Source: Erysipelotrichaceae bacterium (GTDB lineage Bacteria; Bacillota_I; Bacilli_A; Erysipelotrichales; Erysipelotrichaceae). Taken from it: a stretch of 38,990 nucleotides of DNA. Numbering within the stretch: the stretch's first letter is position 1; every line of letters starts with the position of its first letter. Under the pieces are notes generated by a model. The model did not search any database. It saw only the letters and a program-made list of their open reading frames with translations, and was not told the origin of the DNA. The position numbers were made by a program, and so were the translations under genes. Positions 1-38,990 of the stretch are shown here, in pieces. The stretch spans positions 1 to 38,990 of the forward strand of contig JAUNEN010000023.1 of NCBI GenBank assembly GCA_030525525.1, in the 5' to 3' direction.

Positions 1-371
1 TCTTCAGAGAGTTCTTTCTGCTTTTTGGCAATTTCTTCATTGATTCTGATCATCTCACCGATTGTGACTTCATCGGGATCAAATTCATAATCGCTGCGGA
101 CATCTTCCGCTGCCTGTCCCTGAAGACTTTCAATCTTTGCATCTGTGTTCTCATGGATGCTCCTGGTCAGTTCACTCATATTCAGTGAAGCTGTTTCATA
201 ATCCTTTAACATCCGTGTATTTTCTGTTCCGTACATGGCTGTCAGATCATCCAGTGTCAGTGAGCCGGTTGCGCAGCTGTCTGCAGATCCTTCTGATGTA
301 TATTTTTTATACTCACTGTCAAAGAATGAGTTATCTTCTTCCTGGATTGGATTCTTTCTGTCAATGCTCAT
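1..371 (-). CDS. Unknown protein, N-terminal part only (cut by window edge)
   Basis: The frame opens with ATG at 371 and runs off the low-coordinate end, giving about 123 residues. A GGAGG site lies about 6 bases upstream of the ATG (near 378-382), which fixes the start. The visible part begins MSIDRKNPIQEEDNSFFDSE, is very acidic and polar, and has no signal peptide or membrane segment. It becomes helical and charged towards the cut, with repeated Glu/Lys around 'INEEIAKKQKELSE', which could be the start of a coiled coil. I do not recognise a family. It has its own candidate promoter and unusual repeats upstream, and it lies after the hup terminator, so it is probably a separate transcription unit. 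Confidence 0.7.
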   Translation of the reverse strand, partial: MSIDRKNPIQEEDNSFFDSEYKKYTSEGSADSCATGSLTLDDLTAMYGTENTRMLKDYETASLNMSELTRSIHENTDAKIESLQGQAAEDVRSDYEFDPDEVTIGEMIRINEEIAKKQKELSE

Positions 372-397
372 AGCCGCCTCCGGATTTATACGTATTT

Positions 398-427
398 AGT
401 ATAACATTTACAGCTTCATCTATTGAA
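398..427 (-). promoter_or_regulatory. Candidate promoter of the truncated gene
   Basis: A -10 element TATACT lies at 403-398 on the minus strand and a -35-like TTCAAT at 427-422, with an 18-bp spacer. The -35 is weak and falls inside the palindrome ATTGAATATTCAAT (422-435), with three phased CTGAAA repeats directly upstream. That suggests the promoter is regulated. Confidence 0.45.
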
Positions 428-435
428 TATTCAAT
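422..435. promoter_or_regulatory. 14-bp perfect palindrome overlapping the -35 region
   Basis: ATTGAATATTCAAT reads the same on both strands and overlaps the -35 of the candidate promoter of the truncated gene. Its position fits an operator for a dimeric regulator. No regulator family can be assigned from sequence alone. Confidence 0.4.
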
Positions 436-470
436 TTCAGCGTATTTCAGGCCGTTTCAGGCATTTTCCG
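435..470 (-). repeat. Three or four CTGAAA direct repeats with 10-bp phase
   Basis: On the plus strand TTTCAG occurs at 435-440, 445-450 and 455-460, and a degenerate TTTCCG at 465-470. Each copy is exactly 10 bp from the next. On the minus strand this is CTGAAA-N4-CTGAAA-N4-CTGAAA just upstream of the -35 region. Helically phased direct repeats in that place are typical of sites for winged-helix response regulators of the OmpR/PhoB type, but the assignment is an inference. Confidence 0.5.
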
Positions 471-499
471 ATGTAAACGATCACTGATTCATCTGAATA

Positions 500-524
500 T
501 AAAAAGCGCCCGTAAACGGACGCT
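500..524 (-). terminator. Intrinsic terminator after hup
   Basis: On the minus strand an 8-bp stem (505-512 with 517-524, one mismatch) closes a TAAA/TTTA loop and is followed by a T run (505-501). It lies 15 bases after the hup stop codon. Confidence 0.8.
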
Positions 525-538
525 GATACGCTCAGAAG

Positions 539-820
539 TTACTTGACGTACTCCTTAAGGTTCTTGGAAGCCTTGAAGGCAGGAGTTTTGACCGGTGCAA
601 TTTCAATCTTTTCCTTTGTCTGGGGATTGATTCCGGTTCTGCCGCTTCTTTCACGGACTTCAAACTTACCGAAACCGGTAATTTCTACTTTGTTTCCTTC
701 TTTCAGTGTTTCAGTGATCGTATCAAACAGCAGATCGACAATCTCTGCTGCTTCTTTTTTCGTCAGGTTATGTTCAGCTGCGACAATTTCAGATAATACT
801 TTCTTATTGATTGCTGTCAT
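539..820 (-). CDS. hup: HU family DNA-binding protein
   Basis: This 93-residue histone-like protein forms dimers that bend and compact DNA in the nucleoid. The HU core is clear: a helical N-terminus with 'NLTKKEAAEIVD', the turn 'VEITGFGKFEVRERSGR' (residues 45-61), and the DNA-binding arm 'INPQTKEKIEIAP' (64-76) before the C-terminal helix 'FKASKNLKEYVK'. I chose ATG at 820 (MTAINKKV) because it gives the family length. An ATG 9 bases upstream (MKYMTAI) is only 2 bases from the GGAGG, which is too close, although the chosen start has a rather long spacing of 11. Longer in-frame extensions lie upstream of the promoter and are not used. It is flanked by its own promoter and terminator, so it is probably monocistronic. 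Confidence 0.95.
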   Translation of the reverse strand: MTAINKKVLSEIVAAEHNLTKKEAAEIVDLLFDTITETLKEGNKVEITGFGKFEVRERSGRTGINPQTKEKIEIAPVKTPAFKASKNLKEYVK

Positions 821-848
821 ATATTTCATTTCCTCCGTATGGATTCTG

Positions 849-876
849 ATTATACAACGTAACAAATTCAATTCAA
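849..876 (-). promoter_or_regulatory. Promoter of hup
   Basis: A perfect TATAAT at 854-849 is preceded by TTGAAT at 876-871 with a 16-bp spacer. The ATG is about 30 bases downstream, after a GGAGG. Confidence 0.75.
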
Positions 877-938
877 TACTTGACATCCTGACATCATGAA
901 TCTTAAAAAAGCTCAATTTTTACTGTTCTTTGGCACAT

Positions 939-967
939 AAAAGCCGGGAAATCGATGGATTCCCGGC
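939..967 (-). terminator. Intrinsic terminator of the ula-type operon
   Basis: An 8-bp GC-rich perfect stem (GCCGGGAA at 943-950 with its complement at 960-967) is followed on the minus strand by TTTTA. The T run is short. It lies about 40 bases after the ulaF stop codon. Confidence 0.7.
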
Positions 968-1004
968 CTTGAAACGGATTTTGATTTGCTGATGAATAGC
1001 AGGA

Positions 1005-1712
1005 TTATTTCTTGCTGTTATCCTGTCCGTAATAAGCATTCGGTCCGTGCTTGCGCATATAATGCTTGTCAAGAACATAGCTGGCTATGGATGCATCAGG
1101 ATTAAGCATCAGTGTTCTGAGATCCATCTCTGCCACTGTTTCCATGACAACTGCATTATAGACAGCATTTGCCGGAGACTTTCCCCATGCAAACGGACCG
1201 TGATTCTTGACGACAATACCGGGTATCGCCATCGGATCATATCCGAGTGAATCGATTGTTTCGATGATCACTTTACCGGTATTTTTTTCATAAGCTTCTT
1301 CAACTTCTTCTTTTGTCAGTTCACGTGTACACGGAATATCGCCATAGAAATAATCCGCATGCGTTGTACCGAGAGCCGGTATTGCTTTGCCGGCCTGGGC
1401 AAATGCGACAGCGTTGATGCTGTGGGTATGGACAATTCCTTTGATCGCAGGATAGCGTCTGTAGAGTTCAAGATGTGTATCGGTATCACTGGACGGCTTC
1501 CATTTTCCTTCAACACGCTTTCCGCTTTCAAGATCGACAACAACCATGTCATCAGGGCTCATTCCGTCATAATCGACGCCGCTCGGCTTGATGACCATAT
1601 ATTTTCTGTCTTCGCTGATTCCGGAAACATTGCCCCATGTATAGATGACAATTCCCCTTCTGACGAGTTCAAGATTGGATTCACATACAATCTTTTTCAG
1701 TTCTTCAAGCAT
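1005..1712 (-). CDS. ulaF: L-ribulose-5-phosphate 4-epimerase (AraD/UlaF/SgbE family)
   Basis: This 235-residue class II aldolase-like epimerase converts L-ribulose 5-phosphate to D-xylulose 5-phosphate, which enters the pentose phosphate pathway. The metal ligands of the family are in their standard places: His95 and His97 in 'GIVHTHS' and His171 in 'KNHGPF', with Asp76 in the phosphate/metal loop 'SSDTDTH', the catalytic Asp120 in 'HADYF', and the C-terminal tyrosines in '[10 protein letters not shown]'. Length matches E. coli AraD. The start overlaps the end of ulaE by 8 bases, showing tight coupling. It is the last gene of the operon and is followed by a terminator. AraD, UlaF and SgbE cannot be separated by sequence alone; the neighbouring ulaE and ulaG favour UlaF. 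Confidence 0.93.
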
Positions 1713-2553
1713 TCTGTGCCTCCCTGATCACATTTCTCAGAAATTCATTTGATTCTTTGATGACTTTCATATAATCCTGTCCGTTCTGATACCAGAATTC
1801 ACCGGTAAACATTCTGACCCCCATATCAAGCGCAGCTTTGATGCACGGGATATATTCGGTATGTCCGCCGGTTCCGTAATTCATATCACGAAAGATGCCG
1901 GGCAGGGTTTCCTTGAGGTGGACGGCAAATGTATGCCCCTTCCCTTTTTTCAGCTCTTCCGTGACATCGAAGCCATAGAGTACGGCTGCGTTTTTCAGAT
2001 TGCCGATATCAGGATAAATGCCAAGCCACGGCGAGCCGATCAGATCAACATATTTCATGATCTTTCCGATCGTATCCATAAACGGTGTTTCCATTGATTC
2101 AAAGGCAAGCACAACTCCTCTGGATGCTGCATAATCGACAGCTTTCCTGAGGTTTTCTTCAAAATACTTCAGTGTTTCGGGAGTGCTTTCTTCATAATAG
2201 ACATCATATCCGGCAAGCTGAATCACCGGGATTGATGCACAGACACAGAAATCAACTGCCTTGTACATGATTTCCATAGAACGCTTACGGATGTCCGGAT
2301 TGAGTGAACCGAACGGATATTTTCTATGTCCGGAAAGACACATTGTCCGGATCGGTACACCGATGCGGCGGGCAAGTGCGCCAAGCTCCTCAATCTCTTC
2401 CGGGCTCATATCAAGTCTTGCAAGTCTTGCGTCCGTTTCATCGATGCTGATTTCAAAACGGTCGAATCCGCACTCTTTTGTGATCCGGAACATCTCTTCA
2501 AAGGACAGACCTGAAGGAATCGCTTTTTCATATAATGCAAGTGAAATCTCCAT
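1705..2553 (-). CDS. ulaE: L-xylulose-5-phosphate 3-epimerase (UlaE/SgbU family)
   Basis: This 282-residue TIM-barrel epimerase interconverts L-xylulose 5-phosphate and L-ribulose 5-phosphate, the step before UlaF. It shows the family's strand motifs: '[11 protein letters not shown]' at the N-terminus, '[20 protein letters not shown]' (30-49), '[12 protein letters not shown]' (72-83), '[13 protein letters not shown]' (111-123). Likely metal ligands are Glu152 ('FESMET'), Asp182 ('YPDIGNL'), His212 ('VHLKET') and Glu252 ('TGEFWYQNG'). Length is normal. It starts 2 bases after the beta-propeller gene's stop codon and overlaps ulaF, so the four downstream operon genes are nearly contiguous. Confidence 0.93.
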
Positions 2554-2555
2554 TG

Positions 2556-3599
2556 TCAGTCCTCCAGTGTGTAAAGTGCGATCTCATCTGTTTCACGGTT
2601 GGCCGCCAGCAGCATATTTTTTCCGTCATGTTCAAAATACATGCAGTTGGCAGGTCCGGCTCCCTGATCAAGAACGCTGATGCGATAATCGCCGTCCTTA
2701 TATTCAACCGCAATCAGTTCGCGGTCTTCTTCACGGTTGCCGATGAATGCGACCCATCTTTCTTTGATGAAGCCGGCATAGATTGCATGGATGAAAGGCA
2801 TTTTCTTTTCCCGCTGCCAGACGCACTCAAAGATTCCGTTTTTCTTTTTGTAGACAGAAACGGTATCGCCATGGAACGGTGACAGTACGAGCAGTTCACG
2901 TTCGCCGTCCTGATCAAAATCAAGATAGAGCATATCGCTTGCCGGCGTATCAAGCAGACATTCCGCAATGCATTCTTCACCTTCATTTTCAGGTGCATCG
3001 ACTTTGTAGATTCCGTTTTCCGTACCGACAACTGCGAAGGTGCTGCCGTCTGCGTTTTCGTGGATCGCAAAGCCATGATTCTTCGTGAGTCCCGAAACTA
3101 ACGGCCTGAGTGCAAGCTGATGGTCTTCATTGAATTCAAGAAGACTTTCCGGAAGCGGTGCCCACCAGATTCTTCCCGGGCATGTCCAGTCGTTTTTGAA
3201 GGCATGGGCTGATTTCAGTGTACATGCGATCAGATACTTTCTTCCTGCTTTTTCAATGATGCCGAAACGGTGCACAAACGGCAGATCGCATAATACATGA
3301 CAGTCCCATCCGTTTTCATTTCTCGTATAATAAACAATCTTTGCTTCGGCGGAATCGTTGGGAGAATAGAACTTCTGGGTTGCCAGAAGAAGATCTTCCT
3401 TCCCATGGAATTCGGTCAGTGTCATAACACCGCCCGGTCCTTCCCAAAGCGTATCCGTCTGCTCTCCGTTTTTTGTAAATGCAAAGCAGGGATCTTTCTT
3501 TTCGGCAGCCACGATCAGATGGTCGCTGCCGTCATAATTGTATGTACCGCATGCATAGCATTTGGTCAGTGTACCGATGACTTTTTTAGATGCTTTCAT
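2556..3599 (-). CDS. Uncharacterised cytoplasmic beta-propeller (FG-GAP/VCBS-like) protein
   Basis: The product is 347 residues, using ATG at 3599 (MKASKKVIG) with GGAGG 5 bases upstream; it overlaps the kinase gene by 14 bases. I do not recognise a characterised family. The sequence is built of repeated four-strand units typical of a beta-propeller, and one unit holds an FG-GAP-like calcium loop ('YLDFDQDGERELLVLS', 225-240). There is no signal peptide or membrane segment, so it should be cytoplasmic, unlike most VCBS proteins. The first strands of several units share a pattern ending in His: 'LPFVHRFGI' (His110), 'LTKNHGFAI' (His175), 'MPFIHAIYA' (His271). These could line a central metal-binding channel. 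Its place between a sugar kinase and two pentulose-phosphate epimerases suggests an enzyme or sensor in the same pathway; that is inference. Confidence 0.8.
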   Translation of the reverse strand: MKASKKVIGTLTKCYACGTYNYDGSDHLIVAAEKKDPCFAFTKNGEQTDTLWEGPGGVMTLTEFHGKEDLLLATQKFYSPNDSAEAKIVYYTRNENGWDCHVLCDLPFVHRFGIIEKAGRKYLIACTLKSAHAFKNDWTCPGRIWWAPLPESLLEFNEDHQLALRPLVSGLTKNHGFAIHENADGSTFAVVGTENGIYKVDAPENEGEECIAECLLDTPASDMLYLDFDQDGERELLVLSPFHGDTVSVYKKKNGIFECVWQREKKMPFIHAIYAGFIKERWVAFIGNREEDRELIAVEYKDGDYRISVLDQGAGPANCMYFEHDGKNMLLAANRETDEIALYTLED

Positions 3600-5064
3600 A
3601 TCCGCCTCCCTGGCTGATGATTTCATACAGTCTGTTCATCTTTCTCCGCTTGATTTCATAGGCGGAATGAAGATTGCTGTCGGGTGTATAAACAGTGCTG
3701 CTTACGTGCGTTACGGCATGCAGCGCTTCTGCTGTTGTTTTGTATTTTCCAAGTCCCCTGAGTGCAACCGCAAGTGCGCCGAGGGCTGTTGCTTCGGGAT
3801 TGTTCACACAGGCGACAGAACGCCCGTATATATCTGCCTGCAGCTGATTGAGAACTGATGAACCGGTTAAGCCGCCGCCGACATAAACGCGGCTGATCTC
3901 TGTGACTTCGGACATATGTTCAAGATGATTTGCAATCTCCATGAAGATGCTTTCCATGATGCTTTTGAAGATTTCGGAGCGTCTTGTCGCAGTTGTGATT
4001 CCGGAAAAGACTGCCTTGGCAAGCGGATTCCAGTCCGGAGCTCCCCGGCCTGAAAAATAAGGGATCACAAGCGGCGAAGAAACAAAATTTTCTTTTGCGA
4101 GTTCACGGTTCAGAAAATCGTAATCGTTCTTTTCCATGCCGTAAAGCTCACGTGCACACCAGTCAAAAGCCGCCCCACAGCTTAAGATATTGGCTTCCAT
4201 CATATATTGGTTTTCGCTGGATGCCTTGTTGATGATGACGCCGCTTGGCATCATATCAGGCATTTCATCAAGCACTGCCGCAAGAAAGCCGCCGGTTCCG
4301 ACAGTCAGCGAAACCGGTCCTTTTTCAATGATGCCGTGACCGATCGCAGCGCATTGCTGATCGCCACCGCAGTGAATCACCGGAATGCCTGCTCTGATTC
4401 CGCATAAGGATGCAAATTCTTCCGTGATGAAGCCGGCTGTTTCAGACGGTTCAATCAGACGGCACAGTTTATCTTCTTCAACTTCATAGAGTTCAAGGAT
4501 TTCCGGATCCCATCGGCATGTCCGTATATCCATAAGACCGCTTCTGGAAGCGTAGGTTGTATCGGAAACAAATACATTGCACATCTTATGGACAATGTAT
4601 TCGGGGATGTTCAGAAATTTGTATGTATGCTGATAGATTTCAGGCTCGTTCTGTCTGATCCATGTCATTTTAGAACCTGAAAATACCGTTGATACCTGGG
4701 CACCGGTTCTTTCATAAAGCATCGGATTATATTCCTCAAGCTTTTTGCAGATGGCGCGGTTTCTGGTATCCTGCCACATGATTGCAGCGCTCAAAGGGCT
4801 GCCGCTCTGATCGACAGGAATGATGCTTGAGCGCTGCGAGGTGATCGCGACCGCATCAAAACCGGGATCACCCGTGACTGAGATAATTTCACGGATGATC
4901 TCGATTGTATTGTCATACCAGTCGGTCGGATTCTCTTCGATCAGACTGTCGCCCATGAAGATCAGATGATTCTCTCTTCTTGCAAGAGCGAGCTGACTCC
5001 CCTTTTCGTCATAGAGGATGCCGCGCATGCTGGTCGTGCCGATATCAAGCACTAAGATTCTCAC
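3586..5064 (-). CDS. FGGY-family carbohydrate kinase (probable L-xylulose or related pentulose kinase)
   Basis: This 492-residue protein has the full FGGY fold. The N-terminal phosphate-1 motif 'LDIGTTSMRGILYD' is at 6-19, the substrate loop 'MWQDTRN' at 96-102, the catalytic Asp235 is in 'CGGDQQCAAIGHG', followed by 'LTVGTGGF' (253-260). A C-terminal adenosine-binding 'VYVGGGLTGSSVLNQLQAD' and 'PEATALGALAVA' complete it. It transfers phosphate from ATP to a sugar or polyol. Substrate cannot be read from sequence; with ulaE and ulaF downstream, L-xylulose (as in E. coli LyxK) is the most economical guess. It starts 14 bases after the ulaG stop. Gluconokinase, xylulokinase and ribulokinase relatives are alternatives. 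Confidence 0.88.
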   Translation of the reverse strand: MRILVLDIGTTSMRGILYDEKGSQLALARRENHLIFMGDSLIEENPTDWYDNTIEIIREIISVTGDPGFDAVAITSQRSSIIPVDQSGSPLSAAIMWQDTRNRAICKKLEEYNPMLYERTGAQVSTVFSGSKMTWIRQNEPEIYQHTYKFLNIPEYIVHKMCNVFVSDTTYASRSGLMDIRTCRWDPEILELYEVEEDKLCRLIEPSETAGFITEEFASLCGIRAGIPVIHCGGDQQCAAIGHGIIEKGPVSLTVGTGGFLAAVLDEMPDMMPSGVIINKASSENQYMMEANILSCGAAFDWCARELYGMEKNDYDFLNRELAKENFVSSPLVIPYFSGRGAPDWNPLAKAVFSGITTATRRSEIFKSIMESIFMEIANHLEHMSEVTEISRVYVGGGLTGSSVLNQLQADIYGRSVACVNNPEATALGALAVALRGLGKYKTTAEALHAVTHVSSTVYTPDSNLHSAYEIKRRKMNRLYEIISQGGGYESI

Positions 5065-5078
5065 GAAGCACCTTTTCC

Positions 5079-6182
5079 TTAAAGCACGGAGCGGAACGGA
5101 ACGTTGGGTTCATAGTCGAAGCAGTCATCAAAACCGCGGTCATGATGATAGGCACGTCTGTCCATGTCGGTCGGATAGATATATCTGCCGCCGACTTCCC
5201 AGAAGAACGGATGGAACTGATAGTCCAGTCTGTCTTTTCTCATGTCATAAAGAACTTTGATTTCATTGACATCGGCCATGAAGTTTGTCCAGACATCATA
5301 ATGAATGGGAATGACAACCTTGCACCTGAGAGCTTCTGCCATGCGGAGAATATCGGTGGATTCCATTTTGTCCTGGATGCCGACCGGATTGAGACCGAAG
5401 GAGCCGAATGCGACATCGATGTCATAATCCTTGCCGTGCTTTGCAAAGTAAATGGAATAATGGGAATCGCCGCTGTGATAGATGTTGCCACCCGGTGTCT
5501 TGACGAGATAGTTGACAGCTTTTTCATCCATGTCGGTCGGGCATTTGCCGTAAAGCTCTTCACGGTCCGGTCCCTGTGAATCGGTTGTGACGATACATGT
5601 ACGGTCGAATGAATCAAGAGCGACGATCTCAAGATCCTTGATTCTGATCGTATCGCCGGGTTTGACAGTGATGCAGCGCTCTGCCGGTACACCCCATTTG
5701 ATCCATGTTTCAACTGACTTTGCCGGTCCGATGAACGGTACAGGAATTTCATTTCCTTCTGTGTCGGTTGTTGTCATGCCGGACTGGATGACATGAGCTG
5801 CAAATTCAGCTGACATATGATCCTGATGATAATGTGTCGCCAGGACTGCATCGACATGTTTAACGGCAAACGGATCGATGACAAACGGAACTGCTCTGAG
5901 GTTCGGCTGCATCTTCCGTACACCTGCCATATTAGCCATCTGATGGCCGACTTTGATCTTTCCGTCGCCATGGGTTCTCTTGCCGTTGCCTGCCCATAAA
6001 TCAATTGTGATATTGGCACCGCCCGGTGTCTTGAACCAGATTCCGGTGCAGCCGAGCCACCACATGCCGACTGTTCCTTCTTTGATTTCCGTATTCTCGA
6101 TTTCTTCGTTCAGCCATGTTCCCCATTCCGGGAATGTTGCTTTGATCCAGCTTTCTCTGGTTGTTTCGCTGACTTTGCTCAT
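5079..6182 (-). CDS. ulaG: L-ascorbate-6-phosphate lactonase UlaG
   Basis: The 367-residue metallo-beta-lactamase-fold enzyme opens the lactone ring of L-ascorbate 6-phosphate to give 3-keto-L-gulonate 6-phosphate, in the cytoplasm. Strong UlaG signatures are '[22 protein letters not shown]' near the N-terminus, '[16 protein letters not shown]' (40-55), '[32 protein letters not shown]' region with the metal motif HxHxDH at 117-122, and '[11 protein letters not shown]'. Length matches E. coli UlaG. It is the first gene of the operon. The Shine-Dalgarno sequence is weak (GTGAG about 11 bases before ATG). A 10-bp inverted repeat lies upstream and may be the operator. The window contains no ulaABC transporter and no ulaD decarboxylase. 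Confidence 0.95.
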
Positions 6183-6213
6183 ATGATCTTATTCTCACTT
6201 TCTTTCTGCAGAT

Positions 6214-6269
6214 ATTTTAACAAATCAGCCATGCATTTCATATTGATTGAATGGAAAAACAATATGAAA
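6214..6269 (-). promoter_or_regulatory. Regulatory region of the ulaG operon: weak promoter plus 10-bp inverted repeat
   Basis: The arms TTTCATATTG (6236-6245) and CAATATGAAA (6260-6269) are perfect inverted repeats separated by 14 bases. A -10-like TAAAAT lies at 6219-6214 on the minus strand, but no good -35 exists at the right distance. That would suit an activator-dependent or strongly regulated promoter, with the repeat covering the -35 region and upstream. The distal arm also overlaps the T run of the nrnA terminator. Confidence 0.45.
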
Positions 6270-6295
6270 AGGACCGTACAATCCATGCACGGTCC
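6267..6295 (-). terminator. Intrinsic terminator after nrnA
   Basis: On the minus strand GGACCGTGCA (6295-6286) pairs with TGTACGGTCC (6280-6271), a 10-bp stem with one G-T pair and a 5-base loop, followed by TTTT. It lies just after the nrnA stop codon and closes the smc-ftsY-ylxM-ackA-nrnA unit. Confidence 0.85.
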
Positions 6296-6300
6296 CTGGA

Positions 6301-7248
6301 TCAGCTGATTGAAGCAAGATGCTTCAGCCTGCTGATGATTTCGTTGACATTTTCTTCGCTTATGCCCTTGATGCCGGCTGCGTTTTTATGCCCGCCTCCG
6401 CCGTATTCGGCAGCGATCTCATTGACGACTGCCTTTTTGGAACGAAGACTTGCTTCATAGCGGTTTGCTTCGCCCGTGAGCGCTTCGGTGAACATCGCCC
6501 AGATTCTGAAATCTCTGACATGTCCGATTTCATCGATATGGCCGCGTGCTTCGGAACCTGTAATGCCGAATTCTTCGAGTTTGTCTTTCTTCATGATCAG
6601 CCAGGCAAGGCCGCTTTCATCATAATGAACATTCGTTCTGATAAATGTTGCAAGCCTGAATTCATCAAGATCAAGATCAAACAGCTCTCTGTTCACCTCG
6701 GGAATATTGACCCCGTGCGACGCCAGGAATGCGGCAGCGTTGAGTGTTTCTGCGGTTGTGTTGCTGGTGGTAAAACGAAGCGTATCGGTCAGAATTCCCT
6801 TGTAGATATATTCTGCACATTTTCTGCTGATTGTTTTACCTTCACTCTTGAGAAAACCGGCAAGGATTTCACAGGCAGCGGCAGCTTCGGAATTGACATA
6901 CTGAAGATCGCCGTATCCGTCGACATCGGGATGATGATCGATTTTGACGATCATCTTCGCACTCACAAAACGTGCGTCATCGCATCGGTTGACGGCAGCA
7001 GTATCAAGAACAATGGCAAGGCTCTTCGCAATGACTTCATCCGTACATTCATCGCTCTTCGGCCATATTCCCTGGCTTGTTGTTTCAGCGCCAAGCGCAT
7101 AGACATGCTTGTCCGGATAGTTATCCAGAATCCAGGTTTTGAGTCCGAACTGTGAGCCGAGGGCATCGCAGTCGGGATGAATATGGCGGAAAATCACGAT
7201 ACTGTCAAATGAGCGGATGGCATCGCTCAGCCCGCTGAAATCAATCAT
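6301..7248 (-). CDS. nrnA: DHH/DHHA1 phosphoesterase, NrnA-type oligoribonuclease / pAp phosphatase
   Basis: This 315-residue DHH-family protein degrades very short RNA oligonucleotides and dephosphorylates 3'-phosphoadenosine 5'-phosphate. Motif I 'RHIHPDCDALGSQ' (21-33) and motif III 'IDHHPDVDGYGD' (103-114) carry the manganese ligands, with 'VLDTA' (80-84) between them. The C-terminal DHHA1 substrate site 'GGGGHKNAAG' is at 283-292. Length is typical of NrnA. The start codon overlaps the ackA stop by 4 bases (ATGA), so the two are translationally coupled, an arrangement not seen in B. subtilis. A cyclic-dinucleotide phosphodiesterase role is less likely, since there is no extra N-terminal membrane or PAS domain. 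Confidence 0.92.
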   Translation of the reverse strand: MIDFSGLSDAIRSFDSIVIFRHIHPDCDALGSQFGLKTWILDNYPDKHVYALGAETTSQGIWPKSDECTDEVIAKSLAIVLDTAAVNRCDDARFVSAKMIVKIDHHPDVDGYGDLQYVNSEAAAACEILAGFLKSEGKTISRKCAEYIYKGILTDTLRFTTSNTTAETLNAAAFLASHGVNIPEVNRELFDLDLDEFRLATFIRTNVHYDESGLAWLIMKKDKLEEFGITGSEARGHIDEIGHVRDFRIWAMFTEALTGEANRYEASLRSKKAVVNEIAAEYGGGGHKNAAGIKGISEENVNEIISRLKHLASIS

Positions 7249-8441
7249 AAGCCGAGCAGTCTGACTGTATCTCTGGCAATGACGAGCTCTTCGTTTGTCG
7301 GGATGACATAGACAGCGATCTTTGAATCAGGCTTGGAGATCAGGCATTCCTTGCCATGGATCTTAGCATTGAGATCGTAGTCGATGGAAAGTCCGAGACC
7401 TTCTTCAAGCTTCTTCAGAACTCTTTCTCTCATGTGAGCGTCATTTTCACCGAGACCTGCTGTGAAGACCATTGCATCAACATGGCCTAACTGCATGTAG
7501 TAGCCGCCGATGACGTTGATGACTCTGTTTGTATAAAGATCAACAGTCAGGATTGCTCTTTCATTTCCTTCTTCAAGAGCAGCCTGGATGTCACGTGCAT
7601 CTGAGCTGATGCCGGAAACACCGAGCATACCGGAACGCTTGTTGAGGAATGTGTCCATTTCATCCGGTGTGCATTCAAGCTTCTTCATCATGTAGAAGAC
7701 AACAGTCGGGTCGATATCACCGGAACGTGTGCCCATCATGATTCCGCCAAGCGGTGTTAAGCCCATGGATGTGTTGATGACCTTGCCGTCTCTGATTGCA
7801 GAAATGGAAGCACCGTTGCCAAGGTGGCAGGTGATCATGTTCAGTTCTTCAACCGGTTTTTCCATGATTTCAGCAGCACGTCTGTTGACATACCAGTGGC
7901 TGGTTCCGTGTGCGCCGTAACGGCGGATCTTATACTGTGTATACCAGTCATAAGGTACCGGGAACAGATAGGATTCAGGTCCCATTGTCTGATGGAATGC
8001 TGTATCGAATACGAATACGTGTCCGATCTCAGGCAGTGCTTCCTTGAATGCTCTGTAGCAGACAAGGTGTGCCGGGTTGTGCAGCGGAGCGAGTTCGCAT
8101 AACTCATCAACCTTTTCAACAACGTCTTCGTCAACGACAACGCTCTCTGAGAAGTATGCGCCGCCCTGGACAATACGGTGGCCTGCACCCTTGATTTCGG
8201 AGAGATCCTTGACAATACCGAGATCGCTTAAGCTCTTCAGAAGAAGCTTGACTGCTGCCTTGTGATCAGGCAGCGGCAGATTTGTAACATGCTTTTCACC
8301 GTTGTACTTGATGGTGAAAGTTCCCATTTCCTGGCCGATACGTTCAGCCTGTCCGCTTGTCAGCACTTCTTCGGAAGGCATGTCAAACAGCTGGAATTTC
8401 AGTGATGATGAACCGGAATTGACCGCAATAACCTTACTCAT
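7245..8441 (-). CDS. ackA: Acetate kinase
   Basis: The 398-residue protein is a normal-length AckA, which makes ATP from acetyl phosphate in fermentation, or works in reverse. The signature 'VIAVNSGSSSLKFQLFD' opens the protein, and the second signature 'THLGNGAS'-like 'ITCHLGNGASISAIRDG' and 'GIMMGTRSGDIDP' mark the ATPase core. 'VFVFDTAFHQTM' carries the catalytic Asp, and the C-terminal 'VIPTNEELVIARDT' carries the metal-binding Glu. A GAGGAGG site sits 5 bases before ATG. It follows ylxM by 9 bases and overlaps nrnA by 4. No phosphotransacetylase gene is in the window. Confidence 0.97.
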   Translation of the reverse strand: MSKVIAVNSGSSSLKFQLFDMPSEEVLTSGQAERIGQEMGTFTIKYNGEKHVTNLPLPDHKAAVKLLLKSLSDLGIVKDLSEIKGAGHRIVQGGAYFSESVVVDEDVVEKVDELCELAPLHNPAHLVCYRAFKEALPEIGHVFVFDTAFHQTMGPESYLFPVPYDWYTQYKIRRYGAHGTSHWYVNRRAAEIMEKPVEELNMITCHLGNGASISAIRDGKVINTSMGLTPLGGIMMGTRSGDIDPTVVFYMMKKLECTPDEMDTFLNKRSGMLGVSGISSDARDIQAALEEGNERAILTVDLYTNRVINVIGGYYMQLGHVDAMVFTAGLGENDAHMRERVLKKLEEGLGLSIDYDLNAKIHGKECLISKPDSKIAVYVIPTNEELVIARDTVRLLGL

Positions 8442-8450
8442 TTTTCCTCC

Positions 8451-8765
8451 TCATTCGGTTTCAGTTTCAATACACTTATCGAGCAGGGCATTGATTTCTT
8501 CATTCCCCTGCTTTCTGATCATTTCATAAAGCTGCATGCGTTTTCTGTATGCACCTGCATTATGCAGCTTTTCTTCATATTCAGCGAGTTCTTTATCGCA
8601 TCTTTTCACCGTGTCATAGACAGCGCTTCTTGAGACGCCTTCCATTTCAGCGATTTCGTTGAGCGAATAATCCTCGCGGTAATAGTAATCACAGATTGCT
8701 CTCTGTTTGTCTGTCAGCAGACACCCATAGAAATCAAGCAGATTGTTGGCTTCAATCTTATCCAT
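8451..8765 (-). CDS. ylxM: YlxM-type DNA-binding protein associated with the SRP locus
   Basis: This 104-residue protein belongs to the YlxM (UPF0122) family, a sigma-factor-like helix-turn-helix protein that accompanies the signal recognition particle genes. The N-terminal '[36 protein letters not shown]' pattern is diagnostic, followed by the recognition helix '[17 protein letters not shown]' (about 40-56). The ATG at 8765 is preceded by AAGGA with 7-base spacing and overlaps the end of ftsY by 8 bases. In many Bacillota ylxM precedes ffh; here ackA follows instead. Confidence 0.92.
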
Positions 8766-9732
8766 TTTCGAGTCCTTCCGAAATGGAATAGAGATAGGAA
8801 TCAAGATTGAAAGGTCTCAGATCTTCAGGCTGCTCGCCTAGACCAATAAACAATACCGGTACATGAAGCTTATGCTTGATTGCCAGGACAATTCCGCCTT
8901 TGGCAGTGCCGTCCATCTTGGTCAGGATAATGCCTGAAAGCTTTGTCGATTCAGCAAATACCTGAGCCTGGGAAAGACCGTTCTGACCGGTTGTCGCATC
9001 CAGGACAAGCCATACATTGTGAGGTGCACCTTCGATTTCACGGGCAGATACACGGTTCATCTTCGAAAGCTCATTCATCAGATTGACCTTGTTCTGAAGT
9101 CTGCCGGCTGTATCGCATAAGAGAATATCGATGCCGTTCTCTTTTGCATAGCGGCAGCCGTCGACAATCGCTGCACTCGGATCGCCGTTTTCTCTTCCCT
9201 TGATGCAATGGACGCCGAGCCTTTCACCCCATTTTGCAAGCTGATCGATAGCGCCTGCACGGAATGTATCGGCTGCCACAAAGGCAACGGATTTGCCCTG
9301 TTTCATATACATCTGCGCAAGTTTGGCAGCGCTGGTTGTCTTGCCGGAGCCGTTGACGCCTTCAAGCAGAATCACGGTCGGTCCGTTTTCGTTGTATACA
9401 ATGTCAGTGTCCTCATATTCATTGTAGACTTCCTGCATGATTTCAATTAAGAAGTTCATTGCCCAATGGAATGTGAGACCCGGGAAGTTATCGCATTTTT
9501 CCTTCAGACGGTCGCAGATCAGGTCTGCAGTCTCGATTCCGACATCGCTTTCAAGCAGAATGATTGTGAGCTGTTCAAGGAATTCATCATCGACTCCCTT
9601 GAACTGATAGCGCATCTCATTCAGCTGATCGCCGAATGTCTGCTTTGCCTTTTTGAAGCCGGAAAGATAGACTGCTTTCTCCTCTTCCGCATGACCGAAG
9701 AATTTATCTTTTAATTTGCTCAGAAAACTCAT
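8758..9732 (-). CDS. ftsY: Signal recognition particle receptor FtsY
   Basis: The 324-residue SRP GTPase receives ribosome-SRP complexes at the membrane for co-translational insertion. It has a four-helix N domain (about 25-110) and the G domain: G1 '[15 protein letters not shown]' (125-139), '[14 protein letters not shown]' (155-168), G3 'DTAGRLQ' (207-213), G4 '[10 protein letters not shown]' (271-280). There is only a short basic N-terminal helix, with no long acidic A domain, as in other Bacillota FtsY. Its ATG overlaps the smc stop by 4 bases and it overlaps ylxM at the other end, so the three genes are co-translated. Confidence 0.97.
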
Positions 9733-12671
9733 GAAACAGCCTCCAGAACTGTCGGATCAGCCATGTCAATGGCTTCTCTCAGTTCAACTTTCAGCATCTG
9801 GCTGACGCCCTGATGCTGCATGGTAACGCCATAGAGCACATCGGTATTCTCCATTGTGCCCGGTCTGTGTGTAACGACGATAAACTGGGTACGGTCGGTA
9901 TAGCGATGCAGGTATTGTGCAAAGCGCTCCACGTTGCCCGGATCAAGGGCCGCCTCAACCTCATCGAGAATGACGAGCGGTACCGGCTTGACTTTGAGGA
10001 TGGCAAACAGAACACACAGCGCAATCAGACTCTTCTCGCCGCCCGAGAACAGCTTGTTGTTCTGAACAGCTTTTCCGGGAGGCTGGGCATCGATATCAAT
10101 ACCTGTATTCAGTATATCAGAAGGATCTTCCAGAATCAGTGTTGCCTTTCCGCCTCCGTAAAGAGAACGGAAAATGTCATTGAACTGTGCATTGATCAGA
10201 TCGAACATCTCCTTGAACTGCTTTTTCATCGTCTCATCAAGCTCATCGATGACAGAAAGGATTTTGTCACGCGCTTCCGAAAGTTCCTGAATCTGTCCTT
10301 TGAGCGTTTCATAGCGCTCATTGACTTCGGTATATTCTTCCGGCGCGTTCATGTTGATATTGCCGAGTCTTTCGATATCAGCTCTTAAAGCTGCGACTTC
10401 TTCCTTAGCATTTTCAACCGGTTCTTCACTGACCTTAGTCTTGGCAAATTCATAGGTCAGCTTGTATTCGCTTGTCAGTCTTGACAGGTTGTTTTCCATC
10501 CTTGTTTCAAGACGGGACTGATCGATTCTGATTGCATTTGCACTTGCTTCGGCAAGCTGAAGGTCTTTTCTGACCTGGGAAAGCTGTGCTTCCTTGCGCT
10601 CGTTGTCAGCCGCTTCGGCAGCCCTCTGCTCGCGCTTGGTCTTGATGCCGTTTGTGATTTCATCACGTTTGAGATATGCGGCGTTGAGCTTGATGACAAG
10701 TTCATCCGCATGGGCATCAGTTTCGTCTTCATCATAATCGGTTTTCAGAAGCGAATAATCATTGCGCAGCTTTTCATATTTGGCCTGTTTCGCATCAACG
10801 ACAGGTTCGAGTGCGGCGACCGCATAAACTCTTTCCTGCTTGCCCCGCTGTATGATTTCCTGATCGGCATTTGCTGAATCAAGAGCCTTGCGGGCCATGG
10901 CAAGCTTTGCTCTCTGGGAATCGATTTTGCCTTCGATTTCGCTTGCTTCCTTGCGCATTGTGACAAGGTTTGCATCATGACGTGTTTTACCGCCGGTCAT
11001 TGAACCGCCGCGGTGAATCACTTCGCCGTTCAGCGTCACAATCTTGTACTGACGCTTTGTCAAAGCGGAGAGCTCATTGCCGGTTTCCATCGTATCGACG
11101 ACAAGGACATTGGCAAGCAGCGACTGAGCAACCGGATCAAACTGCGGATCGTTATGCACAAAGTCGCTGGCAGCGCCAAGGAAACCTTTGGTATTGTCAC
11201 AGATAATTCTGATGTCTTTTGCAATGTATCTTGGCTGCAGGACTGTCAGAGGCAGGAATGTAGCACGGCCGGACTGGTTGCGGTTAAGGAAGCGGATTGC
11301 TTCACGGGCAGCCTGATCATTGGAAGTGATGATATTCATCATCGCTCCGCCCAGCGCCGTAGCGACAGCTTCTTCATAGCCGTCATCAACTTCGAATACC
11401 TGACCGACAACTCCCAGAATGCCATGCAGCGCATTTCTGCTTTCCATGACGGCACGTGTACCTGCCTGGTTGTTGAAAGGCGATCTGATCAGCTGATCGA
11501 GAACATTCTTGCGGTTTTCAAGTGTTCTCAGCATCGAGCTTTCGCGCTCATAAGCTGCAGAAAGATCAAGAATCCTGGCAGCCGAACCGGACAGCTTTTC
11601 GGTAAACAGCCTGATTTCCGTATTCAGTGAATCAAGACGTTCCTTACGGTCATCATATTCAAGCTTTGCCGCATCGAGAAGTTCACGGAGTTCCTTCGCC
11701 TTCTGTTTGGCATCACCGGTCTGTACGATATATTTTCTGCGCTCATCAAGCTCGGTTTTACGTGCTTCGAGCGCTGCGACTTCGTTATAGTTTGCAAGCA
11801 GGTCATCCTGCAGCACTGCGATCTCATTGTCGAGGGCGGAAACGCTCTTGCGGCCTTCCTGGATCCGCAGTTCGGAAACCTGGATGCTGGTTGAATACAT
11901 GGCAGATTTTGCTTCGATGTCAAACAGCGTCTTTTTTGCGGTATCAATTTCGGAAAGGATCTGATCGATTTCCGATACCAGCACGCTGATTTCAATCTCT
12001 TCAAGACGTGCCTTCTTTTCACGGTAAATCTCTGCTTTTCTGGCCTGACGCTTCAGAGGTGAAACCTGTTTTTCAAGTTCGTTGAGAACATCGGTCAGTC
12101 TCTGCAGATTGTCGGTTGTCCGTGAAAGTCTGCTGATGGATTCGATCTTTCTCTTTTTGAATTTGGCAACGCCGGCTGCTTCTTCAAAGATGCCGCGGCG
12201 CTCAACCGGTTTTGCTTCGGCAACCGAAAGGACGTTGCCCTGCGAAATAATGCTTAAAGAATCTCTGCCGAGTCCGGTATCAAGAAACAGATCAATAACG
12301 TCCTTCAGACGGACATTTCTGCGGTTGATCAGATATTCGGCATCGCCTGAATCGCGGTAGAGCCTTCTTGTGACTTCAAGCTCTTCGCGCTCATCATTCA
12401 GTACTTTGGATGTATTATCAAATACAAGGGTCACTTCCGCCATATTGACTTTTCTGCGGTCGGCACTGCCGGCGAAGATGACATCATTCATCTTGTCACC
12501 GCGCATGCTTTTGGCACTCTGTTCGCCGAGTACCCATCTGACCGCATCGGTGATATTTGATTTGCCGCAGCCGTTGGGACCTACGATTCCGGTCACCGGA
12601 TGCTCAAATGAAATAATCGTCTTATCGGCAAAGGATTTGAAGCCCTGCATTTCTATTCGTTTCAGAAACAT
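9729..12671 (-). CDS. smc: Chromosome segregation protein SMC (short-armed form)
   Basis: The product is 980 residues, against about 1180 in B. subtilis. All functional parts are present. The N-terminal head has Walker A 'GPNGCGKSN' (31-39) and the 'FLDTGLGRDSLSIISQG' loop. The hinge spans roughly 400-560 and ends in the glycine-rich 'GGSMTGGK'. The C-terminal head has the signature 'LFSGGEKSL' (874-882), Walker B 'PLVILDEVEAALD' (898-910) and 'VVTHRP'. The coiled-coil arms are only about 225 (170-395) and 235 (565-800) residues each, some 100 shorter than usual. SMC with ScpAB loads on the chromosome and extrudes loops. GGGAG is 5 bases before the ATG; a promoter is just upstream. Confidence 0.97.
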   Translation of the reverse strand: MFLKRIEMQGFKSFADKTIISFEHPVTGIVGPNGCGKSNITDAVRWVLGEQSAKSMRGDKMNDVIFAGSADRRKVNMAEVTLVFDNTSKVLNDEREELEVTRRLYRDSGDAEYLINRRNVRLKDVIDLFLDTGLGRDSLSIISQGNVLSVAEAKPVERRGIFEEAAGVAKFKKRKIESISRLSRTTDNLQRLTDVLNELEKQVSPLKRQARKAEIYREKKARLEEIEISVLVSEIDQILSEIDTAKKTLFDIEAKSAMYSTSIQVSELRIQEGRKSVSALDNEIAVLQDDLLANYNEVAALEARKTELDERRKYIVQTGDAKQKAKELRELLDAAKLEYDDRKERLDSLNTEIRLFTEKLSGSAARILDLSAAYERESSMLRTLENRKNVLDQLIRSPFNNQAGTRAVMESRNALHGILGVVGQVFEVDDGYEEAVATALGGAMMNIITSNDQAAREAIRFLNRNQSGRATFLPLTVLQPRYIAKDIRIICDNTKGFLGAASDFVHNDPQFDPVAQSLLANVLVVDTMETGNELSALTKRQYKIVTLNGEVIHRGGSMTGGKTRHDANLVTMRKEASEIEGKIDSQRAKLAMARKALDSANADQEIIQRGKQERVYAVAALEPVVDAKQAKYEKLRNDYSLLKTDYDEDETDAHADELVIKLNAAYLKRDEITNGIKTKREQRAAEAADNERKEAQLSQVRKDLQLAEASANAIRIDQSRLETRMENNLSRLTSEYKLTYEFAKTKVSEEPVENAKEEVAALRADIERLGNINMNAPEEYTEVNERYETLKGQIQELSEARDKILSVIDELDETMKKQFKEMFDLINAQFNDIFRSLYGGGKATLILEDPSDILNTGIDIDAQPPGKAVQNNKLFSGGEKSLIALCVLFAILKVKPVPLVILDEVEAALDPGNVERFAQYLHRYTDRTQFIVVTHRPGTMENTDVLYGVTMQHQGVSQMLKVELREAIDMADPTVLEAVS

Positions 12672-12697
12672 GAAATCTCCCTGGGATAACCCGCAAT

Positions 12698-12726
12698 ATT
12701 ATAGCAAATATAACACCGCAGATAAA
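12698..12726 (-). promoter_or_regulatory. Promoter of the smc-ftsY-ylxM-ackA-nrnA operon
   Basis: A perfect TATAAT lies at 12703-12698 with a weak -35 TTTATC at 12726-12721 and a 17-bp spacer. It sits between the mscL terminator and the smc start. Confidence 0.6.
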
Positions 12727-12748
12727 GGAAAAGCGGCTTTCGCCGCTT
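12727..12748 (-). terminator. Intrinsic terminator after mscL
   Basis: On the minus strand a 7-bp GC-rich stem (AAGCGGC, 12748-12742, with 12737-12731) closes a GAAA tetraloop and is followed by TTTTCCTTT. It lies 17 bases after the mscL stop. Confidence 0.8.
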
Positions 12749-12764
12749 TCGCTTCAATGATTGA

Positions 12765-13154
12765 TTACTTCTTTTCCTCTAAAAGTTCAACAATCTTTTC
12801 GAGAGCTACAAGTTCAGCACTCTTGGCAGGTTCCGGTGCAGGTTCTGCCGGTTTTTCTGCCAGGCTCTTAGCCTTGTTGACAGCCTTGACCATCACGAAG
12901 AGGACAAATGCCATCAGGACGAAGTTGATGACTGCGGAGATGAAAGCACCGATTCCGAGATCAACCGAGCCCATGTGAATTACGACGGATGAGAAATCTG
13001 TCTGGAAAGCAAGACCGATGATCGGGTTGATGATGTTTTCGATGAATGCTGTGATGATTGCGCTGAACGCACCGCCGATGATGACACCGACAGCCATGTC
13101 CATGACGTTTCCCTTAAGGGCGAATGCCTTGAATTCTTTCATGAAATTCTTCAT
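12765..13154 (-). CDS. mscL: Large-conductance mechanosensitive channel
   Basis: The 129-residue MscL homopentamer opens under membrane tension and releases solutes during hypo-osmotic shock. The N-terminal amphipathic helix 'MKEFKAFALKGNVMDMAVGVIIGGAF' and first membrane segment (about 18-45), a short external loop, the second membrane segment 'GAFISAVINFVLMAFVLFVMVKAVN' (about 68-92) and the C-terminal helix 'ELVALEKIVELLEE' are all present. A Pro/Ala/Glu-rich linker (about 99-112) precedes that last helix. I used the first ATG (MKNFMKEF), as in many homologues; the second Met is 12 bases downstream. The start lies 41 bases inside the U32 peptidase gene, an unusually long overlap. Confidence 0.95.
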   Translation of the reverse strand: MKNFMKEFKAFALKGNVMDMAVGVIIGGAFSAIITAFIENIINPIIGLAFQTDFSSVVIHMGSVDLGIGAFISAVINFVLMAFVLFVMVKAVNKAKSLAEKPAEPAPEPAKSAELVALEKIVELLEEKK

Positions 13155-15297
13155 AAGCTTCTTCTATAATCTCCTTATATTTTCCGGGCGGTCCATCCAT
13201 GATCACCGCACTGCCCTGACAATACGGATTGTCTGAGACATAAGGTGCATGTTCATGAATCTCTGCCCTGTTTTTATTATAAGTCACTTTGAAGAGATTT
13301 CCATGATAATCTCTGATTCCGCTCAGTCTGCTGTCTTTGTAAAATCTGTCCTTGATATACATCAGAACGCGTTTTCCGTATACAAGACGATAGATTTCAG
13401 GCGTGAAACCATACCTTTTTTCAAAAGCATCAAGCAGATCTTTGATCTGTGCATTGTTCATTTCGCTTGAAACAATCAATGAATCAATACCCGGCTTTGA
13501 AAGAACATAGGCAGCTGCATAGCTGTTGGCAATATTCAGATTCAGGCCGCCGATGCATTCACTTAAATTCATTGCAAAATCACCGGCCTGCGAAATGACC
13601 TGATGAGTCACATTGACCTTTTCATCCTGTTCCGGATTAACAGGATCTGCGACTCTGATGATTTCTGTTTCGGGATATGCAAAACTGCCTGTATATTCTT
13701 CTTCCGAAAGCAGCAGAATATGATTTTTGATTCCGGCAGGTTTATGAAGAACAAATTCATAAGGCTTTGCACTTGTGCGGCCTGTATAGAGAACAGCTCT
13801 TGCATCAGCGAGCAATTGATTTGCGGCTCTTCTTGTTTCATTCATGACGCTGACCGGCATGAAGACCTCATCCATTTCACCTTCAACGGAAATGACATCA
13901 AACGGATACTCACCGGTCTTGCGCATTGCCGTTTCAATTTTGGATGCGGCAAGCGGAGCATTCTTAGCCTTTTCCACAATGAATTCACTTACTGCATTGA
14001 CTTCATGGCCGTCATTGTCAGAGAGGATCACTTCAAACGGCTGACCGGTCTTTGCACGATATTTCAGGCTGACAGGAATATTTTTTCCGGCCGCAATCTG
14101 ATCATCGATTTTTTCGATCAGCACGCGGTCGCTTGTTTTCTGAAGATTCGCACCGGCTTTCGGAGCGGTGTCACTGTGGCATTGAAGCCAGACAGCATCG
14201 CCGCTTTCGGCTTTTGATACAAGTTTTCCGTTCTTTTCGATCTTGACGGCAGTCAGACCGATATCCGTTTTCGCATCAAGAATTCTCAGTCCGTCATTCT
14301 GATTGAGAGTATCAGAAAGCTTTACAAGCACCCTTCCCTTTTCATAGCGGATCACTTTGCCGATATTGACTCCCATATGATTGGGTCTGTACCAGCTCAT
14401 GCGCTCGCTGACATTTTCATGGAACAGATGACCGTGTGAAAAACCGCGGTTGAACATCAGCAACAGGTCTTTCTGCCGCTGTTTTGAAACTCTGTATTCT
14501 TTTCCTTCTGCAAATGCATCGATAGCTTCACGGAATGTCCTGACGGCCAGATATACATATTCAGGGCGCTTCATTCTGCCCTCGATCTTGAGGCTTGCAA
14601 CACCTGCTTCCATTAATTCGGGAAGTCGGTCAATGACATTGAGATCTTTCGGTGAAAGCAGATATTCTCCTTCAGGAAGAGGTCTGCCGTTTTCATCTGT
14701 ATATTTCAGTCTGCAGCATTGTGCGCACATGCCGCGGTTGGCGGATCTGTTTTTGAGCGAAGCTGACATCAGACACTGTCCGGAGTAGGAAATGCAGATG
14801 GCACCATAGGCAAAAACTTCAATTTCCATACCGGTCCGTACTGCTTCTGCAATCAATTCAACCGGTGTTTCTCTGGCCATGACAACTCTGGCCGCACCTT
14901 CAGACTGCATGTATCTGACTCCTGCCAGGTTATGTATATGCATCTGTGTGGAGCAGTGCACATCAAAATCCGGCCAGCAGGTTCTGACCAGATGGAACAG
15001 TCCGTAGTCCTGTATCAGAAGTGCATCGACATCGGCGTGATAAAGAAAATCCACTTCCTTCTTTGCATTTTCGATCTCTGTCTCATAGAGCATCGTATTC
15101 ATCGTGACGTAGATCTTCACATTCCGTATATGTGCATATCGAACAGCTTCCAGAAGCTCTTCATGCGTAAAATTGCCGGCAAAGGCACGCGCTGAAAAAC
15201 TTGTGAGACCGAGATAAACGGCATCGCAGCCGCCGGCAATCGCCGCTTTGAGGGCATCCATACTGCCGGCTGGCGCCAATAGTTCAGGTTTTCTCAT
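13114..15297 (-). CDS. U32 family peptidase / 23S rRNA hydroxylase-like protein with C-terminal DUF3656 region
   Basis: This 727-residue protein opens with the U32 signature 'RKPELLAPAGSMDALKAAIAGGCDAVYLG' (2-30). The iron-sulfur cysteine motif is around 168-195: Cys168, Cys175 in 'YSGQCLMSAS', then Cys191 and Cys195 in 'CAQCCRLKY', where the usual residue before the last Cys is Pro but here is Cys194. The body (about 290-430) has the beta-rich extension found in the long, RlhA-like members. RlhA adds a hydroxyl to 23S rRNA cytidine 2501 in E. coli; other members work with prephenate-dependent tRNA hydroxylation, so the substrate is uncertain. GGAGG is 6 bases before the ATG. It overlaps the glycosylase gene by 14 bases and mscL by 41. 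Confidence 0.88.
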   Translation of the reverse strand: MRKPELLAPAGSMDALKAAIAGGCDAVYLGLTSFSARAFAGNFTHEELLEAVRYAHIRNVKIYVTMNTMLYETEIENAKKEVDFLYHADVDALLIQDYGLFHLVRTCWPDFDVHCSTQMHIHNLAGVRYMQSEGAARVVMARETPVELIAEAVRTGMEIEVFAYGAICISYSGQCLMSASLKNRSANRGMCAQCCRLKYTDENGRPLPEGEYLLSPKDLNVIDRLPELMEAGVASLKIEGRMKRPEYVYLAVRTFREAIDAFAEGKEYRVSKQRQKDLLLMFNRGFSHGHLFHENVSERMSWYRPNHMGVNIGKVIRYEKGRVLVKLSDTLNQNDGLRILDAKTDIGLTAVKIEKNGKLVSKAESGDAVWLQCHSDTAPKAGANLQKTSDRVLIEKIDDQIAAGKNIPVSLKYRAKTGQPFEVILSDNDGHEVNAVSEFIVEKAKNAPLAASKIETAMRKTGEYPFDVISVEGEMDEVFMPVSVMNETRRAANQLLADARAVLYTGRTSAKPYEFVLHKPAGIKNHILLLSEEEYTGSFAYPETEIIRVADPVNPEQDEKVNVTHQVISQAGDFAMNLSECIGGLNLNIANSYAAAYVLSKPGIDSLIVSSEMNNAQIKDLLDAFEKRYGFTPEIYRLVYGKRVLMYIKDRFYKDSRLSGIRDYHGNLFKVTYNKNRAEIHEHAPYVSDNPYCQGSAVIMDGPPGKYKEIIEEAYEEFHERIQGIRP

Positions 15298-15772
15298 GAA
15301 GAACCTCCGTGATTTTCGAATAATATTTCAGCAGGTCATCGATCTTCATCCTCGCATTTGCTGCGCTTGTAGAAGGCAATGCATAGTGAGGCAGACCGGT
15401 ATGAATATATTTTTCATATAATGAACCTGATTTTGAACCGGTTGTAAAGATGACTCTGATCTTTGTTTTTCCGATCAGTCCTTCGATATCATTGGGAATG
15501 ACATCTCTGATCGAGGCATCGCTTGAGCCTTCGATTGTACAGCTGTAAATCACATCCCATAAGGCGATATGATGCTTTAAGCAGAATTGTCTTCTGTCTG
15601 TGATCTCTTCATCAAACAGCTTTCCCAGAATCGGCCAGAAGCGGTTTGTTCTGTTTGCATAATAGAAACTCTGTTCTCTTGAGACGACACTTGGAAAAGA
15701 GCCGAGAATCAGAATTTCACTGTTCTCATCGTATAAAGGTCCGAACGGATGAATGATTTGTTCAGTTTTCAT
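15284..15772 (-). CDS. DNA-deoxyinosine (hypoxanthine) glycosylase, uracil-DNA glycosylase superfamily
   Basis: The 162-residue product, counted from ATG at 15772 (MKTEQIIHPFGPLYD), belongs to the small glycosylases that remove deaminated adenine from DNA. The opening 'IHPFGPLYDENSEILILGSFPSVVSREQSFYYANRTNRFW' region carries the 'GSFPS' loop and the 'NRFWPILGKLF' pocket of the superfamily. The later 'HIALWDVIYSCTIEGSSDASIRD' and 'LPSTSAANA' (in place of the usual HPSPL-type loop) are typical of this subgroup. GGGAG is 7 bases before the chosen ATG; an in-frame Met 18 bases upstream lacks such a site. It overlaps sdaA by 11 bases and the U32 gene by 14. Confidence 0.85.
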   Translation of the reverse strand: MKTEQIIHPFGPLYDENSEILILGSFPSVVSREQSFYYANRTNRFWPILGKLFDEEITDRRQFCLKHHIALWDVIYSCTIEGSSDASIRDVIPNDIEGLIGKTKIRVIFTTGSKSGSLYEKYIHTGLPHYALPSTSAANARMKIDDLLKYYSKITEVLHEKT

Positions 15773-16961
15773 TGAGGAACTCCCTGGCAAGACCGCCTTC
15801 TGCGGTTTCCCTGAGTTCGATCGGTATCTGCATACCGGTCTGTTTCATTGTTTCGACAACCATATCAAATGAAACAAGATGCTTTCTGACTTTGCTCATA
15901 TATCTTGAAAGTGTTGCTGCATCAAGGGCTCTGAGAACCCCCATGGCATTGCGCTCGATACAGGGAATCATGACATATCCCATAACCGGATCGCATGTCA
16001 AGCCAAGATTATGCTCCATGGCGATTTCAGCCGCATATTCGATCTGATCGATATCCTGACCCATGAGATATGCCGCGCTTGCCGCTGCCATTGAAACAGC
16101 TGTTCCGACTTCCGCCTGACAGCCGCCGACTGCACCGGAAATGGTGGCGTTGCTTTTGATGAGATTGCCGAAAACGCCGCCGATTGCAAGTGCATTGCAT
16201 AAACGCTGTCTGTTCATATTTCTGTCTTTGGCGCAATAATACACAAGCGCTGTCATAACCCCGCATGCACCAAGCGTCGGAGCGGTGACGCAGGTATGGC
16301 CGGCTGCGTTTTCTTCACCTGCTGCAAATGCATAGGCCATGAGTCGTAAATCATTGTTTTCAAGAAGCGACTCGGTGGATTGTGCATAAAGCTGATGGGC
16401 TGTTCTGTTCATATGAAGACGGCCCGGCAGGATGCCGTCCGTTGTAATGCCTCTGTCAACGCATTCAATCATGACATCGATGATGTGATTCAGATAAGGT
16501 CTCAGATCCGGCTCATGCGAATAGACATAATCCAGAAGACTGATGTGCTGATCTTTCATCAGCTGTCTGATTTCACGGTAGCTTTTCTCATGATAGACTT
16601 CATCATTCCAGTCAAGCGGCATTTCCTTGATCTGAATCGAACCGCCGCCGATGGAAAAGACAGTCCATCGGTGCTGCATTTCATGATTTTCATTGAATGA
16701 CGTCAGATAGAAACCGTTGGGAAAATCTTCCTCCCAGTCCAGGGAGAATTTGACATTGCACTCTCCGGGCAGGGATTCCATGATGATTCTGTCTGTATAA
16801 TGTCCTTTTCCGGTCAATGAAAGCGAGCCGAAAAGCTCAGCTTCATAATACGGGAATTCACCGAAAGTCTCAGTGAAAAGACGGCAGGCGCGCTCGGGTG
16901 CGAGTGTATGGGAACTGCTCGGTCCCCTGCCTGCCTTGTAAAGTTCTTTAATAGCCTGCAT
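15762..16961 (-). CDS. sdaA: L-serine dehydratase, single-chain iron-sulfur type
   Basis: This 399-residue enzyme deaminates L-serine to pyruvate and ammonia with a [4Fe-4S] cluster. The N-terminal beta domain has 'GRGPSSSHTLAPERA' (11-25). The C-terminal alpha domain carries 'APTLGACGVMTALVYYC' (227-243) and three cluster cysteines, Cys281, Cys323 and Cys334. Their spacing of 42 and 11 equals that of E. coli SdaA. Many Bacillota split the enzyme into two subunits; here both are on one chain. The Shine-Dalgarno is poor, and the start lies 14 bases inside holA, suggesting translational coupling. Pyruvate produced could feed the acetate kinase route. Confidence 0.93.
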   Translation of the reverse strand: MQAIKELYKAGRGPSSSHTLAPERACRLFTETFGEFPYYEAELFGSLSLTGKGHYTDRIIMESLPGECNVKFSLDWEEDFPNGFYLTSFNENHEMQHRWTVFSIGGGSIQIKEMPLDWNDEVYHEKSYREIRQLMKDQHISLLDYVYSHEPDLRPYLNHIIDVMIECVDRGITTDGILPGRLHMNRTAHQLYAQSTESLLENNDLRLMAYAFAAGEENAAGHTCVTAPTLGACGVMTALVYYCAKDRNMNRQRLCNALAIGGVFGNLIKSNATISGAVGGCQAEVGTAVSMAAASAAYLMGQDIDQIEYAAEIAMEHNLGLTCDPVMGYVMIPCIERNAMGVLRALDAATLSRYMSKVRKHLVSFDMVVETMKQTGMQIPIELRETAEGGLAREFLNEN

Positions 16962-17976
16962 ATTGTTTTCCGTTTCTTAGTATGAATTGCTCGAATCCTT
17001 CTTTCGGATCGATCGTTCCTGATTTGATACCCTGATCAAGTTCTGCCAGCTCACATAAATAGGTCAGCAGTTTGTTTGAGGAGAGACTTCTTGTATTTTC
17101 CAGTCCCTTTTTGACGGCATAGGGCTTCATGTTCAGCCGCATGGCGATATCGGATTCGCTCATTCCTTTTTCATACAGCTTCCTGAGTGTATACATTGAG
17201 CGGATGCGGCTTGCCAGCATCATCATTAAGGATGTGTGATCAAAAGAAGCCTTCAGCATTTCGTTCATCGAGCGGATGGTACCGGCAAGATCACCGGCAA
17301 TAAACTGCTGGCTCATGTTGAAAACATTGACTTCAGGATTGAGGGAAACAAGCTCACGGACATCATTCAGATTGTATTCCCTTTCTCCATACAGCAGCAT
17401 CTTTTCGATTGCATTGTGCAGCAGCAGCGTATCGCAGTCCACTCTTGCCAGCAGTTCTCTTTTCGCATCCGGTCTCAGTGTCAGTTTATTCTTTTTCAGC
17501 TGCTCATCGCAATAGATCGCAAAATCGCGGTCATACATCTTTTTGTATGCCGTAATGACTGCGCCGTATTTCTCAATCAGTTTGTATTCTTTCTTGCGGC
17601 TGTCCGCATCAAAGCCATGGCAATAGAAAACCAGGGCAGTATCCGGATTGGGACGCTTGAGATACTGTTCAAGAACAGACATCCGTTTCTCACGCTCTGC
17701 TTCTTCTTTGTCTTCTTTCTTTTTTCCGCGGCTTCCTGTCTTTGCCGCAGCATTCAGAAAAAACGGATCGCGGATGATGACTGCTTTGCGGTCGCTTCCT
17801 TCAAACAGGGAAAATGTATCGCACTCCAGGATCGCCGTATCAATGCGGAAATTCTTCGCATCCGAAGCGTCAAAAACAACCGTATGATCCCTGTCGACAG
17901 AATTCTCCTTCAGGATCCGTTTCAATGCTTGTTCAAGGCGGTAAAGATCTTTGCCGCTCATCAGATATATACTCAT
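16948..17976 (-). CDS. holA: DNA polymerase III delta subunit (clamp loader)
   Basis: The 342-residue protein (from ATG at 17976, MSIYLMSGKDLYRLEQAL) is the delta subunit that opens the sliding clamp. The sequence shows the expected divergent AAA+ N-terminal domain, where 'YLMSGKDLYRLEQALKRI' replaces a true Walker A, the linker 'IIRDPFFLNAA', and the helical C-terminal part with 'LASRIRSMYTLRKLYEKGMSESDIAMRLNMKPYAVKKGLE'. A Lys/Glu-rich insertion 'SRGKKKEDKEEAEREKR' lies near residue 85. A GTG at 17997 overlaps the comEC stop in the form GTGA and is an alternative start, but has no Shine-Dalgarno. Either way it is coupled to comEC. Confidence 0.9.
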   Translation of the reverse strand: MSIYLMSGKDLYRLEQALKRILKENSVDRDHTVVFDASDAKNFRIDTAILECDTFSLFEGSDRKAVIIRDPFFLNAAAKTGSRGKKKEDKEEAEREKRMSVLEQYLKRPNPDTALVFYCHGFDADSRKKEYKLIEKYGAVITAYKKMYDRDFAIYCDEQLKKNKLTLRPDAKRELLARVDCDTLLLHNAIEKMLLYGEREYNLNDVRELVSLNPEVNVFNMSQQFIAGDLAGTIRSMNEMLKASFDHTSLMMMLASRIRSMYTLRKLYEKGMSESDIAMRLNMKPYAVKKGLENTRSLSSNKLLTYLCELAELDQGIKSGTIDPKEGFEQFILRNGKQYAGY

Positions 17977-17993
17977 GAGGGTATTATAGCACC

Positions 17994-19910
17994 TCACAAT
18001 AGTTCAAAGAAGAGAGCGGATGTCAGCAACAATCTCCAGGGACCGATGAAAACAATCGATATGTCGCCATGATCCTTTGTATCAAGATACGGAATATGCC
18101 GTTTTAACAGACGCTGAATGGTTTCCGGGGATGGATGATGATAAATCTGATAGGCACCGCTTGAAATGATTCCGGTTTTCGGTTTCAGGGTATCCAGAAA
18201 CAGATCGCATGATCCGGTCTTTGAGCCATGATGCGAGAGCTTGAGTACATCGCATCTGAGATTGCCGTATTTACGGACTGCTGTTTCTTCACTGATCTGA
18301 TCGGAATCGCCGCACATCACAAATGACAGTCCGCCTGCTTCAAAGCATAGCATCTGCGAACTCTGGTTCTTGTCTTCTGTTGAAAGTGAATTGATATCGT
18401 GAAAAGTGAAGAATTTTGTGATTGTTGTGCCTTCATGTTCCGTAATCACACGCTTCACATGAAAATCTTCAATGATTTCATTCATGCTGCCGCAGTGATC
18501 CGAATCCATATGGGTGATAAACAATGTATCGATTCGATTGATACCGCGTGCCTCAAGAGCTGCTTTTACACTGTTGTATTGTGAATTCTTACCGGTATCA
18601 ATCAGGATGTTTTCCTGATTCAAAGGAGCTCTGATGAGAATGCAGTCCCCCTGCCCGACATTGATAAATGCGATTTCTGCAAACGGATGAAACAGACCTG
18701 TACACATAAACAAAGCAAACAGTGCACATGCAATCTTTGCAAAATGTCTGCTTCTGTAGAAACTGCATACAAGACAGACAAATACCGGAAGTCCAAAACC
18801 GAGTATTGAGCCGCAGAGTGTCAGATGATCCGTGATCAGAGTGACATCCATCAGAAAACGGATCAGATCAATCCATGCGAAAGAAGGAACCAAAACAATC
18901 ACAAGACTGTAAAACCAGAGGATTCCTGTCAGCCTGATGAGATACGGATAGAAGAATGACTGAAACAGATTGACATGGTGCATAAACAGCGACTGGGCAA
19001 GGAATACGCATGCATAGCGTATATATGGTTTTTCATCAGATGAAAATGAAGAAACAGAAAAAAAGAACGGATATATAAATGCCGGACTCAGGATCTGTTT
19101 TCTGAAGATCAGAATCATCAGAATGCACCATATACCGGTTTTCTCATTTGATTTTAATTCTGAAAGACTGATGATACGGCGCATCATAGAACTGATGAGA
19201 ATCAGCCGCACACCATAGAACAAAACAAGCAGAAGACTGCAGATGATCATGATCTTCTTCACTGTCTTCTTTTCAAATAGAAATACGAGAAGGCTTTCGA
19301 TCACAAGCAGGATTCCGGCAAATGAAAATCCGTTCTGAATCAGAAAGCTGCCCTCAATCATGTCTCTGTCGGTGCAGTTTAACAGCAGTCTGTATACAAA
19401 TGCTTTGACTTCCGCATCTTCAATTTCTTCGATTTTCTTCTGCAGCAGTCTGCGTGGGGTATCTGCTTCTGAGATGACTTTGATCTCATCGCCGGCATAT
19501 TGTTTTTCAATTCCTCTTCGTTTTAAATCAGCCGCAAAATCATAGCGGAAAAATCCTTTGGCAGATTCGATTGTTTCAAACGGGGAATCGATGCTGATGA
19601 GTGCATCGTATGGAAGCGGACCGTTTGAATAGACAAGAAATCTGCTTCGTTTGTTCCGGGCAATTGAATAATTCTGATGGACTTCAATGATTCTTGCTTC
19701 TTTGATGGATTCATCAAACCGGTAAGGCTGAATCAGAAGGAATAAACATAACGGCATCAGTATCAATCCGGCAGATCCTGATGCACGCTTTGCAAAGAGA
19801 AAATAAACAGAACAGAGTGCGCACAAAGGAAATGCATCTTTGAGCATCAGAAAACAGAACAGCAGAAACGAAGCAAGCAGGATGTTTTCTCTGAAGAGCT
19901 TCAAAGGCAT
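17994..19910 (-). CDS. comEC: ComEC/Rec2 competence DNA channel protein
   Basis: This 638-residue membrane protein forms the channel that takes single-stranded transforming DNA across the cytoplasmic membrane. N-terminal membrane segments (about 8-65) are followed by the soluble OB-like region (about 70-150). A central multi-spanning competence domain follows (about 190-410), and then a C-terminal metallo-beta-lactamase-like domain from 'AFINVGQGDCILIRAP' (414-429). That domain has 'ILIDTG' (435-440) and the metal motif 'THMDSDH' (466-472), so the nuclease-like site looks intact. It is shorter than typical ComEC (about 700-800). It overlaps comEA by 10 bases and holA follows directly. Confidence 0.93.
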   Translation of the reverse strand: MPLKLFRENILLASFLLFCFLMLKDAFPLCALCSVYFLFAKRASGSAGLILMPLCLFLLIQPYRFDESIKEARIIEVHQNYSIARNKRSRFLVYSNGPLPYDALISIDSPFETIESAKGFFRYDFAADLKRRGIEKQYAGDEIKVISEADTPRRLLQKKIEEIEDAEVKAFVYRLLLNCTDRDMIEGSFLIQNGFSFAGILLVIESLLVFLFEKKTVKKIMIICSLLLVLFYGVRLILISSMMRRIISLSELKSNEKTGIWCILMILIFRKQILSPAFIYPFFFSVSSFSSDEKPYIRYACVFLAQSLFMHHVNLFQSFFYPYLIRLTGILWFYSLVIVLVPSFAWIDLIRFLMDVTLITDHLTLCGSILGFGLPVFVCLVCSFYRSRHFAKIACALFALFMCTGLFHPFAEIAFINVGQGDCILIRAPLNQENILIDTGKNSQYNSVKAALEARGINRIDTLFITHMDSDHCGSMNEIIEDFHVKRVITEHEGTTITKFFTFHDINSLSTEDKNQSSQMLCFEAGGLSFVMCGDSDQISEETAVRKYGNLRCDVLKLSHHGSKTGSCDLFLDTLKPKTGIISSGAYQIYHHPSPETIQRLLKRHIPYLDTKDHGDISIVFIGPWRLLLTSALFFELL

Positions 19911-20377
19911 ATATCATCCCTGATTTTTTCAAACCGGCTCTCTCCGATTCCTTTGACACGCATCAGATCTTCAATTGACTGAAACAGTCCGTTTTCTTCC
20001 CGGAATGCAATGATGCGCTCGGCTGTGGAAGGTCCGATTCCTTTGAGTGTGCATAATTCTTCAATTCCGGCAGTATTGATGGAGATCCGGCTTTTCTCTT
20101 CTTCATTTTTCTTTTCGGGAACATAGATGACATCGTGATCCTTGAGAACAAGAGACGGATTGATTGCGGAAAGATCGCTTGCATCAGTGATCCCGGCTGC
20201 CTCAAGCGCATTTTCGACGGTCGAATACATTTGCAGATCATATTCTCCCTGATGTTCGACAGCACCTTTGACAATGACACTGATCTGATCCGACCTCATC
20301 GAATCAAATGAAAGAGGTTTGAGGTCAACAGACAGGCTGAGCAGAATGAGAATTAAAAAAACAGGCAGTTTTTTCAT
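19901..20377 (-). CDS. comEA: ComEA-type DNA receptor, SLBB plus helix-hairpin-helix
   Basis: The 158-residue protein binds incoming double-stranded DNA outside the membrane and passes it to ComEC. A signal anchor 'KKLPVFLILILLSLSVDL' is at 2-19, an SLBB-like domain ('ISVIVKGAVEHQGEYDLQ', about 32-87) follows, then a charged linker, then tandem helix-hairpin-helix motifs: 'ISINTAGIEELCTLKGIGPSTAERIIAFR' (98-126) and 'SIEDLMRVKGIGESRFEKIR' (134-153). This is the normal order for ComEA. AGGAGG precedes the ATG. The first codons and the ribosome site lie inside a terminator-shaped hairpin (separate entry), so expression may be conditional. Confidence 0.94.
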   Translation of the reverse strand: MKKLPVFLILILLSLSVDLKPLSFDSMRSDQISVIVKGAVEHQGEYDLQMYSTVENALEAAGITDASDLSAINPSLVLKDHDVIYVPEKKNEEEKSRISINTAGIEELCTLKGIGPSTAERIIAFREENGLFQSIEDLMRVKGIGESRFEKIRDDICL

Positions 20378-20398
20378 GGATCAAATCCTCCTGCCTGT
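20354..20398 (-). terminator. Terminator-shaped hairpin enclosing the comEA ribosome site and start codon
   Basis: On the minus strand ACAGGCAG (20398-20391) pairs perfectly with CTGCCTGT (20368-20361) and is followed at once by a T run of six more bases (20360-20355). The 22-base loop contains the GAGG of the Shine-Dalgarno and the ATG at 20377. The 3' arm and T run are codons 4 to 8 of comEA. It is the only terminator-like structure I see after greA. Confidence 0.6.
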
Positions 20399-20425
20399 AA
20401 TATTCAGCAAATTTCTGCAGTTTCC

Positions 20426-20893
20426 TCAATGAATGTCAATAATGATGACTTCATAGGGATCCTTGACTTCAACAAGACGTGTATCGCCTGCTCTGGAATT
20501 CATGATTGCCTGAGCGAGCGGTGTTTCGTTGGAAAGCTTGCCGTTGAGCGGATCTGCTTCGGTGGAACCGACGATTGTGTACTCAGCTTCTTCCTTTGTA
20601 TCAAGGAATTCGATTCTGACGGTTGAACCGATGGAAACGACTTTCTTGGAGCTCTTGGTCGGATCAATGATTTCGTAATGATTGAGCATTGATTCCAGTT
20701 CGGAGATTCTGGATTCAACACGTGCCTGTTTGTCACGGGCAGCGTCATAGTCAGCGTTTTCGGAAAGGTCACCGAGGGAACGTGCTTCAGCGAGTTCGCT
20801 CTTGACTTCTTCACGGACAACGTGGACCAGATTATTATATTCGTCTCTGAGTTTCTGCAGACCTTCTTCTGTTACATAGATTTTATCAGCCAT
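20426..20893 (-). CDS. greA: Transcription elongation factor GreA
   Basis: This 155-residue protein rescues backtracked RNA polymerase by stimulating transcript cleavage. The N-terminal coiled coil carries 'KIYVTEEGLQKLRDEYNNL' (4-22) and the acidic tip 'ARSLGDLSENADYDAARDKQ' (about 37-56), in which the Asp/Glu residues act in the polymerase's secondary channel. The C-terminal FKBP-like domain has 'VSIGSTVRIEFLD', 'YTIVGSTEADPLNGKLSNETPLAQAIM'. Length is standard. GGAGG lies before the ATG and a perfect -10 element lies upstream, so it may have its own promoter in addition to reading from udk. Confidence 0.97.
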   Translation of the reverse strand: MADKIYVTEEGLQKLRDEYNNLVHVVREEVKSELAEARSLGDLSENADYDAARDKQARVESRISELESMLNHYEIIDPTKSSKKVVSIGSTVRIEFLDTKEEAEYTIVGSTEADPLNGKLSNETPLAQAIMNSRAGDTRLVEVKDPYEVIIIDIH

Positions 20894-20919
20894 ATTGATA
20901 CCTCCAATCAGCGTTTTGT

Positions 20920-20925
20920 ATTATA
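20920..20925 (-). promoter_or_regulatory. Candidate -10 element of greA
   Basis: A perfect TATAAT (20925-20920) lies about 30 bases before the greA ATG, in the short gap after udk. No convincing -35 is seen at 16-18 bases, so this is only a candidate internal promoter. Confidence 0.35.
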
Positions 20926-20929
20926 GCAT

Positions 20930-21553
20930 TCAGCGGTTGATGATGCTACTGATTTTTGTTGTCAAAAGATCGATCGCGACGTGGTTTTCGCCGCCTTCGG
21001 GGATGATGATATCAGCGTAGCGCTTGCTCGGTTCAATGAATGAGTTGTGCATGACTCTGACGGTATTGACATACTGACTGATGACACCGTCCATGTCTCT
21101 TCCTCTTTCCTTGACGTCACGGCGAAGTCTTCTGATGAAGCGCACATCTGCATCCGTATCGACAAAGATCTTCATATCGAGAATGCTTCTGATCTTTTCA
21201 TCTTCAAGAACAAACAGTCCTTCCAGAATCAATACATCGCACGGGTAGCATGTTTCAGTGACTTCGCTTCTTGTATGATTCACAAAGTCATACGTCGGCT
21301 TCTCGATTTTTTCACCTGCGGAAAGCCGCTCAATATGCTCCAGAAGGAGATCATTGTCGAAAGCAAACGGATGATCGTAGTTTGTTTTGATTCTCTCCTC
21401 CATCGGCTTGTCTGACTGATCTTTGTAGTAGTCATCCTGACGGATGATCAGAACGGATTTCATGTCAGAGAAACGATCCTTCAGCTTTCTGGAAATTGAT
21501 GTTTTGCCGGATGCACTGCCGCCGGCGATTCCGATAATAATGGGCTTTGCCAT
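20930..21553 (-). CDS. udk: Uridine/cytidine kinase
   Basis: The 207-residue P-loop kinase phosphorylates uridine and cytidine in pyrimidine salvage. Walker A is 'GIAGGSASGKTSISRKL' (8-24). The family motifs 'IRQDDYYKDQSDKPMEER' (38-55), 'NYDHPFAFD' (58-66), the substrate site 'YDFVNHTRSEV' and 'LILEGLFVLEDEKIRSILDMKIFVD' follow, then 'RFIRRLRRDVKERGRDM', the lid. Length is normal. An AAAGGG site precedes the ATG. The order udk-greA after mltG is conserved in Bacillota. Confidence 0.97.
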   Translation of the reverse strand: MAKPIIIGIAGGSASGKTSISRKLKDRFSDMKSVLIIRQDDYYKDQSDKPMEERIKTNYDHPFAFDNDLLLEHIERLSAGEKIEKPTYDFVNHTRSEVTETCYPCDVLILEGLFVLEDEKIRSILDMKIFVDTDADVRFIRRLRRDVKERGRDMDGVISQYVNTVRVMHNSFIEPSKRYADIIIPEGGENHVAIDLLTTKISSIINR

Positions 21554-21556
21554 AAT

Positions 21557-22018
21557 TCATTCCCTTTCTCTGATGTCTGTCAGATTTCCTTCACCGTCAT
21601 AGTGAAGGATGATATCAAACGCTTCTGCTTCATGCGCAAGCATCTTTTTCAGGAATACCCTGTCCCCTTCCCAAAGTTCAAGATTCAGAATTTCTTCTTC
21701 ATCGATCCAGGCAAGGGTGCCTTCATTGCACTCATGCAGACTGCCTTCGGTTGTGCTGCAGGTATAGATATAAATTTCTTCCGGTTCGTTCTCGTCATAT
21801 TCAAACAGAACACGGCCTTTATAATCAGGATTGATGATTGTGAGTCCGGTCTCTTCATAAGCTTCGCGGACTGCACATTCTCTGATCGTTTCATCAGCTT
21901 CTTTTCTGCCGCCGACAGCGATCCATTTGTTATGGTTGATGTCGTTTTTCTTTTTGTTTCTTAACAGCATCAGCCATCTGCCGTCTTTGATGATATAGAT
22001 CTGCGTGCTTAATAACAT
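21557..22018 (-). CDS. NUDIX hydrolase, MutT/8-oxo-dGTP diphosphatase-like
   Basis: The 153-residue protein holds a perfect Nudix box G-x5-E-x7-REUxEExGU ('GRKEADETIRECAVREAYEETGL', about 37-59), which binds magnesium and cleaves nucleoside diphosphate bonds. The N-terminal 'IYIIKDGRWLMLLRNKKKNDINHNKWIAVGG' resembles the MTH1-like subgroup, which cleans oxidised purine nucleotides; substrate is not provable from sequence. The ATG overlaps the end of mltG by 10 bases, with only a poor ribosome site, so it is probably coupled to mltG. It occupies the place where some Bacillota carry a methyltransferase between mltG and udk. Confidence 0.88.
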   Translation of the reverse strand: MLLSTQIYIIKDGRWLMLLRNKKKNDINHNKWIAVGGRKEADETIRECAVREAYEETGLTIINPDYKGRVLFEYDENEPEEIYIYTCSTTEGSLHECNEGTLAWIDEEEILNLELWEGDRVFLKKMLAHEAEAFDIILHYDGEGNLTDIRERE

Positions 22019-23334
22019 GTCAGATACTTCGCCACATTGGCGTAATGTTCATCTTCGGTTTCTGCGAAATAGACGGTACCGTCTCCGCACACATCCGCCA
22101 TGAAGAAGAAGTAATTTGTCTCAGGTGCATGGAGTACGGAATCGATCGCATTGATGCCCGGATTCTCAATCGGACCCGGTGTCAGACCGACATTTCTGTA
22201 GGTATTGTAAGGTGAAACGAAATCGACATTGACTTCGCATGCCTGCCAGTTGTCGGTATTGCGGTCATAGTCAATCGCATAGCATACGGTAACAGATGAC
22301 TGCAGAGGATAATCCCAGGCAAGACGGTTGAGGAAGACTGAGGATACAAGTTCCTGTGTTTCCTTATGCGTGCCGGCTTCATACTGGATGATTGAAGCGA
22401 GCGTATAGATTTCATGAATTGAAAGACCTTCATCGAAATTGCGCATTTCATCGGCATACTGATTGAAGATATTCAGTGTTTCATCAAGAATCTTGAGGGT
22501 TGCTTCCTCAGCCGTGCAGTCTTTCTTGACTTCATATGTGTCAGGTGTCAGATATCCTTCCAGATAAATTCTGACATTGTCATTGAAAATCTCTTCGGTT
22601 AAGAAAGGATAATCCGGCATGATGGAACGGATCCATTCTTCATTGTTCCATAAAGAAATGAGTTCATCCGCACTCAGTTCGGTCACGGCTGCGATTGAAT
22701 TTGCAACATGCTTTGCCCAGTCTCCCTCAATGATCGTAAAGCGCACATCATCCTGTATGACGGCATTCTGATCATTCAGATAAGCAAAGATGCGTTTGAC
22801 ATCCCAGCTCTTGTCAAGGTTGAAGCTGCCTGCCACGATGTCGGAGAAATGATTCAGTCTGACAAAGTAATAAGCCATCTTTGCATTTTTGATGAGCCCG
22901 GCCTCTTCAAGATTTTCGGTGACAGTCTGAACCGTATCACCCGGATTGACGGTGAATACAACCGCCTCCTCTTTGGTCTGCACAGCTTTCTGGCAGTCGA
23001 AGTAGTACCATACAGCTGCGCCGAGCACAGCTGCGAGCAGAAGAATCAGTACAAGAACAATCCATAAGAAAACCGGTACTCTTCTCTTTCTTTTGGGTCG
23101 GATGACTTCAATCTCCTGTGTCATGTCAGGTTCCATCTTTTTCTCCTTCGGTTCGGGGTAGTGAATCTTCTGAGATTCATCTTCAACAGCTTTCAGTTCG
23201 TTGCTGAAAGTTTCAATTGCTTCATCGATCGGGTCATAGGCTTCAAGTCTGGCATCTTCCCTCTCTTCGATTTTCCGGATGCCTTCAGCAGCCCTGGCAA
23301 CACTCGGTCCCTTTTTTCCTGTTTCAGGCCTCAT
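22009..23334 (-). CDS. mltG: Endolytic murein transglycosylase MltG
   Basis: This 441-residue membrane enzyme (ATG at 23334, MRPETGKKGPSVARA) cuts nascent glycan strands and so sets their length. A long cytoplasmic N-terminus of about 95 residues is basic near the membrane ('RPKRKRRVPVFLWIV'), followed by one membrane segment. A LysM-like domain has 'FTVNPGDTVQTVTENLEEAGLI', and the YceG catalytic domain carries the Glu in 'LASIIQYEAGTHKETQELVSSVFLNRL' and 'PLQSSVTVCYAI', 'PYNTYRNVGLTPGPIENPG'. The usual 'xExEA' before the catalytic region is here 'QYEAG'. GGAG is 7 bases before this ATG, and it overlaps the DUF1292 gene by 11 bases. Longer frames upstream lie wholly inside that gene. Confidence 0.93.
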   Translation of the reverse strand: MRPETGKKGPSVARAAEGIRKIEEREDARLEAYDPIDEAIETFSNELKAVEDESQKIHYPEPKEKKMEPDMTQEIEVIRPKRKRRVPVFLWIVLVLILLLAAVLGAAVWYYFDCQKAVQTKEEAVVFTVNPGDTVQTVTENLEEAGLIKNAKMAYYFVRLNHFSDIVAGSFNLDKSWDVKRIFAYLNDQNAVIQDDVRFTIIEGDWAKHVANSIAAVTELSADELISLWNNEEWIRSIMPDYPFLTEEIFNDNVRIYLEGYLTPDTYEVKKDCTAEEATLKILDETLNIFNQYADEMRNFDEGLSIHEIYTLASIIQYEAGTHKETQELVSSVFLNRLAWDYPLQSSVTVCYAIDYDRNTDNWQACEVNVDFVSPYNTYRNVGLTPGPIENPGINAIDSVLHAPETNYFFFMADVCGDGTVYFAETEDEHYANVAKYLTCY

Positions 23335-23584
23335 CCAGGCTCTCCTCATCAGTAAATGCGCTGTAAACTTCTTCGCACATTCTGAAGTCCTCAGGATCGG
23401 TAACCTCCTCCATTTCACCGTCGTCTGTATAAATGAATGCGTAGACATTCTCTTCTTCGTCGTTCGGATCGCTGATCAGCACGAACTGCTTTGTTCCGTC
23501 CGGGCTGTCAAATGTCAGCAGCACTTCGACTTCAGTTTCTTCGCCATCCTGGTTGACGATTACCATATGTTTTGAATCCAGCAT
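23324..23584 (-). CDS. DUF1292 family protein (YrzB-like)
   Basis: This 86-residue acidic protein has the DUF1292 pattern: 'VNQDGEETEVEVLLTFDSPDGTKQFVLISD' then 'YAFIYTDDGEMEEVTDPEDFRMCEEVYSAF'. Molecular function is unknown. It lies between ruvX and mltG as in many Bacillota. A GAGAGG site precedes the ATG. Its last codons overlap the start of mltG by 11 bases. Confidence 0.9.
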   Translation of the reverse strand: MLDSKHMVIVNQDGEETEVEVLLTFDSPDGTKQFVLISDPNDEEENVYAFIYTDDGEMEEVTDPEDFRMCEEVYSAFTDEESLDEA

Positions 23585-23597
23585 GTATTACCTCTCA

Positions 23598-23620
23598 ATA
23601 AAAGGCGTAAATGCGCCTTT
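23598..23620 (-). terminator. Hairpin overlapping the ruvX stop codon
   Basis: On the minus strand AAAGGCG (23620-23614) pairs with CGCCTTT (23607-23601), loop CATTTA, followed by TTATTG. The ruvX stop codon (23621-23619) overlaps its foot. The T run is short, so it may be an attenuator or processing site, not a full terminator. Confidence 0.45.
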
Positions 23621-24038
23621 ATTTCTGATGTGCATCAAGATAGCGCTGCAGAATTGTCACAGCAGCCATCTGATCAATCTTTTTCTTTCTTTTCTTTCGT
23701 GACATATCCGCTTCGAGAAGTATATTCTCACTTTCAGCGGTTGAGAAACGCTCATCCTGAAGAACAACTTTAACGCCACTCTCCTCTTCAAGCACTTCCC
23801 CGAACTCACGGCATAGCTGTGCCTTGGGGCCTTCGTCATCATTGAGCATTAACGGATAGCCGATCACGATGAGATCAGGCTTCTTCTCTGCAACGATGGC
23901 AAGCACCTTGTCCATGGCAGTGTTGTAATCATCCGGCTTGAAGCGGATGGTTTCCACTGTTCTCGCAATAAAACCGGTGTCACTTTCGGAGACACCGCAG
24001 GTGACGCTTCCAAGATCAAGTCCCAGATAGCGCGTCAT
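23619..24038 (-). CDS. ruvX: Holliday junction resolvase-like protein RuvX/YqgF
   Basis: The 139-residue RNase H-fold nuclease has the first acidic motif in 'RYLGLDLGSVTCGVSESD' (3-20), the middle 'KPDLIVIGYPLMLNDDEGPKA' in place of the usual GLP motif, 'VVLQDERFSTAESENILLEADM' and the last acidic motif 'IDQMAAVTILQRYLD'. E. coli YqgF acts in 16S rRNA maturation, and a junction-resolvase role is also proposed. Its ATG directly abuts the ireB stop codon, with GGAAGG inside ireB as ribosome site. Confidence 0.93.
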   Translation of the reverse strand: MTRYLGLDLGSVTCGVSESDTGFIARTVETIRFKPDDYNTAMDKVLAIVAEKKPDLIVIGYPLMLNDDEGPKAQLCREFGEVLEEESGVKVVLQDERFSTAESENILLEADMSRKKRKKKIDQMAAVTILQRYLDAHQK

Positions 24039-24314
24039 TTATTTCTGACCTTCCAGATAGAATCTGACGAGTTCCTCAATAATCTCATGACGTTCGACAG
24101 ACTGGATGATGCTGCGGGCGTTGTTGTGGCTTGAGATATACGCCGGATCACTGGAAATCAGATATCCCGCCAGCTGATTGATTGCGTTATATCCTCTTTC
24201 GCTGAGAGCAAGCTCAACATGCTTGAGTACTTCACGTATATTTTCACGACGGATTTCCTCTGCATTGAAACTGACAGTTTCGCTGTTATCATAATTTCTG
24301 CCATTCATATTCAT
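24039..24314 (-). CDS. ireB: IreB family regulatory phosphoprotein (UPF0297)
   Basis: This 91-residue protein is the substrate of the Ser/Thr kinase IreK in Enterococcus, where it affects cell-wall stress and cephalosporin resistance. The family pattern is plain: 'ETVSFNAEE' near the N-terminus with Thr/Ser sites, then 'IREVLKHVELALSERGYNAINQLAGYLISSDPAYISSHNNARSIIQSVERHEIIEELVRFYL'. GGAGG is 7 bases before the ATG at 24314; a second Met two codons on is less well placed. It starts the ireB-ruvX-DUF1292-mltG run, the usual order after alaS. Confidence 0.94.
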   Translation of the reverse strand: MNMNGRNYDNSETVSFNAEEIRRENIREVLKHVELALSERGYNAINQLAGYLISSDPAYISSHNNARSIIQSVERHEIIEELVRFYLEGQK

Positions 24315-24486
24315 AATAGTCCCTCCGTTCTTACCCCTAATTTTAGTCCAAACGTCTTTAAAAGTATACCTTGAACAAACCGGATTCTCTGAATTAAATG
24401 CACAATTATCACACTGAAAACCAAAATCATGAGCCTGTTCTGTCTTTTCAAAGAGTCCTTTACGGCGGTGATCATATGAATCACAA
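24315..24486 (-). other. Gap between alaS terminator and ireB
   Basis: No gene is visible in this stretch. A -10-like TATACT lies at 24368-24363 on the minus strand and TAAAAT closer to ireB, but neither has a clear -35 at the right distance. It probably holds the ireB operon promoter. Confidence 0.3.
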
Positions 24487-24522
24487 GAAAAAAGGCATGA
24501 TTCAACATCAAACCATGCCTTT
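24487..24522 (-). terminator. Intrinsic terminator after alaS
   Basis: On the minus strand a perfect 9-bp stem (AAAGGCATG, 24522-24514, with CATGCCTTT, 24499-24491) and a 14-base loop precede a run of T bases. It follows the alaS stop by about 16 bases. Confidence 0.85.
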
Positions 24523-24538
24523 GTGCAATTTTCAGGAT

Positions 24539-27178
24539 TTATGCATTTGTGACTTTGGCTCTGACTGCAGCGAGTGCTTCATCAATCTTGGAAGCATCAC
24601 GTCCGCCGGCCTGCGCCATGTCGGGTCTTCCACCGCCCTTGCCGCCGGTGATTTCAGCAGCTGCTCTGACGATGTCGCCTGCCTTAAGACCCTTGGCAAT
24701 TGCTTCTTTGGAGCTTGCGCAGACAAATGTAATCTTGCCTTCGCTCTCATTGGAAATGAATACGAAGCCGTTTTCCATACGGTTGCGCAGTGTTTCCGCA
24801 TATGCCTTGAGAGTTGATGAATCCTGGTCCTTCAGCTTGAGAATCAGAACGCAGAGACCGTTGATTTCTTCTTTGCTCTGAACTCTTGCTTCAGCTTCCA
24901 TCTTCATTGCCTTTTCGTTCTGAAGAGCGATTTCCTTCTTCAGAGCGTTATTCTCATTGATGAGATCCTGCAGCTTTTCCTTGAAGCCGTGGTAATTCTT
25001 CATCTTGAGCAGTGAAGCAGCTTCATAGAGGTATTCTTCTTCCTTCTTGAATTCTTCATAGGACTTCATCTTTGTGATGGAAGTGATACGGCGGATACCG
25101 GAACCGATTGATTCTTCGGAAATGATCTTGAAACTGCCGAGATCCCCTGTATTGGAAACATGTGTACCGCCGCAGAATTCCTTGGAGAATTCGCCCATGG
25201 AAACAACTCTGACCTGATCGCCGTACTTTTCATCAAACAGCGCTGTCGCACCGGTTGCCTTGGCTGCTTCGATGTCAAGAACTTCGGTTGTGACAGGAAT
25301 GTCTTCATTGATCTTTTCGTTGACAATGCGTTCAACTTCCTTCAGCTGCGCATCGGTCGGCTTCTCGAAATGAGTGAAGTCGAAACGTCCGTATTCAGGT
25401 CCGTTGTATGAACCGGCCTGGGCAACGTGATCGCCGAGTACCTGCTTGAGGGCAGCCTGCAGCAGATGGAGTGATGAATGGTTTGCACGTGTCTTTGTTC
25501 TTGCATCAAGATCGTATGCACCATGGATTTCATCGCCTTCCTTCAGAATGCCGTCGATGTTTTCAATGTGATGCAGAGGCTGCTTGTGCGGTGCCTTCTG
25601 AACATCTGTGACATCTGCGGAGAATGTGTCGTTCCAGAATCTTCCGGTATCTGCACACTGTCCGCCGCTTTCTGCATAGAAGCATGTTGTATCGAGAATG
25701 ACATCGCCTTCATCTTCGAGTTCGCTCACGCGGACGCCGTCTTTGAATAAGCCGATGACCTTTGCATGCATTTCTGTATCTGTATATCCGGTGAAGACGC
25801 TTTCTTCAACAAAGTCCATGAGATCCTTGGACTGTGCATGCATGGACTGCTGATCGCCGCGTGCTTCTCTTGCACGTCTTTTCTGTTCTGCCATTTCAGC
25901 ATCGAAGCCTTCCATGTCGACTGTATAGCCGGCATCTTCGGCAATCTCAGCTGTCAGTTCCTTCGGGAAGCCGTATGTGTCATAGAGTCTGAAGACAACA
26001 TTGCCGGGAAGAACTTTTGTATCGGCATGATTTGCAAGCTCATCGTTGAGCAGGTTTTCGCCGTTTGCAAGTGTCTTATGGAATGCTTCTTCTTCATTCT
26101 TGACAAGGCGTGCTACATAGTCGACCTTCTCTTCAAGATACGGATAGTAATCATTCATCATATCGGCAACAACCTGAACAAGCTGATACATGAATGCACC
26201 TTCGATGCCGAGTTTGATGCCGTAGCGGACTGCTCTTCTCAGTACTCTTCTTAAGACATAGCCGCGGCCGCTGTTGGAGAAGTTTGCACCGTCGCTGATT
26301 GCGAATGTGACTGTTCTGATATGGTCGGCGATGACTCTGTAAGCCATCTTGTATTCTCTTTCGTCATAAGAGTGCTTGGCAAGCTTTTCGGTTGCGTGGA
26401 TCACCGGCAGAAAGAGATCGGTATCAAAGTTTGTTTCACCGCCCTGAACAAGACAGACAAGTCTTTCCAGACCCATACCTGTATCGATGTTCTTCTGCGG
26501 CAGTTCCTTGTATTCGCTTCTTGCAACTTCGCCCGGACGGCAGTCATACTGTGAGAAGACGATATTCCAGACTTCGATATAACGGTCATTTTCGATATCT
26601 TCGAAGAAGAGCTTTTCGCCGAGTCCTTCCGGATCGTATTCCGGACCTCTGTCATAGTAGAGCTCGGTATCCGGTCCGCCCGGACCTCTTCCGATTTCCC
26701 AGAAGTTGTCTTCTGTCTTGCGGATGTGGGAAGGAATCATTCCGACCTTGACCCAGAGATTGTAAGCTTCTTCATCATCCGGATAGACTGTGACATACAT
26801 CTTTTCACGGTCGAATCCGATCCATTCCGGACTTGTCAGGAATTCCCATGCCCAGGGAATTGCTTCCTGCTTGAAATAGTCGCCGATTGAGAAGTTGCCG
26901 AGCATTTCGAAGAATGTATGATGGCGGGCAGTTTTGCCGACATTCTCGATATCGTTTGTTCTGATTGACTTCTGTGCGTTGCAGATACGGTTGCTGGCCG
27001 GCTTTTCGGTTCCGTCGAAATATTTCTTAAGTGCGGATACGCCGGCATTGATCCATAGCAGTGTGGGATCATCATGGGGAATCAGGCTTGCGCCTGGTTC
27101 AACCATGCAGCCTTTGGTTTTGAAGAAATCAAGAAACATCTGTCTGACCTGATTTCCTGTGAGCTGTTTTTCTGACAT
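24539..27178 (-). CDS. alaS: Alanyl-tRNA synthetase
   Basis: The 879-residue class II synthetase charges tRNA-Ala and edits mischarged serine and glycine. I chose ATG at 27178 (MSEKQLTGNQVRQMFLDFF) because AGGAGG is 5 bases upstream and homologues start with the same helix; the upstream in-frame extension runs through the T-box terminator. The catalytic core has 'LLWINAGVSALKKYFDG' and 'IRTNDIENVGKTARHHTFFEMLGNFSIGDYFK'. The editing domain has the zinc site 'HSSLHLLQAAL' with 'FCGGTHVSNTGDLG'. The C-terminal DHHA1-like domain has 'GGKGGGRPDMAQAGG'. Length is normal. Confidence 0.98.
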   Translation of the reverse strand: MSEKQLTGNQVRQMFLDFFKTKGCMVEPGASLIPHDDPTLLWINAGVSALKKYFDGTEKPASNRICNAQKSIRTNDIENVGKTARHHTFFEMLGNFSIGDYFKQEAIPWAWEFLTSPEWIGFDREKMYVTVYPDDEEAYNLWVKVGMIPSHIRKTEDNFWEIGRGPGGPDTELYYDRGPEYDPEGLGEKLFFEDIENDRYIEVWNIVFSQYDCRPGEVARSEYKELPQKNIDTGMGLERLVCLVQGGETNFDTDLFLPVIHATEKLAKHSYDEREYKMAYRVIADHIRTVTFAISDGANFSNSGRGYVLRRVLRRAVRYGIKLGIEGAFMYQLVQVVADMMNDYYPYLEEKVDYVARLVKNEEEAFHKTLANGENLLNDELANHADTKVLPGNVVFRLYDTYGFPKELTAEIAEDAGYTVDMEGFDAEMAEQKRRAREARGDQQSMHAQSKDLMDFVEESVFTGYTDTEMHAKVIGLFKDGVRVSELEDEGDVILDTTCFYAESGGQCADTGRFWNDTFSADVTDVQKAPHKQPLHHIENIDGILKEGDEIHGAYDLDARTKTRANHSSLHLLQAALKQVLGDHVAQAGSYNGPEYGRFDFTHFEKPTDAQLKEVERIVNEKINEDIPVTTEVLDIEAAKATGATALFDEKYGDQVRVVSMGEFSKEFCGGTHVSNTGDLGSFKIISEESIGSGIRRITSITKMKSYEEFKKEEEYLYEAASLLKMKNYHGFKEKLQDLINENNALKKEIALQNEKAMKMEAEARVQSKEEINGLCVLILKLKDQDSSTLKAYAETLRNRMENGFVFISNESEGKITFVCASSKEAIAKGLKAGDIVRAAAEITGGKGGGRPDMAQAGGRDASKIDEALAAVRAKVTNA

Positions 27179-27201
27179 GTTGTCCTCCTGATCAATAAAA
27201 A

Positions 27202-27413
27202 AGTTCCTGAAAAATCCAGGAACGTAATTACGCGGTACCATCCTGGTTCGCATGAGAACATGCGCACCTTAATTGAGCCTTTAACGCGGGCGGCGGCGCT
27301 GATTGGGCGCACTCAGAAGTGAGCTTCGCACATCTTCCTTCACAGACTTTCACCATCCCGTCTGCTCTCTTGATCCGTCGTATGTGCTACTTATACTCCG
27401 TCATCGATTTCCT
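27202..27413 (-). ncRNA. T-box leader (alanine-specific) of alaS
   Basis: The minus strand between the promoter and alaS has the T-box architecture. Stem I shows the 'GGAGTATAAGTA' type loop, the AGAGA...GGTGAAAG platform (about 27371-27347), and a GCT alanine codon at 27324-27322 in the expected specifier place after 'GCGAA'. The T-box sequence TGGTACCGCG is at 27240-27231. It is followed by the terminator stem GTTCCTG/CAGGAAC (27223-27217 with 27209-27203) and a T run. Uncharged tRNA-Ala pairs with the T-box and prevents termination. This region fills the 280-base gap before alaS. Confidence 0.95.
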
Positions 27414-27418
27414 TGACT

Positions 27419-27447
27419 ATGTTAGCACAAATGAATCAATGTTGAAA
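27419..27447 (-). promoter_or_regulatory. Candidate promoter of the alaS T-box transcript
   Basis: TAACAT at 27424-27419 and TTTCAA at 27447-27442 are separated by 17 bp. Both match consensus only in part. The implied start near 27413 fits the beginning of the T-box fold. Confidence 0.35.
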
Positions 27448-27458
27448 GAAAAATCAGT

Positions 27459-28043
27459 TTATCCTGCCTTCTCTTTCGATTCGCTGATTTTTTCGGTTGT
27501 CCAGGCGTCGACTGCCTTACGCAGATTCATGAAATACGGCATGCATTTCATGTTTTCCTGCCCGTATGTCAGCTGCAGATCATATTCAAGTTCAAGCCAC
27601 GTAGAGATGTCTGATTCGTTATGCGAGATGAGTGCTTCGAGTTTGTCGAGAGCTTTATAGATTTTTGCTTCAATGGTGATCTGTTCATTCATTTCGATCA
27701 GCAGTTCTTTCCAGCTCTGACTGATATTTACCGGAAGTGATTCAACCCACTTCATCAGGATTTCATCCTCTTTTTCGACGTCACTTTGAAGTTTGAGGAA
27801 TGTCGGAATATCACCGGTAAATGCTTCGCCCATATCGTGAATCAGGCACATTCTGATCACTTTATCCATATCGATGTCTCTGAAATCTTCTTCATCCTTA
27901 AGAATCATGGCAAATAGTGCAAGACGCCAGGAATGATCGGCAACGCTTTCCTTCCTGTCTTCACTCATCCAGCAATGCCTTGTATTGATCTTGAGCGATG
28001 AAGCAATCTTTAAAATATCAAGCAAATCCTGCGGACTCATCAT
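27459..28043 (-). CDS. HD-domain nucleotidase-like hydrolase (YfbR/HDDC2-like)
   Basis: This 194-residue protein has the HD metal site: His37 in 'SVADHSWRLALFAMIL', His69-Asp70 in 'RMCLIHDMGEAFTGDIP' and a later Asp in 'KALDKLEALI'. The 'HDxGExxxGDIP' pattern is that of the 5'-deoxynucleotidase YfbR/HDDC2 group, which removes phosphate from deoxynucleoside monophosphates; substrate is inferred. The start (MMSPQDLLDILKIASSLK) lies 26 bases inside recD2, so the two are translated together. After its stop codon I see no terminator before the alaS promoter, so read-through into the T-box is possible. Confidence 0.85.
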   Translation of the reverse strand: MMSPQDLLDILKIASSLKINTRHCWMSEDRKESVADHSWRLALFAMILKDEEDFRDIDMDKVIRMCLIHDMGEAFTGDIPTFLKLQSDVEKEDEILMKWVESLPVNISQSWKELLIEMNEQITIEAKIYKALDKLEALISHNESDISTWLELEYDLQLTYGQENMKCMPYFMNLRKAVDAWTTEKISESKEKAG

Positions 28044-30225
28044 CGCCCTCCGGTTTCAGATACATTCTGATTCTGTCTTTGAGTGTAGTTTCGCGGGGTG
28101 CACGGTCAAGGATTTCACATCCCTTCCGGAAGGCACCGAGCTCTCCAAGAACGATGATTGCCTTGCGGGCTCTTGTGACAGCTGTATAGATCAGACGTCT
28201 TTGCAGCATATAGCCCATCTGGTAGGTTACCGGGAATATGACAATCGGATATTCCGAGCCCTGTGATTTATGGACTGAAATGCAGTAGGCAAGTGTGATG
28301 TTATTCCAGTTGTCCTGTGTATATTCGACAAAGATTCCCTGGAAGTCGCAGATCAGAGTTGTCTTGCGGTTTTCGGAATGTCTTGCATCGATGATTTCGA
28401 CAAGCTGTCCGATATCGCCGTTATATACATCATCATCCGGCTGATTCTTCAGCTGCAGGATTTTATCCCCTTCCCTGAATACGGTATAGCCGACTCTCAC
28501 TTCATTTTTTGTATCATCAGTCGGGTTGAAGAATTCCTGCAGGGCGTTGTTCAGCACATCGATTCCGGCTGCTCCCTGATACATCGGTGAAAGAACCTGG
28601 ATGTCATCGAGCGAATAACCTTTGCTGACTGCATCCGATGCAATGTCCAGCACTGCCTGACGGATGTCCTGTCTTCTGATTTCAAAGAAGGCCGTATCGG
28701 AATATCTGTTCTCGATTTCGCCGGTATTGATATCATGGGCAAGCGAGATAACGCCGCTGCCTTCTTCCTGGCGGTAGATATGTTTCAGTCTGATGACCGG
28801 GAAGCATTCCGAAGCAATCAGATCTCTTAACACGCACCCCGGGCCGACACTTGGCAGCTGGTTTTCATCGCCGATGATGCAGATGCGTCTGACATTGACG
28901 CATGCTTTGAGAAGATTGTAGAAGAGCCAGACATCGACCATGGAAAACTCATCGATGATCAGAAGATCTGCATTCAGAGGCTCATCCCCGTTGCGGCCGA
29001 ATGTATTGGTTTCAAGATCCCATTTGAGGATGGAATGAATCGTTGCAGCATCTTTGCCGGTCAGCTCACTCAGTCTTTTTGCGGCTCTGCCGGTCGGTGC
29101 CGCGCACATGATGGATGCACTGGGATAAACTTTTGCAAAAAGATTCACCATTGCCCGTACAACCGTTGTCTTGCCGGTTCCCGGACCGCCCGTCATGATC
29201 ATTAACGGAGAATGAAATAATTCAAGGATTGCCTTCTTCTGAATCTCATCATATTCAATCTGAAGTTCATCCTGGATTTCATCAAGATACTCTGCAAGCT
29301 GCTCTTCTTCATATTCTTCAAGATCCTGATACGGGAATCCTGCTAAGAACCTTGAAGAATTCTTTTCTGCTTCATGCTGGGTTGCCGGATAGACACGGTT
29401 GTCTTCAACAATCAGTGTGATATTCTTTCTGGCTGTATCCAGAAGTTCCCCGAAATCATAGGAAAGTCCTTTTGCCTTTTTTGCAAAGAAAGCTTCAAGC
29501 GATTCGAGGCGTGCAAAGCTGTTGCCGCTGGTGACACATAATTCCATGCATGAATCAACAAGCAGCGCATAAAGACGTCTTTCATCATCTGCCGCAATCC
29601 CGAGATTCAGTCCGATCTTGTCAGCTGTCGCAAACCCAAAGCCGTCAACTTCTTCAATGACGCGGTAAGGATTTTCCCTGATCTTTTCGAGCGCATTCTT
29701 GCCGTAGGCTTTATTCAGCCTGACAAGATTTCTGATACCGACGCCATGGATATTGAGAAAGCGGACAAGCTCTTCAAGGCCGTCGTCTTCTTTCTTCATC
29801 CCCTCTTCGATTGCCGCAAACTGCTTATCGGTAATTCCGGGAACAGTGCGCAGAACATTGATATCTTCCTTCAGAAGATTCAGACAGCCTTCGCCAAGCG
29901 CATCAACGATTTTCTCGGCTGTCTTGCGTCCGATGCCGGCAAACTGGATTCCCGAAAGATAGCGTACGATTCCGTCTTTTTCATCCGGCAGCGGAATCTG
30001 ATATGTCTCAATCGCAAACTGCATGCCGTATCTTGGATGTTCGACATAGTTTCCGGTCAGATTGTAAAGAATGTCGGTACGCACATCATCCATGATTCCG
30101 GTGACCGTGATGGAGCGCTCTCTTTCATCATTGATCCGGAACTTTCCGACAGTATAAAGACTCTCTTCCGAGCGGAAGAGAATATATGTGAATTTGCCGT
30201 TAAGTGTAATCTTGTTTTCGTCCAT
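28018..30225 (-). CDS. recD2: RecD2 superfamily 1B DNA helicase
   Basis: The 735-residue ATP-dependent 5'-3' helicase acts in replication-fork repair without RecBC. The long N-terminal region typical of RecD2 holds helix-hairpin-helix motifs (about 90-210, e.g. 'FAGIGRKTAEKIVDALG', 'GFGFATADKIGLNLGI'). The motor follows: Walker A 'GGPGTGKTTVVRAM' (346-359), motif Ia 'CAAPTGRAAKRLSELTG', Walker B 'LLIIDEFSMVD', 'GDENQLPSVGPGCVL' and, near the end, 'AYCISVHKSQGSEYPIVIFP' and 'YTAVTRARKAIIVLG'. No Shine-Dalgarno is seen; the ATG is 3 bases after the CPBP stop, so it may depend on re-initiation. Position between mnmA and alaS is conserved in Bacillota. Confidence 0.96.
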   Translation of the reverse strand: MDENKITLNGKFTYILFRSEESLYTVGKFRINDERERSITVTGIMDDVRTDILYNLTGNYVEHPRYGMQFAIETYQIPLPDEKDGIVRYLSGIQFAGIGRKTAEKIVDALGEGCLNLLKEDINVLRTVPGITDKQFAAIEEGMKKEDDGLEELVRFLNIHGVGIRNLVRLNKAYGKNALEKIRENPYRVIEEVDGFGFATADKIGLNLGIAADDERRLYALLVDSCMELCVTSGNSFARLESLEAFFAKKAKGLSYDFGELLDTARKNITLIVEDNRVYPATQHEAEKNSSRFLAGFPYQDLEEYEEEQLAEYLDEIQDELQIEYDEIQKKAILELFHSPLMIMTGGPGTGKTTVVRAMVNLFAKVYPSASIMCAAPTGRAAKRLSELTGKDAATIHSILKWDLETNTFGRNGDEPLNADLLIIDEFSMVDVWLFYNLLKACVNVRRICIIGDENQLPSVGPGCVLRDLIASECFPVIRLKHIYRQEEGSGVISLAHDINTGEIENRYSDTAFFEIRRQDIRQAVLDIASDAVSKGYSLDDIQVLSPMYQGAAGIDVLNNALQEFFNPTDDTKNEVRVGYTVFREGDKILQLKNQPDDDVYNGDIGQLVEIIDARHSENRKTTLICDFQGIFVEYTQDNWNNITLAYCISVHKSQGSEYPIVIFPVTYQMGYMLQRRLIYTAVTRARKAIIVLGELGAFRKGCEILDRAPRETTLKDRIRMYLKPEGDDESAGFA

Positions 30226-30228
30226 AAG

Positions 30229-30885
30229 CTATAAAAGAAGCGAGGCACCGTTCACAAGAAAGTGAACAGCTGCCGAACATATGATACTTCCGGTTTTCTT
30301 TCTGCATTCATATAAGAGGTACCCGCTGAGTGCATAAACCGGAAGAAAGAAAATCTGAGTAAACGAACCGCCGAAGAGAGGTATGAACACATGCAGCAAA
30401 CCGAACAGCAGACAGCTGAACATAACCGAGACTTTTCTGTTGATGTGCGCGGCGCATTCATCAATCAGACACGCCCTGAAGACAATCTCTTCGCATAGCG
30501 GCGCATACAGCAGCAGCTCAAAGAAAAACAGAATTCCCTGATCCGGATCAGCTGAAGAAACCGGATCAATGCCGAAATGTTTCAGTATGCTTAAAAGCAC
30601 TGCCTGAATACAGACGATCAATCCGAAGAAAGCAGCCGCTGTGATGCAGTTTTTCGTCATCTTCTGCACGAAATTTCCTGCTTCAATGACTAAGAGCCTT
30701 GCCGAAAAAATGCAGATCGTCCCGAGCAGAAACACATGAATCAGAATCAGGGATGCATTGTATGCCTCTAAGCGTTGTGCAGCCTTCAGCATCGGATAAA
30801 TCATGAAGCGCCCGAGCATCTGATCGCATACAAAATAGAGAAACAGAACAATCCTTCTGCTTTTGATTTCATTCAGAAAGCGCAC
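30229..30885 (-). CDS. CPBP-family intramembrane protease
   Basis: This 218-residue membrane protein has the CPBP (CaaX protease / Abi) motifs: Glu132-Glu133 and Arg137 in 'CEEIVFRACL', His165 in 'FGLLHVFIPL', and His208 with Asn212 in 'AVHFLVNG'. Six or so hydrophobic segments can be seen. Members process prenylated proteins, bacteriocins or membrane regulators; no substrate is evident here. The start is a GTG at 30885, 17 bases inside mnmA and without a good ribosome site, so the exact N-terminus is uncertain. Confidence 0.85.
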   Translation of the reverse strand: MRFLNEIKSRRIVLFLYFVCDQMLGRFMIYPMLKAAQRLEAYNASLILIHVFLLGTICIFSARLLVIEAGNFVQKMTKNCITAAAFFGLIVCIQAVLLSILKHFGIDPVSSADPDQGILFFFELLLYAPLCEEIVFRACLIDECAAHINRKVSVMFSCLLFGLLHVFIPLFGGSFTQIFFLPVYALSGYLLYECRKKTGSIICSAAVHFLVNGASLLL

Positions 30886-32014
30886 CTTCGTTTCTGACTG
30901 CCTCCATCAGATCTTTGCCGTCTTTGAAAACTTTCGCGATTCTGCCTCCGCCGATCAGCACATCCCCGTCATAAATGACTGCTTCCTGGCCGGGTGTGAC
31001 GGATCTGACCGGCTGGTCATAGACGACTCTGATGCTGTTGTCACCATACGGATATACGGTGACAGGCTGATCCGGCTGGCGGTAGCGGAATTTGGCTGCG
31101 CAATGCAGCGGGAATTCGCGTTTTGCCATCACGTTATAACCGGTGACGATGCATTCATCGGAACAGAGCCAGTCCTGATGTTCTTCATCAGTGACATAGA
31201 GCTCATTCTTTTCGACATCCTTGCCGCAGACGTAGAACGGACCGATGCCGCCGATATCAAGCCCTTTTCTCTGACCGATTGTATAATACATGACACCCTT
31301 ATGCATGCCGACTGTTTTATGATCTGCAATATTGATGATCTTTCCCGGTTTCATCGGCAGATAGTTGCTCAGGAACTCACGGAATCTTCTTTCACCGATG
31401 AAGCAGATGCCGGTGGAATCCTTCTTTTTGGCAACCGCAAGATCGAGCTTTTCAGCAATTCTTCTGACTTCCGGCTTATCGATTTCACCGAGCGGGAAAA
31501 TCACATGATCCAATACATCTGCTGATATCTCAGCTAAGAAGTAGGACTGATCCTTGTTTCTGTCGCCTGCCTTCATCAGCACGCTGACACCGTTCTCTTT
31601 TCCGATTGCCGCATAATGGCCGGTAGCGACCGTATCAAATCCTTTTGATTCTGCAAATTTCATGAATGTATTGAATTTGATATAGCGGTTGCAGAGAATA
31701 TCCGGATTCGGTGTTTCACCGACCCGGTATGTATCGAGGAATGACTGAAATACATCATCCCAGTATTCTTTGACAAAATCGATCCGAAGAAGCTCAAGAC
31801 CGAGCTTTTCAGCAACAAGCTGCGCATCATGGTAATCAGCTTCCTGCGGACAGACATCGTTTCCGATTGTCGGATTGCCGGCAAAATCATCATTTGCCAG
31901 GGAATCCCAGTTGCGCATGAAAGCACAGGTTACATCGTAACCCTGTTCTTTTAACAGCCAGGCGGCGATTGCGCTGTCGACTCCGCCTGATAATCCGACG
32001 AGTACTTTTTTCAT
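30869..32014 (-). CDS. mnmA: tRNA-specific 2-thiouridylase MnmA
   Basis: The 381-residue enzyme adds sulfur to uridine 34 of tRNA-Lys, -Glu and -Gln. The PP-loop 'VLVGLSGGVDSAIAAWLL' (4-21) opens the protein; the two catalytic cysteines are Cys108 ('TPNPDILCNRYIKF') and Cys204 ('DSTGICFIGERRF'). 'TGHYA' (131-135) and 'SYFLAEI' bind tRNA. I chose ATG at 32014 for homology; a 70-residue in-frame extension would cross the spx terminator. There is no Shine-Dalgarno, and a perfect TATAAT lies only 9 bases upstream of the ATG, so the mRNA may be nearly leaderless. Confidence 0.96.
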   Translation of the reverse strand: MKKVLVGLSGGVDSAIAAWLLKEQGYDVTCAFMRNWDSLANDDFAGNPTIGNDVCPQEADYHDAQLVAEKLGLELLRIDFVKEYWDDVFQSFLDTYRVGETPNPDILCNRYIKFNTFMKFAESKGFDTVATGHYAAIGKENGVSVLMKAGDRNKDQSYFLAEISADVLDHVIFPLGEIDKPEVRRIAEKLDLAVAKKKDSTGICFIGERRFREFLSNYLPMKPGKIINIADHKTVGMHKGVMYYTIGQRKGLDIGGIGPFYVCGKDVEKNELYVTDEEHQDWLCSDECIVTGYNVMAKREFPLHCAAKFRYRQPDQPVTVYPYGDNSIRVVYDQPVRSVTPGQEAVIYDGDVLIGGGRIAKVFKDGKDLMEAVRNEGALSE

Positions 32015-32023
32015 AACATCATT

Positions 32024-32029
32024 ATTATA
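32024..32029 (-). promoter_or_regulatory. -10 element of mnmA (near-leaderless transcript)
   Basis: A perfect TATAAT (32029-32024) lies 9 bases before the mnmA ATG. The expected start, 6-8 bases downstream, leaves a leader of about 2-5 bases. The -35 (CTTATA, 32052-32047) is weak. Confidence 0.5.
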
Positions 32030-32079
32030 CAGAAAAATTTCAATAATATAAGGCAGTGCATCAGTGTGCCTGATCAACG

Positions 32080-32101
32080 AAAAAGAAGTCCTGAGACTTC
32101 T
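32080..32101 (-). terminator. Intrinsic terminator after spx
   Basis: A perfect 7-bp stem (AGAAGTC, 32101-32095, with GACTTCT, 32090-32084) and a 4-base loop are followed by a T run on the minus strand. It begins one base after the spx stop codon. Confidence 0.85.
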
Positions 32102-32102
32102 G

Positions 32103-32537
32103 TTACGATGCGCACTCACGCACCTTTTCGCATGTCTTGTAGCTCGGACAGTCCTTTGTACAGGAATTCTCAGCAATTCTTCTGAGATCAGCCGGTACGA
32201 AGATTCCGATTTCTTCTTCATCATATCCGACCTGGAAGCCGTTTTCAGACACGATAATCGGCCGTTTCAGCACACTCGGATTCTTTTTGATGAATGTAAT
32301 CAGCTGATCCGTTGTCAGTGAGTCAAGATCAATTCCGCTCTGCTGAATGATTTTGGAGCGCTTTGAAATAATATCATCGCTTCCGTTTTCAGAACGGATC
32401 AGAAGATGCTTGATTTCCTGATCATTGAGAAGGGTTTTGAAGATATTCTTTTCAATGAATGGCAGCTCTCTGTCTTTCAGCCATTGTTTTACCTTGCGGC
32501 AGCTTGCGCAGCCGGGAGATGTATATACAACTATCAT
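32103..32537 (-). CDS. spx: Spx/ArsC-family transcriptional regulator with Cys-rich tail
   Basis: The 144-residue protein has a thioredoxin-like Spx fold. It begins 'MIVVYTSPGCASCRKVKQWL' with the redox switch Cys10-x-x-Cys13, and carries 'LIRSENGSDDII' and the key Arg92 in 'LKRPIIVSENGFQVGYDEEEIGIF'. Spx binds the RNA polymerase alpha subunit and redirects transcription under thiol stress. After the normal end there are about 25 extra residues with four cysteines (Cys126, 130, 136, 142; C-x3-C-x5-C-x5-C), which typical Spx lacks. I used the ATG at 32537; frames upstream lie before the promoter. Flanked by its own promoter and terminator. Confidence 0.88.
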   Translation of the reverse strand: MIVVYTSPGCASCRKVKQWLKDRELPFIEKNIFKTLLNDQEIKHLLIRSENGSDDIISKRSKIIQQSGIDLDSLTTDQLITFIKKNPSVLKRPIIVSENGFQVGYDEEEIGIFVPADLRRIAENSCTKDCPSYKTCEKVRECAS

Positions 32538-32553
32538 AAATACCCCGATCCTT

Positions 32554-32581
32554 ATTATAGCATGCATCATGGAGTGCTCAA
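32554..32581 (-). promoter_or_regulatory. Promoter of spx
   Basis: A perfect TATAAT at 32559-32554 with TTGAGC at 32581-32576, 16-bp spacer, lies about 16 bases before the spx start. It is divergent from the trpS promoter. Confidence 0.6.
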
Positions 32582-32602
32582 ATGCAAATACCAAATGGAT
32601 GA

Positions 32603-32631
32603 TTGAAAAGAAAAATGTTCCTGTTTATAAT
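32603..32631 (+). promoter_or_regulatory. Promoter of the trpS T-box transcript
   Basis: TTGAAA at 32603-32608 and TATAAT at 32626-32631 are separated by exactly 17 bp, a near-consensus vegetative promoter. The start should fall near 32638. Confidence 0.85.
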
Positions 32632-32637
32632 AAATCT

Positions 32638-32854
32638 GCGTAGATCAGGTGCGAATGCGGCGCAGTCAACTTCACAGAAAGACAGCGGCTGATGAAAGCT
32701 GTCAGTACTGTGCACGTGTGCTTGGAGCCTGTGAGCATGATTGTAAAATCCGGCGGTCCGTTATCCCCTCCAAAGTGATTCATTGTTCAGTGAATAAGTC
32801 GGGTGGCACCGCGCATCAATACACTCATGCGTCCCAACGTTCGGGACTTTTTTA
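32638..32854 (+). ncRNA. T-box leader (tryptophan-specific) of trpS
   Basis: The leader has the stem I platform 'AGAAAGACAGCGGCTGATG' (about 32675-32695). A TGG tryptophan codon lies at 32723-32725 in the specifier position within 'GCTTGGAGCC'. The T-box sequence GGGTGGCACCGCG follows (about 32800-32812), and a terminator stem GTCCC/GGGAC (32831-32847) with a run of T bases completes it. Together with the two promoters it accounts for the 338 bases between spx and trpS. Confidence 0.95.
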
Positions 32855-32875
32855 ATTTATGATCAGGAGAGTTTT

Positions 32876-33868
32876 ATGAAAAGAATGTTATCCGGCATCA
32901 AGCCGACAGGTCAGCTTCATTTAGGAAATTACATCGGTGCATTGAGACATTTTGTCGAGTATCAGGATGAATATGAAATGTTTGCTTTCATTGCCAATCT
33001 GCACTGCATTACGGTTCCCCAGGATCCGAAGGAACTCAGCGACAACTTAAGAGACTGTGTTGCGCTGTATCTTGCCTGCGGACTTGATCCTGACAGAGCA
33101 AACATCTTCTTACAGACAGATGTCAGAGCACATGCACAGCTCGGCTATATCATGTGCTGCCATACCTATATGGGAGAACTCAACCGGATGACGCAGTTCA
33201 AGGACAAGATGGCCCATGGCGAAAAGAATCTGTCAGGCGGTCTTTATACATACCCTTCCCTGATGGCTGCGGATATTCTGCTTTATGATCCGGATTATGT
33301 ACCGGTCGGTGAAGATCAGAAGCAGCATGTCGAACTGACACGCGATCTGGCAATCAGAATGAACAACAGATACGGCGAACTGTTCAAGGTTCCCGAACCT
33401 CTTGTCGCTAAAGTCGGCGCAAGAATCATGTCCCTTTCCGATCCGTCGAAGAAGATGTCAAAATCCGATGAAACAAACAAAGGATGCATCTATCTGCTGG
33501 ATGATCTCAAGAAAGCAAGAAAGAAAGTCATGAGTGCCGTGACTGACAATTATGCAAATGTTCACTTTGATCCTGAAAACCAGCCGGGTATCTCCAACCT
33601 GATGCAGATTCTTTCCTCATTGAGTGAAGACAGACCGATGGGAGATATCGAACAGGAATTTGCAGGAAAAGGCTATGGCGAATTCAAGCGCAGCGTTGCC
33701 GATGCAGTCTGTGCAAAGCTTGAAGAAATCCAGGCAAAATACAAACAGGTGCTTGAGAGCGGTGCAATCAACGATGCTCTGTCACGCGGCGCTGCAAAAG
33801 CAAATGAATATGCTGATGCAAAGCTTGCCAAAGTGCAGAGTGCAATCGGCATGGAAATCATCCGTTAA
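32876..33868 (+). CDS. trpS: Tryptophanyl-tRNA synthetase
   Basis: The 330-residue class I synthetase charges tRNA-Trp. The HIGH-type motif is 'GQLHLGNYIGAL' (about 13-24) and the KMSKS loop is 'SKKMSKSDE' (about 195-203). The tryptophan pocket 'CHTYMGELNRMTQFKDK' and 'LMAADILLYDPDYVPVGEDQKQHVELTRDLA' are intact, and the length is normal. A GGAGAG site precedes the ATG by 5 bases. It is the only gene on the plus strand in the window, with its own promoter, T-box and terminator. Confidence 0.98.
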   Translation: MKRMLSGIKPTGQLHLGNYIGALRHFVEYQDEYEMFAFIANLHCITVPQDPKELSDNLRDCVALYLACGLDPDRANIFLQTDVRAHAQLGYIMCCHTYMGELNRMTQFKDKMAHGEKNLSGGLYTYPSLMAADILLYDPDYVPVGEDQKQHVELTRDLAIRMNNRYGELFKVPEPLVAKVGARIMSLSDPSKKMSKSDETNKGCIYLLDDLKKARKKVMSAVTDNYANVHFDPENQPGISNLMQILSSLSEDRPMGDIEQEFAGKGYGEFKRSVADAVCAKLEEIQAKYKQVLESGAINDALSRGAAKANEYADAKLAKVQSAIGMEIIR

Positions 33869-33877
33869 TCATGACTC

Positions 33878-33902
33878 AAAGGCTCATAAAGAGCCTTTTT
33901 TC
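33878..33902 (+). terminator. Intrinsic terminator after trpS
   Basis: A perfect 8-bp stem AAAGGCTC/GAGCCTTT (33878-33885 with 33891-33898) with a 5-base loop runs into TTTTTT. It faces the comK terminator. Confidence 0.9.
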
Positions 33903-33908
33903 AATCAT

Positions 33909-33934
33909 ATAAAAAAGACACGCATATGTGTCTT
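33909..33934 (-). terminator. Intrinsic terminator after the comK-like gene
   Basis: AAGACAC (33934-33928 on the minus strand) pairs with GTGTCTT (33921-33915), followed by a T run. Its foot overlaps the comK stop codon. Confidence 0.85.
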
Positions 33935-34358
33935 ACTCTTCACGATGCAGAAGGTCAAGAAATCTTCTGCATCTTTTCATCTGTTCATTGATTACGCGTC
34001 TGTCTGTATCAAGATGATAAGCAAAGCCTTTCATGCTGATCACGTCGCATTCATTCGGTTTTTCGGCTTTCACACTCATAAGTGCATCATAGCGGATCCA
34101 TACACAGTCTTTCTGTTTCATGGAAAGCGTCGGAAACCAGATTTCATCATTGATTTCAGAAATCAAAACGGCTGCTTTCTGCTTAATGCCGAGCAGTGAT
34201 CTGAATGAAGCAATCCGGCCGTTGATATCAGAACCGTGCTTCAGGCATCTCTGGTTGAGCAGCTCTTGAGGCTTTTCCGCTGCAGAAAGTGTATTGCCGC
34301 ACTCGTCAATGATGAGTGAGCCGGCTGTGTCTTTGAGAATCAGAAACGGTTTATTCAT
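33933..34358 (-). CDS. comK: ComK-like competence transcription factor
   Basis: The 141-residue protein resembles ComK, the master activator of DNA uptake genes in Bacillus. 'RCLKHGSDINGRIASFRSLLGIKQKAAVLISEINDEIWFPTLSMKQKDCVWIRYDAL' can be laid along the ComK core, keeping the Cys, the 'GS..GR' loop, 'FPTLS' and the following Cys-x-Trp-Ile. It is shorter than B. subtilis ComK (192), missing most of the C-terminal part used for MecA-ClpCP degradation and for DNA binding details. Two ATGs (34361 and 34358) are adjacent; the start overlaps ridA by 8-11 bases. It is the last gene of a three-gene operon. Family assignment is by eye. Confidence 0.75.
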   Translation of the reverse strand: MNKPFLILKDTAGSLIIDECGNTLSAAEKPQELLNQRCLKHGSDINGRIASFRSLLGIKQKAAVLISEINDEIWFPTLSMKQKDCVWIRYDALMSVKAEKPNECDVISMKGFAYHLDTDRRVINEQMKRCRRFLDLLHREE

Positions 34359-34812
34359 CATCCTGTCTTCCGCAGCATCCGCCGCTGCAGCAGCTGTCTT
34401 CGGAAGCGATAATGACTTCAAGAGCACGGGTATCGACCGCATGTGCTTCAATTGAAACCTTCGCTCCGAACGGAAGTTCATTCACCCCTACCACGCTTCT
34501 TGCCGGATAGGGGCGCGAGAAATGGGCATTGTAGACTTCATTCAATGCTTCGTAATTTGACATATCGGTCAGATAGACGGTTGTTTTCAGAACATATTGT
34601 GCGCTTAAGCCAAGATCGTTGAGCAGTATTTCGATATTTTTCAGACATCTTTCTGCCTGCACGGAAAAGTCATCCGAAACGATTTTCTTTGTTTTCGGAT
34701 CAAACGGCAGCTGACCGGAGAGATAGATAAAATCTCCTGCTTTGATTCCGTTGGATACCGGTCCTTTGACATGGAATGCCTCTCTTGACTTGATTTCTTC
34801 CTGAAGTGCCAT
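34351..34812 (-). CDS. ridA: RidA-family enamine/imine deaminase with Cys-rich tail
   Basis: RidA hydrolyses reactive 2-aminoacrylate and other enamines made by pyridoxal enzymes. The 153-residue protein has the whole fold: 'GIKAGDFIYLSGQLPFDPKT' (22-41), 'VLKTTVYLTDMSNYEALNEVYNAHF' and the active-site Arg105 in 'YPARSVVGVNELPFGAKVSIEAHA' with Glu122. The usual protein ends near residue 130; here a tail follows with 'SCCSGGCCGRQDDE', four cysteines in two CC pairs (141-142 and 146-147). AGAGG precedes the ATG. It lies between a small membrane protein and comK. Confidence 0.92.
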   Translation of the reverse strand: MALQEEIKSREAFHVKGPVSNGIKAGDFIYLSGQLPFDPKTKKIVSDDFSVQAERCLKNIEILLNDLGLSAQYVLKTTVYLTDMSNYEALNEVYNAHFSRPYPARSVVGVNELPFGAKVSIEAHAVDTRALEVIIASEDSCCSGGCCGRQDDE

Positions 34813-34824
34813 AGAATTTACCTC

Positions 34825-35025
34825 TCACTCGAAATACGGATCACTTCTGTTTTCATCATCGTAGTCGTCGTCTGTATTCTCATAGTAGGAATAGTACTGT
34901 TCCTGACGGTCTTTCATGATCTGGTCATGATGAGAATCTGTAATCACGAAAAGGAAGTAAAATGCCATCAATGTACTGATAAAGATTGCAATGAAAGAAA
35001 AATAATCATTGATATTCTCCAGCAT
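34825..35025 (-). CDS. Small single-span membrane protein, unknown function
   Basis: This 66-residue product has one membrane segment ('FSFIAIFISTLMAFYFLFVI', about 9-28) and a soluble C-terminal tail rich in Asp, Glu and Tyr ('YYSYYENTDDDYDDENRSD'). I do not recognise a family. AAGGAGGG lies 4-5 bases before the ATG and a good promoter is just upstream, so translation is likely. It is the first gene of the operon with ridA and the comK-like gene. Confidence 0.75.
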   Translation of the reverse strand: MLENINDYFSFIAIFISTLMAFYFLFVITDSHHDQIMKDRQEQYYSYYENTDDDYDDENRSDPYFE

Positions 35026-35042
35026 ATTCCCTCCTTAGTTTC

Positions 35043-35071
35043 ATTCTACATTTGATTTTTCAGCTTGTCCA
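35043..35071 (-). promoter_or_regulatory. Promoter of the small membrane protein - ridA - comK operon
   Basis: TGGACA at 35071-35066 and TAGAAT at 35048-35043, each 5 of 6 to consensus, are separated by 17 bp. A 10-bp palindrome AGTGTACACT (35074-35083) abuts the -35 and overlaps the trmL stop codon; it could be an operator. Confidence 0.75.
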
Positions 35072-35081
35072 CGAGTGTACA

Positions 35082-35588
35082 CTAGCGCAGCAGCCAGTCT
35101 TTTCCCTTGATGACCTCATAATGGCTGAGATCTTCATAATTGCGCTGTGAGAGAACCTCATAGGCAACAATCGCCACACAATTGCTGAGATTGAGACTTC
35201 TCGCATTCGCATTCATCGGAATCCGCATGCAGTGATCAAGATCATTTCTAAGGATTTCTTTCGGAATTCCGGTGCTCTCTTTACCGAAAATGAGATAGAT
35301 ATCTTCTTTGATCTCTGAAAAATCAAACTGATCAGGTGACTTAAAACCGTAGCGGGTGGAATAGAAATAGACGCCTTTGTTTTGTCTGACGAAAGATTCC
35401 CAGTTTTCATGGATTGTGTAATCAAGTGATTTCACATAATCCATACCGGCTCTGCGCAGATGCTTTTCATCCAGCCGGAAACCGAGCGGTTCAATCAGAT
35501 GAAGCTTCATGTCGAAGGCCATGCAGGTACGCATGATGTTGCCGGTATTCTGGGGAATCTCAGGTTCATAAAGCACGATATGAATCAT
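35082..35588 (-). CDS. trmL: tRNA (cytidine/uridine-34 2'-O)-methyltransferase TrmL
   Basis: The 168-residue SPOUT methyltransferase modifies the wobble ribose of tRNA-Leu. The start 'IHIVLYEPEIPQNTGNIMRTC' (2-22), with Asn14 and the 'LIEPLGF' strand, and the knot motifs 'LIFGKESTGIPKEIL' and 'MRIPMNANARSLNLSNCVAIVAYE' are diagnostic. Length is normal. Its ATG overlaps the DUF1461 stop by 4 bases (ATGA), with AGAGG upstream. Confidence 0.96.
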   Translation of the reverse strand: MIHIVLYEPEIPQNTGNIMRTCMAFDMKLHLIEPLGFRLDEKHLRRAGMDYVKSLDYTIHENWESFVRQNKGVYFYSTRYGFKSPDQFDFSEIKEDIYLIFGKESTGIPKEILRNDLDHCMRIPMNANARSLNLSNCVAIVAYEVLSQRNYEDLSHYEVIKGKDWLLR

Positions 35589-36262
35589 GCTGCAGCCTCT
35601 TTCTTTGCCAGGAAATGAATCATTGTCATGATCGCACAGATGATCACGGTAAAGACGATGATAATCGCTGCGACAATATCAAAGAAGAAGCTTTCCGGGA
35701 ACATGTTGATCATGATCGAAACATTCGGATTGAGCAGCCACATGTCATTGTCAAAGAATGTGAGATGGAACTGCGTCCAGAAGCCGTTAAAGTCAACGAT
35801 GCACCAGATTGCGATAAACGATACAAACAGAATCATTAACAGCAATGCATCTTTCCAGCCGCCTTTCAGCAGACTGAAGAAGGAAGATCTGTTTTTATAG
35901 AACAGGAATGCAAGAATTGCCGCTGCGGCAATGAAGAAGAGATTGCGGGCTGTCATTGCATTCTGATAAAGAGCTTTGACATCCACCATGTGCATTGTCT
36001 CGCGCTCATCATAGACTTCCCGCATGGTGCCGCTGACCTCTGTCTCAACAACGATATCCTGTCTTCTGTCTTTGAGATAATCCAGCAGCGTATCCGTCGC
36101 TGCCATGAGTCCTTCATCGCTCATTCCGATCTTTTCAGCCTGATTGCCCTTGCGGTATTCATAGGAATAGAATCCTCTTGCAAAGCAGAGTGCATCGACA
36201 GTCGTAAGCAGAATTGCAATCAGAAGAAACAGACTGGCTAAGGCCGGCAATATCCTACGCAT
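35585..36262 (-). CDS. TIGR01906/DUF1461 integral membrane protein
   Basis: This 225-residue protein (ATG at 36262) has four membrane segments, at about 5-25, 105-122, 138-156 and 194-217, and a soluble loop (about 30-100). The family signature is clear in 'ERETMHMVDVKALYQ' and 'FWTQFHLTFFDNDMWLLNPNVSIMINMFPESFFFD'. Function is unknown. The Shine-Dalgarno GAGG is 14 bases before this ATG but only 6 before a TTG three codons upstream (36271), so TTG may be the true start. It overlaps rdgB by 8 bases. Confidence 0.88.
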   Translation of the reverse strand: MRRILPALASLFLLIAILLTTVDALCFARGFYSYEYRKGNQAEKIGMSDEGLMAATDTLLDYLKDRRQDIVVETEVSGTMREVYDERETMHMVDVKALYQNAMTARNLFFIAAAAILAFLFYKNRSSFFSLLKGGWKDALLLMILFVSFIAIWCIVDFNGFWTQFHLTFFDNDMWLLNPNVSIMINMFPESFFFDIVAAIIIVFTVIICAIMTMIHFLAKKEAAA

Positions 36263-36851
36263 GATTTTCAAGCCAATCCTCAAGTTTTCTGACTGCCTTG
36301 CCGCGGTGGGAGATTGCATTCTTTTCATCCTTGTCCATATCGGCCATTGTTTTGTGATAAGGCGGATAGAAGATAATCGGATCATATCCGAATCCGTTTT
36401 CTCCGCTCGGTTCATATGCAATCGTGCATTCTACCGTATCTTCAAAGACAACCGGCTCTTCATCCGGACGGGTAATTGCAATTGCGCAGACATAGCGGCA
36501 TGTTCTGTTTTCAATTCCCTGCATCTTTTCAAGGATGATTCTGTTCTTTTCACTGTATGGTGTCTCATGGCCCAGCCACCTGGCGCTCTGTACGCCCGGC
36601 TGTCTGCCGAATGCATCGATTTCAAGACCTGAATCATCGGAAACAGCCATAATGCCGTATTTTTCCGTGACTGCCGCAGCCTTGATCACGGCATTCTCAC
36701 TGAAGGTTGTACCGGTCTCATCGATGTCTCCGAGATCCGGATAATCAGCCAGGGATTTTACTGTATAGCCTTTGGGTTCCAGCATCTGTCTGAATTCTCT
36801 GATTTTGCCTTCATTTGTCGAAGCAACGACAATTACTTTTTCTTCACTCAT
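36255..36851 (-). CDS. rdgB: XTP/dITP diphosphatase (Ham1/RdgB)
   Basis: The 198-residue enzyme hydrolyses dITP, ITP and XTP to monophosphates, keeping deaminated purines out of DNA. The Ham1 motifs are complete: 'VVASTNEGKIREFRQML' (7-23), 'MAVSDDSGLEIDAFGRQPGVQSARWLG' (about 69-95), 'GFGYDPIIFYP' and 'AISHRGKA'. AAAGGAG precedes the ATG, which overlaps the HD gene by 8 bases. Length is normal. Confidence 0.97.
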   Translation of the reverse strand: MSEEKVIVVASTNEGKIREFRQMLEPKGYTVKSLADYPDLGDIDETGTTFSENAVIKAAAVTEKYGIMAVSDDSGLEIDAFGRQPGVQSARWLGHETPYSEKNRIILEKMQGIENRTCRYVCAIAITRPDEEPVVFEDTVECTIAYEPSGENGFGYDPIIFYPPYHKTMADMDKDEKNAISHRGKAVRKLEDWLENHA

Positions 36852-37836
36852 TCCAAACTCCTTTCACCGGATACCTGTAATCGATATCCAGAAACTCTCT
36901 GATCTCTTGTCTGATATTTTCATTCTTCGCAGCAATCCGGTATCCGTTTCTGCATAAAGGATTGATATATCTTTTTTTGGCGTCAGTCACCCGGCTCAAA
37001 GGATCGGTTGGATCGCATCGTTCAGTACGGCAGAGATTCATAAAGATCTTTAATCTCTCTTTGAATCTGCTGTTTCTGAGTAACGCAATCACATCTTCTT
37101 CGCTGCGGTAAAGATCTTCTTCGCCAAGAAGTTTCTCATCTAATGCATCGCGCAGCAGATCAGCCAGGAAATCCATTGCATACCGGTTTTCATCGCCGCT
37201 GTATATTCTACCGCATTCAAGTGCAAGATGGGCAAATTGTGATGCATAATCATCGTGCATAAATACAAGTTCTTCGTGACCTTCTTCATTGATCATGATG
37301 CAGAGATCATTGTAGAGCCGTTTTACTGTTTCTTCATCCGAGAGTTTAAAGTCAAGAATGTCCCCGCAGATATACTCAAGCCTGTCCGCACTTAAGCGCG
37401 GCGAGTCGTTATCTGCGATCGGGTATATATGATAATCACTGACTTCATTCAGTAAGATCCCGTCTTTTTCCAGAAGCTTTGTAATCCCGGCATCCCTCCG
37501 TATGAATTCAGCAGTCAGGTTTTCGGTCGTCTCCTGCTTCAGATAATCATGATGGACAAAATCTATGACATGGGAAAATGCCGGTGTTGCGATATCGTGA
37601 AACAAAGCCGCAAGAGATTGTTTTTGATCATGGGTGAAATGCCAGACAATCAGCGCACAGCCAAGAGAATGATGAAAACGGCTGTAAGCCTCAATATGAA
37701 CAAAGCGTCTGAATGAAGTGTAATTCATCCCGCAGTTCATATCTACGAACTTAAGCCGTTCAATCGCTTCTGTTTCAAGATACGGTTTCATGAAGTCCGG
37801 TATCTCATGATGATAGATCGAAGCGCAGCTGATCAT
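36844..37836 (-). CDS. HD-domain phosphohydrolase (dNTPase-like)
   Basis: This 330-residue protein has an HD domain resembling dGTP triphosphohydrolases and SAMHD1: 'YSRFHHSLGCALIVWHF' (His55/56), 'AALFHDIATPAFSHVIDFVHH' (His80-Asp81) and a later 'RLSADRLEYI' with the last Asp. The residue pattern HH..HD..D is intact, so it should be active. The substrate is unknown; a role in nucleotide metabolism next to rdgB is plausible. ATG overlaps the ROK kinase stop by 4 bases (ATGA), so expression is coupled. Confidence 0.85.
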   Translation of the reverse strand: MISCASIYHHEIPDFMKPYLETEAIERLKFVDMNCGMNYTSFRRFVHIEAYSRFHHSLGCALIVWHFTHDQKQSLAALFHDIATPAFSHVIDFVHHDYLKQETTENLTAEFIRRDAGITKLLEKDGILLNEVSDYHIYPIADNDSPRLSADRLEYICGDILDFKLSDEETVKRLYNDLCIMINEEGHEELVFMHDDYASQFAHLALECGRIYSGDENRYAMDFLADLLRDALDEKLLGEEDLYRSEEDVIALLRNSRFKERLKIFMNLCRTERCDPTDPLSRVTDAKKRYINPLCRNGYRIAAKNENIRQEIREFLDIDYRYPVKGVWNE

Positions 37837-38744
37837 TCTGCCTGAATCTTCCCCATCTGCATCCGGTAGTTGTAAACAGCACCGTATCTTCTTGAATTAT
37901 CGTGGAAGACACACTGTCTGATTGTCGGTTTGAAAATATTTTTGAAACGGTCGTTGGCAAAGATTTTGTCTACCGAGTTCTGAATCATCTTGACCATATT
38001 CGGATCGTCGGTGAGATGTCCTCCGATGACAAAGACATCGGCATCGACAACACACTGGATGTTGTAAATATAGACAGCCAGACGGTCGCAGTACTCTTCA
38101 ACGCCTTTTCTGACATTCTCATCGCCCATTGCCATTTTCGAGCAGATTCTCAATACATTCAGATTCTTCAGGCCGCTGGCTTCCTCTACGAGCCTTGTCA
38201 GACCGTCAAGTGAGTTGGCAAGCGCAAACATATCCTGATAGCCTTCACGGCGCTGATAGTCGCCCTTCATATAGGAGAATTCACCTGCCGCAAAATGATG
38301 ACCGTTGAGGATATGTCCGTCGGTAATGACAGCACCGCCGATTCCGGTATTCAGAATCATCAGAAGAACGCCGTTCTGTACCTTTTTCAGAGCACCGTAG
38401 CCGACTTCCGCAAGAGCTGCGGATTTTGCATCATTGCAGATGACAACCGGCAGATCGATGAAATCTGACAGTTCTTTTGCGTATTCATAATCACGGACCC
38501 ATTCAAATACGCCGCCGCTGTAGGCAATGCCTCTTTTCGGGTCAATGACACCCGGCATTGTGATTGAAACACCGTCAATTTCATCACGGTATCTGTCGGC
38601 AACATCCCTGATCGGTTCAAATACTTCTTCTTTAGAATTGATTCCGATATATTCAGTGCCTTCTGCCGTTGTATCAAGCTTCTCTGAAACAATCGCATAT
38701 CTCAGTTTTGTACGGCTGAGATCTATACAAAGATATTTTTCCAT
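37833..38744 (-). CDS. ROK-family sugar kinase lacking the zinc motif
   Basis: The 303-residue protein (ATG at 38744, MEKYLCIDLSRTKLRYA) has the ROK ATP site 'CIDLSRTKLRYAIV' (6-19) and the catalytic Asp105 in 'VVICNDAKSAALAEVGYG'. The phosphate loop 'LNTGIGGAVITDG' (131-143) and the sugar-binding 'HILNGHHFAAGEFSYM' follow. Where most ROK kinases carry the Cys-rich zinc site (C-x-C-G-x2-G-C), this one has no cysteine, as is known for some beta-glucoside kinases such as Listeria BglK. Substrate cannot be fixed. AGGAG is 8 bases before the chosen ATG; another Met two codons upstream is too close. Confidence 0.88.
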   Translation of the reverse strand: MEKYLCIDLSRTKLRYAIVSEKLDTTAEGTEYIGINSKEEVFEPIRDVADRYRDEIDGVSITMPGVIDPKRGIAYSGGVFEWVRDYEYAKELSDFIDLPVVICNDAKSAALAEVGYGALKKVQNGVLLMILNTGIGGAVITDGHILNGHHFAAGEFSYMKGDYQRREGYQDMFALANSLDGLTRLVEEASGLKNLNVLRICSKMAMGDENVRKGVEEYCDRLAVYIYNIQCVVDADVFVIGGHLTDDPNMVKMIQNSVDKIFANDRFKNIFKPTIRQCVFHDNSRRYGAVYNYRMQMGKIQAE

Positions 38745-38771
38745 GATCATAACTCCTGTTTGCTTATTTCT

Positions 38772-38777
38772 ATTATG
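38772..38777 (-). promoter_or_regulatory. Candidate extended -10 of the ROK kinase operon
   Basis: TGGCATAAT, an extended -10 form (TG, one base, CATAAT at 38777-38772), lies about 28 bases before the ROK kinase start. No good -35 is seen, as is common with extended -10 promoters. Confidence 0.45.
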
Positions 38778-38811
38778 CCATACATTTGATTCACTGAACC
38801 ATTCCACTTTC

Positions 38812-38851
38812 TGCAAAAAAAAATAAAAGCGATGACTTCTGTCACCGCTTT
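38812..38851 (-). terminator. Intrinsic terminator after tRNA-Gln
   Basis: An 11-bp stem (38851-38841 with 38836-38826, one G-T pair) and a 4-base loop are followed on the minus strand by a long T-rich run. It starts just after the tRNA CCA end. Confidence 0.9.
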
Positions 38852-38852
38852 A

Positions 38853-38928
38853 TGGCTGGGATAGAGAGATTCGAACTCCCGAGATGACTGGTTCAGAGCC
38901 AGTTGCCTTACCGCTTGGCTATATCCCA
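38853..38928 (-). tRNA. tRNA-Gln (anticodon CTG)
   Basis: The 76-base cloverleaf starts TGGGATA and ends with an encoded CCA. The D arm has AGCGGTAAGGC, the anticodon stem ACTGG/CCAGT closes a loop CTCTGAA with anticodon CTG (reads CAG), and the T arm is GGGAGTTCGAATCTCTC. The unusual U1-type first base (T opposite A) is normal for bacterial tRNA-Gln. Its own promoter and terminator make it a single-gene unit. Confidence 0.95.
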
Positions 38929-38941
38929 ATGCGCAGTTATT

Positions 38942-38969
38942 ATTATAGGCCAATTTTCTTTTCTTGCAA
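38942..38969 (-). promoter_or_regulatory. Promoter of tRNA-Gln
   Basis: TATAAT at 38947-38942 and TTGCAA at 38969-38964 are separated by 16 bp, ending about 13 bases before the tRNA. Confidence 0.75.
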
Positions 38970-38990
38970 GAAGAAATTTCAACTTTTTTT

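Follow-up and report, generated by a model that had tools for sequence, protein, structure and literature searches.

Organization of the greA–comEA junction

The window analysed here, a 38,990-nucleotide stretch of DNA from an Erysipelotrichaceae bacterium (genome G000), carries greA, comEA, comEC and holA in this order on its minus strand (Table 1). From the greA stop codon TGA onwards this strand reads GGAAACTGCAGAAATTTGCTGAATATT, ACAGGCAG, GAGGATTTGATCCATGAAAAAA, CTGCCTGT and TTTTTTA. The arms ACAGGCAG and CTGCCTGT form a stem of 8 bp with no mismatch (20398–20361), five pairs being G–C, and a tract of six T lies directly 3′ of it, as in an intrinsic terminator. The 5′ arm includes part of the Shine–Dalgarno (SD) sequence of comEA and the loop holds the comEA ATG, as in hairpins of the T4 gene e type. 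The existence of this hairpin, noticed in a preliminary description of the region, is confirmed with one correction: the perfect 8-bp stem stands, but only six T are unpaired, the seventh being the last paired T of the stem. The same description had correctly read codons 4–8 of comEA (CTG CCT GTT TTT TTA) as Leu-Pro-Val-Phe-Leu, placed the ribosome site and ATG in or adjoining the loop, and recognized the terminator shape 3′ of greA overlapping this ribosome site.

Table 1. Features of the greA–holA region, with positions in the window
Feature	Position	Strand	Basis
greA, transcription elongation factor GreA, upstream housekeeping gene	20426..20893	minus	NCBIfam PRK00226.1-4, 184 bits, above cut-off
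Putative competence promoter: −35-like GGAAAC (20425–20420), −10-like TGAATA (20406–20401)	20401..20425	minus	block conservation, comGA match
5′ arm, ACAGGCAG	20391..20398	minus	G000 sequence, fold, covariation
Predicted transcription start (about ±2 nt), inside 5′ arm	20393	minus	pneumococcal ComX consensus spacing and folding by 5′ end
comEA Shine–Dalgarno AGGAGG, part in 5′ arm, remainder in loop	20387..20392	minus	sequence
Loop, GAGGATTTGATCCATGAAAAAA, 22 nt, with SD remainder and comEA ATG (20377–20375)	20369..20390	minus	sequence
3′ arm, CTGCCTGT, comEA codons 4–6	20361..20368	minus	sequence, covariation
U-tract, six T, comEA codons 6–8	20355..20360	minus	sequence
comEA, DNA receptor, hydrophobic N-terminal segment	19901..20377	minus	NCBIfam TIGR00426, 83 bits, above cut-off; TIGR01259, 89 bits, below cut-off; Pfam HHH_3
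comEC, DNA channel	17994..19910	minus	TIGR00361, 114 bits, below cut-off
Predicted holA extended −10 promoter, TGCTATAAT, 6 nt 5′ of ATG 17976	17983..17991	minus	TATAAT in G000 and relatives
holA, DNA polymerase III delta, likely start ATG 17976	16948..17976	minus	TIGR01128, 237 bits, above cut-off; start inferred from promoter and relatives

The folding-energy calculation proposed at the outset gave a borderline, not significant result for the single sequence (−14.4 kcal/mol against a shuffle mean of −9.97 kcal/mol; z = −1.70; 10 of 200 shuffles equally good); it is the comparison with relatives, and not this lone fold, that makes the hairpin convincing. The stock terminator scan does not report the hairpin because its 22-nt loop exceeds the 8-nt limit of the scan. 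From about 16.9 to 24.4 kb the scan lists no other terminator-like site on the minus strand, and greA thus has no alternative candidate terminator nearby. A loop of 22 nt is atypical; across the genus the loops mostly measure 13–25 nt, more than an efficient intrinsic terminator usually has, and this counts against a role in termination.

It had also been proposed that the hairpin gates a single chain comEA-comEC-holA-sdaA. This chain is broken, because holA has a conserved extended −10 element of its own before its ATG, from which a separate promoter is predicted. TATAAT, usually with a preceding TGN, was read from the sequences 6–11 nt 5′ of the holA start in G000 and in all 17 relatives with a located holA. 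The element was first spotted by eye and checked by pattern afterwards, the stricter pattern search finding it in 13 of those 17 relatives; in a sigma-A hexamer scan the region 5′ of holA did not outscore shuffles. No SD is seen in G000 around the conserved element TGNTATAAT and the start codon (17972–17991, minus strand; L312–L331), and the holA mRNA may be leaderless across the genus.

Conservation of the hairpin and exchange with separate terminators

All 70 genomes of the genus, many of them fragmented drafts, were searched and 64 full ComEA loci were taken. A hairpin is found at the same place with differing arms (ATAAGCAG/CTGCTTAT, GACAGGCAG/CTGCTTGTC and AAGACAGTCAG/CTGGCTGTCTT; further pairs are ATAAGTAG/CTACTTAT, ACAGTAAGTGG/CTACTTACTGT and AAATGAGCAG/CTGCTCATTT); three of the eight pairs are G–C in the consensus stem ATAAGCAG. 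Among 40 distinct sequences 97.2% of cells are paired, double changes occur at six of the eight pairs and none of 500 shuffles was as good; these counts are inflated by relatedness, which least affects the number of doubly changed pairs. Sliding the partner arm by 1–3 columns lowers pairing to 19–58%, and in genomes with unusual stems the pairing score of an arm is higher with its own partner than with the majority partner (22.3 versus 13.7 and 15.4 score units). RNAalifold recovers this helix and shows compensatory changes in eight of its nine pairs. The alignment of relatives, suggested in the preliminary description, has both arms covarying while the frame stays open. A start-spanning terminator was detected at 55 of 60 comEA starts of the genus, compared with 3 of 151 other gene starts used as controls.

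The coding sequence bears traces of the same pairing. Leu-5 is encoded by CTT in 46 of 48 genomes, compared with 46 of 197 later Leu codons (P = 2e-21), and residues 4–6 are Leu-Leu-Ile in 37 of 52 genomes with the hairpin and in none of the seven with a separate terminator. RNA pairing thus appears to mould both codons and residues at the ComEA N-terminus. A 24-nt sequence 96% identical to the region of the comEA start and U-tract also occurs in G012 (C88:2836–2859), a genome in which neither greA nor a full comEA was found; the match may be due to chance.

The distribution of the hairpin is linked to that of separate greA terminators. Where comEA lies directly 3′ of greA (58 loci), 51 loci have the hairpin only, five a separate terminator only, two a separate terminator with a remnant hairpin, and none has neither (Fisher P = 3e-4 for all 63 loci). 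The tree of the genus genomes requires at least two independent switches between the two states. Since the hairpin is lost or decayed wherever a separate terminator is present, termination of greA seems to be the selected role, and both attenuation and a purely translational role are disfavoured. The hairpin is probably the intrinsic terminator of greA. In G033 (L054) and G042 (L055), where some 900 nt separate greA from comEA, the overlapping stem is kept; the U-tract of G042 is poor.

In other genera of the family a start-spanning terminator was found at 17 of 29 greA–comEA junctions, with three more borderline, a threshold-based count that relies on rule-based start codons, of which a few may be incorrect. 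Several arms are of unrelated sequence and differ in position (AAAAAGTAAGGATTT/AAATCCTTACTTTTT in G080, TAAGGACTCGTTG/CAACGAGTTTTTA in G195, AAACTGATTTT/GAAATCAGTTT in G197); G226 and G213 have the arms AAGTACCGGAG/TTCCGGTACTT, and greA was not found just upstream. It is thus the arrangement that recurs and not one sequence. This recurrence may reflect repeated origin or drift of an old element, which these data do not separate; the T-rich codons of the hydrophobic N-terminus of ComEA are a natural U-tract. In the order's other family (f2) the members sampled have mostly separate terminators, and greA does not lie just upstream of comEA.

A putative competence promoter

The 27 nt separating the greA stop from the 5′ arm contain a putative promoter, GGAAAC-N13-TGAATA, which the preliminary description had missed. 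When 53 loci are anchored on the SD, conserved blocks appear at −34 to −30 (GGAAW) and at −12 to −9 (ATA); they are fixed relative to the SD and not to the greA stop, whose distance varies from 23 to 43 nt. The promoter was found through column conservation and a seeded model. De novo motif searches (two-block; either gene set) gave T-runs, the SD or the hairpin arms and no promoter, and a seeded test with control genes was therefore used. A matrix trained on comEA scored on average 9.06 upstream of comGA (38 loci) versus 3.39 at 106 control starts (MWU P = 8e-11), with 18 of the 38 comGA loci above the control 95th percentile; this comparison is conservative, since the controls include loci fetched by the pattern GGAAN{14,17}TGAATA. 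The motif is common to comEA and another late competence gene, as for SigH/ComX promoters, and in G000 the comGA copy reads GGAAAG-N13-TGAATA. The A-rich −10 region could be partly conserved as an A-tract paired to the U-tract. A scan of G000 for other com promoters with the same pattern gave 112 matches and was too unspecific. At three comGA loci (L120, L122 and L124) the preceding gene has a terminator (GATCATTC...GGAATGATC plus TTTTTTT) whose 3′ arm contains the −35-like GGAAT, a second terminator–promoter overlap at a competence gene.

In the pneumococcal ComX consensus, 7 nt separate CGAATA from the start downstream of it (PMC6560143). Applied to G000, this spacing puts the predicted start at 20393, inside the 5′ arm. 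In most loci the motif predicts a start 10–17 nt 5′ of the ATG, and the −10 to SD spacing places it inside or past the 5′ arm in nearly all genomes, the greA–comEA gap being held at about 36–56 nt. Competence transcripts would consequently lack the terminator, and the gate would be promoter choice rather than antitermination. Read-through RNA has a mean folding energy of −16.5 kcal/mol, which weakens to −5.1 kcal/mol when the RNA begins at the predicted starts. In G000 the RNA from the predicted start keeps a residual fold of −5.6 kcal/mol that still pairs part of the SD, whose unpaired probability is lower than in the full hairpin (0.22 versus 0.46). Release of the ribosome site is consequently a weaker inference than escape from the terminator, and for G000 folding supports only the latter.

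The factor reading the comEA promoter would be SigH/ComX-like. A candidate competence sigma factor, apparently a distant relative of SigH, is encoded at L141 (G000:C34:6930–7097); this 205-aa SigH-like protein is nearest to SigH models, far below their cut-offs. In L. sakei both comEA and comGA are under SigH control (PMC3364868). The promoters described here resemble SigH/ComX promoters in their CGAATA-like −10 and in their presence at comEA and comGA (PMC6560143, PMC3364868), but the −10 at comEA is looser (C/G-N-A/T-ATA), a GGAAW block occupies the −35 position and the candidate sigma factor is only distantly related to SigH. Our literature searches found no study of competence control in this bacterial group.

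Proposed roles of termination, masking and promoter choice

These observations suggest the following scenario. The intrinsic terminator of greA would have shifted onto the first part of comEA: the ribosome site of comEA occupies the loop and 5′ arm, while the 3′ arm and U-tract serve as codons 4–8 of the hydrophobic N-terminus. Read-through RNA from greA would have both arms: most polymerases would halt at the hairpin, and in RNA extending past it the ribosome site would be folded away. The competence promoter 5′ of the hairpin would start RNA inside the 5′ arm, without its outer part; such RNA could not form the terminator and would hold the ribosome site less tightly. Promoter choice would thereby set the RNA fold, and comEA–comEC would be expressed only with an active competence sigma factor. 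We consider it probable that a greA terminator lies across the comEA start and is bypassed by a competence promoter starting within its 5′ arm. The earlier expectation was that polymerase leaving greA would stop unless folding is prevented; active prevention is not needed if, as is probable, the promoter starts RNA inside the 5′ arm.

The hairpin could instead be a compact, unregulated greA terminator that overlaps comEA, with promoter overlap and SD masking devoid of a regulatory role. The trade-off with separate terminators marks termination as the selected part, T-rich hydrophobic codons provide a ready U-tract, and the masking of the SD disappears together with the hairpin. However, the −10 to SD spacing, which sets the start inside or past the arm in nearly all genomes, and the maintained junction gap argue against this explanation, which we regard as unlikely. 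A regulated attenuator, implied by the preliminary description, in which RNA from greA carries a hairpin toggled by a protein, a ribosome or a small molecule, would suit the proximity of comEA to greA in the same direction and the attenuator-like shape of the hairpin. It seems still less probable, as no alternative antiterminator arm was noticed, no riboswitch, T-box or leader RNA was matched in Rfam at E 1 in 19800–21000, seven genomes have a plain greA terminator instead, which would abolish attenuation, and a dedicated promoter is predicted downstream of greA. Although the SD and Leu codons make up part of both arms and the single fold is borderline, a chance origin of the hairpin from an extended SD together with leucine-rich initial codons is scarcely credible given the excess over control starts (55/60 versus 3/151), the compensatory changes, the CTT constraint and the terminator trade-off.

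A terminator bypassed by the position of the RNA start has partial precedents. In phage T4, gene e (lysozyme) and genes like it have long early RNAs whose folding covers the ribosome site, and the late promoters of gene e start past the 5′ arm, giving free RNA (PMC3014915). The comEA junction would be similar if its own promoter starts, as predicted, within or after the 5′ arm; read-through RNA would likewise mask the ribosome site. However, the T4 structure is described as a translation block only, whereas the comEA hairpin adds a U-tract, seems to be the terminator of the upstream gene and belongs to a bacterial competence gene. RNA structure reportedly also guards genes of IS10 (Davis, 1985) and IS200 (Beuzon, 1999) against impinging outside transcription; the shielding is alike, but there it protects transposases of mobile elements and here it would act at a fixed housekeeping–competence junction. 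The comEA case would thus join logic of the T4/IS10 type with a terminator, between two fixed chromosomal genes. A bifunctional terminator sequestering a ribosome site has been proposed, with no experimental demonstration by 2010 (PMC2965389). That terminator was an attenuator in the gene's own leader, unlike the comEA hairpin, which would end the transcript of a neighbour and inside which transcription from the promoter of comEA itself seems to begin.

Whether the same logic holds throughout the family is a more tentative matter. A family-wide dual lock on DNA uptake, in which the hairpin is at once housekeeping terminator and mask of the ribosome site, only a start by the competence sigma factor inside the hairpin escapes it, and RNA pairing dictates the first residues of the protein, has in our view slightly less than an even chance of being correct. 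If true, it would represent a conserved bacterial terminator that doubles as a translational lock and is bypassed by the position of the RNA start, a combination proposed in part in the work that called it undemonstrated in 2010 (PMC2965389). It would also provide a case in which N-terminal residues and their codons are dictated by an RNA signal, would yield a testable competence promoter for this bacterial group, and would explain the silence of competence genes packed among housekeeping genes.
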